DNA from: Sphingosinicella ginsenosidimutans
GTDB lineage: Bacteria > Pseudomonadota > Alphaproteobacteria > Sphingomonadales > Sphingomonadaceae
DNA length: 64,000 nt
Assembly (NCBI RefSeq): GCF_007995055.1
Contig: NZ_VOQQ01000001.1
Location: 2,525,001-2,589,000, forward strand
Reading direction: 5' to 3'
Position numbers and translations under genes: made by a program. Position 1 is the first letter of the stretch. Every line of letters begins with the position of its first letter. Positions 1 to 64,000 of this stretch are shown here, one piece after another. The notes beneath the pieces are model-generated. The model searched no databases. It saw only the letters and a program-made list of their open reading frames with translations, and was not told where the DNA came from.

Positions 1-285
1 AAGCGCCTGAAGTCGCGCCTCGATCACCCCTGGAAGCGCTGGAAGGTCAACGAGGAGGATTTCCGCAACCGCGACCGGCGTCCCGCCTATCTCGACGCGA
101 TGGCCGAGATGTTCGCGCATACCGACACGCGCTGGGCGCCTTGGACGGTGATCGACGGCAACAACAAGAAATCCGCGCGGATCGCGGCGCTGACCCGTGT
201 CGCCGATGCGCTGACCGAGGCATTTCCGGCCGAACCGCCGCCGATGAGCGAGGCGCTGGAGACACTGGCGCGAAGGCTCGGCTGA
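1..285 (+). CDS. Polyphosphate kinase 2 family protein, C-terminal part (5' truncated by window edge)
   Basis: The last 94 residues of a PPK2-type kinase, which transfers phosphate between polyphosphate and nucleotides in the cytoplasm. The reading frame is open from base 1 and stops with TGA at 283-285. Visible family features are the basic KRLKSRLDHPWKRWKV stretch, the EEDFRNRD segment, and the FAHTDT followed by APWTVIDGNNKKSARI block that is typical of the PPK2 C-terminus. The Walker motifs lie outside the window, so the PPK2 class (ADP, AMP or GDP preference) cannot be read. The next gene, greB, converges on it with a gap of 47 bases. Confidence 0.85.
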   Translation, partial: KRLKSRLDHPWKRWKVNEEDFRNRDRRPAYLDAMAEMFAHTDTRWAPWTVIDGNNKKSARIAALTRVADALTEAFPAEPPPMSEALETLARRLG

Positions 286-332
286 GCGGCGGATTCCTCG
301 GCCCGCGCGCAAATCCGTTTCGGCCCGATCTT

Positions 333-821
333 CTAGCCGCCTGGCGGATAGGCGATCGCGATCACCTCATAATCCTTGGTGCCGCCCGGCAGCCGCACGC
401 TCCGCACATCGCCCACCGTCGCGCCGCGCACCGCGCGGGCGAGCGGGGAATGCCAGCTGATCCGGCCGGCCCCGGCGTCCGCCTCGTCCTCGCCAACCAG
501 GGTCACGATCCGCTCATTGTCGTCCTCGTCGGCGAGCGTCACCGTCGCGCCGAACCAGACGCGCCCCTTGTCCGGCTGGAGCGCGGGATCGACGACCTTG
601 GCCTCCTTCATGCGGCGGGCGAGGAAGTTGATCCGGCGGTCGATCTCGCGCAGCCGGCGGCGGCCATATTGATAGTCGGCATTCTCCGAACGGTCGCCGT
701 TCGAGGCCGCCCAGGCGATCGTTTCGAGCAGCTTCGGCCGTTCGCCGGCGAACAGCGCCTCATATTCCTCGCGCAGCCGGCGGAAGCCCTGAGGGGTGAT
801 GTGATTGACGCGCTCCGCCAT
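333..821 (-). CDS. greB: Transcription elongation factor GreB
   Basis: A 162-residue Gre factor that enters the RNA polymerase secondary channel and stimulates cleavage of backtracked RNA. The N-terminal coiled coil carries the GreB-like string NGDRSENADYQYGRRRLREI (about residues 41-60), with the acidic tip residues that place Mg2+ at the polymerase active site. The C-terminal FKBP-like half holds ISWHSPLARAVRGATVGD. The arginine-rich REIDRRINFLARRM segment and the DYQYGRRRLREID spelling favour GreB over GreA. ATG start at 821. A REP-like palindrome lies just upstream, between greB and the lytic transglycosylase gene, both on the minus strand. Confidence 0.9.
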   Translation of the reverse strand: MAERVNHITPQGFRRLREEYEALFAGERPKLLETIAWAASNGDRSENADYQYGRRRLREIDRRINFLARRMKEAKVVDPALQPDKGRVWFGATVTLADEDDNERIVTLVGEDEADAGAGRISWHSPLARAVRGATVGDVRSVRLPGGTKDYEVIAIAYPPGG

Positions 822-833
822 GGTCGACCACTA

Positions 834-875
834 CGTCATTCCCGCGAAAGCGGGAATCCCGCTTCATTCGCGGCG
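834..875. repeat. REP-like palindrome, copy A
   Basis: An intergenic palindrome in which ATTCCCGC and GCGGGAAT flank a GAAA loop (838-857), preceded by CGTC and followed by a second CCCGCTTC. The same CGTCAT plus GAAA-loop design recurs at 47975 and 52691 with different stem bases, so it belongs to a dispersed family of the kind mobilised by RAYT transposases. No such transposase gene is in the window. Confidence 0.7.
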
Positions 876-931
876 CCGGAGAAGAAAGGAAGCCGGCCCC
901 CCGCTTTCGAGGGGGGGACGGAAAGGAGTGG

Positions 932-2956
932 CTAACCCGGCCGCCGCCCGATGAAGGCGGAGATCCGCCCGCGCGGCCCGCCGCGGCTGTTCGGATCGAG
1001 CATGTCATAGACGACCGTATTCTCGATCACGCGCTGAACATAGTTGCGGGTCTCGGCGAAGGGGATGTCCTCGATCCAGGCGATCGGATCGACGCCGGGC
1101 ATCCTCGGATCGCCATTCGCCGCGACCCAGCGCCGGACATTGCCGCTGCCGGCATTATAGGCGGCGGCGACGAGGATCGCGCTGCCGCCCCATTCGTTCA
1201 TCAGCTCCGACAGGTGATGCGTGCCGAGCATTACATTATAGTCGGGATCGCCGGTCAGCCGGGACAGATCGTAGGACAGGCCGACCCGGCTGGACGCCTG
1301 GCGCGCCGTCCCGGGCATCAGCTGCATCAGCCCGCGCGCGCCGGCGGAGCTCACCGCGGTGCGCTCGAACGAGCTCTCCTGGCGCATGATGCCATGGGCG
1401 AAGGCCCAGTAGCGGCTGTAGGCGGGCGGGATCGAGACGTTGGGAAAGGCGCCGGTGGCGTAGAAGCTGTCGCCGTCGCCGCGCGCCTCGCGCGCCGCCC
1501 AGACGCCGAGGTCGAGCCGGCCGATCGAGCGGCCGAACTCGCTCGCCACCTCGCGCTGGCGATCGTCGTCGAGCTGATCGGCGAGCGCGCGCACGAACAA
1601 GGTCTGATCGGCCCGGTTGCCGGTGGAGCCGAGATAGCGGATCGCCTGGACGAGCGGGCGGGCGTCGAACGCGGCGCGCTCGGCCGGGGTCGCCGGCGGC
1701 TGCGCGGAGGGCGGCGGCGCGGTCTCGCCGAGCCGTTCCAGCGCGAGCTGTCCGTAGAACTGGTCCGGGCTCGACGCCGCCTGTCGGAACAGCGCGCTCG
1801 CCGCCTCGGCATTGCCGGCAGCGGCGGTCGCCCGGCCGGCCCAGAAAAAGCCCTTCGCCCGCGTTTGCGAGGAAGCGGCGCCGCGGCCGTAGCGTTCGAA
1901 CATCCCGGCGGCATCGGCATTGCGCCCGAGCCGGAGCGCCGCCCGCCCGGCGAGCCAGGTGAGATCGGTATATTTGTCGCGCTCGCCATAGGAGCGCGTG
2001 GAAACGTCGGTCCCGGCGGGGAAGAGATCGTCGACCTGGCTCGCGATCTGATAGGCGGTCGGCCATTGCCCGTCATTGGCCGCGCCGCGCGCCATGACGA
2101 GCATCGTCTCCATGAACTTTTCCGGATTGGCGGGCAGCCGGCTGAGCTGGCGACGCTGCGCCATCAGCTGGCGGGCGCCGGCCGAATTGGTGGTATTGCG
2201 CATCCAGTTCGCGCGATCGACGAGAAGGCCGGGGTCGCCGGCCCCGTCGGAGCCGAGCGCCGCGAGCCGTGCCGCCGCGTCGCTGGCGCGGGTCTGGAGC
2301 GCGAGGCGGGTCTCGAACACCGGACGCCGCGCCGCCGACACCAACGCCATCGCGCGCGCGGCGCTCTGCGTGTCGCCATTGCTCAGCAAGGCATCCATGC
2401 GCGCGTCATGATCGGCCTGGGTGAAGGTCGGGCCGAAGGCGCCGAGGATACGCTGCTCGTCGGGAAGCGTCAGCACGCCGCCGGTCCAGGCGGCCAGCGC
2501 CTCGCGCCGCGCATCGTCACGCCGGCCGGTCGCCATCAGGGCGAAGGCATAGCGCGCATGGCCGGTATTGGTGAGCGGCGGGAAGACCGTGAAGAAGCGG
2601 ACGATCTCGCCCGGGTTCGCGACCGACGGATCGGCCTGGCGCTCGGCGGTCCGCCGCATCGCCGCCTCGCCGGGCCAGCCGCGATGGCCGATCAGGAAGG
2701 AGGCGTAGGAGGTGAAGGGCAGGCTGTCGCTCTGCCTCAGGCTGTTCCAGCGGGCGATGTCCACCGCGATTGCGGGCGCCGGCCGCGCGAGCTCGGCCGA
2801 GGTCTGGCCCTGGAGGCCCGTCTGAAGCAGGGCGGCGATCGGGAGCCAGGCGGCGCGCGCAGTCGCGTCCGAGGCAACATGCGGCGTCATCGCCGCGGCG
2901 GTGGTGGCGGCGATCGAAACGCCGGCAACAAGCAACAGGCCCGCTCTCTTCTGCAC
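932..2956 (-). CDS. Soluble lytic murein transglycosylase (Slt70-like)
   Basis: A periplasmic enzyme of about 674 residues that cleaves the MurNAc-GlcNAc bond of peptidoglycan with formation of 1,6-anhydro ends. After a signal peptide (AGLLLVAGVSIAATTAAA) comes a long helical superhelix domain. The C-terminal SLT domain has the catalytic Glu in MRQESSF (about residue 527), then GLMQLMPGTA and AAAYNAGSGNV. The start is uncertain. No ATG exists at the signal peptide; GTG at 2956 is annotated here, but the strong AAGGAGG is about 20 bases upstream of it and suits a CTG (2965) or ATC start better. The longer open frame further upstream is antisense to dapA and is not coding. Confidence 0.88.
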   Translation of the reverse strand: MQKRAGLLLVAGVSIAATTAAAMTPHVASDATARAAWLPIAALLQTGLQGQTSAELARPAPAIAVDIARWNSLRQSDSLPFTSYASFLIGHRGWPGEAAMRRTAERQADPSVANPGEIVRFFTVFPPLTNTGHARYAFALMATGRRDDARREALAAWTGGVLTLPDEQRILGAFGPTFTQADHDARMDALLSNGDTQSAARAMALVSAARRPVFETRLALQTRASDAAARLAALGSDGAGDPGLLVDRANWMRNTTNSAGARQLMAQRRQLSRLPANPEKFMETMLVMARGAANDGQWPTAYQIASQVDDLFPAGTDVSTRSYGERDKYTDLTWLAGRAALRLGRNADAAGMFERYGRGAASSQTRAKGFFWAGRATAAAGNAEAASALFRQAASSPDQFYGQLALERLGETAPPPSAQPPATPAERAAFDARPLVQAIRYLGSTGNRADQTLFVRALADQLDDDRQREVASEFGRSIGRLDLGVWAAREARGDGDSFYATGAFPNVSIPPAYSRYWAFAHGIMRQESSFERTAVSSAGARGLMQLMPGTARQASSRVGLSYDLSRLTGDPDYNVMLGTHHLSELMNEWGGSAILVAAAYNAGSGNVRRWVAANGDPRMPGVDPIAWIEDIPFAETRNYVQRVIENTVVYDMLDPNSRGGPRGRISAFIGRRPG

Positions 2957-3061
2957 GCTGGACAGGATAGTGCCCCCCTCCTTATCAGACCCTGAACATC
3001 CGCGTGGATGATCGCCACGGCACCTTAAGGCAGACGCGGCGCGGATTTGAAGGAGCCTTTC

Positions 3062-3937
3062 ATGTTTAAAGGGTCGATTCCGGCTCTGGTGACTCCCTTT
3101 CGCGACGAAGCGTTCGACGAGGCCGTCTTCCGCGCGTTCGTCGGATGGCAGATCGACGAGGGAAGCCACGGACTGGTCCCGTGCGGCACGACTGGCGAGG
3201 GGGCCACGCTCGATTCGGCCGAACATGCCCGCGTCGTCGCGGCCTGCGTCGAGGTCGCGGCCGGTCGTGTCCCGGTGATCGCCGGCTGCGGCTCCAACGA
3301 CACCCGCCACGCCATCGCGCTGACCAGGGCGGCGAAGGATGCGGGCGCCGATGCCTCGCTGCACGTTCCGCCTTATTACAACCGGCCGAACCAGGAGGGC
3401 ATCTACGCCCATTTCGCCGCGATCGCCGAGGCGGTCGACCTGCCGATCGTCCTCTACAACGTGCCGTCGCGCACGATCACCGACATCAGCGTCGAGACGA
3501 TGGAGCGGCTTGCCCGCATCGCCAATGTCGTCGGGGTCAAGGACGCGACCGGCAATCTCGCCCGCGTTTCCGCCCAGCGCGCCGCCTGCGGGACGGATTT
3601 CGCCCAGATTTCGGGCAATGACGACATGGCGCTCGGGTTCATGGCGATGGGCGGGGTCGGATGCATCTCCGTCACCGCCAATGTCGCGCCGCGGCTGTGC
3701 GCCGATTTCCAGAATGCATGCATGGACGGGCGCTGGGACGACGCCCTCGCGCTTCAGGACCGGCTCTATCCGCTCCACGCCGCCTTGTTCAGCGACGCCT
3801 CGCCGGGCCCGGTCAAATATGCGGTAAACAAGGTCCGTCCCGATTTCCTGCCGGGCCTGCGCCTGCCGATGACCGCGCCGTCCGAGGCAAGCCGCCGCGC
3901 CGTCGATGCGGCGCTGGCCCATGCAGGGCTTGTCTGA
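3062..3937 (+). CDS. dapA: 4-hydroxy-tetrahydrodipicolinate synthase
   Basis: Condenses pyruvate with aspartate semialdehyde, the first committed step to meso-diaminopimelate and lysine. The 291-residue TIM barrel shows the pyruvate-binding GTTGEG loop (Thr43, Thr44), the catalytic Tyr132 in LYNVPSRT and the Schiff-base Lys160 in GVKDATG. ATG at 3062 sits six bases after AAGGAG; an in-frame TTG at 3047 precedes that ribosome-binding site and is rejected. Divergent from the lytic transglycosylase gene and followed by smpB, a conserved alphaproteobacterial arrangement. Confidence 0.96.
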
Positions 3938-3981
3938 CGCCGCTTTCCTTCGCGGGTGCGAGTGCCTATCTCACCTGTCCT

Positions 3982-4464
3982 ATGCCCCGCCCCAAACCAG
4001 AGACATTCGACAAGAAGAAGATCGTCGCCGAGAACCGGCGCGCGCGCTTCGATTATGCGATCGAGGACAAATATGAGGCCGGCATCGCCCTGACCGGCAC
4101 CGAGGTGAAATCGCTTCGCTTCGGCGAGGGATCGATTGCGGAAAGCTATGCCGAGGTCGACGAGGAGGAGGTGTGGCTGGTCAACGCCAACATCCCCGAA
4201 TTCAGCCACGGCAACCGCTTCAACCACGATCCCAAGCGGCGGCGCAAATTGCTGCTTCACGAGCGGGAGATCGCGAAACTCCACGGCGCCGTCGCGCGGC
4301 AGGGCATGACCCTCGTCCCGCTCTCGGTCTATTTCAACAGCCGCGGCCGGGCGAAGGTCGAGCTCGCGCTCGCGAAAGGGCGCAAGGCGCACGACAAGCG
4401 CGACTATGAGAAAGAAAAGGACTGGAAGCGGGAGCAGGGCCGTCTGATGCGCCAGCATGGCTAG
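3982..4464 (+). CDS. smpB: SsrA-binding protein
   Basis: A 160-residue tmRNA partner that delivers tmRNA to stalled ribosomes for trans-translation. The beta-barrel core carries the family signatures [33 protein letters not shown] text ([17 protein letters not shown]) and [12 protein letters not shown]. The basic tail [20 protein letters not shown] is the helix that mimics the codon-anticodon region. ATG at 3982 has no convincing Shine-Dalgarno sequence. The last codons overlap the next gene by eight bases, suggesting translational coupling. The tmRNA gene itself is not in this window. Confidence 0.96.
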
Positions 4465-5014
4465 GTGGCGCCTGCCGGGCTGGATCGCCCGCCACATTCC
4501 GACGCGCGAGTCGATCGAGAAGCACCGGCTGCTGCGCCCCTTCGCGCATCATCTGGGCAAGCCGGACCTTTGGCATTTCAACCACCGGTCGGTGCCGCGC
4601 GGGGTCGCGATCGGGCTCGGCATCGGCGTCATCATCCCGTTCATGCATACGTTCGTCGCCGCGATCTTCGCGATCCCCGCGCGCGCCAATGTCGTCCTCG
4701 CCGCGGCCTTCACCCTTGTCGTCAACCCGCTGACCATCCCCCCCATGTACTGGGCCGCCTATCGGATCGGGCGGTGGGAGCTGCATTACGACGCGCTCGT
4801 CACCGATCCGGAGACGGCGCGCCAGGCTTCGGGCGAATTCGCCCGGCTGCTGTTCTGGATCCACGAGGCGTCCGGCCCGATCGCGCTCGGCATCGTGACG
4901 CTCGCCCTGTCCGCGGCGGCGATCGGCTATGTCGCGAGCGCGCTCGCCTGGCGCGCCTGGCTCTGGCGCCGCAAGCCGGCGGACGAGGCCGGCGCGCCCG
5001 CCGGAGAGATTTGA
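4457..5014 (+). CDS. DUF2062 membrane protein
   Basis: A 185-residue integral membrane protein of the DUF2062 family, whose biochemical function is not established. Family-like features are the [20 protein letters not shown] segment, the [19 protein letters not shown] segment (Asn-Pro in the middle of the helix), and [17 protein letters not shown] further membrane helix lies near the C-terminus (about residues 141-165), followed by a basic cytoplasmic tail. The gene starts inside the 3' end of smpB, so the two are probably co-transcribed. Confidence 0.85.
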
Positions 5015-5075
5015 ATGCAAAGGCGCTTTTGCTATCAGCGGCGCCATTCATGATCATCCCGAGAGGATAATTTTC

Positions 5076-7121
5076 ATGCGAAAGCTGCCGCTGCTGCTCG
5101 CCGCCCTTGCCGCATCCACGTCGATCGCGGCTTATTCCGTCTCCGCGCAGACCGGCGCGCCGGCCGCGGCCGCCACCGACCGGCCGCAATATGGCACGTT
5201 CGGCTTCGATGAGGCGGGCATGGACCGGAACGTCGCGGCTGGCGACAATTTCTACGCTTTCGCCAACGGCAACTGGGACCGGACCACCGAAATCCCTGCC
5301 GACCAGAGCAATTACGGCGCGTTCAACGTGCTTGACGACCTGTCGCGCACCCGCACCCGTGCGATCCTTGAGGAAGCCGCCCGCACGCCGGGCAGCCGGA
5401 TCGGCGATTTCTATGCAAGCTTCATGGACGAGGGCGCCGCCAATTCGGCGGGCATCCGTCCGCTCCAGCCGATGCTCGACGAGATCCGCGGCCTTACCGA
5501 TCGCGCGCAATGGGCCGCCGAGCTCGGCAAGCTCGCCCGCTATGGCATGCGCGGACCGATCGGCGCGCGGATCGACAGCGACGAGCGCCACCCGGATGTC
5601 GAGATCGTCCACCTCTCCCAGAGCGGGCTCGGCCTGCCCGACCGGGACTATTATCTCAGCGAGGATCCGGCGCTTGCCGCGAAGCGCAACGCCTACCAGG
5701 CCTATCTCGCGCAGCTGCTGACGCTGGCCGGTGAACAGAATGCCGAGGCGCGCGCGGCCGCCGTCGTCGGCTTCGAGCGCGACATCGCCCAGGTCCAGTG
5801 GACCCGCGTCCAGAATCGCGACGAGGACGCGACCTACAATCGCTGGGCGGCGGGCGATTTCGCAACCAACGCGCCGGGCTTCGATTGGGCCGCCTTCTTC
5901 CGCGAATCGGGATTCGCCGACCAGCGCGAGCTGCTCGTCGCCCAGCCGACCGCCTTCACCGGCACGGCCCGCGTCATCGGCGCCGCGCCGCAGGCCGTGC
6001 TCAACGACTATCTGCTGCTGCGCGTCATCGACCGGATGGCGCCCTTCCTTTCGCAGAATTTCGTCGATGCGAATTTCGCCTTCCGCGGCACCGTGCTCAA
6101 CGGCACCCCGCAGAACGAGGATCGCTGGAAGCGCGGCGTCGGGCTCGTCACCCGGATGATCCCGGACGACGTCAGCCGCATCTATGTCGAGCGCTATTTC
6201 CCGCCCGAGACGAAGGCGGCGGCGGACGAGCTGGTCCGCAACGTGATCGCTGCGATGGACCATCGGCTCCAGACTCTCAGCTGGATGGCGCCGGCGACTC
6301 GCGAGCGTGCCCGTGCCAAGCTTCGCGCCTTCACACCGAAGATCGGATATCCGAGCTTCTGGCACGATTATTCGTCGATCCGGATCAGCCGCACGAACCT
6401 GGTCCAGAACGTGCTCAACGCCGCCGAATGGGATTATAACAACGACCTCCACAAGCTCGGCCGGCCGGTCGACCGGCGCGAATGGGGGATGACCCCGATG
6501 ACGATCAACGCCTACGCCAATCCGGTGTGGAACGAGATCGTCTTCCCCGCCGCGATCCTGCAGCCGCCCTTCTTCGATCCTCATGCCGACATGGCGGTCA
6601 ACTATGGCGGGATCGGCGCGGTGATCGGGCACGAGATGAGCCATCATTTCGACGATCAGGGCAGCAAATATGACGAGCATGGCGCGCTCGTCGAATGGTG
6701 GACGCCGCAGGATCGCGAGAATTTCAACCGCCTGACCGAGGCGCTCGCGGCCCAATATGACGCCTACGAGCCGCTCCCCGGCCATCACGTCAACGGCCAC
6801 CTGACCCTGGGCGAGAACATCGCCGATCTGGCGGGCCTCACCGTCGCCTACGAAGCCTATCATCGCGCGCTCGGCGGTCGGCCGGCGCCGGTGATCGACG
6901 GCCTGACCGGCGACCAGCGCTTCTACCTCGGCTGGGCGCAGGTGTGGCGGCGCAAGTATCGCGAGGCGAACCTGCTCCAGCGGCTCCTGACCGATCCGCA
7001 TTCGCCGTCGGAACAGCGCGCCGCGGTCGTGCGCAATCTCGATCCCTGGTATTCGGCGTTCAACGTGCGCGCCGGCCAGCGCCTCTATCTCGCGCCCGAC
7101 CAGCGCGTGCGGATCTGGTAG
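5076..7121 (+). CDS. M13 family zinc metallopeptidase (neprilysin-like)
   Basis: A 681-residue exported peptidase with a signal peptide (residues 1-24, ending VSAQ). The catalytic C-terminal domain has the zinc site HEMSH (His519, Glu520, His523) and the second motif ENIAD (Glu580 as third zinc ligand, Asp584). NAYANPVWNEIVFPAAILQP is the usual M13 NAYY-like substrate-cleft region. Probably degrades peptides in the periplasm. ATG at 5076 has GAGAGGA upstream; the longer open frame runs back through the DUF2062 gene and is ignored. A possible promoter, TTGAAT and TATCAG with 16-bp spacing, overlaps the DUF2062 stop. Confidence 0.93.
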   Translation: MRKLPLLLAALAASTSIAAYSVSAQTGAPAAAATDRPQYGTFGFDEAGMDRNVAAGDNFYAFANGNWDRTTEIPADQSNYGAFNVLDDLSRTRTRAILEEAARTPGSRIGDFYASFMDEGAANSAGIRPLQPMLDEIRGLTDRAQWAAELGKLARYGMRGPIGARIDSDERHPDVEIVHLSQSGLGLPDRDYYLSEDPALAAKRNAYQAYLAQLLTLAGEQNAEARAAAVVGFERDIAQVQWTRVQNRDEDATYNRWAAGDFATNAPGFDWAAFFRESGFADQRELLVAQPTAFTGTARVIGAAPQAVLNDYLLLRVIDRMAPFLSQNFVDANFAFRGTVLNGTPQNEDRWKRGVGLVTRMIPDDVSRIYVERYFPPETKAAADELVRNVIAAMDHRLQTLSWMAPATRERARAKLRAFTPKIGYPSFWHDYSSIRISRTNLVQNVLNAAEWDYNNDLHKLGRPVDRREWGMTPMTINAYANPVWNEIVFPAAILQPPFFDPHADMAVNYGGIGAVIGHEMSHHFDDQGSKYDEHGALVEWWTPQDRENFNRLTEALAAQYDAYEPLPGHHVNGHLTLGENIADLAGLTVAYEAYHRALGGRPAPVIDGLTGDQRFYLGWAQVWRRKYREANLLQRLLTDPHSPSEQRAAVVRNLDPWYSAFNVRAGQRLYLAPDQRVRIW

Positions 7122-7125
7122 CGGC

Positions 7126-9558
7126 TTGGCGAGCAGCGCCGCCCTTGCCGGCGCGGGCCGCGGCGGCCGCACCGACTGGACGGTGCTGGTCGTTGCCGGG
7201 GCGGCCTTGCTCTCGGCCGCCTTGCTGTTCTGGGCCGTCGGTGACCTGACCTTCGCCGGCCTGTTCCTGGCCGGCCTGGTCGGGGTCGGCGGCATCCTGC
7301 TGCTCCTCCGGCGGCCGGCGCCGATCCATGCGCTCGCGCCGCCGGCGGAGGGTGCGTTCGATGCCGCGCTGCTTCGGGCGGTGCTCGATGGCGCGGGGCC
7401 GACGAGCGCGCTCGCGCTCACCGATCCGGCCGGCGATCTGGTCAGCGCCAACAGCGCCTGGGGACGCTGGTTTGGCGCCGGAGTGGGGCCGCTCGCCGCC
7501 GATGCCGATCCAGCGACGCTGACGAGCCTGGCCGAGGCCGGCCGGATCGCGCGCCGCGACGGCGCCGCCGCGATCGGCCCGGCGATGCTTGCCGGTCGCC
7601 CGGCCGAGGGCGAGGTGGTGGCGGTCGCCGGCGATCGGCTGCTGTGGCGCTTCCGGCGTGGCGACGGCCCCGATCTCGGCGCCGAGGCCGCCCGCCTCGT
7701 GGCCGGCGAAGCGGGCCGGCGGATCGGCGATGCGGGCCTGATGCTCGCGTTGGTAGATCCCTCCGGCGACATCCGCGCCGCCAACAGCGCCTTCGCCCAG
7801 CGCACCGCCGCCGACGACGGGGAGGGAGCTGAAGGCACGCAGCTGGTCGACCATCTCGTCGCCGATGACAATGGCCAGTTCCACCTCGCCGCGGAGGGCA
7901 AGGCCTCGCCGCCGCTGCGGATCATCCAGATCCCGTCCGCCGACCGGCCCGACGCGCTCTCCTTCTTCCTGCTGATGGACGATATCGCCAGCGTCCGGCT
8001 GAGCGAGGATGAGAGCCTGCACATCCACGCCCTGCTCGACAGCCTTCCGCTCGGCCTCGCGCTGGCCGATTCGGACGGCCGGTTCACCTTCCTCAACCAG
8101 GCCTTCCGCAAGGCCGCCGGATTGAACCACACGGAACGCCCCGCCTGGCCCGGCGATCTGGTCGTCGACGAGGATAAGGCAGCCGTGTCGGATGCGGTGC
8201 GCCGCTTCGGCCGTGGCCGCGCGCTTTCGGGCGATCTCGCCGTGCGGATGAAGACGAACCCGGAGGAGCCGGTGGCGATGACCGTCGCGGGCGCTCGGGG
8301 GCTCGGCAGTGCCGCCGTGCTCATCAGCCTCAAGGACAATAGCGAGGAGGCGCGGCTCAAGCGCGAGGTGGCGCAGGCGACCAAGATGCAGGCGGTGGGC
8401 CAGCTCGCCGGCGGCGTCGCCCACGATTTCAACAATATCCTGACCGCTCTCATCGGGACCTGCGATCTGATGCTGATGCGCCACCAGCCGGGCGACAGCG
8501 ACTATGACGACATCCAGCAGATCCGATCCAACGCGAACCGGGCCGCCAACCTCACCCGCCAGCTGCTCGCTTTCTCCCGCCAGCAGACGTTGCGGCCGCA
8601 GGTTCTGCAGCTTCCCGACGTCGTCGCGGAGGTCTCGCACCTGCTGAACCGGCTGCTCGACGAGCGGGTGAAGCTGGTGGTGAAGCACGGCCGCGGGCTT
8701 GGCCCCGTGCGCGCGGACCCCGGCCAGCTCGAACAGGTCATCGTCAACCTCGCGGTCAATGCGCGCGACGCGATCCTCGCCAAGGATCCGGAAGGGGGCG
8801 GCACCCTGACGCTTACGACGCTTGCCGTCTCGGCCGAAGAGGTCCGCCGGATGGGCACGGACGTGCTTCCGGTCGCCGATTATACGGCGCTCAAGATCAC
8901 CGACACCGGCACCGGCATTCCGCCGCACATCATCGGCAAGATCTTCGAGCCCTTCTTCACCACCAAGGAGGTGGGGAAGGGGACGGGGCTCGGCCTTTCC
9001 ACAGTCTACGGCATCGTCAAGCAATCGGGCGGCTTCATCTTCGCCGATTCGCAGGTGCGCCGCGGGACCACCTTCACCATCTACCTGCCGGTCCACCGCG
9101 CCCAGCCCGGGGAGGCGCCGGCGCGGGCCCGCGCGAAGGACAAGGCGGGTGAGACATGGGGCAGCGGCACGATCCTGGTCGTCGAGGACGAGACGATGGT
9201 GCGCGCCGTCGCCGAACGGGCGCTCGCGCGCAACGGCTATACCGTCCTTTCGGCCGAAAATGGCGAGGCGGCGCTCGAACTTCTTGCCAGCACGCCCAGG
9301 ATCGACCTGATGATCTCCGACGTGGTGATGCCGACGATGGACGGGCCGACGACGGTGCGCGCCGCGCGCCGGACGCATCCCGATCTGCCGATCCTGTTCA
9401 TGTCCGGCTACGCCGAGGAGCAGCTTCGCAAGTCGATCGACATCCCCAACGTCTCCTTCCTCGCCAAGCCCTTTTCGGTTCAGCAGCTGGCGGAGGCGGT
9501 GCGAGAGGTTCTGCGGCCCGGAAATGGTGCGAATGGCGCCGGCGAGGGGCCGAAATAG
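7126..9558 (+). CDS. cckA: Cell-cycle hybrid histidine kinase CckA
   Basis: About 810 residues. Two membrane helices (about 17-38 and 40-61) are followed by PAS-like sensory regions and a HisKA domain with phospho-acceptor His433 in GGVAHDFNNILTALIG. The ATPase domain has the N box NLAVNARDAI and DTGTGIPPHI plus GKGTGLGLSTVYG. The C-terminal receiver has EDE acids, Asp732 in MISDVVMPTMDG, and Lys in FLAKPFS. This architecture and spelling match CckA, which drives the ChpT-CtrA phosphorelay. The TTG start at 7126, four bases after the M13 gene stop, has no clear ribosome-binding site and is uncertain. The neighbourhood with recA, alaS, dapA and smpB resembles that of Caulobacter cckA. Confidence 0.9.
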   Translation: MASSAALAGAGRGGRTDWTVLVVAGAALLSAALLFWAVGDLTFAGLFLAGLVGVGGILLLLRRPAPIHALAPPAEGAFDAALLRAVLDGAGPTSALALTDPAGDLVSANSAWGRWFGAGVGPLAADADPATLTSLAEAGRIARRDGAAAIGPAMLAGRPAEGEVVAVAGDRLLWRFRRGDGPDLGAEAARLVAGEAGRRIGDAGLMLALVDPSGDIRAANSAFAQRTAADDGEGAEGTQLVDHLVADDNGQFHLAAEGKASPPLRIIQIPSADRPDALSFFLLMDDIASVRLSEDESLHIHALLDSLPLGLALADSDGRFTFLNQAFRKAAGLNHTERPAWPGDLVVDEDKAAVSDAVRRFGRGRALSGDLAVRMKTNPEEPVAMTVAGARGLGSAAVLISLKDNSEEARLKREVAQATKMQAVGQLAGGVAHDFNNILTALIGTCDLMLMRHQPGDSDYDDIQQIRSNANRAANLTRQLLAFSRQQTLRPQVLQLPDVVAEVSHLLNRLLDERVKLVVKHGRGLGPVRADPGQLEQVIVNLAVNARDAILAKDPEGGGTLTLTTLAVSAEEVRRMGTDVLPVADYTALKITDTGTGIPPHIIGKIFEPFFTTKEVGKGTGLGLSTVYGIVKQSGGFIFADSQVRRGTTFTIYLPVHRAQPGEAPARARAKDKAGETWGSGTILVVEDETMVRAVAERALARNGYTVLSAENGEAALELLASTPRIDLMISDVVMPTMDGPTTVRAARRTHPDLPILFMSGYAEEQLRKSIDIPNVSFLAKPFSVQQLAEAVREVLRPGNGANGAGEGPK

Positions 9559-9582
9559 GCTCTTTCGCTGATCGCCACATTC

Positions 9583-9588
9583 TATAAT
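9583..9588 (+). promoter_or_regulatory. Perfect TATAAT -10 element, possibly for a leaderless transcript
   Basis: TATAAT ends nine bases before the ATG at 9598 of the response-regulator gene. Initiation seven to ten bases downstream would begin the mRNA at or beside the start codon. No Shine-Dalgarno sequence is present in the gap, which supports a leaderless reading. A -35 box is not evident. Confidence 0.4.
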
Positions 9589-9597
9589 GCAACGCCG

Positions 9598-9957
9598 ATG
9601 ACCGCGTTTAAATCGATCCTGATCGTCGAGGATGAACCACTGATCGCGATGATGCTCGAGGATTTCCTCGAATCGCTGGGCCACCAGGTGGTCGCGACCT
9701 GCGATTCGATCGAGGACGCTCTGGCGCGGGTCGACGAAGGCGGATTCGACATCGCCATCCTCGACGTCCAGCTGAGGGACGGCCGCGCCGTCTGGCCGAT
9801 CGCCGATCGCCTGGCCGAGACCGGCACGCCGTTCGTCATCGCCACCGGCGGCCATGTCGAGCCGCCGCCCGCGCAGCACGCCGGAGCGCCGCTGCTCGCC
9901 AAGCCTTACACGATCGACGCGATCGAGCCGGCGCTGGCGGCCGCCTGCGGCGGCTGA
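9598..9957 (+). CDS. Single-domain response regulator
   Basis: A 119-residue stand-alone receiver domain with no output domain. The phosphorylation site is Asp56 in DIAILDVQL, the acidic pocket is EDEP (residues 11-14), and the conserved Lys is in LLAKPY. Such proteins act as phosphate sinks, phosphotransfer intermediates or protein-protein switches. Position directly after cckA suggests, but does not prove, a link to the CckA phosphorelay. It could also belong to the general stress or HWE kinase networks common in sphingomonads. No RBS is visible before ATG 9598. Confidence 0.88.
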
Positions 9958-9990
9958 AGGGCTCCTGCCGGGCCGATTTGTTTCCCTCTT

Positions 9991-10014
9991 GTTCCAACAG
10001 AACACATGGTGTAC
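9991..10014 (+). promoter_or_regulatory. Candidate LexA operator upstream of recA
   Basis: GTTC (9991) and GAAC (10000) form an inverted pair five bases apart, and GAAC at 10000 is followed after seven bases by GTAC. The alphaproteobacterial LexA box is GTTC-N7-GTTC (read here as GAAC-N7-GAAC), so the second pair matches with one mismatch. It lies 54 bases before the recA start, where an SOS operator is expected. Confidence 0.5.
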
Positions 10015-10067
10015 GAAACCGCCATGCGTTGACCCGCGCCGCGGGCGCTTTAAGGGGAGAGACAGCC

Positions 10068-11138
10068 ATGACGGCCTCGCTTCACGTCGTTTCCGACAGG
10101 ACCCAGATGGACACCGATAAGCAAAAAGCACTCGACGCCGCCCTGGCGCAGATCGATCGCGCCTTCGGCAAGGGCAGCGCCATGCGGCTCGGATCGCGCG
10201 AGGCGATCCAGATCGAAACCATCTCCACCGGTTCGCTCGGGCTCGATATCGCGCTCGGCATCGGCGGCCTGCCGCGCGGCCGCGTGGTCGAGATTTACGG
10301 GCCGGAAAGTTCGGGCAAGACGACGCTGGCCCTCCATGCGGTCGCGGCGGCGCAGGCGGCGGGCGGCGTTGCCGCCTTCGTCGACGCCGAACATGCGCTC
10401 GATCCGGTCTATGCCAAGAAGCTCGGCGTCGACATCGACAACCTCATCGTCTCGCAGCCCGACACGGGCGAGCAGGCGCTCGAGATCACCGACACGCTGG
10501 TGCGCTCGAACGCGGTCGACATCCTGATCGTCGATTCGGTCGCCGCGCTGGTGCCGCGCGCCGAGATCGAGGGCGAAATGGGCGACAGCCATGTCGGCCT
10601 CCAGGCACGGCTGATGAGCCAGTCGCTGCGCAAGCTCACCGGCTCCATCTCCAAGTCCAAGTGCCTCGTCATCTTCATCAACCAGCTGCGGATGAAGATC
10701 GGCGTCATGTACGGCAATCCCGAGACGACGACCGGCGGCAATGCGCTGAAATTCTACGCCTCGGTCCGGCTCGACATCCGCCGCACCGGCCAGATCAAGG
10801 ACCGCGACGAGATCGTCGGCAATTCGACCCGGGTGAAGGTGGTCAAGAACAAGCTCGCGCCGCCGTTCAAGCAGGTCGAGTTCGACATCATGTACGGCGA
10901 GGGCGTGTCCAAATTGGGCGAAGTGCTCGATTTGGGCGTAAAAGCCGGCATCGTCGAGAAATCCGGCGCCTGGTTCAGCTATGATTCGATCCGGATCGGG
11001 CAGGGGCGGGAGAATGCCAAGGCCTATCTCAAGGACAATCCGGAGATCGCCGAGCGCATCGAGCGCGCGATCCGCGGGCGGACCGAAGAGGTCGGTGAGG
11101 CGCTGATGACCGGTCCGGACGCCGAGGACGACGCCTGA
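10068..11138 (+). CDS. recA: Recombinase RecA
   Basis: A 356-residue DNA-strand-exchange ATPase and LexA co-protease. Walker A is GPESSGKT (residues 78-85). Further family motifs are [37 protein letters not shown], and the L2-region [23 protein letters not shown] at 10068 is preceded by AAGGGGAGA. An internal Met (residue 14, [13 protein letters not shown]) is an alternative start, but the annotated one has the better RBS. Expected to be SOS-induced through the operator upstream. A GC-rich hairpin follows at 11251. Confidence 0.98.
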
Positions 11139-11250
11139 GGCGCGCGGGGGCCGGTCTCGATCGGGGGGAGCCGGCCTTGGCCCCGGCCGCGCGTGGCAGG
11201 GGTCTCGTTGGGATCATCGGATCGTCGGGACTCGTCCCGGGTAAAGAGTT

Positions 11251-11287
11251 GCGGCCGCGTCCGGGATCAGGGGGGCGCGGCCGCTTT
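11251..11287 (+). terminator. Possible recA terminator
   Basis: Inverted arms GCGGCCGCG (11251) and CGCGGCCGC (11276) are separated by 16 bases and followed by only three T residues. The stem is perfect but the loop is long and the U-tract short, so the call is tentative. The surrounding 11139-11352 stretch holds nothing else recognisable. Confidence 0.4.
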
Positions 11288-11352
11288 CCGTTGCCGCCCG
11301 GCCATTTGCAAGGCAGCGACGCCTGTCTATGACGGCTTCCCGGGAGCCGCGC

Positions 11353-11997
11353 ATGATCGTCGTCCATCACCTCGAAAATTCGCGCTCTCAACGCGTGCTC
11401 TGGCTGCTCGAGGAGCTTGGCCTTCCCTATGAGGTGGTGCGCCATGCGCGCGATCCGAAGACGATGCTGGCCCCGCCCGATCTGTCGCGCATCCATCCGC
11501 TCGGCAAGGCGCCGGCGATCGAGGACCGCGCCGCCGAGGGCGGTGGTGGGCCGCGCGTGCTGATCGAAAGCGGCGCGATCATCGATTATCTGGTCGAAAA
11601 AGCCGAGGGCCGCCTCGGGCCGCCGGCCAATCGCGATTCGGTCCTGCGCTATCGCCAGTTCGTCCATTATGCCGAAGGCTCGTTGATGGCGCCGCTCTTC
11701 GGCCTGCTGGTCTCCGAGCGGATGGGCACGATGGGAAAGCCGGCGCGCGGGCCGATCCTCACCATGTTCGGCAAGCATCTCGACTGGCTGGAGACCGAGC
11801 TTGCCGAGCGGCCGTGGTTCGCAGGCGATGAATTCACCGCCGCCGACATCATGATGAGCTTCCCGCTCGAGCTGGCGCGCGAGCGCGCGGGGCTCGACGA
11901 GGCGTACCCCAATCTCCTCGACTGGCTCGAACGGATCCACGCCCGCCCCGCTTATGCCGCGGCGATCAAGGCAGGCGGCCCCTATCGCTACGCCTGA
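11353..11997 (+). CDS. Glutathione S-transferase family protein
   Basis: A 214-residue cytosolic GST. The N-terminal thioredoxin-like domain has HLENSRSQRVLWLLEELGLP, where the Ser of the SRSQR string is a plausible glutathione-activating residue, and the cis-Pro HPLGKAPAI. The ESGAIIDYLVEK motif binds the gamma-glutamyl part of glutathione. The helical C-terminal domain has GDEFTAADIMMSFPLE (N-capping box). Substrate unknown. ATG at 11353 starts directly on the first beta strand and is preferred to an in-frame ATG at 11329. Confidence 0.9.
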   Translation: MIVVHHLENSRSQRVLWLLEELGLPYEVVRHARDPKTMLAPPDLSRIHPLGKAPAIEDRAAEGGGGPRVLIESGAIIDYLVEKAEGRLGPPANRDSVLRYRQFVHYAEGSLMAPLFGLLVSERMGTMGKPARGPILTMFGKHLDWLETELAERPWFAGDEFTAADIMMSFPLELARERAGLDEAYPNLLDWLERIHARPAYAAAIKAGGPYRYA

Positions 11998-12036
11998 GCG
12001 CGCCCGGCCTTCCTGATCGCGTCGCGAGCGGAAGGC

Positions 12037-13344
12037 TCAGCTTTCCGGCGGCGGCGCCGCGCGGTGCGAGGGAGCATGGGGCGGCTCGATCTCCGGCGGC
12101 TCCGGCGCATCGAGACTTCCCTCCCAGCGCGCGACCACCACGCTCGCCACCGCATTGCCGACGACATTGGTCGCGGAGCGCCCCATGTCGAGGAAATGAT
12201 CGACCGCAAGGACGAGCAGCACGCCGGCCTCGGGCAGGTTGAACATGGTGAGCGTCGCGGCGATGATGACCAGGCTGGCGCGCGGCACGCCGGCGATGCC
12301 CTTGGACGTGACCATCAGCACCAGCAGCATCGCGATTTCCTGGCCCAGGCTGAGATCGATGCCATAGGCCTGCGCGATGAAGATCGTCGCGAAGGTCATG
12401 TACATCATCGACCCGTCCAGGTTGAACGAATAGCCGAGCGGCAGCACGAAGCTGGCGATCCGCGGTGGCACGCCGAACCGATCGAGCGCCTCCAGCGTGC
12501 GCGGGAAGGCGGCCTCCGACGAGGCGGTCGAAAAGGCGAGCAGCGCCGGCTCGCGGATATAGCGGACAAGCCGGCGCGCAGGGCGTCCCGCAACCAGGAA
12601 GCAGGCGCCGATGAGCAGCGCCCAGAGGATCGCGAGGCCGGCATAGAAGCTCGCGATGAAATAACCGAAGGTGCCGATGATCTGCGGGCCGCGCTCGGCA
12701 ATCGCCGCCGTCACCGCCGCGAACACCGCGATCGGGGCGAGGCGCATCACATAATCGGTGACCTGGAGGATCACCTTGGCGAGCGCCTCGGCGCCCCTGA
12801 CGAGCGGCCGCGCCGGCTCGCCCACCGCGGTGATCGCGACCCCGAGGAAAAGCGAGAAGATCACGATCTGGAGGATCTCGTTCGTCGCCATCGCCTCGAA
12901 AATCGATTGCGGCACGAGGTGAGTGATGAACTGGGTGAGGTTGAACGACGATCGCTCGACCCCGCTCGCTGCGTTCGCGGCGGGCACCGCGAAATCGAGC
13001 CCGACGCCCGGTTGCAGCAGATTGACCAGGATCAACCCGAGCGTCAGCGACACCAGGCTCGCACAGATGAACCAGAACAGCGCCTTGAGCCCGACCCGAC
13101 CGAGCGCGGCGGTATCGCCCATATGCGCGATGCCGACGACCAGGGTGGAAAAGACCAGCGGCGCGATGATCATCTTGATCAGGCGAAGGAAGAGCGTCGT
13201 GACGATCGAGAAATAGGACGCGACATCGGCGAGCCGCGCGGTCGCCGCTGGCGTGCCGTCGTCGAGCGCCGCATTGATCGCCCAGCCTGTGAAGATGCCG
13301 AGCACCAGCCCGGCCAGGATGTAATAGGTCAGGCGCTTGGCCAT
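12037..13344 (-). CDS. Dicarboxylate/amino-acid:cation symporter (DctA/GltP family)
   Basis: A 435-residue inner-membrane secondary transporter. Family marks are the FLRLIKMIIAPLVFSTLVVG helix, the serine-rich hairpin AFSTASSEAAFPRTLEAL, the NLDGSMMYM motif (NMDGT-type cation/substrate site), and the helical hairpin plus DHFLDMGRSATNVVGNAVA, whose Asp, Arg and Asn residues bind the carboxylate substrate. Likely substrates are C4-dicarboxylates or glutamate/aspartate. The C-terminus is a proline-rich tail. Tail-to-tail with the GST gene; 201 unremarkable bases separate it from the EF-G paralogue. Confidence 0.93.
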   Translation of the reverse strand: MAKRLTYYILAGLVLGIFTGWAINAALDDGTPAATARLADVASYFSIVTTLFLRLIKMIIAPLVFSTLVVGIAHMGDTAALGRVGLKALFWFICASLVSLTLGLILVNLLQPGVGLDFAVPAANAASGVERSSFNLTQFITHLVPQSIFEAMATNEILQIVIFSLFLGVAITAVGEPARPLVRGAEALAKVILQVTDYVMRLAPIAVFAAVTAAIAERGPQIIGTFGYFIASFYAGLAILWALLIGACFLVAGRPARRLVRYIREPALLAFSTASSEAAFPRTLEALDRFGVPPRIASFVLPLGYSFNLDGSMMYMTFATIFIAQAYGIDLSLGQEIAMLLVLMVTSKGIAGVPRASLVIIAATLTMFNLPEAGVLLVLAVDHFLDMGRSATNVVGNAVASVVVARWEGSLDAPEPPEIEPPHAPSHRAAPPPES

Positions 13345-13545
13345 CGTGGCTCCCCTCGAACGCTCAAGCGTCCGAGGAAGCGGAAAGCCGCGGCGGGGTC
13401 AAGGCGCTGCGCGATCTTCGCCGCCGCCTGTGCCAGGGGAAGGGCGCGCGTCCCAGGACGGCGGAGGGCCGACGAAGCCCGAACGCCCCTCCACCGTGCC
13501 GCCACGGCCTCGCGCCGATGCGCGTCTCCTACAGGGAGGATCGGC

Positions 13546-15570
13546 TCAGGCGGGCTCCATCTCCCTTTGCACCACCTTCTCGGCCAGCGTGCCGTTGAGC
13601 TCGGCCAGATGGTCGAAGGTCGCTTCGTAAGTGGCGAGCCCCTGGCTCAGCGATCGCAATTCGGCGTCGAAGCCCTGCATCTCCGCCTCGGGGATGAGCG
13701 CCTCGATCTGGTCCCAGCGCGACCAGCCCTCGCGCGGGCCCATGCCGAGCATCTGGCCGCGCCGGCTCGCGATTGCCGATGTGATGCGCGACGTCGCCAC
13801 GCTCGGCGCCACGACGGTGACCTTGAGCACCGGCTCCAGCAGGTGCGGCGCTGCGGCTGCCAGCGCCTCGCTCATCGCGATGCGGCCCGCGGTCCGGAAC
13901 GCGATCTCCGAGCTGTCCACCGTGTGGTAGGAGCCGTCGACCAGGGTCACCTCGACATCGACGACCGGAAAGCCGAGCGGTCCCTTCGCAAGCGCATCGC
14001 GAACCCCGTCCTCCACGGCCGGAATCCACTGTTTGGGAACGACACCGCCCGAAATCCGCTCGCCGAAGCGGAAGCCTTCGCCGCGCGCCAGCGGCTTCAC
14101 CTCGATGACGACGTCGCCGAACTGGCCATGGCCGCCCGACTGCTTCTTGTGCCGGCCGCGCTGGGTGACGCTCTTGCGGATCGATTCCTTGTAGCCCACC
14201 GCCGGCGGCCGTGCATCGACCGCGACCCCGTAACGGCGCTGGAGCCGATCGAGCGTGACCTTCAGATGCTCGTCATTGACGCCCTTGAGGCGGGTCTCGT
14301 GCATCGTCTCGTCCTGCTCCCAATGGAGCGCGCGATCCTCCTCGGTCAGCTTGTGGAGCGCGGTGGAAAGGCGGACGTCGTCCTTGCGATCGCGGGTGGC
14401 GATGGCGAGCGCGAAATTACGCACCGGCGCGCCGATCCCGGGCGATGGCGGGGCCTTGCCGGACGACAGCCATTCGCCCGCGCCGACGCCCTCCAGCTTG
14501 GCGATCGCGACGACATCGCCGGTCCCCGCCTCGGGGATCTTCACCGTCTTGTCGCCCTGGACGCAGAACAGGGTGCCGATCCGGATCGCGGCGCCGCCCG
14601 GTCCCTTCAGCTCCTGCCCCTCCCGGATCGACCCGCCGAAGACGCGGGCATAGGTCAGGCGGCCCATCGACCCGCCGTGCGAGACCTTGAACACGAAGGC
14701 GCACCCGTCTGCCGCGCCGAGCCTTTCCGCGGCGGCCGAAGGCGCGGGCGCCTCGTGCCGGAGCGTCTTCAGCAGGCGTCGCACCCCGAAACCGCTGGTG
14801 GCCGATCCGAACAGGACCGGCGCGATATGCCCTTCGCCGGTTTCGCGGGCGAGATCGGCATAGACGGTCGCCCGATCGGGTATTTCGTCCATCAACAGCG
14901 CTTCGAGGAGCGCATCGTCATGGTCCGCGAGCTGTTCGAGCATATGGGTCCGCTCGAGGCCCTCGCGCTCGGCGAGATCGGGCGGCACGTCCTTCTGCTC
15001 CGAAGGCTGGCCGGGGCGGTAATAATAAGCGCGCTCCAGTGCGATATCGACGAAGCCGGTGATCTTCTCGCCATCTCGAATCGGGATCCAGCGGGCGATC
15101 AGCGGCGCATCGCTCATCGGCTGGAGCGACTCCAGCAGGGTCTGGATCGATCCCCGCGCCTGATCAATCTTGTTGACGAAGATCATGTGGGGCACGCCAA
15201 GGCGTTCGAGCTGCCGCAACGTCGGCTCGGCGAGCAAGGCGCGATCCGCATCGGGATCGACGACGACGATCGCAAGGTCCGCCGCCGCGACGCCGAGCGC
15301 GCCGTCAGCGACGAAGCCGACCGATCCCGGGGTGTCGATGAAGACGTAGCGATCGCCCATATAATCGAGGTGGACGAGGTTGATCTCGGTCGAACCGCCG
15401 CGCGCCCGCGCCTCGGGGCTCGCGTCGCCGACGCAGCTTCCGTCGGCGACCGATCCCTGTCGGCTGGTCGCCCCGGCGGCAAAAAGAAGGGCCTCGGCGA
15501 GGCTGGTTTTCCCAGCGCCGCCAGGCCCGACGAGCGCGATGGTCCTGGTGCCTGCAGCTCTTTCGGGCAT
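13546..15570 (-). CDS. Elongation factor G-like GTPase (EF-G paralogue)
   Basis: A 674-residue EF-G-like translational GTPase, distinct from the canonical fusA product. The G domain has the P-loop GPGGAGKTS, G3 DTPG and G4 NKID. Domain II contains GRLTYARVFGGSIREGQELKG. Domain IV has GGHGQFGDVVIEVKPL, and domain V follows. Switch I is divergent: RARGGSTEINLVHLDY stands where canonical EF-G has RGITI. Members of this paralogue group have no settled role. ATG at 15570 follows GGAGGAG; the frame upstream of it is not coding. Divergent from alaS. Confidence 0.85.
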   Translation of the reverse strand: MPERAAGTRTIALVGPGGAGKTSLAEALLFAAGATSRQGSVADGSCVGDASPEARARGGSTEINLVHLDYMGDRYVFIDTPGSVGFVADGALGVAAADLAIVVVDPDADRALLAEPTLRQLERLGVPHMIFVNKIDQARGSIQTLLESLQPMSDAPLIARWIPIRDGEKITGFVDIALERAYYYRPGQPSEQKDVPPDLAEREGLERTHMLEQLADHDDALLEALLMDEIPDRATVYADLARETGEGHIAPVLFGSATSGFGVRRLLKTLRHEAPAPSAAAERLGAADGCAFVFKVSHGGSMGRLTYARVFGGSIREGQELKGPGGAAIRIGTLFCVQGDKTVKIPEAGTGDVVAIAKLEGVGAGEWLSSGKAPPSPGIGAPVRNFALAIATRDRKDDVRLSTALHKLTEEDRALHWEQDETMHETRLKGVNDEHLKVTLDRLQRRYGVAVDARPPAVGYKESIRKSVTQRGRHKKQSGGHGQFGDVVIEVKPLARGEGFRFGERISGGVVPKQWIPAVEDGVRDALAKGPLGFPVVDVEVTLVDGSYHTVDSSEIAFRTAGRIAMSEALAAAAPHLLEPVLKVTVVAPSVATSRITSAIASRRGQMLGMGPREGWSRWDQIEALIPEAEMQGFDAELRSLSQGLATYEATFDHLAELNGTLAEKVVQREMEPA

Positions 15571-15725
15571 GATCGTCTCCTCCGTCCGCTGGCGCGGTCC
15601 GCGAGAAGACGCGGGGCCGCGTCTTGTGGAAACCGCCAGACTGTGCCGATCCGGTGCGAACTTCAAGAGGGCAGGCGAGGGGTTCGTCGCTTGCCGCGGC
15701 GCAGCACGTCGCTTAAATCCAGCCC

Positions 15726-18372
<2,647 letters not shown>

Positions 18373-18386
<14 letters not shown>

Positions 18387-20160
18387 TCGCGTCCCTCAGA
18401 CGGCCGCCGCGCTGCGCCGGCTCGCGGTCGAGATCGCCCATCTCCATGATCTGCTGGCGAAGCTCGGCGCGCTTTTCGTGGATCGAGGCGATGACCGGAC
18501 CCATCGCCATGCCGAGATCGACCAGCACCGCCTCCGAAAGCTGGAGCGAGGATTCGAGCGTTTCGGGGACCGCGTCGGTGGCGCCGGCCTTGTAGAGCTC
18601 GGCCGCATGGGCGGCATCGCGGGCGCGCGCGACGATCGTGAGATCGGGATAGAGCTGCCGCGCGCGCCTGGTCAGCCGCACGAGCAGCACCGGATCGTCC
18701 ATGGTGAGGATGAGCGCGGTGGCATTGTCGAGGTGCAGCCGCTCGATCAGGTTCGGCCGCCCGGCATCGCCGAAGATCACATGATAGCCGTCGCGATTGG
18801 CGGCGCTCACCGAATCCACGTCGGAATCGACCGCGATGTAGCGCTTGCCGTGCGTGATGAGCATGTCGGCGACGAGGCGGCCGACACGTCCGAAGCCGAG
18901 GATCACCGAGACGGACGCGTCCGGCTCCACCTCGACAGCCGTCGGCTCCGGCGCGCCGCGCTGCCGCTCGATGCGCCGTGCGGCGACCTGGCCGAGCTTG
19001 GCGAGCAGCGGTGTGACGGTCAGCCCGATCGCGGTCACGATCTGCCAGAAGGCGGCGCTGTCGCGGCTGATGAGCTGCGCGCTGGCCGCGGCGCCAAGGA
19101 CGATCAAGGTGGTTTCGGAGGGCGCCGACATCAGCACCCCGGTCTCCGCCGCGACCCCCTTGCTGGTGCCGTAGAGGCGCAGCAACGTCGCTGTCACCGC
19201 CGCCTTGGCGACGAGCACGCCGACGACCGCGATCAGGATCGTCTGCCAGTTCGCCGCGACGATCCTGAGATCGACGCTCATCCCGACCGTGATCAGGAAG
19301 ATACCGAGCGCGAGGCCGCGGAAGGGGGCGGTGATCGATTCGACCTCGTCATGATAATCGGTCTCGGCGATGAGGATGCCGGCGACCAGCGCACCGACGA
19401 TCGGAGACAGGCCGACCGCAGTGGTGAGCAGGCTCGCGACGATCACCACCAGCAGGCTCGCGGCGAGGAACAGCTCCGGGCTCTTGGTCCGCGCCGCCTG
19501 CGCGAACAGGCGCGGCAGGAAAAGCCGTCCGATCACCATCATCGCGGCAATCGTCGCGGCGCCGAGCAGGACCACCCGAATGAGCGGGCCAAAGCCTTCC
19601 TCTCCCGCCTGCGGCCCCATCGCGCCGAGGGCGAAGATGATGGGGACCAGCGCCAGATCCTCGAACAGCAGCATTGCGAGCGCCGCGCGACCGACCGGCC
19701 CATCCGTCCCGGCGAGCGGCAGAACGAGGGCTGTCGAGGACAGGGCCAGGCCGAGCCCGAGAGCGAGCGCGCCGCTGCCCGGCGTGCCGAACCAGAAAAG
19801 ACCGGCGCCGATGAGCGCTGCTGAAATGAGCAGCTCCGCGGCGCCGACCCCGAAGACGAGCCGCCGCATCTGCCACAGGCGCTTGAACGACAGTTCGAGG
19901 CCGATCGCGAAAAGGAGCAGGATGATGCCGAATTCGGCGAACGGCTCGATCGCGTGCGGATTGGTGATGGTGACATAGCCGAGCCAGGGGAACCGGGCGG
20001 CGAGGGCGCCGAGCCCCGCCGGTCCGACCGCGAGGCCGATCAGGATGAAGCCGATGACGGGGCTGATCCGAAAACGAGCGAAGGCCGGGATCACGACCCC
20101 CGCCGCGCCGAGGATCACCAGCGCGTCGCTTAGTCCGGTAGTGGTGAATTCTGCTGCCAT
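18373..20160 (-). CDS. Kef-type K+/H+ antiporter (CPA2 family) with RCK domain
   Basis: A 595-residue monovalent cation/proton antiporter. About twelve membrane helices in the first 390 residues include [36 protein letters not shown], and [13 protein letters not shown]. The cytoplasmic RCK (TrkA-N) domain has the Rossmann motif GFGRVG near residue 416 and [13 protein letters not shown] TrkA-C domain is not apparent. Resembles KefB/YbaL exporters used for potassium and pH homeostasis; the ion is inferred from the family. Starts 38 bases from the divergent FAD oxidoreductase. Confidence 0.9.
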
Positions 20161-20198
20161 ATTGCCTTTATGCAGCTTCCGGCGCGATTGTCAGTCCC

Positions 20199-21416
20199 AT
20201 GAACGCATCCGATCTCGTGATCGTCGGGGGAGGGCCGGCAGGGATGGTGGCCGGGCTGCTTTTCGCGCGCGCCGGCGCCCGGACGATCGTGGTCGAGAAG
20301 CATGGCGATTTCCTGCGCGATTTCCGTGGCGACACGGTCCATCCCTCGACGCTGGAGCTGATGCGCGAGCTCGGGCTCCTGGAGGCGTTCCTGAAGCGTC
20401 CTCACGACGAAGTCCGCGAGATCACGGCACGCGTCGCGGACCGGCGCATCGTCGTCGCCGATTTCAGCCACCTTCCGGTCGCCTGCAAGTTCATCGCGCT
20501 GATGCCCCAGTGGGACTTTCTCGATTTCGTGGCCGAGGAGGCGCGCCACTATCCAACCTTCGAACTCAGGATGAACGCCGAGGTGGTGGACCTGATCGAA
20601 GAGGGCGGCCGGATCGCCGGCGTGACGCTGAAGGACGGGACGCAGCTGCGCGCCCGGCTCGTCATCGCCGCGGACGGGCGCGGCTCGATCCTGCGTGACA
20701 AGGCCGGCTTCGCGAAGCGCGATCTCGGCGCGCCGATCGACGTTTTGTGGTTCCGCCTTCCCAAAGGCAGGGTCGCGCATGGCGAAACCGGCGGCACGTT
20801 CGGCGCCGGCACCTTCGTCGTCCAGTTGGATCGCGGCGATTACTGGCAATGCGCGTTCGTGGTCGCGAAGGGTGGCGCCAGCGAGGTCGAGGCGCGCGGC
20901 ATCGCGGCGTTTCGCGCCGATGTCGCCGGCGCCGCACCGGATCTGGCGGACGTCGTCGGCGAGCTTGAAAGCTGGGATCAGGTGAAGCTGCTTTCGGTCT
21001 CGCTCGACCGGCTTGAAACCTGGTCGCGTCCCGGGCTGCTCGCCATCGGGGATGCCGCCCATGCCATGTCGCCGGTCGGCGGCGTCGGCATCAACCTGGC
21101 GATCCAGGACGCGGTGGCGGCGGCGAATATCCTCGCCGCGCCGCTGTCGGCGGGCGAACCGGTCGATTCGCGGCTCGACAAGGTGCGTGCGCGAAGGCTG
21201 CTTCCCGTCCGAATCGTGCAGCGCGTCCAGAAGGCCGTGCACGACCGGATCCTCGCCCCGACGATCCACCGCCGGGCGGTTCTGCAGGACGTGCCGCTCC
21301 TGCTCAGGCTGTTCGATCGGCTGCCGCCGCTGCGCCGTCTTCCGGCACGCCTGCTCGGGCTCGGCATCCGGCGCGAGCACATCGCTTCGCCGGATGCCGG
21401 ACTGCGTCGGCCCTAG
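20199..21416 (+). CDS. FAD-dependent monooxygenase/oxidoreductase
   Basis: A 405-residue flavoprotein of the UbiH/PHBH class. The N-terminal dinucleotide-binding motif is GGGPAG (residues 10-15), the DG motif region is [18 protein letters not shown], and the second FAD motif is [16 protein letters not shown] (near residue 284). The middle domain should bind substrate, which cannot be named from sequence. No biosynthetic neighbours point to a pathway. Its stop overlaps the convergent icd gene by four bases. Confidence 0.85.
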
Positions 21417-22636
21417 GCGGGCTGCGCGGCCATCGCCGTTTCGAGATTGACCCGGACCGCCTCGAAGAACTGTTCGGTCGTCATCCAGCTCTGGTCCGGG
21501 CCGATCAGGATGGCGAGGTCCTTGGTCATCTTGCCGCTCTCGACCGTTTCGACGCAGACCCGCTCGAGCGTCTCGGCGAAGCGAGTGACCTCCGGCGTGC
21601 CGTCGAAGCGGCCGCGATATTTGAGGCCGCCGGTCCAGGCGAAGATCGAGGCGATCGGATTGGTCGAGGTCGCCTTGCCCTGCTGGTGCATCCGATAGTG
21701 GCGGGTGACTGTGCCGTGCGCCGCCTCGGCCTCGATCGTCTTGCCATCCGGCGACATCAGGACGGACGTCATCAGCCCCAGGGAGCCGAAGCCCTGCGCG
21801 ACCTGATCCGACTGCACATCGCCGTCGTAATTCTTGCAGGCCCAGATGAACTTGCCGCTCCACTTGAGCGCGGAGGCGACCATGTCGTCGATCAGGCGAT
21901 GCTCGTAGACGATGCCGAGCTCCTTGAACTTGTCCTTGAACTCCGTCTCGTAAACCTCTGCGAAGATGTCCTTGAACCGCCCGTCATAGGCTTTGAGGAT
22001 GGTGTTCTTCGTCGACAGGTAGACCGGCCATTCGCGCACCAGGCCATAGTTCATAGACGCGCGGGCGAAATCGCGGATCGATTCGTCGAGATTGTACATG
22101 CCCATGGCGACGCCGGCGGCCGGGAAGTCGAAGACGTCGAAATCGAGCGTCTCGCCATTTTCGCCCTGCCATTTCATGGTGAGCTTGCCAGGGCCGGGCA
22201 CCTTGAAATCGGTCGCGCGATACTGGTCGCCGAAGGCATGGCGGCCGACGACGATCGGATCGGTCCAGCCGGGGATCAGCCGCGGGACGTTGGACATTAC
22301 GATCGGCTCGCGGAAGATCGTGCCGCCAAGGATGTTGCGGATCGTCCCGTTGGGCGATTTCCACATCTTCTTGAGGCCGAATTCCTCGACCCGCGCCTCG
22401 TCCGGCGTGATCGTCGCGCACTTCACGCCGACGCCATATTTCTTGATCGCCTCGGCCGATTCGACGGTGATCCGGTCGTCCGTCTCGTCGCGCTTCTCGA
22501 TGCCGAGATCAAAATAGACGAGATCGATGTCGAGATAGGGCAGGATCAGCCGTTCGCGGATCCACTGCCAGATGATGCGGGTCATCTCGTCGCCGTCCAG
22601 TTCGACGACCGGGTTCTTCACCTTGATCTTGGCCAT
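21413..22636 (-). CDS. icd: Isocitrate dehydrogenase (NADP+), eukaryotic-like type
   Basis: Oxidatively decarboxylates isocitrate to 2-oxoglutarate in the TCA cycle. The 407-residue protein begins [19 protein letters not shown] and contains [40 protein letters not shown] and [13 protein letters not shown], all typical of the homodimeric eukaryote-like NADP-IDH found in alphaproteobacteria. HGTVTRHYR is the NADP-binding region. Length is as expected. Confidence 0.97.
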
Positions 22637-22759
22637 GAGCGATGCGCTTTCCTGTCGGAATGGGTGTTGAAGGGGGCCTTAAGCGGCCCGCGCGCGGCGA
22701 TCAACAGGTGCGCGTCGGCTTTGGGTGGCCGACGGCGAAACGCCGCTTATGGTCGGGTG

Positions 22760-23854
22760 ATGACGAATCGCTTGATCCGGCTCGAGGCGCGTCTGTTGTG
22801 GCGCTCCTTCACCGATGCGTTCTCGACGGCGTCGGACAGGCTGCTGCTGCTGATGGTCGCGGTCATCGCGGCATTTTGGGTCCGGACCCATCTCGCCGAG
22901 CCGATGTCTTTCGCGCTGCCGACGCGCGCCGCCTGGGCGGGCTTTGCCGGTCTGCCCGCCGGGATGGCCGCGCAATGGCGGCTCGGCGGCCGGCTGGCCT
23001 GGCTCGCGGAGGAAAGTCCGTTTTCGGCGACCGCCCGGCAAGGGCTGGCGCGACGGACCTATCTCGCCTCGTTCCACGGCCTGTTCGCCTGCGGGCTGGC
23101 CGCAGCCGCCGTCTGGATCGGTGTCGCCGTCGGCGAACCGATCGTGGTGCCCATCATCGCGCTGACAAATTATGCCGTGGGCACGGCGCTTGGCGCGGCC
23201 TGCCGCCGCGAAGGCAAAGTCCGGCGCGTCACGACCCGACGCGCCCGCCCGGCCAACCCCCGCCCCTCGAAAGCGACCGCCAGCCGGGCGCTGATCGGTG
23301 TTATAGTCGCGCATCAGACTCGCGATCGGGCGGATCCGGCCCGTGGCGCGACGCTGCTGCTCGGCTTCGTTTTCGTCGCCACGCTCGGCTCGGTTCCGAT
23401 GTCGGCAGCGTGGACCTCGCCCGCGCGAATAGCGGCCGAGGCCGCGCCGGGGCTGTTCGCGCTGCTCTGGACGAACCGCATGGATGTGCGTCTGGTCGGC
23501 TTCCTTCCGTCGCTCGGTTACGGGCCCGCCATGACCGGACTGGCGGTGTCGGCGCTTCCGCTTGCCTGCGTCGTCATCGCCATTCTCGCCGTTGCCGCCG
23601 CGCGCGCGCCGTTCGGATTCGTCGGCTCCGGGATTGTCGCGGCGGCCGGTGCCGGCTTTGTCCTGGTGGCCCTGGGCCGGACTTGGCTTTCGCCCGGGCG
23701 CAGCAGGCATTCCGTCGATCTTCAGGTAGGGATCGAATCCGCTATCGTGCTCCTGGTTGCGTTCGCCCTCCCGCCACTGGCCCCGATAATGATCGTCGGG
23801 CGCCTGGCGATGCTCTATCGCCGCGCCGCGTCGTTGCGCTGGATTCAGCGTTGA
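22760..23854 (+). CDS. Uncharacterised polytopic membrane protein, partner of ABC ATPase
   Basis: I do not recognise this 364-residue protein. It has about seven hydrophobic segments (for example LLLLMVAVIAAFWVRTHL, GLFACGLAAAAVWIGVAVG, and the C-terminal SAIVLLVAFALPPLAPIMIV) and an arginine-rich cytoplasmic loop near residues 155-180. Its stop TGA overlaps the TTG start of a downstream ABC ATPase, so it is very probably the permease of an ABC-2-like transporter. ATG at 22760 is chosen; the longer open frame upstream is antisense to icd. The 123 bases before it hold no recognisable element. Confidence 0.75.
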   Translation: MTNRLIRLEARLLWRSFTDAFSTASDRLLLLMVAVIAAFWVRTHLAEPMSFALPTRAAWAGFAGLPAGMAAQWRLGGRLAWLAEESPFSATARQGLARRTYLASFHGLFACGLAAAAVWIGVAVGEPIVVPIIALTNYAVGTALGAACRREGKVRRVTTRRARPANPRPSKATASRALIGVIVAHQTRDRADPARGATLLLGFVFVATLGSVPMSAAWTSPARIAAEAAPGLFALLWTNRMDVRLVGFLPSLGYGPAMTGLAVSALPLACVVIAILAVAAARAPFGFVGSGIVAAAGAGFVLVALGRTWLSPGRSRHSVDLQVGIESAIVLLVAFALPPLAPIMIVGRLAMLYRRAASLRWIQR

Positions 23855-24582
23855 GCGTGCGGATCGCGACCGAGGGATTGAGCGTGCGTCGCGGTGGCTA
23901 TCCGGCCGTGAACGCCGTCAGTCTGGAGATCGCGGCGGCGCAATGGACGGGCCTGATCGGCGCCAACGGCAGCGGGAAGACATCGCTGCTGCGCGCCATG
24001 GCGGGACGCGCCGCCGTTTCCGGCGGCACGATCCTCATCGACGGCCTGGATCGGACCGACGATTTGGCCTGGCGCGCCCGCGCGATCGGCTTCGCGGCGG
24101 ATGCGGGCGCCTTGCCGCCGACCCTGACCGGGCGTGAACTGTTCGCGATTATCGCTTCCGATAAGCCCGGCCTCGCCATCGACGATCCGCTGGCGGACCT
24201 TCGCGCCGCGCTCGACTTCGACCGTTTCATCGATCAGCGGATCGGCACGCTTTCCGCCGGGATGCGTCAGCGGCTGGCGATTTTCGCGGCATTTCTTACC
24301 CGGCCCGAGACAGTGTTCCTCGACGAGCCGTTCAATTGGCTCGATCCGATCTGCGCCTTTGACACCAAGGCTGCGCTGCGCGGGTTGGTCGCGGCGCACG
24401 GGCTGACGCTGTTCACCGCGCTGCACGACACGGCGACGCTCGTTCACCATTGTGATGCGGCGATGCTCCTCTGGGAGGGACGCATCGCCCGGCGCATCGG
24501 CCCCGACGAGCTGGCGGCCGCCCGGCAGGATCATGCCCGGTTCGAAGCCGAAATTGTAAACAGCCTGCGCACGAATGGGTGA
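23851..24582 (+). CDS. ABC transporter ATP-binding protein
   Basis: A 243-residue single nucleotide-binding domain. Walker A is GANGSGKT (residues 37-44), the signature is LSAGM (near 134, a variant of LSGGQ also seen in CcmA-like proteins), Walker B is TVFLDEP (near 154-160), and the H-loop His is in TALHDT. The start TTG overlaps the upstream permease stop as TTGA; GTG at 23857 is an alternative. The substrate is unknown. The pair precedes psd and pssA, so a lipid or envelope link is possible but unproven. Confidence 0.85.
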   Translation: MSVRIATEGLSVRRGGYPAVNAVSLEIAAAQWTGLIGANGSGKTSLLRAMAGRAAVSGGTILIDGLDRTDDLAWRARAIGFAADAGALPPTLTGRELFAIIASDKPGLAIDDPLADLRAALDFDRFIDQRIGTLSAGMRQRLAIFAAFLTRPETVFLDEPFNWLDPICAFDTKAALRGLVAAHGLTLFTALHDTATLVHHCDAAMLLWEGRIARRIGPDELAAARQDHARFEAEIVNSLRTNG

Positions 24583-24639
24583 TGGCCTGAGCGCGCGTCC
24601 CGATTGTCTCGCCCGGCGGCACCGCTTAAAGGCGTCCCA

Positions 24640-25377
24640 ATGTCTTCTCTCGAAAAGAACGAGCTCGTCACCTCGTCGGTCCGCTGGCGGATGCCGTCCA
24701 TCCATCCGGAAGGGCGCAAATTCTCGGTCATCGCCCTGGCGATCACGGTCGGGCTGTGGTTCGGCCTGCACTGGTCCGTCCTCGGCTGGATCATGGCCGG
24801 CGTGACGGTGTGGACCGCCGCCTTCTTCCGCGATCCCGTCCGGACGACGCCGAGCGGCCAAGACCTGATCATCGCACCCGCCGACGGGCTGGTCACCGCG
24901 ATCGCGACCGTGCCGCCGCCGAAGGAACTGGTCGAGGCCGGAGATATGCCACCGGACCCGCTGATCCGCGTCTCGATCTTCATGAGCGTGTTCGATGTCC
25001 ACATCAATCGCACGCCGATCGCCGGGACGATCCGGCGGGTCGTCTACATCGCCGGCAAGTTCCTCAATGCCGATCTCGACAAGGCGAGCGAGGACAATGA
25101 GCGCCAGCATATCCTGGTCGAGGGCGCCGACGGGACGAAGATCGCCTTCACCCAGATCGCGGGGCTCGTCGCGCGGCGGATCGTGCCGTGGGTGAAGGCG
25201 GGCGACACGGTCGTCGCCGGGCAGCGCGTGGGCCTCATCCGCTTCGGCAGCCGCGTCGATGTCTATCTGCCCAGCGGCACATCGAGCCAGGTCCTGCTCG
25301 GCCAGCGCACCATCGCCGGGGAGACGATCGTCGCCAGGATCGGCGTTTCCGAGCTGATCGAGGGGGTCGCCCAGTGA
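24640..25377 (+). CDS. psd: Phosphatidylserine decarboxylase proenzyme
   Basis: Converts phosphatidylserine to phosphatidylethanolamine at the inner membrane. The 245-residue protein is the short type, with two membrane segments near residues 27-60, then [10 protein letters not shown] and [11 protein letters not shown]. Self-cleavage occurs between Gly203 and Ser204 in [11 protein letters not shown], giving the pyruvoyl cofactor on the alpha chain. [16 protein letters not shown] is a further family signature. ATG at 24640 is chosen over an upstream in-frame TTG. pssA follows after ten bases. Confidence 0.96.
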
Positions 25378-25387
25378 GGGCAGGGGC

Positions 25388-26275
25388 GTGAGGCCGCCCC
25401 GCCAGCGGCGCGAGCGCCCCATGCGCGGCATCCCGCTTCGCGCGGTCGTCCCCAACGCCGTCACAGCGCTGGCGCTGTGCGTCGGGCTGACCAGCGTGCG
25501 ATTCGCGATCGCCGGTCAGTGGGAGAATGCGATCTACTCGATCCTCGCCGCCGCCGTCCTCGACGGCATGGACGGCCGGATCGCGCGGGCGCTGCGCGGC
25601 CAGACCCGGTTCGGGGCCGAACTCGATTCGCTGTCGGACGTGATCGCCTTCGGGGTCTCGCCGGCGATCGTGCTGCATTTGTGGTCGCTCCAGCATTGGC
25701 CCCGGATCGGCTGGGTGTTCGCGCTCGCCTTCGCGGCGTGCCAGGCGCTGCGGCTCGCCCGCTTCAACGCCCAGATCGATGTCGACGAACAGCCGCACAA
25801 ATCGGCCGGTTTCCTGACCGGCGTGCCGGCACCGGCGGGGGCGGGGCTGCTGCTGCTCCCGGTATATCTGTGGCTGGCGAGCGGCGAGCGCTGGACCTGG
25901 CTTCAGGATTACCGGCTGGTCGCGCCCTGGGCGGCGCTGATCGCCTTCCTTGCCATCTCGAACGTCGCGACCTTCTCCTGGGGCTCGCTGCGCCTCAGGC
26001 GCAACATCCGGCTGGAGGCGATCGTCATCATCGCGCTGCTGGGGGCGGCGGTCGCCTCGGCGACCTGGGAGACGTTGAGCTTCGTCGCGCTCGTCTATCT
26101 CGGGCTGATCCCGCTCAGCGTCATGAGCTATGCCCGGGTCAGGCAGCAGCGCGCCGCGACCGAGCCGCCGTCGATGCCAGCCGAACCGTTGCTGCCGCTC
26201 GCGGAGCCGAAGGCGCCGGCCAGAGGGCGGCGGCGATCAGCGCCCAATGCGAACGAACCGTCGTCTCCAGAATGA
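25388..26275 (+). CDS. pssA: CDP-diacylglycerol--serine O-phosphatidyltransferase
   Basis: Makes phosphatidylserine from CDP-diacylglycerol and serine, the substrate for the Psd encoded just upstream. The CDP-alcohol phosphotransferase motif is complete: Asp62-Gly63, Ala66-Arg67, Gly76, Asp80 and Asp84. About eight membrane helices follow the usual plan. GTG at 25388 with GAGGGCAGGGG upstream is the start; an ATG at residue 12 is possible. The C-terminal 40 residues are a hydrophilic Pro/Arg-rich tail overlapped by a small antisense ORF. Confidence 0.95.
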   Translation: MRPPRQRRERPMRGIPLRAVVPNAVTALALCVGLTSVRFAIAGQWENAIYSILAAAVLDGMDGRIARALRGQTRFGAELDSLSDVIAFGVSPAIVLHLWSLQHWPRIGWVFALAFAACQALRLARFNAQIDVDEQPHKSAGFLTGVPAPAGAGLLLLPVYLWLASGERWTWLQDYRLVAPWAALIAFLAISNVATFSWGSLRLRRNIRLEAIVIIALLGAAVASATWETLSFVALVYLGLIPLSVMSYARVRQQRAATEPPSMPAEPLLPLAEPKAPARGRRRSAPNANEPSSPE

Positions 26276-26330
26276 CCCCGAGCCCGACGAGCAGGGCGAG
26301 GAAGAACAGGGTCGATGCCAGATGAGCCAC
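26139..26330 (-). CDS. Small single-span membrane protein, candidate SOS-induced gene
   Basis: A 63-codon ORF with GTG start and AAGAAGGGA seven to eight bases upstream. Residues 5-22 (STLFFLALLVGLGVILET) form a convincing membrane helix, followed by a short polar stretch, a second weaker hydrophobic patch (WALIAAALWP), and an Ala/Arg-rich tail antisense to the end of pssA. No family is recognised. It lies directly behind a promoter-like sequence containing an exact GTTC-N7-GTTC LexA box. The 137-base antisense overlap with pssA lowers confidence, and the functional part may be only the first 40 residues. Confidence 0.5.
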   Translation of the reverse strand: MAHLASTLFFLALLVGLGVILETTVRSHWALIAAALWPAPSAPRAAATVRLASTAARSRRAAA

Positions 26331-26400
26331 AGCTTTTCCCTTCTTTTATCCACAGGCTGAAACCGAGCCGATCCGCTTTTGTTCCGCGAACCGGATCGCC

Positions 26401-26429
26401 CACATGTTCACTTTATGTTCCGTCGTCAA
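26401..26429 (-). promoter_or_regulatory. SOS promoter with consensus LexA operator
   Basis: On the minus strand TTGACG (26429-26424) is followed by a 17-base spacer and CATGTG (26406-26401). The exact operator GAAC-N7-GAAC (26420-26406, GTTC-N7-GTTC on the plus strand) fills the spacer and touches the -10 box, the classic place for a repressor. Transcription would start near 26394 and run into the small membrane ORF at 26330. The rpsB start is about 230 bases away in the other direction. Confidence 0.6.
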
Positions 26430-26485
26430 GCCACATCGTCGGCGAGGGGGCTTGGCGGCGTTCGGCGGTGGGATGGGGAGGGGCC

Positions 26486-26515
26486 GCCGGCGAAGGCGCC
26501 GGCCACCGCTATTTT
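26486..26515. terminator. GC-rich hairpin, possible terminator
   Basis: GCCGGCG (26486) and CGCCGGC (26497) pair perfectly over a four-base AAGG loop, with an ATTTT run shortly downstream (about 26510). It could end plus-strand transcripts from psd-pssA before the rpsB promoter. The gap before the T-run makes this weak. Confidence 0.35.
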
Positions 26516-26529
26516 GCCGCGGGTCGGGC

Positions 26530-26558
26530 TTGATTTTCGCGGCGTCTCTCTCTAGATG
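26530..26558 (+). promoter_or_regulatory. Candidate rpsB promoter
   Basis: TTGATT (26530) and TAGATG (26553) are spaced by 17 bases, giving a predicted start near 26565 and a leader of about 80 bases. The leader contains the tetraloop hairpin CTCC-GAAA-GGAG (26595-26606) ahead of the ribosome-binding site AAGGAG. Confidence 0.45.
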
Positions 26559-26647
26559 CGCGCCCATTCCACATGCGGGACCAACATACCGGTGCTCCGA
26601 AAGGAGTTTCTCGGCCCCGCAGAGGCATAACCGGAAGGAGAAAGACT

Positions 26648-27406
<759 letters not shown>

Positions 27407-27421
27407 CCGCTTCCCCGGCCC

Positions 27422-27496
27422 GCTTTGCGGGAGGGGGCAAAAGGGGTGGGCCTGTTCAATCGTGCGGGCCCGCCCACCCCAACCCCTCCCGCAAGC
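27422..27496 (+). repeat. Long imperfect inverted repeat between rpsB and tsf
   Basis: A left arm of about 31 bases (27422-27452) and a right arm of about 30 (27467-27496) are reverse complements with a few mismatches around a 14-base loop. Both carry GCGGGAGGGG-type and GGGGTGGGC-type strings. No T-run follows, so it is not a standard terminator. It may stabilise the rpsB message or reduce read-through into tsf. It resembles dispersed palindromic repeats of high-GC genomes, but only this copy is seen here. Confidence 0.65.
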
Positions 27497-27528
27497 GAGA
27501 GGGGCGTTAATTCAAAAGGATAGAAGAC

Positions 27529-28464
27529 ATGGCTGAGATCACGGCCGCCACCGTCAAGGAACTGCGCGAGCGCACCGGCGCCGGCATGATGGATTGCAAG
27601 AAGGCGCTCGCCGAGGTGAATGGCGACATGGAAGCCGCCATCGACTGGCTGCGCACCAAGGGCCTCGCCGCCGCCGCGAAGAAGGCCGGCCGCGTCGCCG
27701 CCGAAGGCCTGATCGGCGTCGCCGTCGATGGCACGACCGGCGCCGCCGTCGAGGTCAATTCGGAGACGGATTTCGTCGCCAAGAACGAGCAGTTCCAGGA
27801 TTTCGTCCGCAGCGTCGCGCGCATCGCGCTGACGACCGGCGACGACATGGACGCGCTTGCCGCGGCGGACTATCCGTCGGGCGGCACCGTCGCGGAAACG
27901 CTCACCAACAACATCGCCACGATCGGCGAGAACCAGTCGCTGCGCCGCGCCGCGCGGGTGTCGGTGAACGATGGCGTCGTCGTGTCCTATGTCCACAACG
28001 CCGCCGCGCCGGGCCTCGGCAAGATCGGCGTGCTCGTCGCGCTGGAGAGCGGCGCCGACAAGGCGGCGCTTGAGACGCTCGGCAAGCAGCTGGCGATGCA
28101 CATCGCCGCCGCCAATCCGCTCGCGCTGACCGCGGACGGGCTCGATCCGGCAATGGTCGAGCGCGAGCGCGGCATCGCGCGCGAGAAGGCCGCCGAGAGC
28201 GGCAAGCCGGCCGAGATCGTCGAGAAGATGGTCGAGGGGGCGATGGCCAAGTTCCGCAAGGAAAATGCGTTGCTTTCCCAGCTTTTCGTCATCGACAACA
28301 AGACGAAGATCGAAGACGTGATCGCCGGCGAGGCGAAGCGCCTGGGCAGCCCGATCACCCTTTCGACCTATGTCCGATTCCAGCTGGGAGAGGGCATCGA
28401 GAAGAAGGAAAGCGACTTCGCCGCCGAGGTCGCCGCCGCGGCCGGCACGCCCAAGGCCGCCTAA
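27529..28464 (+). CDS. tsf: Translation elongation factor Ts
   Basis: Guanine nucleotide exchange factor for EF-Tu, 311 residues. The N-terminal UBA-like module includes [15 protein letters not shown] (residues 13-27), and the core has the TDFVAKNE motif (80-87), whose Asp-Phe pair disrupts the EF-Tu Mg2+ site. The C-terminal coiled-coil hairpin and basic helix end are present. ATG at 27529 has AAAAGGA upstream. A strong terminator follows its stop. Confidence 0.98.
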
Positions 28465-28477
28465 TTCGTCGCCTTGG

Positions 28478-28520
28478 CAGGGTGACGCGCGCCGACTAAG
28501 GTGCGCGCCACCCTGTTTTT
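28478..28520 (+). terminator. Rho-independent terminator after tsf
   Basis: CAGGGTG and CACCCTG form the base of a stem that continues through GCGCGC pairs around a short loop, followed directly by TTTTT. This is the clearest intrinsic terminator in the window. It separates rpsB-tsf from the pyrH group, so pyrH should have its own promoter or depend on read-through. Confidence 0.85.
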
Positions 28521-28541
28521 CATCAGCAGACCGGAAGCTCC

Positions 28542-29261
28542 ATGCCGTCGCGCCCGCGCTTCAATCGTATTCTCCTGAAGCTTTCGGGCGAGGCCCTGAT
28601 GGGCGATGGCCAGTTCGGCATCGATCCCGAGACGGTCGGTCGCATCGCCGGCGAGATCAAGGTCGCGCGCGACGACGGGCATGAGCTGTGCCTCGTCGTC
28701 GGCGGGGGGAATATCTTCCGCGGACTCGCCGGCGCGGCCAAGGGGTTCGATCGGGCCAGCGCCGACTATATGGGCATGCTCGCGACGGTGATGAACGCCC
28801 TCGCGCTCCAGAATGCGCTGGAGAAGATCGGCGTCGATACGCGGGTGCAGTCGGCGATCCCGATGGCGACCGTCTCCGAACCCTATATCCGCCGCCGCGC
28901 CGTGCGGCACATGGAGAAGGGCCGGGTGGTGATCTTCGCCGCCGGCACCGGCAATCCGTTCTTTACCACCGACACGGCCGCTGCCCTCCGCGCTGCCGAA
29001 ATGGGCTGCGACGCGCTGTTCAAGGGGACCAGCGTCGACGGGGTCTACGATGCCGATCCCAAGAAGGTGGCGACCGCGAAGCGTTATGAAACAGTCACTT
29101 TCAATCAGGTCCTCGCGGACGATCTGAAGGTGATGGATGCCAGCGCGATCGCGCTGTGCCGCGACAACAATATCCCGATCGTGGTGTTCAACATCCGCGA
29201 GCAGGGCAATCTCGCCCGCGTGCTCGGCGGTGGCGGCACGTTCACGGTCGTCGAGAACTGA
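28542..29261 (+). CDS. pyrH: UMP kinase
   Basis: Phosphorylates UMP to UDP in pyrimidine nucleotide synthesis; a hexameric amino-acid-kinase-fold enzyme. The 239-residue protein has [11 protein letters not shown] (residues 11-21), [10 protein letters not shown] (52-61), [20 protein letters not shown] and [18 protein letters not shown] at 28542 with GGAAG upstream lies only 22 bases past the tsf terminator T-run, leaving little room for a promoter. Confidence 0.98.
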
Positions 29262-29274
29262 AGGAGAGAACAAG

Positions 29275-29832
29275 ATGCCCGCCTATGACAAGGCCGACCT
29301 GCAGCGCCGCATGACCGGCGCGGTCGAGACGCTGAAGCACGATCTCGGCGGCCTGCGCACCGGCCGCGCGTCGACCGCCCTGCTCGATCCGATCCAGGTC
29401 GAGGTCTATGGCGCGAACATGCCGCTGAACCAGGTCGCCACCGTGTCGGCGCCGGAGCCGCGGATGCTGTCCGTCCAGGTGTGGGACCGTTCGAACATCT
29501 CGGCGGTCGAAAAGGCGATCCGCAATGCCGGGCTCGGCATCAATCCGGTCACCGACGGCCAGACCATCCGGCTGCCGATTCCGGACCTCACCGAGGAGCG
29601 GCGCAAGGAACTCTCGAAGCTCGCCCACCAATATGCCGAAAAGGCGAAGGTGGCCGTGCGAAACGTCCGCCGCGACGGCATGGACGCGCTCAAGACAGAC
29701 GAGAAGAAGAAGGACATCAGCGAGGACGAGCACAAGCGCCTCGACGCCGAAGTGCAGAAGCTCACGGACGAGGCGATCAAGGAGATCGACGATATCGTCG
29801 CCGCCAAGGACAAGGAAATCCTGCAGAAGTGA
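29275..29832 (+). CDS. frr: Ribosome recycling factor
   Basis: Splits post-termination ribosomes together with EF-G. The 185-residue protein shows the tRNA-like fold signatures [40 protein letters not shown] and [20 protein letters not shown]. Length is standard. ATG at 29275 follows GAAGGAG; it sits 13 bases after pyrH. Its stop overlaps the GTG start of uppS. Confidence 0.98.
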
Positions 29833-30581
29833 GCGTCGCGACGGCCCCGCTCGGGTCGGATCCGGACAATCGCGCGCGGGCGCCGGCGGTGCCGCGCCAT
29901 GTCGCCATCATCATGGACGGCAACGGGCGCTGGGCGAAGGCGCGGGGATTGCCGCGCGCCGCCGGTCACCGCGCCGGTGCGGAAGCCGCGCGCAAGGCGC
30001 TTCGCGCGGCGGGCGAGGCCGGGGTCGAGTGCCTCACCCTCTATGCCTTTTCCTCGGAGAACTGGCGCCGCCCGAAGACCGAGATCGCGGATCTCACCGG
30101 CCTTCTTCGCTTCTACGTCCAGCGTGAGCTCAACAGCCTCCACCGCGAGGGAATCCGCCTTCGCATCCTCGGCGACCACAGGGCCTTTGAAAGCGACGTC
30201 GCGCGGATGGTCGATGCGGCGGTCGAGAAGACGGCCGGCAACAGCCGCATGACGCTTGCGATCGCCCTCAATTACGGGGCGCGCGGCGAGCTGGTCGGAG
30301 CGATGCGCCAGCTCGCCGGGGAGGTCGCCGCCGGGCGGCTGGCCCCGGACCAGATCGACGAAGCGCGGATCGATGCGGCGCTCGACACCGGCGGCCTGCC
30401 CCCGCTCGATCTGATGATCCGCACGTCGGGCGAACGGCGGCTGTCCAACTTCCTGCTGTGGCAGGTCGCTTATTCCGAGCTGCTGTTCGTCGACACGCTG
30501 TGGCCCGATTTCGACGAGGCAGCGATGGAGGCGGCGCTCGCGGACTATGCGCGGCGCGAGCGGCGCTACGGGGGCTTATGA
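29829..30581 (+). CDS. uppS: Isoprenyl (di-trans,poly-cis-undecaprenyl) diphosphate synthase
   Basis: Elongates farnesyl diphosphate with isopentenyl units to C55-PP, the carrier lipid for peptidoglycan and surface polysaccharide. The 250-residue protein has the P-loop-like [13 protein letters not shown] with catalytic Asp30, [13 protein letters not shown], and [20 protein letters not shown]. The GTG start overlaps the frr stop as GTGA, and its own TGA overlaps the cdsA ATG, so the three genes are translationally coupled. Confidence 0.96.
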
Positions 30582-31426
30582 GCGAAACGCCGGCCGCGAA
30601 GGCGTCCTCGGACCTTTCGACCCGCTTCATCGCCGGGATCGTCATGGCGGCCGTCGCGCTGACTGCCGTCTGGTATGGCGGGTGGGCGTTGCGCGGGCTC
30701 GTCGCGCTCGCCGCGGTGGTCATGATGATCGAATGGTGCGCCCTGCACCGCGTGCCCCGGCTGTGGGCCTGGATCGGCGGCGTCCTGCTCGCTGCCCTGC
30801 TGCTCGGCGGGATCGAATATCTCTATCCGGACGCGCTGCCACCGCTCGATCAGGACAGCGAGCTGGCGATCGACCCCGACGATTTCTTCTTCGCTTTCTA
30901 CGCCTTTGCGGTGGTCGCGGGAGCCGCAGTGCTGCTTGCCGCCGGCGCCCGGCGCATCGCCGCCGGTTGGGGTTTCGCCTATGTCGCCATTCCAGCCTTC
31001 GCTCTGCTGGTGCTGAGCTGGGCCTATAACGGCCTCGTCTTCTGGGTGATGGGCGTGACCTGGGCGACCGACATCTTCGCCTATTTCGCCGGTCGGTCGA
31101 TCGGCGGGCCGAAGCTCGCACCAAGGGTCAGCCCGAACAAGACCTGGGCGGGGCTGATCGGCGGGATGATCGGCGCTGGCCTCGTCGGCTGGGGCGTCGC
31201 GCTGCTTTTCGATCTCGGCATGCCGTTCGTCTGGATCGGCGCGCCGATGGCGATCGTGGCGCAGGGCGGCGATCTTTACGAAAGCTGGGTGAAGCGCCGC
31301 GCCGGGGTGAAGGACAGCGGGGCGATCCTGCCTGGACATGGCGGCGTCCTCGACCGGCTCGACGGGCTGCTTCCCGTGTCGCTGGCGACCTTCCTGCTGC
31401 TGGCCGCGGGATTGTGGACCGGCTGA
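30578..31426 (+). CDS. cdsA: Phosphatidate cytidylyltransferase
   Basis: Makes CDP-diacylglycerol from phosphatidic acid and CTP; it feeds PssA encoded nearby. The 282-residue polytopic membrane protein has ATDIFAYFAGRSIGG, SPNKTWAGLIGG (near 185-196), and the C-terminal signature GGDLYESWVKRRAGVKDSG with LPGHGGVLDRLDGLL. ATG overlaps the uppS stop (ATGA). Its own stop overlaps the dxr ATG. Confidence 0.96.
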   Translation: MSETPAAKASSDLSTRFIAGIVMAAVALTAVWYGGWALRGLVALAAVVMMIEWCALHRVPRLWAWIGGVLLAALLLGGIEYLYPDALPPLDQDSELAIDPDDFFFAFYAFAVVAGAAVLLAAGARRIAAGWGFAYVAIPAFALLVLSWAYNGLVFWVMGVTWATDIFAYFAGRSIGGPKLAPRVSPNKTWAGLIGGMIGAGLVGWGVALLFDLGMPFVWIGAPMAIVAQGGDLYESWVKRRAGVKDSGAILPGHGGVLDRLDGLLPVSLATFLLLAAGLWTG

Positions 31427-32583
31427 TGCGTTCGGTCACCATCCTCGGCGCGACTGGATCGGTGGGTCGATCGACGCTCGACCTGATCGCGCGGGAACCG
31501 GAGTCGTTCGACGTTCTCGCGCTCACGGCGCGCGGCGATGTCGAGGGGCTGATCGGTCTTGCGCGGGAGGTCCGCCCGCGCCGCGCGGTGATCGGCGACG
31601 AACGCCATTATCCACGGCTGAAGGAAGGGCTGGCGGACACCGGAGTCGAGGCGGTGGCCGGCTCCGGCGCGATCGTCGAGGCCGCCGGCGCCGGGGCCGA
31701 CTGGACGATGGCCGCGATCGTCGGCACGGCGGGGCTCGAGCCGGTGATGCGCGCGCTCGAGGGCGGGCGCACGGTGGCGCTCGCCAACAAGGAATCCCTC
31801 GTCTCGGCGGGCGACCTGATGACTCGCGCGGCAGCCGCAAGCGGCGCCACCCTGCTGCCCGTCGACTCCGAGCATAATGCGGTGTTCCAGTGCCTCGACC
31901 ATCTGCGGCCGGAGGGGGTGCGACGGATCATCCTCACCGCCAGCGGCGGCCCGTTCCGGACCTGGAGCCTGGACGAGATGCGCGGCGTGACCCCGGCGCA
32001 GGCCGTCGCCCATCCCAACTGGTCGATGGGTGCGAAGATCTCGGTCGATTCCGCGACACTGATGAACAAGGGGCTGGAGCTGATCGAGGCGTTCCACCTG
32101 TTTCCGGTCGGCGCCGATGCGCTCGACGCGGTGATCCATCCCCAATCCATCGTCCACAGCCTCGTCGAATATGTGGATGGCTCGCTGCTCGCCCAACTGG
32201 GACCGCCCGACATGCGGGTGCCGATCGCCCATGCGCTCGCCTGGCCGGCGCGAATGGAGACGCCGTGCCAGCGGCTCGATCTGGTGAGCATCGGCAAGCT
32301 CGACTTCGAAGCGCCCGATATGGTCCGGTTTCCAGCCCTGGCTCTCGCCCGCCAGGCGCTGACCGACGGGGGCGCGAAGCCGGCGGTTCTCAATGCCGCG
32401 AACGAGGTGGCGGTCGCATCTTTCCTTGAAAGCCGGATCGGTTTCCTCGATATCGCATCGGTGGTCGGCGACGTGCTGGCCGCCTGTGACCCGCCGGCGC
32501 CCGGGTCGATCGATGCGGTGCTCGAGATCGATCGAGAGGCCCGACGCATGGCCGCCGAGGTGGCGCGAGAGTATCAGATTTGA
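31426..32583 (+). CDS. dxr: 1-deoxy-D-xylulose 5-phosphate reductoisomerase
   Basis: Second enzyme of the non-mevalonate isoprenoid pathway, supplying precursors for UppS. The 385-residue protein has the NADPH motif GATGSVG (residues 8-14), ALANKESLVSAG (near 120), the metal-binding LLPVDSEHNAVFQ (near 143-155), and TASGGPFR. The ATG at 31426 shares its first base with the cdsA stop; an in-frame GTG at 31414 is possible but has no better support. The stop is overlapped by the rseP TTG. Confidence 0.96.
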   Translation: MRSVTILGATGSVGRSTLDLIAREPESFDVLALTARGDVEGLIGLAREVRPRRAVIGDERHYPRLKEGLADTGVEAVAGSGAIVEAAGAGADWTMAAIVGTAGLEPVMRALEGGRTVALANKESLVSAGDLMTRAAAASGATLLPVDSEHNAVFQCLDHLRPEGVRRIILTASGGPFRTWSLDEMRGVTPAQAVAHPNWSMGAKISVDSATLMNKGLELIEAFHLFPVGADALDAVIHPQSIVHSLVEYVDGSLLAQLGPPDMRVPIAHALAWPARMETPCQRLDLVSIGKLDFEAPDMVRFPALALARQALTDGGAKPAVLNAANEVAVASFLESRIGFLDIASVVGDVLAACDPPAPGSIDAVLEIDREARRMAAEVAREYQI

Positions 32584-33707
32584 GCAGTCCCGGCTTCTTC
32601 TTCACCGTCCTCGCCTTCCTGCTGTGTATCGGCCCGCTCGTCTTCGTCCATGAGCTTGGCCATTATTTCGTCGGCCGCTGGTTCGGGGTGAAGGCGGAGA
32701 CGTTCTCCATCGGCTTCGGACGGGAAATCCTCGGCTGGACCGACAGAAGAGGGACGCGCTGGAAGGTGGGCTGGCTGCCGATGGGCGGCTATGTGCGCTT
32801 CGCCGGCGACATGAACGCCGCCTCGACCCCATCGGACGAGTGGCTGTCGCTCCCCGCCGAGGAGCGCGCGAAGACCTTCCAGGCCAAGGGGGTGTGGCAG
32901 CGCTTCCTGATCGTGCTGGCCGGTCCGGCGACGAATTTCCTGTTCGCCTTCTTCGCCTTCATGGCGATCTTCGCGATCAACGGTCTTCCGACCAGCCCCC
33001 CTGTCATTGGCGGCGTCGTCGCCGGGAGCGCCGCCGACGAGGCCGGCATTGCCCCGGGCGACCACGTCGTGGCGATCGACGGTCATGCGCTGGAAACCTA
33101 CGCCGATCTGGCCGCCTACGTCGCCTTGCGTCCGGAACAGCGGCTGATCTTCCGGATTCAGCGGGGATCGCGCATCGAAGAGGTCCCGGTCACGATCCGT
33201 GCCGACACGGCCCGCGACGAATTCGGCAATAGCGCCCGGGTCGGGCGTCTCGGCGTCGTCGGCACGATGATCTTCTCCAAGGTTCCGGTCACCGAGCTTC
33301 CGGGCGCCTCGCTGCGCGCGATCGCGGGCTCGCTCGAGGCGATGGTGGCCGTGCTCAGCCAGGTCGCGACCGGGGAGCGATCGGTGCGCGAGCTCGGCGG
33401 CCCGCTCAAGATCGCCGAGGTCTCCGGCCAGCAGGCGAGCCTCGGCTGGATCAACTTCTTCGCTCTGATGACGATCGTCTCAATTAATCTGGGATTCATC
33501 AACCTCTTGCCAATCCCGTTGCTGGACGGCGGACACCTGTTGTTCTACCTGATCGAGGGAGTGAGGCGCAGACCGTTGAAGCCGGAAGCGCAGGAATGGG
33601 CATTCCGGGCCGGCCTCACGGTCCTGCTGGCGCTGATGGTTTTCGTGACATTTAACGACTTGGCCTCTTTTGGGCTCTTTACCAAGCTTGGCGGCTTGAT
33701 CGGCTGA
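32580..33707 (+). CDS. rseP: Site-2 metalloprotease RseP
   Basis: Intramembrane zinc protease that cleaves anti-sigma factors and remnant signal peptides. The 375-residue protein has the zinc motif HELGH (His24, Glu25, His28), the hydrophobic hairpin, one clear PDZ domain (about 125-200, with AADEAGIAPGDHVVAIDG), and the third zinc ligand in LDGGHLLF near residue 316. The E. coli protein has two PDZ domains and is longer. The TTG start overlaps the dxr stop as TTGA. Confidence 0.95.
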   Translation: MSSPGFFFTVLAFLLCIGPLVFVHELGHYFVGRWFGVKAETFSIGFGREILGWTDRRGTRWKVGWLPMGGYVRFAGDMNAASTPSDEWLSLPAEERAKTFQAKGVWQRFLIVLAGPATNFLFAFFAFMAIFAINGLPTSPPVIGGVVAGSAADEAGIAPGDHVVAIDGHALETYADLAAYVALRPEQRLIFRIQRGSRIEEVPVTIRADTARDEFGNSARVGRLGVVGTMIFSKVPVTELPGASLRAIAGSLEAMVAVLSQVATGERSVRELGGPLKIAEVSGQQASLGWINFFALMTIVSINLGFINLLPIPLLDGGHLLFYLIEGVRRRPLKPEAQEWAFRAGLTVLLALMVFVTFNDLASFGLFTKLGGLIG

Positions 33708-33741
33708 CGTTGATCGGGCAGGGCAGGGACGACAGGGAGCT

Positions 33742-33764
33742 CGGCCGGTAACAGCCGGCCTTTC
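33742..33764 (+). terminator. Hairpin between rseP and bamA
   Basis: CGGCCGG and CCGGCC flank a short TAACAG loop and are followed by TTTC. It could attenuate transcription into bamA, only 20 bases from its start codon. The U-tract is short. Confidence 0.4.
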
Positions 33765-33783
33765 GGATTTAAGGCGGGGACGC

Positions 33784-36561
33784 GTGAACGCACACAAGGT
33801 ATTTCCGGCGGCTCGTAGATTTTCTGCCGCGCTGCTGGTCGGCACGATCCTGGGGGGGATGATCGCGCCCGCCGCGGTTGCGCAGACGGCGCCCGGCGAT
33901 GCGGCGCAGTCGCCCGCTGGACAGGAAAGCACGGCGCCGACGCCCCCGCCGAGCCAGCCCGCCGGCCCCGGTCAGCCACGCGGCGCCGGCGCGGAATTGC
34001 CGCCGCCTCCCGCTGCGCCCGCCGCGCCGAGCGTCACGCGCCAGATTCATTCCCTTACCGTGACCGGGAGCCAGCGGCTCGAACAGGAGACCGTGCTCTC
34101 CTACACCTCCCTCCGGGTGGGCGAGAATTACGACGACGAAAAGCTTGATCAGGCGCTGCACGACCTGCTTTCGACCGAGCTTTTCGCCGACGTCACCATC
34201 GCCGGCGTCGAAACCGGCGATATCGTCATCCGCGTGCGCGAGAACCCGGTGATCAACCGGATCGTCCTTGAGGGCAATCATCGCATCAAGGACGACAAGA
34301 TCACCCCGGAGATCCGGCTCGCGCCGCGCCAGATCTTCACCCGCTCGCGCGCCCGCGCCGATGTCGCCCGGATCATCGAGCTCTATCGTCGCCAGGGGCG
34401 CTACGCCGCCAGTGTCGATCCGCAGATCGTTCAGCTCGACCAGAACCGTGTCGATGTCGTCTTCGTGATCAACGAAGGGCCCAGATCGCGCGTGCGCACG
34501 ATCAACATCATCGGCAACGAGCATTTCGGCGACGGTCGCCTGATCCGCGAGATGGCGACCCGCGAGCATCGCTGGTGGAACATCTTCAGCTCCGCCGACA
34601 CCTATGATCCGGACCGGCTCGCCTTCGACCAGCAGAAGCTTCGGCAATTCTACCTGACGCAGGGTTATGCCGATTTCCGCGTCCAGTCCGCCGTCGCCGA
34701 GCTGACGCCCGACCGGCGCGACTTCATCATCACCTATGTGATCGATGAAGGGCAGCGCTATCGCTTCGGGCCGGTCACCGTGGACAGCGACATCCGCGAT
34801 CTCGACGCCGCGTCGATGCAGCGCCGCCTGCCGATGCATGAGGGCGACTGGTACAATGCCAAGCAGGTCGAGGACACGGTCGACAGCCTCAACCAGCTCT
34901 CCGGTCTTTTCGGCTACGCCTTCTCGGACGTGCGGCCGCAATTCCATCGCGATGCCGAGCATCGCACGATGGGGGTCAACTTCCATGTCGCCGAGACGCC
35001 GCGCGTCTATGTCGAGCGCGTCGACATTTCCGGCAACACGACGACGCGTGACAAGGTGATCCGGCGCGAATTCCGGCTTGCAGAAGGCGATCCGTTCAGC
35101 TCGGTCCAGGTGCGGCGCTCGCGCGATCGCATCCAGTCGCTCGGCTTCTTCCAGGACAATCTCGAAATCCGGCAGGAGCAGGGGACGACGCCGGATCGAA
35201 TTGTCCTCGGGGTCGATGTTCAGGAGCGCGCGACCGGCCAGCTCCAGCTGTCGGCAGGCTATTCGAGCCTCGAGCGCTTCCTCATCAACGCCGCGATCAC
35301 CCAGCGCAACTTCATGGGTCGCGGGCAGGAGGTGCGCGCCCAGGTCAACTGGTCGAGCTATTCGAAATCGGTCGAGTTCGGCTTCACCGAGCCCTATCTG
35401 TTCGATCGCAATCTCGCGCTCGGCTTCGATCTGTTCCGGCGTGATCTCAACGCCTTCAACTTCATCGGAAATTCGCGCCAGACGACCTACGGCCAGATCT
35501 CCACCGGCGGCCAGGTGCGGCTCGGCGTTCCGCTGACGGAAACCATCAATCTCGCACTTCGATACGGGCTGACCTACGATCAGATCACGCTCAACCAGAA
35601 CGTCTATTTTTCGGATCCGGACGGCACGGGGCCGCTGCCGCCGGTTTGCGATCCGCTGCTTGCCGGGCGTTATCTGTGCGATGTGATCGGCAATCGGGTG
35701 ACGTCGTCCGTCGGCTATTCGCTGCTCTACAGCACGCTCAACAATTACATCCATCCGACCCGCGGCGCGCGGCTCCTGTTCAGCCAGGACTTCGCCGGTG
35801 TCGGCGGTGACACGCGCTATCTCAGGACCGTGGTCCGCGGCGCGAAATATTGGAATGTCTTCAACAACTTCATCTTTTCGATCAGCCTCGAGGGCGGATA
35901 TATCCGCGCACTCCAGAAAGCGGATTCGCCGGATGACGATCCGGTTCGCCTGACCGATCGCTTCTTCCTGGGCAGCCCGCAGATCCGCGGCTTCGATATC
36001 CGCGGCGTTGGTCCGCGCATCCAGCGTCGGCAGTATCAGGTCGATGCGGACGGAAATGCGGTGCTCGACTCGAACGGCAATCCGCTCTTCGTCACGGGCA
36101 ACAACAATATCCTCGATGACGCGATCGGCGGCCGGGCCTATTATCTTGGCCGCGCGGAGCTTGAAATTCCGCTTGGCGCCGGTGCCCGTGACCTTGGCCT
36201 CAGGCCGTCGATCTTTGCCGACATCGGCGCGGTGTTCGGCGTGCGGCGGCCCGCGCTCCAGGATGTCGCCCCGGGCTCGCCGCTGACCCAGATCGAATGC
36301 ACGGCGGCGGACGGGACGGTCCAGCTCGTTCCGCCCTCGGCGGGCAGCTGCCCGACAAACTTCACGCTGACCCGAAACCCGGTCACGCCGTTCCGCGAGG
36401 TCTTCCTCGGCGATACGCCGCGGCCGCGCATCTCGGTCGGCTTCGGCGTTAACTGGAATTCGCCGTTCGGGCCGTTCCGCATCGATATCGCACGTGCGCT
36501 GGTGAGCGCTCCGGGCGACGACACGAAACTTATCACCTTCAACGTAGGGACTGCATTCTGA
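33784..36561 (+). CDS. bamA: Outer membrane protein assembly factor BamA
   Basis: Central subunit of the beta-barrel assembly machinery in the outer membrane. The 925-residue precursor has a signal peptide ending near AAVAQT, an unusual Pro/Ala-rich linker (about residues 42-82), five POTRA repeats (about 85-440), and a 16-strand barrel with the IRGFDIRG motif (near 734, equivalent to VRGF) and a terminal Phe. It is longer than the E. coli protein (about 810), through the linker and barrel loops. GTG start at 33784. The TGA overlaps the next ATG. Confidence 0.96.
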   Translation: MNAHKVFPAARRFSAALLVGTILGGMIAPAAVAQTAPGDAAQSPAGQESTAPTPPPSQPAGPGQPRGAGAELPPPPAAPAAPSVTRQIHSLTVTGSQRLEQETVLSYTSLRVGENYDDEKLDQALHDLLSTELFADVTIAGVETGDIVIRVRENPVINRIVLEGNHRIKDDKITPEIRLAPRQIFTRSRARADVARIIELYRRQGRYAASVDPQIVQLDQNRVDVVFVINEGPRSRVRTINIIGNEHFGDGRLIREMATREHRWWNIFSSADTYDPDRLAFDQQKLRQFYLTQGYADFRVQSAVAELTPDRRDFIITYVIDEGQRYRFGPVTVDSDIRDLDAASMQRRLPMHEGDWYNAKQVEDTVDSLNQLSGLFGYAFSDVRPQFHRDAEHRTMGVNFHVAETPRVYVERVDISGNTTTRDKVIRREFRLAEGDPFSSVQVRRSRDRIQSLGFFQDNLEIRQEQGTTPDRIVLGVDVQERATGQLQLSAGYSSLERFLINAAITQRNFMGRGQEVRAQVNWSSYSKSVEFGFTEPYLFDRNLALGFDLFRRDLNAFNFIGNSRQTTYGQISTGGQVRLGVPLTETINLALRYGLTYDQITLNQNVYFSDPDGTGPLPPVCDPLLAGRYLCDVIGNRVTSSVGYSLLYSTLNNYIHPTRGARLLFSQDFAGVGGDTRYLRTVVRGAKYWNVFNNFIFSISLEGGYIRALQKADSPDDDPVRLTDRFFLGSPQIRGFDIRGVGPRIQRRQYQVDADGNAVLDSNGNPLFVTGNNNILDDAIGGRAYYLGRAELEIPLGAGARDLGLRPSIFADIGAVFGVRRPALQDVAPGSPLTQIECTAADGTVQLVPPSAGSCPTNFTLTRNPVTPFREVFLGDTPRPRISVGFGVNWNSPFGPFRIDIARALVSAPGDDTKLITFNVGTAF

Positions 36562-37207
36562 TGAACAAATTCACTCTCGGCGCGGCCGGTGCCGCGCTTG
36601 CCCTGGCCCTTCCGTTCGCCGCCCAGGCGCAACAGCTGCCGCCGGCCGTGATCGCCGTCGTCGATACCGATCGCGTCATCCGCGAGTGCACCGTGTGCGT
36701 CGCCGCCAACACGCAGCTCCAGCAGCAGCTTCAGCAGCTTCAGGCCCGCGCGCAGCAGCTCGCGGCGCCGCTTCGGACCGAAGGTCAGGCGATCCAGGCT
36801 GCGATCAGTGCGCTGCCGCAGGGCCAGCAGCCCGATGCGGCGCTGCAGACCCGCATCCGCAATTACGAAACCAACCAGCAGAACGCGCAGCAGGAAGTCC
36901 AGCAGCAGCAGCAGACGATCGAGCGTAACCGCAATTTCGTCCTGCAGCAGATCGGCCAGCGCCTGCAGCCGGCGGTGCAGCAGGTGATGACGCAGCGGGG
37001 CGCCAATGTCGCGCTCGACGTCAATGCCGCGCTCGGCGCCGCGCCGACGCTCGACGTGACCGCGGCCGTCCTTGCGGTCGTCAACCAGAACACCGCGCCG
37101 CTCAACGTCACCGCGCCGCCGCCTCAGCAGCAGCCGGCCGCGCAGGCGCCGGCTACGCCCGCACCGGCGACGACGACTCCGCAGCGGCCACGCCCGCAGG
37201 GCCGCTG

Positions 37208-37208
<1 letters not shown>
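36561..37208 (+). CDS. OmpH/Skp family periplasmic chaperone
   Basis: A 215-residue exported protein with signal peptide (residues 1-23, ending AQAQ). After the [11 protein letters not shown] strand comes a glutamine-rich helical region ([16 protein letters not shown] and [13 protein letters not shown]) expected to form the coiled-coil tentacles that hold unfolded outer-membrane proteins. The last 40 residues are a Pro/Ala/Gln-rich tail not found in E. coli Skp. The start overlaps bamA and the stop overlaps fabZ, fitting co-production with the Bam machine. Confidence 0.88.
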
Positions 37209-37681
<473 letters not shown>

Positions 37682-38374
37682 CCGGTCGCCACAGGCCCCC
37701 GGACTTCTCGATCCCGAACACGTCGCGGATGTGCGCGCTGTCGATGACCTCGGCCGGCGCGCCATCGGCGACGATTGCACCGCCCTTCATCACGAGCATC
37801 CGATCGGCGAAACGAACGGCCGCGTCGAGGTCGTGAATCGCAACCAGCGCCGCCTGGCGGTTCGCGGCAACAGCCGCCTTCAGCATTTCCATGAGACGGA
37901 TCTGCCAGAGCGGATCGAGGTTGGCGGTCGGCTCGTCGAGCAAGAGCAGCCTTGGGCGAGGCGCCAGCACGCGGGCGATCAGCACCCGGCTGCGTTCCCC
38001 GGTCGACAGCCGGTCGAGCCGCCGATCCGCGACATGTTCGAGGTCGAGCGTGCGGAGCGCGTCGGCGATTTCCTCCGTCGACGCGCCGCCGAGTGCGACG
38101 AGATCGCGCGCCATCAGCGGCCAATCGAGATCGCGCGCCGCGGGGAGGTAGCCGAGCATCCGGGCACGCCGTGCCGGGGAAAGGCCGTCCGGATCCTCGC
38201 CGTCGACGACGATCCGCCCCTTCGGACGACCGATGCCGGCGATGGCGTGGAGGAGGCTGGTCTTGCCGCTGCCATTGGGGCCGACAATGCAGGTGAGGGT
38301 GCCCGGCGCGAGCGCGAGATCGGCCCCGTGGAGGCGGCCGGGCAGCGACAGGCCATGGGCTTCGAGCAAGGCGG

Positions 38375-39337
38375 TCATGGCCGCAGCCGCCAGCGCATAT
38401 GGGCGACCAGCCAGAGGAAGAAGGGTGCGCCGACCAGAGCGGTCGCGACCCCGATCGGCAGGGTCCGGCCGAGCGGCGCCGCTCGCACCGCCAGATCGGC
38501 AACGGTCAGCAAACCTGCGCCGATCAAAGCCGCCGGCAGGACGGCGCGGCCGGGATGCCCGCCGGTCAAACGCCGCGCGAAAATCGGCGCGACCAGCCCG
38601 ATGAAGCCGATCGCGCCGCAGATCGCGACACATGCACCGACCCCGAAGGCGCTGATGCAGATGGCCTGGAGGCGCACCGACGCGAGATTGTGGCCGAGCG
38701 ATTGCGCCACTTCCTCGCCAAGCGCGAGCGCATCGAGCGCGGGGGCGAGCCGAAGCAACAGCGCGATGGCGAGCAAGGCGGGGAGACCCGCGAACGCCGC
38801 TTGCGCAAGGCTGCGATCGACCAGCGAGCCCATCAGCCAGTCATAGGCATCGTAGAAGGCGAAGGGGGAGGGGGCGAGCGCCAGCGCGAGCGTCGTCAGT
38901 GCACCGGCGAGCGCGCTGATCGCGAGTCCGGCGAGCAGCAAGGTCGCCGTCTCCGCGCGTGGTCCGGCCAGTGCGAGCAGCAGAACGAGCGCGCCGAGCG
39001 CTCCGATCACTGCTCCGGCCGAGAGCGCGAGCGGCGCTGAAAAGCCGAAGAGATAAGCAGTGACGACTGCGCCGAGCGCCGCGCCGCTTGTCGTTCCGGT
39101 GAGGTCCGGCGACGCGAGCGGATTGGCGAACAGCGCCTGGATCGCCGCCCCCGACGCGCCGAGCATCGCCCCATAAAAGATCGCCAGCAGCGCGCGCGGC
39201 AGGCGAAGATCGACCAGAACGGCCCAGCCGAGATCACGATCTTGGGCCATGAGCGCGCCCAGATCGCTCCACGGCAAGGCGAGCGAGAATATGAAGAGCG
39301 CCAGCACCAAAGAGACAAGAAGAAGCCGTCGCGTCAT
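38375..39337 (-). CDS. btuC: FecCD-family ABC permease (cobalamin import)
   Basis: A 320-residue inner-membrane permease with about ten helices. Family strings are LRLPRALLAIFYGAMLGASG, ANPLASPDLTGTTSGAALGA, and GAIGFIGLVAPIFARRLTG, plus the C-terminal GVATALVGAPFFLWL. The ATG at 39337 overlaps the end of the substrate-binding-protein gene by four bases; the longer ORF upstream is shadow. Cobalamin as substrate follows from the riboswitch and BtuB. Siderophore or heme permeases have the same fold. Confidence 0.88.
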   Translation of the reverse strand: MTRRLLLVSLVLALFIFSLALPWSDLGALMAQDRDLGWAVLVDLRLPRALLAIFYGAMLGASGAAIQALFANPLASPDLTGTTSGAALGAVVTAYLFGFSAPLALSAGAVIGALGALVLLLALAGPRAETATLLLAGLAISALAGALTTLALALAPSPFAFYDAYDWLMGSLVDRSLAQAAFAGLPALLAIALLLRLAPALDALALGEEVAQSLGHNLASVRLQAICISAFGVGACVAICGAIGFIGLVAPIFARRLTGGHPGRAVLPAALIGAGLLTVADLAVRAAPLGRTLPIGVATALVGAPFFLWLVAHMRWRLRP

Positions 39338-40122
39338 CGGGCCAGCTCCCGCCGCAATCGCTCCACCTCGTTGATGAGAAGCGGTCCCATGCAGGTCCAC
39401 AGCCGCCCGTCGGTCGCGATCGTCCGGCTGGCGCGGGCGTGGCGCACCGCGGGATTGTCGAGCCAGCGTTGGGAATTGGAATATTGACCCCGCCGATAAT
39501 CGCTGCGGAGCAAAACCGCAGGGGGATGGACGATCAGGGTTTCGAGGGACACCCGATCGCCGCGCATCGGGCGCTGGGCGAGCCCTGCGAGCGCCATCCA
39601 CTGGGCCTCCAGTCCGGCGGGATTCACCGTCCGTCCGCCGCCGCCCAGCCAGATCGAATCCGCCCGCCGGCGGGGCGCGGTGGCGCGCAGCGATTCGATG
39701 CGCCGGATCAGCGCCGCGCCCCGTGCCGGCTGGCCGAGCGCGGCGGCGACGCGGCGGATATTGGCCTCGACATCATCCAGGCTCGCGGCGAAGGGCAGGT
39801 CCAGCGTCGGGATGCCGAGCCGCGCCGCGATGGCGCTGCGATCGCGCACCCCGCCGCCCATGGTGACGACCAGGTCTGGCCGCAAAGCGACCGCGGAGAG
39901 CAGGCTCCCGTCGTTGCGCGCGTACTGCCGACCCCGCCGCCACATCGGCGTTTCCGCCTCGTCCTGCGAGAGGTGGGTCACGGAGACGATTTGGTCCGGC
40001 GCTGCGATCGCCAGCACCAGCTCGTCCGTGCACAGGTTCAGCGACGCGACCCGCCGCGGGCTCGCCGCGGCGGGGGAGGCCAGCGCCATGCTAGCGGCCA
40101 AGAGCGACGCGAAGACCCGCAT
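39334..40122 (-). CDS. btuF: Periplasmic substrate-binding protein of B12 transporter (BtuF-like)
   Basis: A 262-residue exported protein of the helical-backbone metal-receptor fold, with signal peptide (SLLAASMALASPAAA). RRVASLNLCTDELVLAIAAP opens the first lobe, LRPDLVVTMGG and the long helix before residue 150 connect to the second. It should capture cobalamin in the periplasm and dock on BtuC through Glu residues on each lobe. The start lies inside the 3' end of btuB (32-base overlap). Confidence 0.82.
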   Translation of the reverse strand: MRVFASLLAASMALASPAAASPRRVASLNLCTDELVLAIAAPDQIVSVTHLSQDEAETPMWRRGRQYARNDGSLLSAVALRPDLVVTMGGGVRDRSAIAARLGIPTLDLPFAASLDDVEANIRRVAAALGQPARGAALIRRIESLRATAPRRRADSIWLGGGGRTVNPAGLEAQWMALAGLAQRPMRGDRVSLETLIVHPPAVLLRSDYRRGQYSNSQRWLDNPAVRHARASRTIATDGRLWTCMGPLLINEVERLRRELAR

Positions 40123-41953
40123 AGACCGTCCGTCCCGGCGTGTTGTAGCCGACCACATCCTGGTAATCGTCGTCGAACGCATTCTCCACGCGGGCGTAAA
40201 GCTCCAGCTTCGGCGCGACGCGCCAGGCGACCCGCGCCGAGCCAAGCGTATAGGCTCCGAGCCGTACGGTGGGTGAGGGGAAGAGATCGAAATCCTGGTC
40301 CGTGCGCGTCCCGACATAAGCCAGGCTGGCGCTCCAGCTGAACCGGCCGACATCGCCGTAAGCGGTGAGGTTCGCCGTGCTCCGCGGGCGACGGACCTCG
40401 CGCACGCGCGGGTCGCCCGGCTCGGTCTGCTGCGTGGCCTTGAGCCAGGTGTAATTGGCGCTGAAATTCAGCCAGGCCGCCGCGCGCCAGGATAAGCTCG
40501 TCTCGATGCCGGCGCGGCGGCTGGTTCCCGCCGCATTGGCGACGCTCGAGAGGAAGGTCGTGGAATCGAACACGTCCACGATCTCGTCGTGGAGGCGGGC
40601 GGAGAAGAAGGTGAGGCCAGCGCTGAGCGGACCGCGTGTCCAGGTGGCGCCGAGCTCCCAGCCGCGCGACCGCTCCGGCTTCAGCGCTGGATTGCCCTCG
40701 AACGAGCCGGGGAAGAATCCGAACAGATCGAAGAAGGTGGGCTGGGCGATGCCCTCACCATAAGCAGCGTGGATGGTGACGGTGCGGAACGGGCGGAGTG
40801 AGGCGGCGGCGCGGAATGTCGTTGCGTCGGCAAAGTCGCTGAACCGGTCGTGGCGAAGCGCGACATCGGTCATGAAGGCATCGCTCCATCGCGCGCGCCA
40901 TTCACCGACGAAGCCGGTATTGTCGCGCTTGTCATTCTGGTTCGTCGCGCCGCCAAAGGCGGTGTCGCGGGCGCGGAACTCTTCCTCGTCATGCTCGATC
41001 GCCGCGATCAATTCGTGGTCGCCGAAGCGCCGCGAAAGCTGGCCGCCGAGCGAGAGCCTGTTCCCGTAGGTCTGGTTGAGCGGATCGCCGGCAAGGTAAT
41101 TGTGGTTGGCGCTGTCGAGGTAGCTCACCTCGGCGCGCGCGCTCCACCCGCCGAACGTGCCCGTCGCCCATCCCCGGACCGCCGCGATCCGGTTGCGCGT
41201 CGAATCGAGCGTGTCGGCGCGAAGGAAGGTGACTGGATCGGTGCCGTCATACTGGCTGAGCCCATCCACCCAGTAGCCGGACGCGCCGAGCTTGACAGGT
41301 CCGGCGCGATAGACCGCCTTCAGGCTCGCCGTGCCGGTGTGGAAGCCGTCGCGCTCGCCGCCGTCGCCGAAGGAATCGATGCCGTCGCTGCGCTCATAGC
41401 CGCCGGCGGCGGTAACCCCGAAGCGGTCAGAGCCGAAGCTGGCGCGACCATAGGTGCGGAGCGAATCGAGGCTGCCATATTCGGCGAGCGCGGTGACGCC
41501 CCGCGCGGTCAACGGATCGGGCGTTTCGACCGCAATGACGCCGCCGAGTGCTTCGGATCCCCAAAGCGCCGACTGCGGGCCCCGGACGATCTCGATCCGC
41601 GACAGGAGGTCTGTTGTCAGCAGCTCGAACCGCGCTTCGTTGCCGGAAGCGGGATCGTTGAACCGGATGCCGTCGACGAAGAGCAGGGTGTGATTGGCCT
41701 CGGCGCCGCGAATGCGCAGCTGGGTCTGCGTGCCGCGCGGGCCCGATGTCGCCACCGAAATCCCGGGCGACAGGCGCAGCACGCTCGACGCGTCGGGGAG
41801 GGCGAGCGCGTCGAGCGCCGCGGAATCGAAGATCGTGGCCGACGCCGCGGCCTCTTCGACGGGCACGGGATCACGAGAAGCGGTGACGACAATGTCCGGA
41901 TCCGTCACCGACACGGCGGCGGATGCAGACAGGACCAGAATCGCAATGGGCAT
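40091..41953 (-). CDS. btuB: TonB-dependent cobalamin receptor BtuB
   Basis: A 620-residue outer-membrane receptor. A short signal peptide is followed at once by a TonB box DIVVTAS (residues 20-26), the plug domain (LRIRGAEANHTLLFVDGIRF and IEIVRGPQSALWGSEALGG), and a 22-strand barrel ending ENAFDDDYQDVVGYNTPGR with VYAGLRVAL. The size and the VGYNTPGR ending resemble E. coli BtuB. AGGAGG lies just before ATG 41953. The leader carries a cobalamin riboswitch, so the operon should be off when B12 is abundant. Confidence 0.93.
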   Translation of the reverse strand: MPIAILVLSASAAVSVTDPDIVVTASRDPVPVEEAAASATIFDSAALDALALPDASSVLRLSPGISVATSGPRGTQTQLRIRGAEANHTLLFVDGIRFNDPASGNEARFELLTTDLLSRIEIVRGPQSALWGSEALGGVIAVETPDPLTARGVTALAEYGSLDSLRTYGRASFGSDRFGVTAAGGYERSDGIDSFGDGGERDGFHTGTASLKAVYRAGPVKLGASGYWVDGLSQYDGTDPVTFLRADTLDSTRNRIAAVRGWATGTFGGWSARAEVSYLDSANHNYLAGDPLNQTYGNRLSLGGQLSRRFGDHELIAAIEHDEEEFRARDTAFGGATNQNDKRDNTGFVGEWRARWSDAFMTDVALRHDRFSDFADATTFRAAASLRPFRTVTIHAAYGEGIAQPTFFDLFGFFPGSFEGNPALKPERSRGWELGATWTRGPLSAGLTFFSARLHDEIVDVFDSTTFLSSVANAAGTSRRAGIETSLSWRAAAWLNFSANYTWLKATQQTEPGDPRVREVRRPRSTANLTAYGDVGRFSWSASLAYVGTRTDQDFDLFPSPTVRLGAYTLGSARVAWRVAPKLELYARVENAFDDDYQDVVGYNTPGRTVYAGLRVALGR

Positions 41954-42320
41954 CTAAACCTCCTGAAACGACATCGAAATGTCGTCTCGGAGGAGCCGCA
42001 CGGCCGTTATTCGGCTGCGCGGCGCCACGCATTCCAGGCTGGACCCGGCCGGATGCGGACGACGGCGAAGGCAGGTCTCCTGGCTCGCGGCTCGATCGGC
42101 CCGTCGTCCTTTGCGGACAGGGGCCTCGCCGCTTACAGTTGCGGGCACAGCGCCGGTTTCGCACCGGCTTCCCTTTTCACCGCCCCGTCACGGGCGGCAC
42201 CTTCTGGCGCACGGCTATTGCACCGCAGCATGACTTGTCAACCTTCGCCCCAGCCGCTAGAGGGCGCCCTTCTTTCCCGGCAGGCTGGTCGGTAACCAGC
42301 CGCAATCAGGAAATTTCGAC
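41954..42320. other. 367-base gene-free region with btu leader and rpmE upstream region
   Basis: The left two thirds are the btuB leader with the riboswitch. The remaining 100 bases before rpmE contain the divergent promoters by position, although no clear -35/-10 pairs stand out, and the rpmE ribosome-binding site CAGGAAA. Confidence 0.5.
42060..42215 (-). promoter_or_regulatory. Cobalamin (adenosylcobalamin-type) riboswitch
   Basis: Read on the minus strand the leader contains GGTGCC near 42200, a run ending GGGAAGCCGGTG and GAAACCGGC, the core CCCGCAACTGTAAGCGG, and the B12 box GCCAGGAGACCTGCC (42085-42071). Order, spacing and box sequences match the class I cobalamin riboswitch. About 120 bases separate it from the btuB start, enough for an expression platform. 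It is expected to repress the btuBFCD operon when cobalamin binds. Confidence 0.95.
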
Positions 42321-42551
42321 ATGAAGACCGAAATCCACCCCGACTATCACATGATCAAGGTGCAGATGACCGACGGCACCGTGTTCGAGACTCGCTCCAC
42401 CTGGGGCAAGGAGGGCGATACCCTCCAGCTCGACATCGATCCCAAGGTCCATCCGGCCTGGACCGGCGGCAATACCCGCGTTCTCGATCAGGGCGGTCAG
42501 GTGGCGCGCTTCAACAAGCGCTTCGGCGGCCTCAGCCTCGGCAAGAAATAG
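42321..42551 (+). CDS. rpmE: 50S ribosomal protein L31 (zinc-independent form)
   Basis: A 76-residue bL31 with the family N-terminus [20 protein letters not shown] and the FNKRFG segment. There is no CxxC motif, so this is the cysteine-free form that does not bind zinc. ATG at 42321 with AGGAAA upstream. An acetyltransferase gene begins one base after the stop codon. Confidence 0.95.
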
Positions 42552-42552
42552 C

Positions 42553-43098
42553 GTGCCGGCGCGCGCCGCGCCCACGCTGGAGACCTCGCGCCTCATCCTT
42601 CGCCCATTCCTGGAAAGCGACATCGAGGCGCAGTCCAGGACGATGGCCGATCCCGCTATCGTGCGCCACCTCGGCGGCACGCCCTTTTCGCGCGAGGAAA
42701 GCTGGCGGCGTCTGCTCTGCGCGCCCGGCCTGTGGGCGCTGCTGGGCTATGGCTATTGGGCCGCGGTCGAGCGGGACGGCGGCGCCTATGTGGGGCAGAT
42801 CGGCTTTGCCGATTTCAAGCGCGATCTTGAGCCCAATATCGAGGGCCTGCCGGAAATGGGGTGGATCCTCGCGCCGGAAATGCACGGCAGGGGCTATGCG
42901 ACCGAGGCGGTCGGCGCGGCGATCAGCTGGGCGGACGAGGTGTTGAAGGCGCCCGAGCTGACGGCGATCATCGATCACGGCAATCAGGCATCGATCCGCG
43001 TCGCGGAAAAATCCGGCTTTTCGATCCGCGAAGAGGCACGCTATCGGGGCGCGCCGATCCTGTTGTTCAGGCGCCGCCGCGCGTTCGCTCAGTCTTGA
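42553..43098 (+). CDS. GNAT family N-acetyltransferase (RimJ/RimL-like)
   Basis: A 181-residue GNAT protein. LETSRLILRPFLESDIEA is the typical RimJ/RimL opening, GWILAPEMHGRGYATEAVGA contains the acetyl-CoA pyrophosphate loop (GRGYAT), and NQASIRVAEKSGFSI closes the fold. The target is unknown. It may modify a ribosomal protein, since it directly follows rpmE, but this family also acetylates small molecules. GTG start at 42553 has only a weak RBS. Confidence 0.87.
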   Translation: MPARAAPTLETSRLILRPFLESDIEAQSRTMADPAIVRHLGGTPFSREESWRRLLCAPGLWALLGYGYWAAVERDGGAYVGQIGFADFKRDLEPNIEGLPEMGWILAPEMHGRGYATEAVGAAISWADEVLKAPELTAIIDHGNQASIRVAEKSGFSIREEARYRGAPILLFRRRRAFAQS

Positions 43099-43352
43099 TC
43101 GCGACGCGCGATCTCACGCCATTCCGCCGACGTGTGGCAGACCCGCCGGGCGCCCATTCTTGAAACGGAAGTGTTCGACTGGGTCCGGCAGATGAGGCGC
43201 TCGCCGCGCTCGTTGGTGTCACCGGATCGCCTGGAATCGCTTGGCCCGCTTGTGATGCCCTGATCGATGTGGACGCCCGGCGTCGGCCCGTTCTGGGCGA
43301 ATGACGGCGCCGCCAGCAACATTGCAGAAGACACAGCAAGAAGGGCCTTCAT
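43089..43352 (-). CDS. Small secreted protein, uncharacterised
   Basis: An 87-residue protein with a clear signal peptide (MKALLAVSSAMLLAAPSFAQ). The mature part is short and polar with two cysteines, in LICRTQ and RRVCHTSAEWREIARR, which could form a disulfide. Similar small exported proteins with a paired-Cys, RVC-type C-terminus occur in sphingomonads; the function is unknown. ATG at 43352 has GGAGAG upstream. Its last ten bases overlap the convergent acetyltransferase gene. Confidence 0.72.
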   Translation of the reverse strand: MKALLAVSSAMLLAAPSFAQNGPTPGVHIDQGITSGPSDSRRSGDTNERGERLICRTQSNTSVSRMGARRVCHTSAEWREIARRDQD

Positions 43353-43427
43353 CGAGCTCTCTCCAAAATCAAATTGTGCGAGGTTCAGCGGCCCGAGCGG
43401 GGCGGGCGGTGGCCGGTGGCGGCGGCT

Positions 43428-43973
43428 TCAGTGGCTGCCGGCCGAGACGATAGCCGCGGAAATTTCTTGTGCGAAGGTCTGGGCAGGCGGCGCGTCGTTC
43501 CCTTCGCTTTCGTTGTAGATGAAACCGAAAGCAGGGTTTTCACGCAGGCCGAGGGCGTTTTGCGGCGCATACCAGACGCGAACTTCGCTCCAGTCGCCAT
43601 TGGGCGAAACATCCTCGGCGAGCGCGCGCCGTTCGATCCGGCCCGGGCCGGACCAGTTGGCGTGATTCAGATAGACGTGGCGGTCGTCGACGATCTCGGC
43701 CACGACCGCGACATGGCCGATCGGCATGGCCCGCGAGGGCTGGAAGGCGAGAACCGCGCCGACCCGAGGTTCGGAGCCGCGGCGATAACGTCCGGCCGCC
43801 TGATCCCACCAGGTCCCGGCATTGCCGTGGATGTCGATGCCGGATTGGGCCCGCGCATAGGGGGCGCATTGCAGCACGGCCGCCGCGGGACTCGATGCCG
43901 CCGCGGCCAGCCCAAAGGCGAGCAGGGCGCGAACGACGAGACGCGACAGGTGTGTGCGGAAACGTGCGGACAA
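43428..43973 (-). CDS. Secreted CHAP-domain peptidoglycan amidase
   Basis: A 181-residue exported protein (signal peptide about residues 1-32, ending SPAAAV). The CHAP catalytic Cys36 is in LQCAPYAR, His87 is in IGHVAVV, and YLNHANW (His104, Asn106) supplies the third polar residue. The WWDQAAGRYRRG stretch is the usual loop after the Cys helix. Expected to cut peptide bonds in peptidoglycan. TTG start with GGGGGGA about six bases upstream. The 161 bases between it and mfd hold nothing else clear. Confidence 0.85.
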   Translation of the reverse strand: MSARFRTHLSRLVVRALLAFGLAAAASSPAAAVLQCAPYARAQSGIDIHGNAGTWWDQAAGRYRRGSEPRVGAVLAFQPSRAMPIGHVAVVAEIVDDRHVYLNHANWSGPGRIERRALAEDVSPNGDWSEVRVWYAPQNALGLRENPAFGFIYNESEGNDAPPAQTFAQEISAAIVSAGSH

Positions 43974-44134
43974 GGAGAATCCCCCCGGATCGGACTGGGG
44001 ATGATCCTACACGGCAGTTCTGAAGCGACTACCCAAGCGAGCGTCGGCGCGTCCCGCCGCGCGAACGGTTCGTCCCGGGATGAATGGGCAAGAGGGAACT
44101 TTCGTTAACCGATCCCGCCGCGGCGCCCGCGTGC

Positions 44135-47100
44135 TCACGCCAGGATCTTCGCGAGGCCCTTCGACAATTGCAGGGCGCCGTTCAGCCGGGCTTCGGCGCT
44201 CGGCCAGTCGCGGGTGATGACGAGCTTGCTGTCGGGGCGCAGCTTCGCCGTGCCCTTCAGCCGCTCGACATAAGCGAGCAGGCCGGGCAGATCCGGGAAA
44301 GTGTCGTCGTGGAAATGAACGAGCGCCCCCTTCGGCCCGACATCCATCTTGGCGACCATCGCAGTGCGGCAGTTCATCTTGATCTCGATGACTTTGAGCA
44401 GGTTCGCGGTCTCGGCGGGGAGCTTGCCGAAGCGATCGATCAGCTCGGCCGCGAACGGATCGATGTCCGCGGTCGATTCGAGCTCGTTCATCCGGCGATA
44501 GAGCCCCATCCTGAGATCGAGATCCGGGACATAGGTCTCAGGGATCAGGATCGGCGCATCGATCGTGATCTGGGGCGAGAAGCTCTCGGCCCGCGGCGCG
44601 ACGCCGCCCGCCTTGGCCTCCAGGATCGCCTCCTCAAGCATCGACTGATAGAGTTCGAAGCCGACCTCCCTGATATGGCCGGACTGTTCGTCGCCGAGCA
44701 GGTTCCCCGCGCCGCGTATGTCGAGATCGTGGGTGGCGAGCTGGAATCCGGCACCGAGGCTTTCGAGGGAGGCGAGCACCTGGAGCCGCTTGTCGGCGGT
44801 CTCGGTGATCAGCCGATCGGCCGGCGTCGTGAAATAGGCGTAGGCCCGCGTCTTGGCCCGCCCGACGCGGCCGCGCAGCTGATAGAGCTGGGCAAGGCCG
44901 AAGCGGTCGGCGCGATGGACGATGAGGGTGTTGGCGCTCGGGATATCGAGGCCGGATTCGATGATCGTGGTCGACAGCAGCACTTCGTACTTGCGATCGT
45001 AGAAGGCGCTCATCCGCTCCTCGATCTCGGTCGGCGCCATCTGGCCGTGGGCGGTCACGGCGCGCACTTCGGGCACTTCCTCGCGCAGGAACTCCTCGAC
45101 GTCTGTGAGATCGCTGATCCGGGGGACGACGAAGAAGGTCTGCCCGCCGCGATAATGTTCGCGAAGCAGCGCCTCGCGAACCACCACGCCGTCCCACGGC
45201 ATGACGTAGGTGCGCACCGCGAGCCGATCCACAGGTGGCGTCTGGATGACGGAGAGCTCGCGAAGACCCGACATCGCCATCTGCAGCGTTCGCGGAATCG
45301 GCGTCGCGGTGAGGGTGAGGACATGGACGTCGGCGCGCAGCGTCTTCAATTTCTCCTTGTGGACGACGCCGAACCGCTGCTCCTCGTCGACGATGACGAG
45401 GCCGAGATTCCTGAACTCCACGCCCTTGCCCAGGATCGCGTGGGTGCCGACGACGATGTCGATCTTGCCCTCCTTGAGCCCGGCCTTTGTCGCGGCCGCC
45501 TCCTTGGCGGGGACGAGCCGGGAAAGCCGACCGATCTCGATCGGGAAGCCCTGGAACCTCTCCTTGAAATTCTGGAAATGCTGGCGCGCGAGAAGGGTCG
45601 TCGGCGCGACCAGCGCGACCTGCATTCCCGCCATCGCCGCGATGAAGGCGGCGCGCAGCGCGACTTCGGTCTTGCCGAAGCCGACGTCCCCGCAGACCAA
45701 TCTGTCCATCGGCTTTCCGGAGCCGAGATCGGCGATCACGTCGGCGATGGCGCGGTCCTGATCCTCGGTCTCCTCATAAGGGAAACGATCGGCAAAGGCC
45801 GCATAGCCGGTGTCGGGTTCGGCGACGGCGCCGGGGCGAAGCGCGCGCTCGGCCGCCGTCTTGATGAGCTCGCCCGCAATCTCGCGGATGCGCTCCTTCA
45901 TCCGGCTCTTGCGCCGCTGCCAGGCCTCGCCGCCAAGCCGGTCGAGCGCGACGCCCTCGCTTTCGGAGCCGTAGCGCGAGAGGATGTCGATATTCTCGAC
46001 CGGAACGAAGAGCTTGTCGCCGCCGGCATAGACCAGCGCAACGCAATCGTGCGGTGCCTGCTGGACCGGGATCTGGGTCAGTCCCTCGTAACGGCCGATG
46101 CCGTGATCGGCGTGGACGACGAGGTCGCCGGGCGAGAGCGTGGCGAGCTCGTCAAGAAAGGCCTGGCTCGATCTCTTGCGGCGGCGGCGCACCAGCCGGT
46201 CGCCGAGCATGTCCTGTTCGGTAAGGACCGCGACATCGGGCGTGGTGAAGCCGTGGTCGAGCTGGATGACGGCGAGCGCGACGGGCGCCGCGCTGCTGCT
46301 CTTGCCACGGGACGCCGCGCCAAGCGACTCCTGCCAGGTTTCGGCGTCCGCAACCTTCGCAAGCCCGTGATCGGCGAGCAGGCCCTTCAGCCGTTCGCGC
46401 GCGCCGGCGGAATAGCTGGCGAGGATGACCTTGCGGCCGTTCCGACGCAGCCCGCCGAGATGGGCGACGACCGCCTCGTAGACATTCGCGCCGCTTGCGC
46501 GCTCCGGCGCGAAATCGCGGGGCGGCTCCACCTCGAAATCGAGCACGGTGGCGCTGTCCGGCTCGTGGAACGGGGTGACGAGGTGGAACGGCCGGGCATC
46601 GGCGAGTGCCGCCCACTCTTCACGTTCGAGATACAGGCTTTGCGGCTCGAGCGGCCGATAGCTTCCGGGATCGGAAGACTGCGCCCGCTTGCGGTTCTCA
46701 TAATAGTCCGCCACCGCCTCGAACCGCGCTTCCGCGGCGCCGCTGTCCCCAGCGTCGCGGACGACGAGATCGCCCTCGGCCAGATGATCGAACAGGGTGG
46801 ACAGGCGCTCCTCGAACAGCGGGAGCCAGTGATCGACGCCGGCGATGCGGCGCCCGTCGGACACGGCCTGGTAAACCGGATCGCCGGTCGCGGTGGCGCC
46901 GAACAGCTCGCGGTAGCGCGAGCGGAAGCGCTTGACGCTCTCTTCGTCGAGCAGCGTTTCGGAGGCGGGCAGCAGGGTGAAGCCCTCGATCCGTTCGATG
47001 CTCCGCTGGCTGGCGGCGTCGAAGCGGCGGACGCTCTCGATCTCGTCGCCGAAGAAATCGAGCCGAAGCGCCTGCTCCTCGCCGGCTGGGAAGAGGTCGA

Positions 47101-47605
47101 CGATGCCGCCGCGCACCGCGAACTCGCCGGGGTCGCGGACCGTCTCGGTCCGCGCATAGCCGTTGGCGGCAAGCAGGGTCGTGAGGTGGGCGATGTCGAT
47201 CCGCTCGCCAGGGGCGAGGCGGGCGACGAGCCGGCGGATGCGGAAGGGCGTCAGCGTGCGCTGCAGCGCGGCGTTGACGGTGGTGACGAGCAGCTGCGGC
47301 TTGTCGCTCTTGCGCTGGAGTGAATGGAGGGTCGCCAACCGTTCGGAGGTCGCACGCAGCGATGGCGAGGCGCGGTCATAGGGAAGGCAGTCCCAGGCCG
47401 GGAAGGTCAGCGTCTCCAGCTCCGGCGCGAAGTAATGCGCCGCATCCGCGAGCGCCCGCATCGCCGCCTCGTCGGGCGCGATGAAGACAGCCCGTCCACG
47501 CGCCGCCCGCGCCAGATCGGCGGCGAGCCACGGCAGGAACCCGGCCGGCACGCCGGCAAGTGTCATCGGCTGATCGGCCGCGAGGATTTTGTGAAGATCG
47601 GTCAT
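44135..47605 (-). CDS. mfd: Transcription-repair coupling factor Mfd
   Basis: Removes stalled RNA polymerase from lesions and recruits UvrA. The 1156-residue protein has the UvrB-like N-terminal module (FPAWDCLPYDRASPS), the RNA-polymerase-interaction domain (GDLVVHADHGIGRYEGL), and the SF2 translocase with Walker A CGDVGFGKTEVA (near 635), DEEQRFGV (near 737), TATPIPRTLQMA and RADRFGLAQLYQLRGRVGR. The C-terminal autoinhibitory TRCF domain is complete. Length is normal. sdhE lies directly upstream on the same strand. Confidence 0.98.
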   Translation of the reverse strand: MTDLHKILAADQPMTLAGVPAGFLPWLAADLARAARGRAVFIAPDEAAMRALADAAHYFAPELETLTFPAWDCLPYDRASPSLRATSERLATLHSLQRKSDKPQLLVTTVNAALQRTLTPFRIRRLVARLAPGERIDIAHLTTLLAANGYARTETVRDPGEFAVRGGIVDLFPAGEEQALRLDFFGDEIESVRRFDAASQRSIERIEGFTLLPASETLLDEESVKRFRSRYRELFGATATGDPVYQAVSDGRRIAGVDHWLPLFEERLSTLFDHLAEGDLVVRDAGDSGAAEARFEAVADYYENRKRAQSSDPGSYRPLEPQSLYLEREEWAALADARPFHLVTPFHEPDSATVLDFEVEPPRDFAPERASGANVYEAVVAHLGGLRRNGRKVILASYSAGARERLKGLLADHGLAKVADAETWQESLGAASRGKSSSAAPVALAVIQLDHGFTTPDVAVLTEQDMLGDRLVRRRRKRSSQAFLDELATLSPGDLVVHADHGIGRYEGLTQIPVQQAPHDCVALVYAGGDKLFVPVENIDILSRYGSESEGVALDRLGGEAWQRRKSRMKERIREIAGELIKTAAERALRPGAVAEPDTGYAAFADRFPYEETEDQDRAIADVIADLGSGKPMDRLVCGDVGFGKTEVALRAAFIAAMAGMQVALVAPTTLLARQHFQNFKERFQGFPIEIGRLSRLVPAKEAAATKAGLKEGKIDIVVGTHAILGKGVEFRNLGLVIVDEEQRFGVVHKEKLKTLRADVHVLTLTATPIPRTLQMAMSGLRELSVIQTPPVDRLAVRTYVMPWDGVVVREALLREHYRGGQTFFVVPRISDLTDVEEFLREEVPEVRAVTAHGQMAPTEIEERMSAFYDRKYEVLLSTTIIESGLDIPSANTLIVHRADRFGLAQLYQLRGRVGRAKTRAYAYFTTPADRLITETADKRLQVLASLESLGAGFQLATHDLDIRGAGNLLGDEQSGHIREVGFELYQSMLEEAILEAKAGGVAPRAESFSPQITIDAPILIPETYVPDLDLRMGLYRRMNELESTADIDPFAAELIDRFGKLPAETANLLKVIEIKMNCRTAMVAKMDVGPKGALVHFHDDTFPDLPGLLAYVERLKGTAKLRPDSKLVITRDWPSAEARLNGALQLSKGLAKILA

Positions 47606-47636
47606 CTGGCGTGAAGGCGCGTCAAATCGGGAGGCG

Positions 47637-47900
47637 TTACGGGAGCGGGATGTAGTCGAGGGCCTGGAGGCGGGTCATCATTTCGCCCTGCCAGCGCGCG
47701 GGGACGGCCGCGGTTCCCATCGCCCAGGCCATGATGTCGACATCCTGCTCCTCGATCAGGGCTTCGAACCAGGCGATCTGGTCATCGTCCCAGTCGGCGT
47801 GCCACCGGTCATAATAGCCGCCCACCATCATGTCCGCCTCGCGGACGCCGCGGTGCCAGGCGCGGAACTTGAGGCGTTTCAGGCGGGCGTCGCGGTCCAT
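47637..47900 (-). CDS. sdhE: FAD assembly factor SdhE
   Basis: An 87-residue protein that promotes covalent flavinylation of SdhA in succinate dehydrogenase. The signature RGxxExD is present as RGVREADMMVG, followed by WFEALIEEQDVDIMAWAMG. ATG at 47900 (MDRDARLKRLKFRAWHRG) fits family length; a TTG at 47915 would add five residues. It sits beside mfd, and in many alphaproteobacteria recG is directly adjacent on the other side. Here an extra gene and a repeat intervene. Confidence 0.9.
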   Translation of the reverse strand: MDRDARLKRLKFRAWHRGVREADMMVGGYYDRWHADWDDDQIAWFEALIEEQDVDIMAWAMGTAAVPARWQGEMMTRLQALDYIPLP

Positions 47901-47974
47901 CTTCGTCCATAGCAATTCAGCCGCGCTGGGGAATCCAGGCGGCTTCGCTCGGGCGCATGTAGGCGAGCCACTTG

Positions 47975-47998
47975 CGTCATTCCAGCGAAAGCTGGAAA
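47975..47998. repeat. REP-like palindrome, copy B
   Basis: CGTCA followed by TTCCAGC-GAAA-GCTGGAA. It keeps the GAAA loop and CGTCATTCC entry of copies A and C but has compensatory changes in the stem (CCAGC/GCTGG), which suggests selection for the hairpin. It lies between divergent sdhE and the putative oxygenase gene. An imperfect GGAATG string follows some 20 bases later. Confidence 0.65.
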
Positions 47999-48079
47999 CG
48001 TCCTGATGCGGGTGCCGGAATGTGCCGTCCGCCCGAATGGCGATTGAACGGCTCCCCCGGAATCTCTAGCCCTGTCCGC

Positions 48080-48727
48080 ATGCAGGTGATCGGCGACTAT
48101 CACAAGGACGGCTATGCGCATCTCAAGGGCCTGCTCCCGCCTGAGGTGCCGGCGGCGTTCATGGCCATGTTCCGGCAGGATATCGGCCCGGGCCCGATCG
48201 CGCTCAGCGGCCAGAAGGAGCATGTGAACCTGCTGAACCGGCCGGCGCTCGACGTCTACGGCTTCCACTACCGGCCGATGCTCTTCTTCCTGTGGGGGCT
48301 GACCCCGATGGTCAGCGAGTTGGTCGGCAGGGATCTGCTGCCGACTTACGATTATCTGCGCCTCTACCGGCGCGGCGATGTCTGCAAGGTGCATTTCGAC
48401 CGCTATTCCTGCGAGCACAGCCTGTCGCTGACCCTGGCCTATAGCGACGGGCAGCCCTGGGCCCTGGAGGTCGGCGGGACGCGCCAGGACCCAAATGCCG
48501 GCGTCAACGACGATTTCGGCGAGGAGCCTTTCACCCCGATCCCGATGGCGGTGGGAGACGCCGTCCTCTATCAGGGCGTGCATCACCGGCATGGGCGAAC
48601 GGCGCCCAACCCCAATGGCTGGTCGGCCCATCTCTTCCTGCACTGGGTGGACCGGGACGGGCCCCATCGCGACCAGGCGTTCGACGGCAACGGCGCGCCG
48701 CCGGCGGTGGATTTCCAGTTCACCTAG
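48080..48727 (+). CDS. Putative 2-oxoglutarate/Fe(II)-type oxygenase
   Basis: A 215-residue protein of no named family that I recognise. It has an HxD pair (His105, Asp107 in CKVHFDRYSCEH), a later His168/His169 in YQGVHHRHGR and a nearby Arg173, spaced as in the double-stranded beta-helix Fe(II)/2-oxoglutarate oxygenases, where Arg would bind the co-substrate. The start ILKGLLPPEV-like text (YAHLKGLLPPEVPAAFMAMF) also resembles phytanoyl-CoA dioxygenase relatives. Substrate unknown. ATG at 48080 is chosen; codons upstream run through the repeat. Confidence 0.65.
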   Translation: MQVIGDYHKDGYAHLKGLLPPEVPAAFMAMFRQDIGPGPIALSGQKEHVNLLNRPALDVYGFHYRPMLFFLWGLTPMVSELVGRDLLPTYDYLRLYRRGDVCKVHFDRYSCEHSLSLTLAYSDGQPWALEVGGTRQDPNAGVNDDFGEEPFTPIPMAVGDAVLYQGVHHRHGRTAPNPNGWSAHLFLHWVDRDGPHRDQAFDGNGAPPAVDFQFT

Positions 48728-48753
48728 GCGGCAGGGGAGGTTCCCGGCAGGAC

Positions 48754-50811
48754 ATGCGGCCCGATATCCTCAATCCGCTCTTCGCCGAGGTGGAGGCGTT
48801 GAAGGGCGTCGGGCCGCAGCTCGCGAAGCCGCTGCACCGGCTGAAGCTCGACCGGGTGGTCGATGTGCTGTTCCACCTGCCGGTGAGCTGGATCGACCGT
48901 CGGCGGGTCGACGAACTCGACGAGAGCGATGTCGGCCACGTCATCACCATCGAGCTCGCCGCCCGCGACTATCGCCAGGGTGCGGGCAGGGGCCCGTTCC
49001 GCGTCCACGCCGAGGATGCGCGCGGCAATTATGTGACGCTCACCTATTTCAACAATCCGGGCTGGGCGAAGAAGCAGCTGCCTTTGGGTGAGGCGCGGAT
49101 CGTCTCGGGACGCCTCGATCGCTACGGGCAGGAGTTGCAGATCGTCCATCCGGACCATGTGCTGACGCCCGCCGAGGGCGCGGCCATCCCGCTGCGCGAG
49201 CCGGTCTATCCCCTGTCGGAGGGGCTCACCAATCATCGCCTCGCCGATCTCGCCGGGCAGGCGCTGGGTCGGCTTCCGGCGCTCGGCGAGTGGATCGAGC
49301 CCGGTCTGAAGGCCCGCCGCGGGTGGCCGGATTGGGCCGCCGCCCTCACCATGGCGCATCGTGATCCGGGCGCGAGCGAGGCGCGCGACCGGCTGGCCTA
49401 TGACGAGGTGTTCGCCAACCAGCTCGCCCTGAGCCTAGTGCGCGCTTCCTCACGCAAGCGGCGCGGGCGGCCACTTCGCGGCGATGGCGGGCTGCGCGAC
49501 CGGCTGAAGCTCCCCTATGCCCCGACCGGCGCCCAGGCCCGCGCCGTTGCAGAGATCGAAGGCGATCTTCGGCAGGAGACGCCGATGCTCCGCCTGCTCC
49601 AGGGCGATGTCGGCTCGGGCAAGACTCTGGTCGCATTGATGGCCATGCTGGCGGCGGTCGAGGCCGGGGCGCAGGCGGCGCTCCTCGCGCCGACCGAGAT
49701 CCTCGCGCGCCAGCATCACGCCAATCTTTCGCGGATGCTGGCCGGGCTTCCCGTCAATATCGCGATCCTCACCGGCCGCGAAAAGGGGAGGGCGCGCGAA
49801 TCCTGCCTCATGGGTCTTGCCGACGGATCGATCCACATCCTGATCGGCACCCATGCCATCTTCCAGGAGAAGGTCGGCTATCGCCGGCTCGGGCTTGCGG
49901 TGGTCGACGAGCAGCACCGCTTCGGCGTGGCGCAAAGGCTGATGCTCGCGTCCAAGGCCGAGCATCCGCCGCATCTTCTCGTCATGACCGCGACTCCGAT
50001 CCCGCGAACGCTGACGCTCACCCAATATGGCGAGATGGACGTGAGCCGGCTCGACGAGATGCCGCCCGGCCGCCAGCCGATCGAAACCCGCGTCATCAGC
50101 GAGGACCGGATGGCGGAGGTGATCGACGGTCTCGGCCGCCACATCGCCGCGGGCAGGCAGGCTTATTGGGTCTGCCCGCTGGTCGAGGAAAGCGAGACAT
50201 CGGACCTCGCGGCCGCCGAGGAACGGGCGCGGATCCTTGCTGAGCGGTTCCCCGGCAAGATCGGAGTCGTCCACGGCCGGATGAAGGGGCCGGAGAAGGA
50301 CGCGGTCATGGCGGAATTCGCTGCCGGCCGGATCGCCGTTCTGGTCGCGACGACAGTGATCGAGGTCGGCGTCGATGTGCCCAATGCGACGCTGATGATC
50401 GTCGAACATGCCGATCGCTTCGGGCTTGCCCAGCTCCACCAGCTGCGTGGGCGGGTGGGGCGCGGCGACCAGCACAGCATCTGCCTTCTGCTGCGCGGCA
50501 ACGTGCTGAGCGAGACGGCGCGGGCGCGGCTGGCTCTCATGCGCGAGACCAATGACGGCTTCCGCATCGCCGAGGAGGATCTGCGCCTGCGCGGCGCCGG
50601 CGAGATTCTCGGCACGCGCCAGTCCGGCGAGGCGCAGTTCCGGCTCGCGACGCCGGAGCAGATCGCCGAGCTCGCGCCGATCGCAACCGACGACGCGCGC
50701 CTGCTCGTCGATCGCGACGGCGGGCTTGCCAGCGAGCGCGGGCAGGCGGCGCGAAATCTGCTCTACCTCATGGAGCGCGATGCGGCGGTTGGGTTGCTGC
50801 GCGGCGGCTGA
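48754..50811 (+). CDS. recG: ATP-dependent DNA helicase RecG
   Basis: Branch-migrates and reverses stalled forks. The 685-residue protein has the N-terminal wedge domain (about 60-165), Walker A QGDVGSGKTLVAL (near 283-290), DEQHRFGV (near 383), TATPIPRTLTLTQYGEMDVS, and motif VI region ADRFGLAQLHQLRGRVGR. The wedge-domain entry LKGVGPQLAKPLHRL is typical. ATG at 48754; GGGGAGG lies about 13 bases upstream. Length is standard. Confidence 0.97.
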   Translation: MRPDILNPLFAEVEALKGVGPQLAKPLHRLKLDRVVDVLFHLPVSWIDRRRVDELDESDVGHVITIELAARDYRQGAGRGPFRVHAEDARGNYVTLTYFNNPGWAKKQLPLGEARIVSGRLDRYGQELQIVHPDHVLTPAEGAAIPLREPVYPLSEGLTNHRLADLAGQALGRLPALGEWIEPGLKARRGWPDWAAALTMAHRDPGASEARDRLAYDEVFANQLALSLVRASSRKRRGRPLRGDGGLRDRLKLPYAPTGAQARAVAEIEGDLRQETPMLRLLQGDVGSGKTLVALMAMLAAVEAGAQAALLAPTEILARQHHANLSRMLAGLPVNIAILTGREKGRARESCLMGLADGSIHILIGTHAIFQEKVGYRRLGLAVVDEQHRFGVAQRLMLASKAEHPPHLLVMTATPIPRTLTLTQYGEMDVSRLDEMPPGRQPIETRVISEDRMAEVIDGLGRHIAAGRQAYWVCPLVEESETSDLAAAEERARILAERFPGKIGVVHGRMKGPEKDAVMAEFAAGRIAVLVATTVIEVGVDVPNATLMIVEHADRFGLAQLHQLRGRVGRGDQHSICLLLRGNVLSETARARLALMRETNDGFRIAEEDLRLRGAGEILGTRQSGEAQFRLATPEQIAELAPIATDDARLLVDRDGGLASERGQAARNLLYLMERDAAVGLLRGG

Positions 50812-50847
50812 GATTTCAGCATTCTATGATCGAAGGGGGGAAAAGGG

Positions 50848-51396
50848 ATGATTGCTGATCTGCGCAGGGTGGTCGCCATCGGGCTGTTCGCTTCGATTGC
50901 CGCATGCGGGGGCGGGGCCGGCGCCGCTGACGACAACAGGACAGCCGCACGCGTGGAGAACGCCGTTGCTCTCCCCGCCGCGTCGCCAGCGAACGCGAGC
51001 AAGAGCGCGGCGGGCGCGGCCCCGGACCGGGCGGCCGTCCAGCCGCTGATCGATCGAATCTACGGGCCCTATGTCCGCGGCGAGCTTGAAGGGACGCCGG
51101 ACGACGTCCAGACCGCCGGCCTTCGCGCCGCTTTCGCGCGGATCACCGAAGCCGATGAGCTCGAGGCCGATCCGTATTGCGAATGCCAGGATTTCGAGCA
51201 TTTCAGCTACCGCATCGCCTCGATCGAGCCGAGCGCGAGCGGCGCGATCGTTCGGGTCGCGATCAGCAATTTCGGTGAATCGACGACGATCGTGCTGCAC
51301 CTGGCGCAGGAAGACGGCCAGTGGCGCGTTGCCGATGTCGGCGAGGGGGACCAGAGCGTGCTCGCGATGGCGCGGCACGCCGGGTCGGGCGACTAG
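50848..51396 (+). CDS. Putative lipoprotein, uncharacterised
   Basis: A 182-residue protein with a type II signal peptide and lipobox SIAAC (Cys20), then a low-complexity Ala-rich linker (about 25-60) and a folded domain with DPYCECQDFEHFSYRI and VVRVAISNFGESTTIVLHL-like strands (VRVAISNFGESTTIVLHL). The pattern of a Cys pair followed by short beta strands recalls DUF3828-type lipoproteins, but I cannot confirm this. Function unknown. It begins 36 bases after recG with AAGGGG upstream. Confidence 0.7.
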   Translation: MIADLRRVVAIGLFASIAACGGGAGAADDNRTAARVENAVALPAASPANASKSAAGAAPDRAAVQPLIDRIYGPYVRGELEGTPDDVQTAGLRAAFARITEADELEADPYCECQDFEHFSYRIASIEPSASGAIVRVAISNFGESTTIVLHLAQEDGQWRVADVGEGDQSVLAMARHAGSGD

Positions 51397-51439
51397 CGCC
51401 GATCGTTCGGCGCGAACTCCGCGTCCCGCTCCCGGAGGT

Positions 51440-52657
51440 TCAGGGAATGAGCAGGCCGTGCTTCTTCTTGCCGGCGGAGATGCGGACTTCGCCCGAGACC
51501 GCGATGGGCCGGTCTTCGCCGGCCGGCGCGCCGTCCACCCGGGCGCCGCCCTGGGCGATCAGCCGGCGGGCCTCGTTCTTGGACGCGACGAGGCCGAGGC
51601 CGATCAGCGCGTCGACCAGGCCGATGTCGCCGGCGACTCTCAGCGTCGGCAGCGCCTCGCCGCCGGCCCCTTCCTCGAACGTGCGGCGGGCCGTCTCGGC
51701 GGCCCGGGCGGCCGCGTCGTCGCCATGCGCCATCGCGGTGGCGGCGTCGGCGAGCTGCTTCTTCGCCTCGTTGATCTCGGCGCCCTCGAGCGCCTCCAGC
51801 CGCGCGATCTCGTCGAGCGGAAGATCGGTGAACAGGCGCAGGAACCGGCCGACATCGGCATCCTGCGTGTTCCGCCAGAACTGCCAGTAATCATAGGGGC
51901 TGAGCGCATCGCCGTTGAGCCAGACGGCGCCGGCGGCGGTCTTGCCCATCTTGCCGCCGTCCGCGGTGGTGATGAGCGGGGTGGTGAGCCCATAGAGCTG
52001 CGTCCCCTCGATCCGCCGCGTCAGCTCGATGCCGTTGACGATATTGCCCCACTGGTCCGATCCGCCCATCTGCAGCCGGCAGTGGACTCGGCGCGACAGC
52101 TCCAGGAAGTCATAGGCCTGGAGGATCATGTAGTTGAATTCGAGGAAGGTGAGCGGCTGCTCGCGGTCGAGCCGGAGCTTGACGCTGTCGAACGTCAGCA
52201 TCCGGTTGATCGTGAAATGCGGGCCGATCTCGCGCAGGAACGGAATGTAGTCGAGCGCGTCGAGCCAGTCGGCATTGTCGACCATGATCGCGTCGGTCGG
52301 CCCATCGCCGAAGGTCAGGAACCGCTCGAACACGCGGCGGATCGAGGCGATATTGCGGCCGATATCCTCGGCGGTGAGGAGCCTGCGGCTCTCATCCTTG
52401 CCGGACGGATCGCCGATCTTGGTGGTGCCTCCGCCCATGACGACGATCGGCTTGTGCCCGGCCTGCTGGAGCCGCCGAAGCATCATGATCTGCACCAGGC
52501 TGCCGACATGGAGCGACGGCGCGGTTGCGTCGAAGCCGATATAGCCCGGCACCACCTGCTGCCGCGCGAGCGCATCGAGCCCCGCCGGATCGGTGACCTG
52601 GTGGATATAGCCGCGCGACGAGAGCGACCGCAGGAGTTCGGATGCGTATTCGGTCAT
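51440..52657 (-). CDS. tyrS: Tyrosine--tRNA ligase
   Basis: Charges tRNA-Tyr. The 405-residue class I synthetase has the HIGH-type motif LHVGSL (residues 49-54), [16 protein letters not shown], the tyrosine-binding [15 protein letters not shown], and the KMSKS-type KMGKT (near 236-240). The C-terminal S4 RNA-binding domain ([18 protein letters not shown]) is present. ATG at 52657 is preferred to a TTG-type extension upstream. Head-to-head with the DOMON-like gene, with a REP-type repeat in the shared upstream region. Confidence 0.97.
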
Positions 52658-52690
52658 GACGGAGGCGTGCTTAGCGGCCCGCACTTCTCA

Positions 52691-52780
52691 CGTCATCCCC
52701 GCGAAAGCGGGGATCCAGCTTCTTTCTTGCGGCGGCCGGCGAGGGGAGGCTAGCTGGATTCCCGCTTCGCCGGAATGACG
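52691..52780. repeat. REP-like inverted doublet, copy C
   Basis: Two palindromes in opposite orientation. The left begins CGTCATCCCCGCGAAAGCGG and runs to CCAGCT. The right begins AGCTGGATTCCCGCTTC and ends GGAATGACG. The ends CGTCAT and ATGACG are inverted repeats of each other, so the whole 90-base unit could fold into one long stem. It fills most of the 131-base gap between divergent tyrS and the DOMON-like gene, whose ribosome-binding site GAGGA starts at its right edge. Confidence 0.75.
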
Positions 52781-52788
52781 AGGATTGG

Positions 52789-53337
52789 ATGGACGTCGCT
52801 TTGATCCCGCATCCGCTCCACCCTCCACGCGCGATCATGCGGGTCGAGGTTGAGGTGGAGAGGGCATCGGCCGGCAGGCTGGAACTCCGCTATCGGCTGT
52901 TCGGTGAGATGGACGACCTTCTTCTCGCTCCGCCCGCGCCGCCTCTCCGCACGGACAATCTGTGGCGAACCACCTGTTTCGAGGCGTTCTTCGCCAGGCC
53001 GGGCGCACCCGCTTATCGAGAATTCAATTTCTCCCCGTCGAGCGAATGGGCCGCCTATGATTTTCGAAGCTATCGCGATCCGGAGCGGGCGGATGCGCCC
53101 CTGGCGGAGCCGCCGGTCGTGACGCTGATGCCGCGCCGGGCCGAGCGTCTGGTGCTGAACGCGGGGGTGGCGACCGACCTTGGACGGGCAAGTTGGCGCT
53201 TGGGCCTTTCTGCAATTCTCGAGGAGACGGACGGCACGAAATCCTATTGGGCGCTCGCGCATCCCGATCCGGCCAGGCCCGATTTCCACCATCCCGATTG
53301 CTTTGCATTCCAACTCCCGGCACTTGGCGAGGCATGA
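52789..53337 (+). CDS. DOMON-like domain protein
   Basis: A 182-residue protein that resembles the DOMON_murB-like family: an eight- to ten-strand beta sandwich with LRYRLFGEMDDLLLAPPAPP, DNLWRTTCFEAFFARPG, YREFNFSPSSEWAAYDF, and SYWALAHPDPARPDFHHPDCF. DOMON folds bind heme or sugars; no heme-ligating pair is obvious. No signal peptide is seen. ATG at 52789 with GAGGA upstream. Its stop overlaps the DUF1343 start (ATGA), so the two are coupled and probably share a cell-wall sugar task. Confidence 0.75.
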   Translation: MDVALIPHPLHPPRAIMRVEVEVERASAGRLELRYRLFGEMDDLLLAPPAPPLRTDNLWRTTCFEAFFARPGAPAYREFNFSPSSEWAAYDFRSYRDPERADAPLAEPPVVTLMPRRAERLVLNAGVATDLGRASWRLGLSAILEETDGTKSYWALAHPDPARPDFHHPDCFAFQLPALGEA

Positions 53338-54530
53338 AATTCGGCATCGACCGGCTGCTCGCCGAACCTGAACTGCGCAAGCCGCTTGAGGGCAAGCGCG
53401 TCGCCCTGCTCGCCCATCCCGCATCGGTGACGGCGGACCTCACCCACAGCCTTGATGCGTTGGTCGCGGCGGGGCTGAACGTCACCGCCTTGTTCGGGCC
53501 GCAGCATGGCGTGCGCGGCGATCTCCAGGACAATATGATGGAGTCGCCCGACTTCACCGATCCGACCTATGGGATGCCGGTGTTCAGCCTCTACGGCGAG
53601 GTGCGGCGGCCGACCGGGCAATCGATGGGCACGTTCGACGTCATGCTCGTCGACCTCCAGGATGTCGGCTGCCGCATCTACACCTTCGTCACGACCCTGC
53701 TCTACGTGCTCGAAGCAGCGGCCGCGCATGGGAAGGCCGTGTGGGTGCTCGATCGGCCCAATCCCGCCGGCCGACCGGTGGAAGGACTGACGCTGCGGCC
53801 GGGCTGGGAGAGTTTCGTCGGCGCCGGGCCGATGCCGATGCGGCACGGCCTGACGCTCGGCGAGATGGGCGCCTGGTTCGTCGACCAGTTCAAACTCGAC
53901 GTCGACTATCGTGTGATCGGGATGGAGGGGTGGCAGCCGGAAGAAGCACCGGGCTTTGGCTGGCCGGCCGATCGGGTCTGGATCAATCCCAGCCCCAACG
54001 CCGCCAACGTCAACATGGCGCGGGCCTATGCGGGCACGGTGATGCTCGAAGGCACGACGCTGAGCGAGGGCAGGGGCACGACCCGCCCGCTCGAGCTGTT
54101 CGGCGCGCCGGACATCGATTCGCGCGCGGTGATCGCCAAAATGCACGATCTGGCGCCGGGCTGGCTCGCCGGCTGCACGCTGCGCGACATGTGGTTCCAG
54201 CCGACCTTCCACAAGCATGTGGGGGAATTGTGCAGCGGCGTCTTCATCCATGCGGAAGGGCCCGCCTACGATCACGGCGCGTTCCGGCCCTGGCGGCTCC
54301 AGGCGCTGGGCTTCAAGGCGATCCGCGCGCTCTATCCGGGCTACGCGCTGTGGCGCGATTTCCCGTACGAATATGCGTTCGGCAAGCTGCCCATCGATGT
54401 CATCAACGGCTCGCCGCTGCTGCGCGAATGGGTGGACGACAGGACGGCGGCGCCGGACGATCTCGACGCGCTCGCGGCAACGGACGAGGAGGAGTGGGCC
54501 GAGCGGCGAAGGCCCTTTCTCATCTATTGA
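53334..54530 (+). CDS. DUF1343 protein (NamZ-like exo-beta-N-acetylmuramidase)
   Basis: A 398-residue DUF1343 protein. In Bacillus subtilis the DUF1343 protein NamZ releases terminal MurNAc from peptidoglycan fragments. Here the family strings are GKRVALLAHPASVTADLTHS, ALFGPQHGVRGDLQDNM, LYGEVRRPT, VDLQDVGCRIYTFVTTLLYV, and LDRPNPAGRPVEGL. Unlike NamZ it lacks an N-terminal signal peptide, suggesting a cytoplasmic role in muropeptide recycling, or export by another route. The ATG at 53334 overlaps the DOMON-like gene stop. Confidence 0.85.
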   Translation: MKFGIDRLLAEPELRKPLEGKRVALLAHPASVTADLTHSLDALVAAGLNVTALFGPQHGVRGDLQDNMMESPDFTDPTYGMPVFSLYGEVRRPTGQSMGTFDVMLVDLQDVGCRIYTFVTTLLYVLEAAAAHGKAVWVLDRPNPAGRPVEGLTLRPGWESFVGAGPMPMRHGLTLGEMGAWFVDQFKLDVDYRVIGMEGWQPEEAPGFGWPADRVWINPSPNAANVNMARAYAGTVMLEGTTLSEGRGTTRPLELFGAPDIDSRAVIAKMHDLAPGWLAGCTLRDMWFQPTFHKHVGELCSGVFIHAEGPAYDHGAFRPWRLQALGFKAIRALYPGYALWRDFPYEYAFGKLPIDVINGSPLLREWVDDRTAAPDDLDALAATDEEEWAERRRPFLIY

Positions 54531-54590
54531 GGCCTGCGGCGAATGCAGGACGGCGCGGCCGCAGGCGCCGTCCGTCTTCGGCGGGGAAGG

Positions 54591-55769
54591 TCAGGCCTTT
54601 CGCGTCAGCGCCCGCATCGCATCATCGAGACCGGCGAGGGTGAGCGGGAACATGCGGTCGTGCATGAGCTGGCGCACAAGGCCGATCGAGCCGGTATGGC
54701 CCCAATATTGCTCTGGCACCGGGTTGAGCCAGGCCGCGCTCGGCCAGGTCTGCGTCATCCGCTGGAGCCAGACCGCGCCCGCTTCCTCGTTGTAATGCTC
54801 CACGGATCCGCCGGGATGGGTGATTTCATACGCGCTCATCGAGGCGTCGCCGACGAACACGAGCTTGTAGTCGTGCCCGTATTTGTGAAGCAGGTGCCAC
54901 ATCGGCGTGCGCTCCGAGAAACGGCGATGATTGTCCTTCCACACGGCTTCGTAGGGGCAGTTGTGGAAATAGAAGAATTCCATGTTCCGGAATTCTGCCG
55001 TCGCCGCGCTGAACAACTCCTCGCAAAGCTTCACGTGCGGATCCATTGAGCCGCCGACGTCGAGGAAGAGCAGCAGCTTGACCGCATTGTGCCGTTCGGG
55101 CCGCATGTGGATGTCGAGCCACCCGCGACGCGCCGTGCCGTCGATCGTGCCGTCGAGATCGAGCTCCTCGGCCGCTCCTTCGCGGGCGAACCGGCGCAGG
55201 CGGCGCAGCGCAATCTTGATGTTGCGGGTGCCCAGTTCCTGGCTGTTGTCGAGGTTGCGGAATTCGCGCTTGTCCCAGATCTTCACGGCGCGGCCGTGGC
55301 GACCTTCGCCGCCGATCCTGATCCCTTCCGGATTGTAGCCGGAATGACCGAAGGGGGAGGTGCCGCCCGTGCCAATCCACTTGCTGCCGCCCTGGTGGCG
55401 TTCCTTCTGTTCTTCCAGGCGCTTGCGGAGCGTTTCCATGAGCTCGTCCCAGGAGGCGAGCGACTTGATCTCGGCCATCTGTTCCGGCGTGAGATAGAGT
55501 TCCGCGATGGCGCGGAGCCATTCCTCGGGCACCGGTGCAGCGTCTGGGCCGTAGGTCGTTTCGAGGCCCCTGAACACCTTGGCGAACACGCGGTCGAAAC
55601 GGTCGAGCAGTCCCTCGTCCTTCACGAAGGTCGCGCGGGCGAGATAGTAGAACTCCTCCGGCCGTGCGGCGATCACCTCCGCGTCCAGCGCCTCGAGCAG
55701 CGTCAGATGCTCCTTCAAAGAGGATGGAATCCCGGCAGCGCGCAACTCGTCGACGAAGGAGAAGAACAT
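54591..55769 (-). CDS. VWA domain protein (CoxE-like)
   Basis: A 392-residue cytoplasmic protein of the CoxE-like VWA family, normally the partner of a MoxR AAA+ ATPase. The N-terminal helical part (MFFSFVDELRAAGIPSSLKE) is typical. The MIDAS metal site is DVGGSMD, with Asp237, Gly239 and Ser241, placed after NAVKLLLFL. LVFVGDASMSAYEI supplies the later Asp. In other bacteria such pairs act in metallocofactor insertion or protein remodelling. Its MoxR partner lies 2.4 kb away at 58184, separated by two genes. Confidence 0.88.
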   Translation of the reverse strand: MFFSFVDELRAAGIPSSLKEHLTLLEALDAEVIAARPEEFYYLARATFVKDEGLLDRFDRVFAKVFRGLETTYGPDAAPVPEEWLRAIAELYLTPEQMAEIKSLASWDELMETLRKRLEEQKERHQGGSKWIGTGGTSPFGHSGYNPEGIRIGGEGRHGRAVKIWDKREFRNLDNSQELGTRNIKIALRRLRRFAREGAAEELDLDGTIDGTARRGWLDIHMRPERHNAVKLLLFLDVGGSMDPHVKLCEELFSAATAEFRNMEFFYFHNCPYEAVWKDNHRRFSERTPMWHLLHKYGHDYKLVFVGDASMSAYEITHPGGSVEHYNEEAGAVWLQRMTQTWPSAAWLNPVPEQYWGHTGSIGLVRQLMHDRMFPLTLAGLDDAMRALTRKA

Positions 55770-55896
55770 GGCGTGGGTCTAGCGTGGCTCGCGACGCTGT
55801 GCGAGTCGCCATCCACGGTGGCGCGGGGCATTGGTTAACCCCCTTTCAACCAATTCGGCTTAGCGAGACGCGCCAGGATTGAAGCGAGGGGCTGAC

Positions 55897-57309
55897 GTGG
55901 CGAGCACGGCGACGGAACGGACGGATAGCGCGGCGATCAGCGAGGTCGCGCGCAATTGCGGATCGCTGGCGATCGAGTGCAGCGATGTCGCGGGCTATGT
56001 CGCCGGGGTCAACGAGCGGATATCCGCCAATCTCAAGATGCTCGACGCGCTGGAGGAAGTGACGACCCGGCTGCTCGGCGACCAGGCGAGGGTTTCGGAT
56101 TCCACCGACGAGGCGCGCGTGCTCGCCGAACAGGCACGCGGCAAGCTCGATCAGGGGCGCGGTGCGATCGAAGACACGATCGCGGTCTTTTCGAGCCTCA
56201 CCGACATCGTCGTCCAGCTCGGCGATCGCATGGCCGGCTTCGCGGAGGCGATGGCGCGGGTGCAGAATGTATCCGCCGCGATCGAGACGATCGCCAACAA
56301 GACGAACATGCTTGCGCTCAACGCGACGATCGAGGCGGCACGAGCCGGCGAGGCGGGCCGATCCTTCGCGGTCGTCGCCGCCGAGGTGAAGAAGCTCGCC
56401 CACGACACCCGCGCGGCAACCAGCGAGATCGCCGGAACGATCGCCTCCCTCACGCACGAGGCCGAAGCCGTGACCAGCGAGATCAAGGTCGGCGTCGACA
56501 AGAGCCGGGTCGCGCAGTCGAGCTTCTCGCGGATCAACGAGACGGTTCGCGACGTTGCGGACATCGTCGCGCTGGTCGATCGGCAGACCGACGGCATCGC
56601 ACAGGCGACCAGCCTCATCGAGCAGAGCGTGGACAGCGTGAAGAGCGGCCTGTCGTCCTTCGCCGCCGACGCGCGCGCCAATGGCGGCCAGCTTCGCCAG
56701 ACCCATGACCGGCTCGCCCGGCTCGAACTCATGTCCAACGAAATGCTGGACCGGCTCGCGTCCTGTGGAGTGGAGATCGACGACACGCCGTTCATCGAGT
56801 TCGCCCAGAAGGGGATGGCCGAGATCAAGGCCATGGTCGAACGCGCCATCCAGCGCGGGGACATCAGCGAGGACGACGTCTTCGACACCAACTATGTGCC
56901 GATGCCCGGCACCAATCCCGTTCAGTATGAAACCCGATTCTGCGAGTTCGCGGATGCCCATATCCGCCCGGTGCTCGATCGGTTGATGGCGGAGCAGGGT
57001 AGGCTGATCGCCTGCGCGATCACCGACAATGAAGGCTATCTGCCGACCCACATTTCGGAACGCTCGCAGCCGCAGACCGACGATCCCGAGTGGAACGCGC
57101 AATATTGCCGCAACCGCCGCAACTTCATCGACGACATCACCCGCCGCGCCATCGCCAGCGACAAGGAAGCAATGCTCGCGACCTACGGCATGGACTTGGG
57201 GCAGGGCCGCTATCTGCCGGTCAAGAACGTCTTCGTGCCGCTCTTCATCCACGGCCGGCGCTGGGGGAATTTCGAGCTCGCCTATCGCGACGACGAGGTC
57301 ACGCTCTAG
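55897..57309 (+). CDS. Soluble methyl-accepting chemotaxis-type protein
   Basis: A 470-residue protein with no membrane helix or signal peptide. The first 250 residues form the chemoreceptor coiled-coil with the hairpin tip [20 protein letters not shown] (near 132-151). A C-terminal globular domain (about 310-470) contains [35 protein letters not shown], and [16 protein letters not shown]. The same THxxxxSQPQ plus CRNRR pattern occurs behind MCP domains in other alphaproteobacteria and probably senses a cytoplasmic signal. GTG at 55897 with GAGGGG upstream is preferred to TTG 55879. No che genes are nearby. Confidence 0.85.
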
Positions 57310-58183
57310 GCTGGCGCGAGCGAATCCGCCTCCCTCTCCGGCGCGCCCATCTCGCGTGGCCGCTGGACCAGGCTCACCAGCACCGCCGACACGATCATCA
57401 GCAGATACCAGGAGCCGAGCTTGGCGAGCGGCACCATGTGCCAGGCCTCGCGCTGGCTGGGATAGGTCCAGCTGTGCGAGATCGATCCGATATTCTCGGC
57501 GATCCAGATGAACAGGGCGACGAGCAGGAAGCCGATCAGCACCGGCATCGGCCGATAGCTGCGGAATGGGCGGAACCAGAAGAGCGTTCGGCCATAGACC
57601 AGCAGCGTCGCGGCCAGCAGCGCGATGCGCGCGTCCGGCAGCCAGTGATGGGCGAAGAAATTGACGTAGATCGCTGCGGCAAGGGCGATCGTCGCCCAGA
57701 TCGGCGGGTAACGGGTGAAGCGGATGTCGAAGATCCGCCAGATCCGCGCGATATAAGAGCCGACCGAGGCGTACATGAAGCCGGAGAAGAGCGGTACCGC
57801 GCCGATGTGGAGGTAGCTGGGCTCCGGATATTCCCACGATCCCATGCCGGTTTTGAAGACCTCCATCACCGTGCCCGCGACATGGAAGGCGAGGATGACC
57901 TTCGCCTCGTCCCACGTCTCCAGCCGGAAACGCAGCATTGCGACCTGGATCGCAAGCGCAGCCAGGGTCAGGAAATCATAGCGCGGCAGCGCCGCGTCCG
58001 CCGGATAGAGGAAGTGCGTGGCGATCAGCAGCGCCAGCAGCAGCGCGCCGAACAGGCAGGCCCAGCCCTGCTTGAAGCCGAACAGCAGGAATTCGTAGAT
58101 CCAGGACCGCCAGCCCGGCGGCGGCGCATAGGCTTCGAGCGCGGCGCGAACCCGCTCGAAGCGCGTGTGGCGCGGCGTAACGC

Positions 58184-58187
<4 letters not shown>
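57306..58187 (-). CDS. DUF817 membrane protein, non-canonical start
   Basis: An integral membrane protein of the DUF817 family with about eight helices. The conserved core includes [60 protein letters not shown] and [16 protein letters not shown]. The first in-frame ATG is at 57938, but the frame codes convincingly for about 80 more residues upstream ([20 protein letters not shown] and a membrane helix). No ATG, GTG or TTG exists before the next stop; a CTG at 58187 overlapping the MoxR stop (CTGA), with GGAG upstream, is the best start and gives 293 residues. Function unknown. Confidence 0.75.
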
Positions 58188-59029
<842 letters not shown>

Positions 59030-59068
59030 GCCACTGCCTTAAAGGCGGGGCGCGCGAAGGCAAGCCGG

Positions 59069-59728
59069 CTAGAGCGCGGAGCGTGCCTGGGCGCGCGCTT
59101 CGAGAAGATCCCACAGGCCGCGCTGCTGGAGCGCGAGCTGGCGGGCGCCGAAAAGGAGCGCACGCTCCTCGCTGCAATCGTCCGCGATCGGCCGCAGCTC
59201 GCCCTCGCTGCCGAGTCCGAAGTGCGGCGGTTCGATTCCCAGCCGCCGTGCCGCGCGATCGAGCGGCCCGCGTACCGCGGCCCAGTCGATTGCGAAGGCC
59301 AAAGCGGCGCCGAGGGCGCAGCCACGCCGGTCCGATTGCGCCAGCACGCCCAGCGCGCTGCGCTGCGCGACCAGCATCGCCTCGTTGCCCGCTCCGCCGG
59401 GCGTGCCCGGGACGGGCCCGACCGCGACCGCAAGCCGCGCGAGATAGGCGCGTTCGACCGCGAGCGCCTCGCTGGCGCGAGTCAGCCAGCGCCGGGCGGC
59501 AGACTCGACAGCGCGGCCGGCAGCGTGATCGATCACCCCCGGATGCCGCCCATGCAGCGCGCAGAGGAAATGAACCATGTCGGCGAGGTTCCGCGGCGCA
59601 TCCGGTGAATCGGCGAGCGCGTCGCCCTTCACATGGGGGTGGGCCGCCGTTCCCTGCTCCGCGACGCAGGCATAGAGCTGCGATGCCCTGCTCTCGCCCC
59701 TCGCCGCCGCAACCGAAACCGAAGCCAT
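59069..59728 (-). CDS. Uncharacterised protein
   Basis: A 219-residue protein I do not recognise. It is mostly helical, Ala/Arg/Leu-rich, without signal peptide or membrane helix. Recurrent features are NLADMVHFLCALHGRHPGVI, AARRWLTRASEALAVERAYL, GNEAMLVAQRSALGVLAQSD, and ERALLFGARQLALQQRGLWD. A helical bundle is likely. ATG at 59728 has AAAGGGG about eight bases upstream, which supports it as a real gene. It ends 39 bases before the MoxR gene and may share its transcript. Confidence 0.7.
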   Translation of the reverse strand: MASVSVAAARGESRASQLYACVAEQGTAAHPHVKGDALADSPDAPRNLADMVHFLCALHGRHPGVIDHAAGRAVESAARRWLTRASEALAVERAYLARLAVAVGPVPGTPGGAGNEAMLVAQRSALGVLAQSDRRGCALGAALAFAIDWAAVRGPLDRAARRLGIEPPHFGLGSEGELRPIADDCSEERALLFGARQLALQQRGLWDLLEARAQARSAL

Positions 59729-59853
59729 CGAGCCCCTTTCATGAAGCCGCGACGCGGCGAGAGAGGGGTGCCTACACCAAGGCCCGTAAAGAGGAGGTTT
59801 ACGCGTCGCCGAAATGGAGCCCTTCGGCTCAAAGCCATTGAAAATGCCGGAGT

Positions 59854-60177
59854 TTAATTGGTCATCGTCATCCCGATCCAGGCGAACCAGGCGATCGGGA
59901 TCGCGGCGATCAGGCAGCCCCAGCCGATCCGTTCGCCCTTCGCCCGGTCACGCCCGAAGGTCGAGACCCAGGCGCCGCCGACGCAGCACAGCAGGACGAA
60001 CCCGCACGCAACGCGCCACAGCAGGTCGGCGATGCCATGGAACAGGCCGATATGATCGTCGATCCAGGCATCGACGTCGCCGAGATCGAAGCCGACGACC
60101 AGCCCGACCGCACTCAGCACGATCGCGAGCAAGAGCAGGATCAGCGAGACCCACAGGATGATCGGCAGCCGGACCAT
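59854..60177 (-). CDS. Small membrane protein, uncharacterised
   Basis: A 107-residue protein with three likely membrane helices: LPIILWVSLILLLLAIVLSA, IADLLWRVACGFVLLCCVGG, and GWGCLIAAIPIAWFAWIGM. A charged loop STFGRDRAKGER separates helices two and three. No family is recognised. ATG at 60177. Divergent from the GGDEF gene. Confidence 0.7.
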   Translation of the reverse strand: MVRLPIILWVSLILLLLAIVLSAVGLVVGFDLGDVDAWIDDHIGLFHGIADLLWRVACGFVLLCCVGGAWVSTFGRDRAKGERIGWGCLIAAIPIAWFAWIGMTMTN

Positions 60178-60259
60178 GCCGCAAGGGAGGCGGCGATGCG
60201 GCGTCTGTCAAGCAAGCCGTTTACGCGACGGTAAGCTCGGCCATCCAAAGACGAGGAAC

Positions 60260-61435
60260 ATGTCCCAAGTCGGTCTCATCCTGTGTGCGCTGGTGGTCGT
60301 CAGCGCGGTGCTGGGCCTTGTGCAGTTGCTCGCCTGGAAAATGCTCGGGAAGCGGCGACACGCGCTGATCTGGGCCTGTTGCTATGGCGTCGCGACCGTC
60401 CAATGGTGCGGCAACATCGCGGGATCGCTGCTCGCGCCGCGCAATCCGATCATCTGGCTGGTGCTGACCGCGCTCGCGCTGTCGACGGCCATTCTCTCGA
60501 CCCTCGGCTATCGCGCGCGGGCCGGCATGCGCCTTGGAGCCGTGCCGTTATTCTGCGCCGGCGCCGCCGCGACCGTTGCGACCGGCATTACCGGCTTCTT
60601 CCACCTGACCGGCCTGATGATCGCGATCGTGCCGCTCTTCGCTTCGGTCGTGCTCCCGCTCGGCGCGCTTGCGCTCCTCAAGGGCAAATCGCCACCGAAT
60701 CTCGCAGAATATTGCAACGCCGCAGCGCTCTGCCTCTTTGCTTCGTTCGAGTTCGTGGTGGGCCTTGCCGGCCTGTCCGACGGGATCGGCGGCACCGAGC
60801 GGTCGATCGCACTCTACAACCGGCTGCTCTTCGCCGGGATCCCGGCGCTCTTTGTCGCCACTGGTCTGCTGGCGACCTTTCTTCAGGCGGCGGACCTCGC
60901 GAACGAAATGGAAAAGCGGGCCGCGATCGACCCGCTCACCGGCGCGCTCAACCGACGTGGCTTCGCCGAGGCCGCGGTGGTGCGGATCGAGGCCGCACGC
61001 CGTCTGGATCTGCCGCTCAGCGTGCTGGTGCTCGACGTCGACCGGTTCAAGGCCGTGAACGACCGCTTTGGCCATGCGGCCGGGGACGCCGTGCTGGCCC
61101 GCGTGGCCCGCTTCATCGCCGACGAACTGGGCGAGCTCGACGTGCTCGGTCGCCTGGGCGGAGAGGAATTCGGCATCATCCTCGCCAACACATCGGCGCG
61201 GCGCGCCCTGAAAATGGCCGACAGGCTGCGCGAGGGGATCGGCGATCTTGCGCCGGACCTCAATTCGCCCGCCGTCACTGCCAGCTTCGGTGTCGCGACC
61301 ATGCAGCCGGGAGAGGATGCGATCGAAACGCTCATCAACCGCGCCGACCGTGCGCTCTACGCGGCCAAGGCGGCGGGGCGCGATCGCGTTCGAATGGCCG
61401 AAGAGGATCGCCTGCTGATCGCCACGGCGGCCTGA
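60260..61435 (+). CDS. Membrane-bound diguanylate cyclase (GGDEF domain)
   Basis: A 391-residue protein with about six membrane helices in the first 220 residues and a C-terminal GGDEF domain. The active-site motif is GGEEF (residues 300-304), the substrate-binding region includes DPLTGALNRRGFAEA and LVLDVDRFKAVNDRFGHAAGD, and RADRALYAAKAAGRDRVR closes the domain. It should make cyclic di-GMP. No RxxD inhibitory site is evident five residues before GGEEF. The signal sensed by the membrane part is unknown. ATG at 60260 with ACGAGGAA upstream. Confidence 0.92.
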   Translation: MSQVGLILCALVVVSAVLGLVQLLAWKMLGKRRHALIWACCYGVATVQWCGNIAGSLLAPRNPIIWLVLTALALSTAILSTLGYRARAGMRLGAVPLFCAGAAATVATGITGFFHLTGLMIAIVPLFASVVLPLGALALLKGKSPPNLAEYCNAAALCLFASFEFVVGLAGLSDGIGGTERSIALYNRLLFAGIPALFVATGLLATFLQAADLANEMEKRAAIDPLTGALNRRGFAEAAVVRIEAARRLDLPLSVLVLDVDRFKAVNDRFGHAAGDAVLARVARFIADELGELDVLGRLGGEEFGIILANTSARRALKMADRLREGIGDLAPDLNSPAVTASFGVATMQPGEDAIETLINRADRALYAAKAAGRDRVRMAEEDRLLIATAA

Positions 61436-61486
61436 TCGCCGGGTGGGCTTCCGGCCCCGCCGGCCGACCGCTTCCTCGATGCCCGA

Positions 61487-61530
61487 AACGAAACGGGCGC
61501 CGGAACCATGCTCCGACGCCCGCTTTGTCT
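61487..61530. terminator. Bidirectional terminator between GGDEF gene and rpoD
   Basis: CGGGCGCCGGA (61494) and TCCGACGCCCG (61512) pair with one wobble around a seven-base loop. On the minus strand TTTCGTTT follows (rpoD end), and on the plus strand CTTTGTCTT follows (GGDEF gene end). The two genes converge here. Confidence 0.75.
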
Positions 61531-61544
61531 TCGTCCGATCCGCC

Positions 61545-63563
61545 TTACTGGTCGAGGAAGCTGCGCATCTTCCGCGACCGCGACGGATGCTTGAGCTTGC
61601 GTAGCGCCTTGGCCTCGATCTGCCTGATCCGCTCGCGCGTCACCGAGAATTGCTGGCCGACCTCCTCGAGCGTGTGATCGGTGTTCATGCCGATGCCGAA
61701 GCGCATGCGCAGCACGCGCTCCTCGCGCGGGGTGAGCGAGGCAAGGACGCGGGTCACGGTCTCCTTGAGGTTGGACTGGATCGCCGCGTCCACCGGGATC
61801 ACGGCGTTCTTGTCCTCGATGAAATCGCCGAGGTGCGAATCCTCCTCGTCGCCGATCGGCGTTTCGAGGCTGATCGGCTCCTTGGCGATCTTCATCACCT
61901 TGCGGACCTTCTCGAGCGGCATGGAGAGGCGCTCGGCCAGTTCCTCCGGGGTCGGCTCGCGACCGATCTCGTGCAGGATCTGGCGGCTGGTGCGGACCAG
62001 CTTGTTGATCGTCTCGATCATGTGGACCGGGATGCGGATGGTCCGCGCCTGATCGGCGATCGAGCGGGTGATCGCCTGCCGGATCCACCAGGTGGCGTAG
62101 GTCGAGAATTTGTAGCCGCGGCGATATTCGAACTTATCGACCGCCTTCATCAGCCCGATATTGCCTTCCTGGATGAGGTCCAGGAACTGCAGGCCGCGAT
62201 TGGTATATTTCTTTGCGATCGAGATGACGAGCCTGAGGTTCGCTTCGACCATCTCCTTCTTGGCGATCCGCGCCTCGCGCTCGCCCTTCTGGACCTGGTT
62301 CACGATCCGACGGAACTCGCCCAATCCCATGCCGGTCGCCTGCGCGATCTCCGCAATCTCGCTGCGGATCCGTTCGATCGCGGGCCCCTCCGAATCGACG
62401 AAGGCCGCCCATTTCTTGTCGATGCCCCGCACCCGCTCGGCCCAGCTCTCGTCGAGCTCGTGGCCCATATAGGAATCGAGGAAGGCGCGGCGCGGCACCT
62501 TGTGGCGCTCGGCGAGGCGGAGCATCTGGCCGCCGAGCGTCGTGAGCCGCCGGTTGAAGCTGTAGAGCTGGTCGACGAGATATTCGATCTTCGCGCCGTG
62601 GAACTGGACGCTTTCGACCTCGGCGGTCAGCTGCTCGCGCAACTTCTGATACTTGTTCTCGTCGGCCTTGCCGAACTCCTCGCCGGCGCCCATCGCCTCC
62701 ATCCGGGCGAGCTGGAGCTTCGAGAATTTCTTGTAGATGTCGGTGATGGTCGCGAACTTTTCGAGCGCGGCCGGCTTCAGCGTCTCCTCCATCTGGGCGA
62801 GGGAGAGGGTGTTGTCCTCGTCGTCCTCCTCGACGGGCCGCTGGGCCCGGCGCTCGACGAGGCCGTCCTCGTCGTCCTCGTCCTGGCTGGGCGCCTCTTC
62901 CGGCTCATCGTCTTCCTTGAACGACGGGCCGGCGGTGGTTTCCGAAATGATCGCGTCGTCGGCCTCGGCGCTCTCGACCTGTTCGGCGGTCGGGCCCTTG
63001 GACAGCATCGCCTCGAGATCGAGGATCTCGCGCAGCTGCATCTGGCCGTTGTTGAGCGCAGTCGACCAGTCGATGATCGCGTTGAAGGTGATCGGGCTTT
63101 CGCAAAGGCCCCAGATCATCGTGTCGCGCCCGGCCTCGATCCGCTTGGCGATCGCGATCTCGCCTTCGCGCGACAGCAGCTCGACCGCGCCCATTTCGCG
63201 CAGGTACATGCGGACCGGATCGTCGGTGCGATCGACGGTTTCCTTCTTCTTCTCGACGACGAAGGTCTCGATGCCGTCGGATTCGTCGTTCGTGACTTCC
63301 TCGGCGCCGGCCTCGTCTTCGTCGCCTTCGTCCGATTCGACGATGTTGACGCCCATGTCGTTGAGCGCGGACATCACGTCCTCGATCTGCTCGGAGGACA
63401 TCTGGTCCTGGGGCAGCGCCTCGTTGAGCTCGTCATAGGTGATGACGCCGCGCTTCTTCGCGCGGGCGAGCATCTTCCGGATCGTGGCCTCGTTGAGGTC
63501 GATGAGCGGCGCGTCGCCGGTCTCGGTCTTCTCTTCGGTTTCCGCCGTGTTCGTCTTCGCCAT
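61545..63563 (-). CDS. rpoD: RNA polymerase primary sigma factor RpoD
   Basis: The 672-residue housekeeping sigma-70. Region 1.1 is at the N-terminus, region 1.2 holds [11 protein letters not shown], and a highly acidic non-conserved stretch is at about 205-260 ([17 protein letters not shown]). Region 2 has the core-binding and -10 recognising [17 protein letters not shown] (near 482) and IRIPVHM. Region 4 has the helix-turn-helix [20 protein letters not shown] (near 628). ATG at 63563 is preferred to an adjacent TTG. dnaG lies nine bases upstream, the usual macromolecular-synthesis order. Confidence 0.98.
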
Positions 63564-63572
63564 CAAATACGC

Positions 63573-64000
63573 CTATTCCGTAACGCCGTCGCCGACGATC
63601 AGGCTCGCCAGCCGCCGGTCCGCTTCCTCTCGCGCCGTGCGGAGCCTCACCTGCTCCGCGAACGCCGCCTCGTCGAATTCCACCTTCAACCGCGCCGTGA
63701 CCGCCTCATAGGCGGCGTCGAGCTCCGGTCTGGCCGCATATGCTTCAACGACCAGAACGAGATCCCTTTGCGCCCGCTCCGGCGGGGCATCACGTCGGGT
63801 GAAGGAAAAAGCAAGCCCTCGCTTCAGCCGCGGCTCCTCCAGCAAATCGCCCGCGCCCTGATTTGCCAATATGGTGGCAAGGCCCTGTGGATCAAGCGCA
63901 GCGTGCGTCATTGCCGCCTCCAGCATCAGATCGCGAAGCCGCGAGGCCGGACCGTTGCCCAGCGGCAACGCCGCCACCGCCTCGGCATGGGTGCCGATCA
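63573..64000 (-). CDS. dnaG: DNA primase DnaG, C-terminal part (5' truncated by window edge)
   Basis: About 142 C-terminal residues of a protein directly upstream of rpoD. The helical text (ALPLGNGPASRLRDLMLEAA, then LEEPRLKRGLAFSFTRRDA and a terminal region ending LASLIVGDGVTE) fits the DnaB-interacting C-terminal domain of primase, which is poorly conserved. The catalytic TOPRIM domain is outside the window, so the name rests on position in the dnaG-rpoD pair and general similarity. The frame stays open to base 64000. Confidence 0.8.
   Translation of the reverse strand, partial: IGTHAEAVAALPLGNGPASRLRDLMLEAAMTHAALDPQGLATILANQGAGDLLEEPRLKRGLAFSFTRRDAPPERAQRDLVLVVEAYAARPELDAAYEAVTARLKVEFDEAAFAEQVRLRTAREEADRRLASLIVGDGVTE

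Follow-up and report, generated by a model that had tools for sequence, protein, structure and literature searches.

We found that Sphingomonadaceae carry beside pssA a tiny gene whose product is probably a LexA-repressed, one-helix inner-membrane miniprotein that delays cell division during DNA damage. That this mini-gene is real and a member of the LexA regulon is almost certain. The best reading of its role would be an SOS-induced inhibitor of late division that resembles SidA in its action.

A LexA-type operator and a membrane-helix mini-gene

The window, by which we mean the whole 64,000-nucleotide stretch analysed, contains the features collected in Table 1. A sequence-only reading of this DNA had described an exact GTTC-N7-GTTC inside a minus-strand TTGACG-N17-CATGTG promoter, and exact sequence matching confirmed both the box and its setting. 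The proposed CATGTG element lies 17 nt from the −35 element and has one base in common with the LexA box; the operator thus overlaps the core promoter, as in the LexA (SOS) regulon of alphaproteobacteria. Box and start codon are 75 nt apart, and a transcript starting at 26394, as proposed, would have a leader of about 64 nt. The GTG-started ORF with one membrane helix that the same reading placed downstream of the box exists, with AGAAGGGA standing upstream of its start. Its antisense overlap with pssA is also present, but calling it partial was an understatement, as most of the mini-gene (137 of 192 nt) is shared. On the other side of the promoter, the rpsB leader (26570-26648) gave a sub-threshold match to Rfam RF01815 (rpsB sRNA; 25.4 bits against 40).

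Table 1 Features of the locus and candidate ORFs by dnaE (window coordinates unless a locus is named)
Feature	Coordinates	Strand	Remarks
pssA (CDP-alcohol phosphatidyltransferase)	25388..26275	+	convergent with the mini-gene
Membrane-helix miniprotein, GTG start, 63 aa	26139..26330 (stop codon included)	-	ORF list, conservation
DnaA-box sequence TTATCCACA	26346..26354	.	leader; gene strand TGTGGATAA, begins 24 nt upstream of start
Proposed −10 element CATGTG	26401..26406	-	weak match, position inferred
LexA-type operator	26406..26420	-	exact match GTTCACTTTATGTTC; gene strand GAACATAAAGTGAAC
−35 element TTGACG	26424..26429 (gene-strand order 26429-26424)	-	sequence match
rpsB (ribosomal protein S2)	26648..27406	+	divergent neighbour
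Candidate SidA-type ORF by dnaE	L256 1248-1361	-	box and one-span ORF
Candidate SidA-type ORF by dnaE	L260 3033-3137	+	box and one-span ORF
Candidate SidA-type ORF by dnaE	L262 1401-1505	-	box and one-span ORF
Candidate SidA-type ORF by dnaE	L270 1251-1349	-	box and one-span ORF

Within the window, GTTC-N7-GTTC was observed twice against 1.64 expected, the second copy lying on the minus strand at 20562-20576; by itself this count is at chance level, and the box alone is without significance. Genome-wide, the motif occurs 60 times, compared with 13 for the reversed pattern. We inspected the downstream ORFs at 17 sites, picked by eye as intergenic-looking, and scanned nine of the ORFs. Those behind the motif that matched above the NCBIfam cut-off were lexA, which is preceded by two overlapping boxes, and pdeM, which encodes a damage-response nuclease. 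The matches to uvrA and a PA0069 radical SAM gene were strong but below the cut-off, with both genes cut by the end of the stretch, and those to ImuA-like and mraZ-like genes were also below it. An S24-peptidase-type and an exonuclease-type protein matched weakly, and egtB, which is no expected SOS gene, stands behind the motif as well. Given the genome-wide enrichment and the presence of the motif before lexA, pdeM and others, GTTC-N7-GTTC is very likely the operator that LexA would bind in this genome.

We found no family model for the miniprotein, which the sequence-only reading had described as lacking a recognised family. An NCBIfam scan of the window protein returned no match at E 0.01, its best Pfam match was YuiB at 14.6 bits (cut-off 27), Pfam searches over 24 miniprotein members reached a best E of only 0.011, and a profile search of the PDB gave 0 matches at E 1. 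Judged by title and the start of the abstract, none of the open-licence papers listed deals with the mini-gene. AlphaFold2 predicted helices at residues 2-27 and 29-36 of the window protein, with block mean pLDDT of 86-99 over residues 1-40 and an uncertain tail (60-65 by blocks). The consensus of 24 miniprotein sequences, nearly all from the same genus, reads MxHLAAxLFF...TVRxxWxEIxAALRGE and is followed by a variable Arg/Pro/Ala tail. The part that follows the helix has a mean net charge of +6.1 and the part that precedes it one of 0.07, and the tail is the more positive side in 96 of 97 miniproteins, which suggests a tail-in topology (tail in the cytoplasm); this basic composition may be due in part to the antisense overlap with pssA.

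In-frame constraint on the mini-ORF appears mild, and its tail little constrained. Over 190 pairs, pN/pS in the helix part was 0.62 in frame compared with 0.89 and 1.30 in the shifted frames, and it was 0.89 in the tail; these are near-saturated comparisons over a gene that largely overlaps pssA, and the set left out L019, L020, L021 and L050. Judged by its sequences, the miniprotein changes fast: profile A1, built from the same genomes, matches 24 of 60 genomes (the source genome included) and 2 of 32 genera. We rejected paralogues, as nine further A1 matches (L222-L230) come without the box and helix ORF. One A1 match on a second contig of genome G024 (L231) does have both.

Conservation at pssA loci and analogous loci elsewhere

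Using pssA as the anchor, we collected 30 loci (L001-L030) from the source and related genomes, in which 55 of 60 genomes matched, and a further 20 stretches around pssA; of these, L050 is from the same genus and the other 19 represent other families of the order. To these we added named loci, the best 80 of 582 found. L001-L030, L050 and the 80 named loci, minus the duplicates L104, L105 and L156, make 108 unique loci. A locus was scored positive when an exact box was followed within 200 nt by an ORF of 24-130 aa with an N-terminal hydrophobic stretch, the start codon being chosen by the script. An exact box lies within the scored region of 104 of the 108 loci, six of them of the RmuC type described below. 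The sequence-only reading had taken the lack of a conserved start or helix in relatives as grounds for refutation; this was not what we saw, as 97 of the 108 loci keep the exact box and a mini-ORF with an N-terminal membrane helix; as the loci are kin, these counts are non-independent. When the same test was applied on either strand to 59 of the 60 genome boxes (the focal one included and the window box at 20562 left out), a hydrophobic mini-ORF followed 2 of the 58 others, so the conserved layout stands above chance. Positives among the named loci (69 of 77 unique) include Sphingomonas, Sphingobium, Novosphingobium, Sphingopyxis, Blastomonas, Zymomonas and Erythrobacter-type genera. The sequences thus indicate that a putative operator-in-promoter and a small membrane-helix ORF are both conserved across Sphingomonadaceae.

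The layout is also uniform in detail. Of the 97 positives, 93 have a single hydrophobic stretch in the mini-ORF and the other 4 have two; the ORF is 60-93 aa long in 93 of the 97, and the chosen box has the same orientation in 93. TTGAC stands 4-7 nt upstream of the gene-strand box in 84 loci and is absent at the box in 13; in the 84, the first base after the box is always A and the second is T in 78%. With TTGAC at this spacing, LexA would cover the promoter core. Five further loci have a mini-ORF by eye: L180, where boxes and ORF are present and were missed by the script, and L019, L024, L050 and L170, the four of 102 usual-layout loci with an inexact box (one mismatch in L024 and L170). In six others (L142, L148, L151, L153, L176 and L178), the box instead precedes an ORF of 446-447 aa, which is RmuC in L176, the one locus run against Pfam; rpsB was not found in these six. 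In five of these Sphingorhabdus-type loci, the box lies 22 nt past the pssA stop.

Other families of the order hold a similar arrangement elsewhere. Of 23 best-match loci, 10 (L272, L274, L275, L276, L278, L280, L281, L286, L287 and L290) have a box and a one-span ORF opposite a gene of the Ppx/GppA type, several with two boxes; L294, one of the 23, includes little or no upstream DNA, and the Ppx/GppA type is based on Pfam for L031. These ORFs are about 52-66 aa, longer in L281. Upstream of dnaE, a box followed by a one-span ORF of 33-38 aa occurs in 4 of 20 regions from other alphaproteobacteria, 18 of which hold the N-terminal part of dnaE (Table 1). In Caulobacter, dnaE is CC1926 (PMC1839093). 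By hhalign, no similarity was detected between the miniprotein and the four ORFs upstream of dnaE (probability 0.6%); together with a further value of 2.5%, this led us to reject homology to other-family ORFs. The place just upstream of dnaE is the sidA position, sidA (CC1927) lying beside dnaE in Caulobacter. We infer that one functional slot may be filled by fast-changing miniproteins. Ancestral linkage to rpsB was likewise rejected: among 20 regions around rpsB (19 from other-family alphaproteobacteria and one from the same family; 115 genomes searched), one weak row with box and ORF appeared (L249, helix score 1.76), which we judged to be chance.

DnaA-box sequences in the leader and upstream of mraZ

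A new observation is that an exact DnaA box lies between the LexA box and the start codon in 25 of the 97 loci, in both orientations. There are 26 such sites in 9,485 nt, 12 in one orientation and 14 in the other, whereas 18,319 nt of rpsB-side sequence contain 2. In 200 first-order Markov resamplings, the mean was 0.155 loci and the maximum 1. With one mismatch allowed, the counts were 39 of 97 loci against 4.3 in resamplings of the same kind, and 3 of 86 matched rpsB-side segments. Conversely, an exact site is absent from 72 of the 97 loci, and in 58 there is none even with one mismatch, and the loci are kin, so all these counts represent non-independent events. The leader box in the window is one of nine TTATNCACA in the genome, a pattern that is not enriched genome-wide (9 versus 14 for the reversed pattern).

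In 13 loci, 12 from the source genome or its genus and L023 from another, the site begins exactly 24 nt before the start codon, and in many of these a similar GGGGATAA-type ribosome-binding stretch adjoins it. This fixed position beside a similar stretch makes shared descent or a role in RNA possible for the DnaA sequence in those loci. Of the remaining 12 DnaA loci, L111 has the site in the same orientation, and in the other 11 it is reversed and its distance varies.

A similar pair lies elsewhere in the source genome. At L186 (G000:C1:602300-604300), a LexA box at 713 and a DnaA box at 740 stand upstream of an mraZ-like gene (24-560, minus strand), with the LexA box and TTATCCACA 12 nt apart. 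The region upstream of the mraZ-like gene contains TTATCCACA in 22 of 22 genus genomes examined, 12 of which also have an exact LexA box close to it; of 8 loci from other families, 2 have a DnaA box there and 3 a LexA box. Another of the six TTATCCACA in the genome, at position 1044 of L188 (G000:C1:1627043), is flanked by a divergent ORF and by a MutY-like gene with HhH-GPD and NUDIX domains.

One tentative explanation for these pairs, for which we would give rather less than even chances, is a checkpoint integrator: LexA, reporting damage, and DnaA, reporting replication state, would converge on the promoter of a membrane division inhibitor. With the same two kinds of site also present upstream of mraZ, the first gene of the division and cell wall cluster, these two sensors would gate sphingomonad division from two ends. 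A precedent for such joint control is the E. coli uvrB promoter, LexA and DnaA being described as repressing SOS genes together (PMC6015884), although it differs from the focal promoter in being that of a repair gene, in another class and with another operator.

A candidate SOS division inhibitor and its alternatives

The mechanism that we propose begins with LexA bound between the −35 and −10 elements, where it would keep a promoter of conserved anatomy off. RecA-driven cleavage of LexA, as in the known pathway, would then free the promoter, with DnaA perhaps a second input through the leader box in part of the family. The miniprotein would insert in the inner membrane with its tail probably in the cytoplasm, and its membrane helix together with the short conserved W-x-E-I-x-A-A-L helix would dock on the septal wall-synthesis complex. 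The target would most likely be FtsW, held inactive as published for SidA and YneA, and the C-terminal tail would be only weakly constrained.

Small membrane inhibitors induced by damage in other bacteria are reported to act on FtsW or FtsN (PMC4211646, PMC13396833). SidA of Caulobacter crescentus is described as a 29-aa, SOS-driven inner-membrane division inhibitor (PMC4211646), and the Caulobacter LexA box consensus is given as GTTCN7GTTC (PMC12700426). The miniprotein would resemble it as an apparently SOS-driven, tiny inner-membrane protein of an alphaproteobacterial host with the same box consensus. The suggestion that it is SidA-like holds in kind, both being tiny one-span proteins with an SOS box before the gene; by hhalign, as given above, the miniprotein showed no profile similarity to the four ORFs at the sidA position, and it is mostly longer. 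It exceeds SidA in length at every locus except L020, whose natural 28-aa, SidA-sized version is little more than the helix; the pssA/rpsB neighbourhood also differs from that of sidA. DidA of Caulobacter, with 71 aa and one predicted span, is damage-induced and overlaps another annotated ORF, as the miniprotein does, but its induction is reported to be SOS-independent, through DriD (PMC4211646), whereas the miniprotein promoter carries a LexA box. YneA (Bacillus), SosA (Staphylococcus) and ChiZ (Mycobacterium) are described as small membrane proteins that are induced by damage and block division at a late stage; YneA binds FtsW, and the other two are predicted to do so (PMC13396833). YneA and ChiZ carry a LysM domain, whereas the miniprotein has no domain match. 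The YneA membrane helix alone is said to localise without blocking division (PMC13396833), so a bare helix need not suffice. SulA, which acts on FtsZ (PMC13396833), is comparable as the occupant of the slot of SOS division inhibitor; SulA (PF03846) was not found in the source genome (G000), with the E. coli control positive, nor was it among the Pfam matches of the miniprotein set, and with no SulA in the genome this slot looks open.

The strongest alternative, which we nevertheless consider unlikely, is a peptide of the type of TisB and DinQ, the SOS-induced membrane peptides of E. coli (PMC8145889, PMC3567139), that would depolarise or perturb the inner membrane and slow growth generally with no specific divisome target. 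Regulation and single span would be the same, a membrane toxin could just as well take the form of a hydrophobic one-span protein, and read-through from pssA could serve as the antisense of a type I antitoxin. Against this, the conserved helix is hydrophobic throughout and leads into the conserved TVRxxWxEIxAALRGE segment. An Rfam scan for known RNAs over the mini-gene gave one match, far below threshold (RF02468, 24.4 bits against 55).

Somewhat less probable again is an SOS-induced membrane protein with another target, such as a protease, secretion or phospholipid synthesis, with pssA and psd next door. The pssA gene is a neighbour in the loci examined and antisense overlap could lower its expression, but this linkage is partly by design, all loci having been found through pssA, and in L050 psd lies between pssA and the mini-ORF. 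The overlapping fraction of the mini-ORF ranges from none in 9 of 97 loci to the whole, with a median of 0.26, which argues against an antisense role; single values are rough, those above 1 denoting an ORF wholly inside the script-extended pssA frame. We also rejected the mini-ORF as a by-product of antisense pssA coding, since the overlap varies and L018, at 0.15, still keeps the helix and motif.

That the box instead controls rpsB-tsf, changing ribosome synthesis upon damage with the small ORF incidental, is very improbable: the divergent rpsB does share this region, at 148-916 nt from the box among the loci listed, but the spacing of TTGAC and box points away from it in 84 of 97 loci, the ORF is under in-frame constraint, and in other families the box and one-span ORF lie opposite ppx (10 of 23), with no rpsB found in about 4 kb around L031, L039 and L049, the ppx-type loci first seen. 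A chance box before a chance hydrophobic ORF would agree with the box count in the window, but conservation in 97 of 108 loci against 2 of 58 in the background leads us to reject it as extremely unlikely.

The SOS-induced division inhibitor is thus the reading that we favour for a mini-gene that is tiny and overlooked, and that is present in Sphingomonas and many relatives, usually at the same chromosomal spot. The known inhibitors SulA, SidA, YneA, SosA and ChiZ vary between bacterial groups, so each group's own must be found, and the mini-gene offers a concrete candidate in a family where Sphingomonas, Novosphingobium and Zymomonas have tractable strains. These results suggest that the pair of operator and one-span mini-ORF can reveal such genes when searches by sequence do not. 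The sites described here raise the possibility that division in this family may be under joint control by LexA and DnaA.
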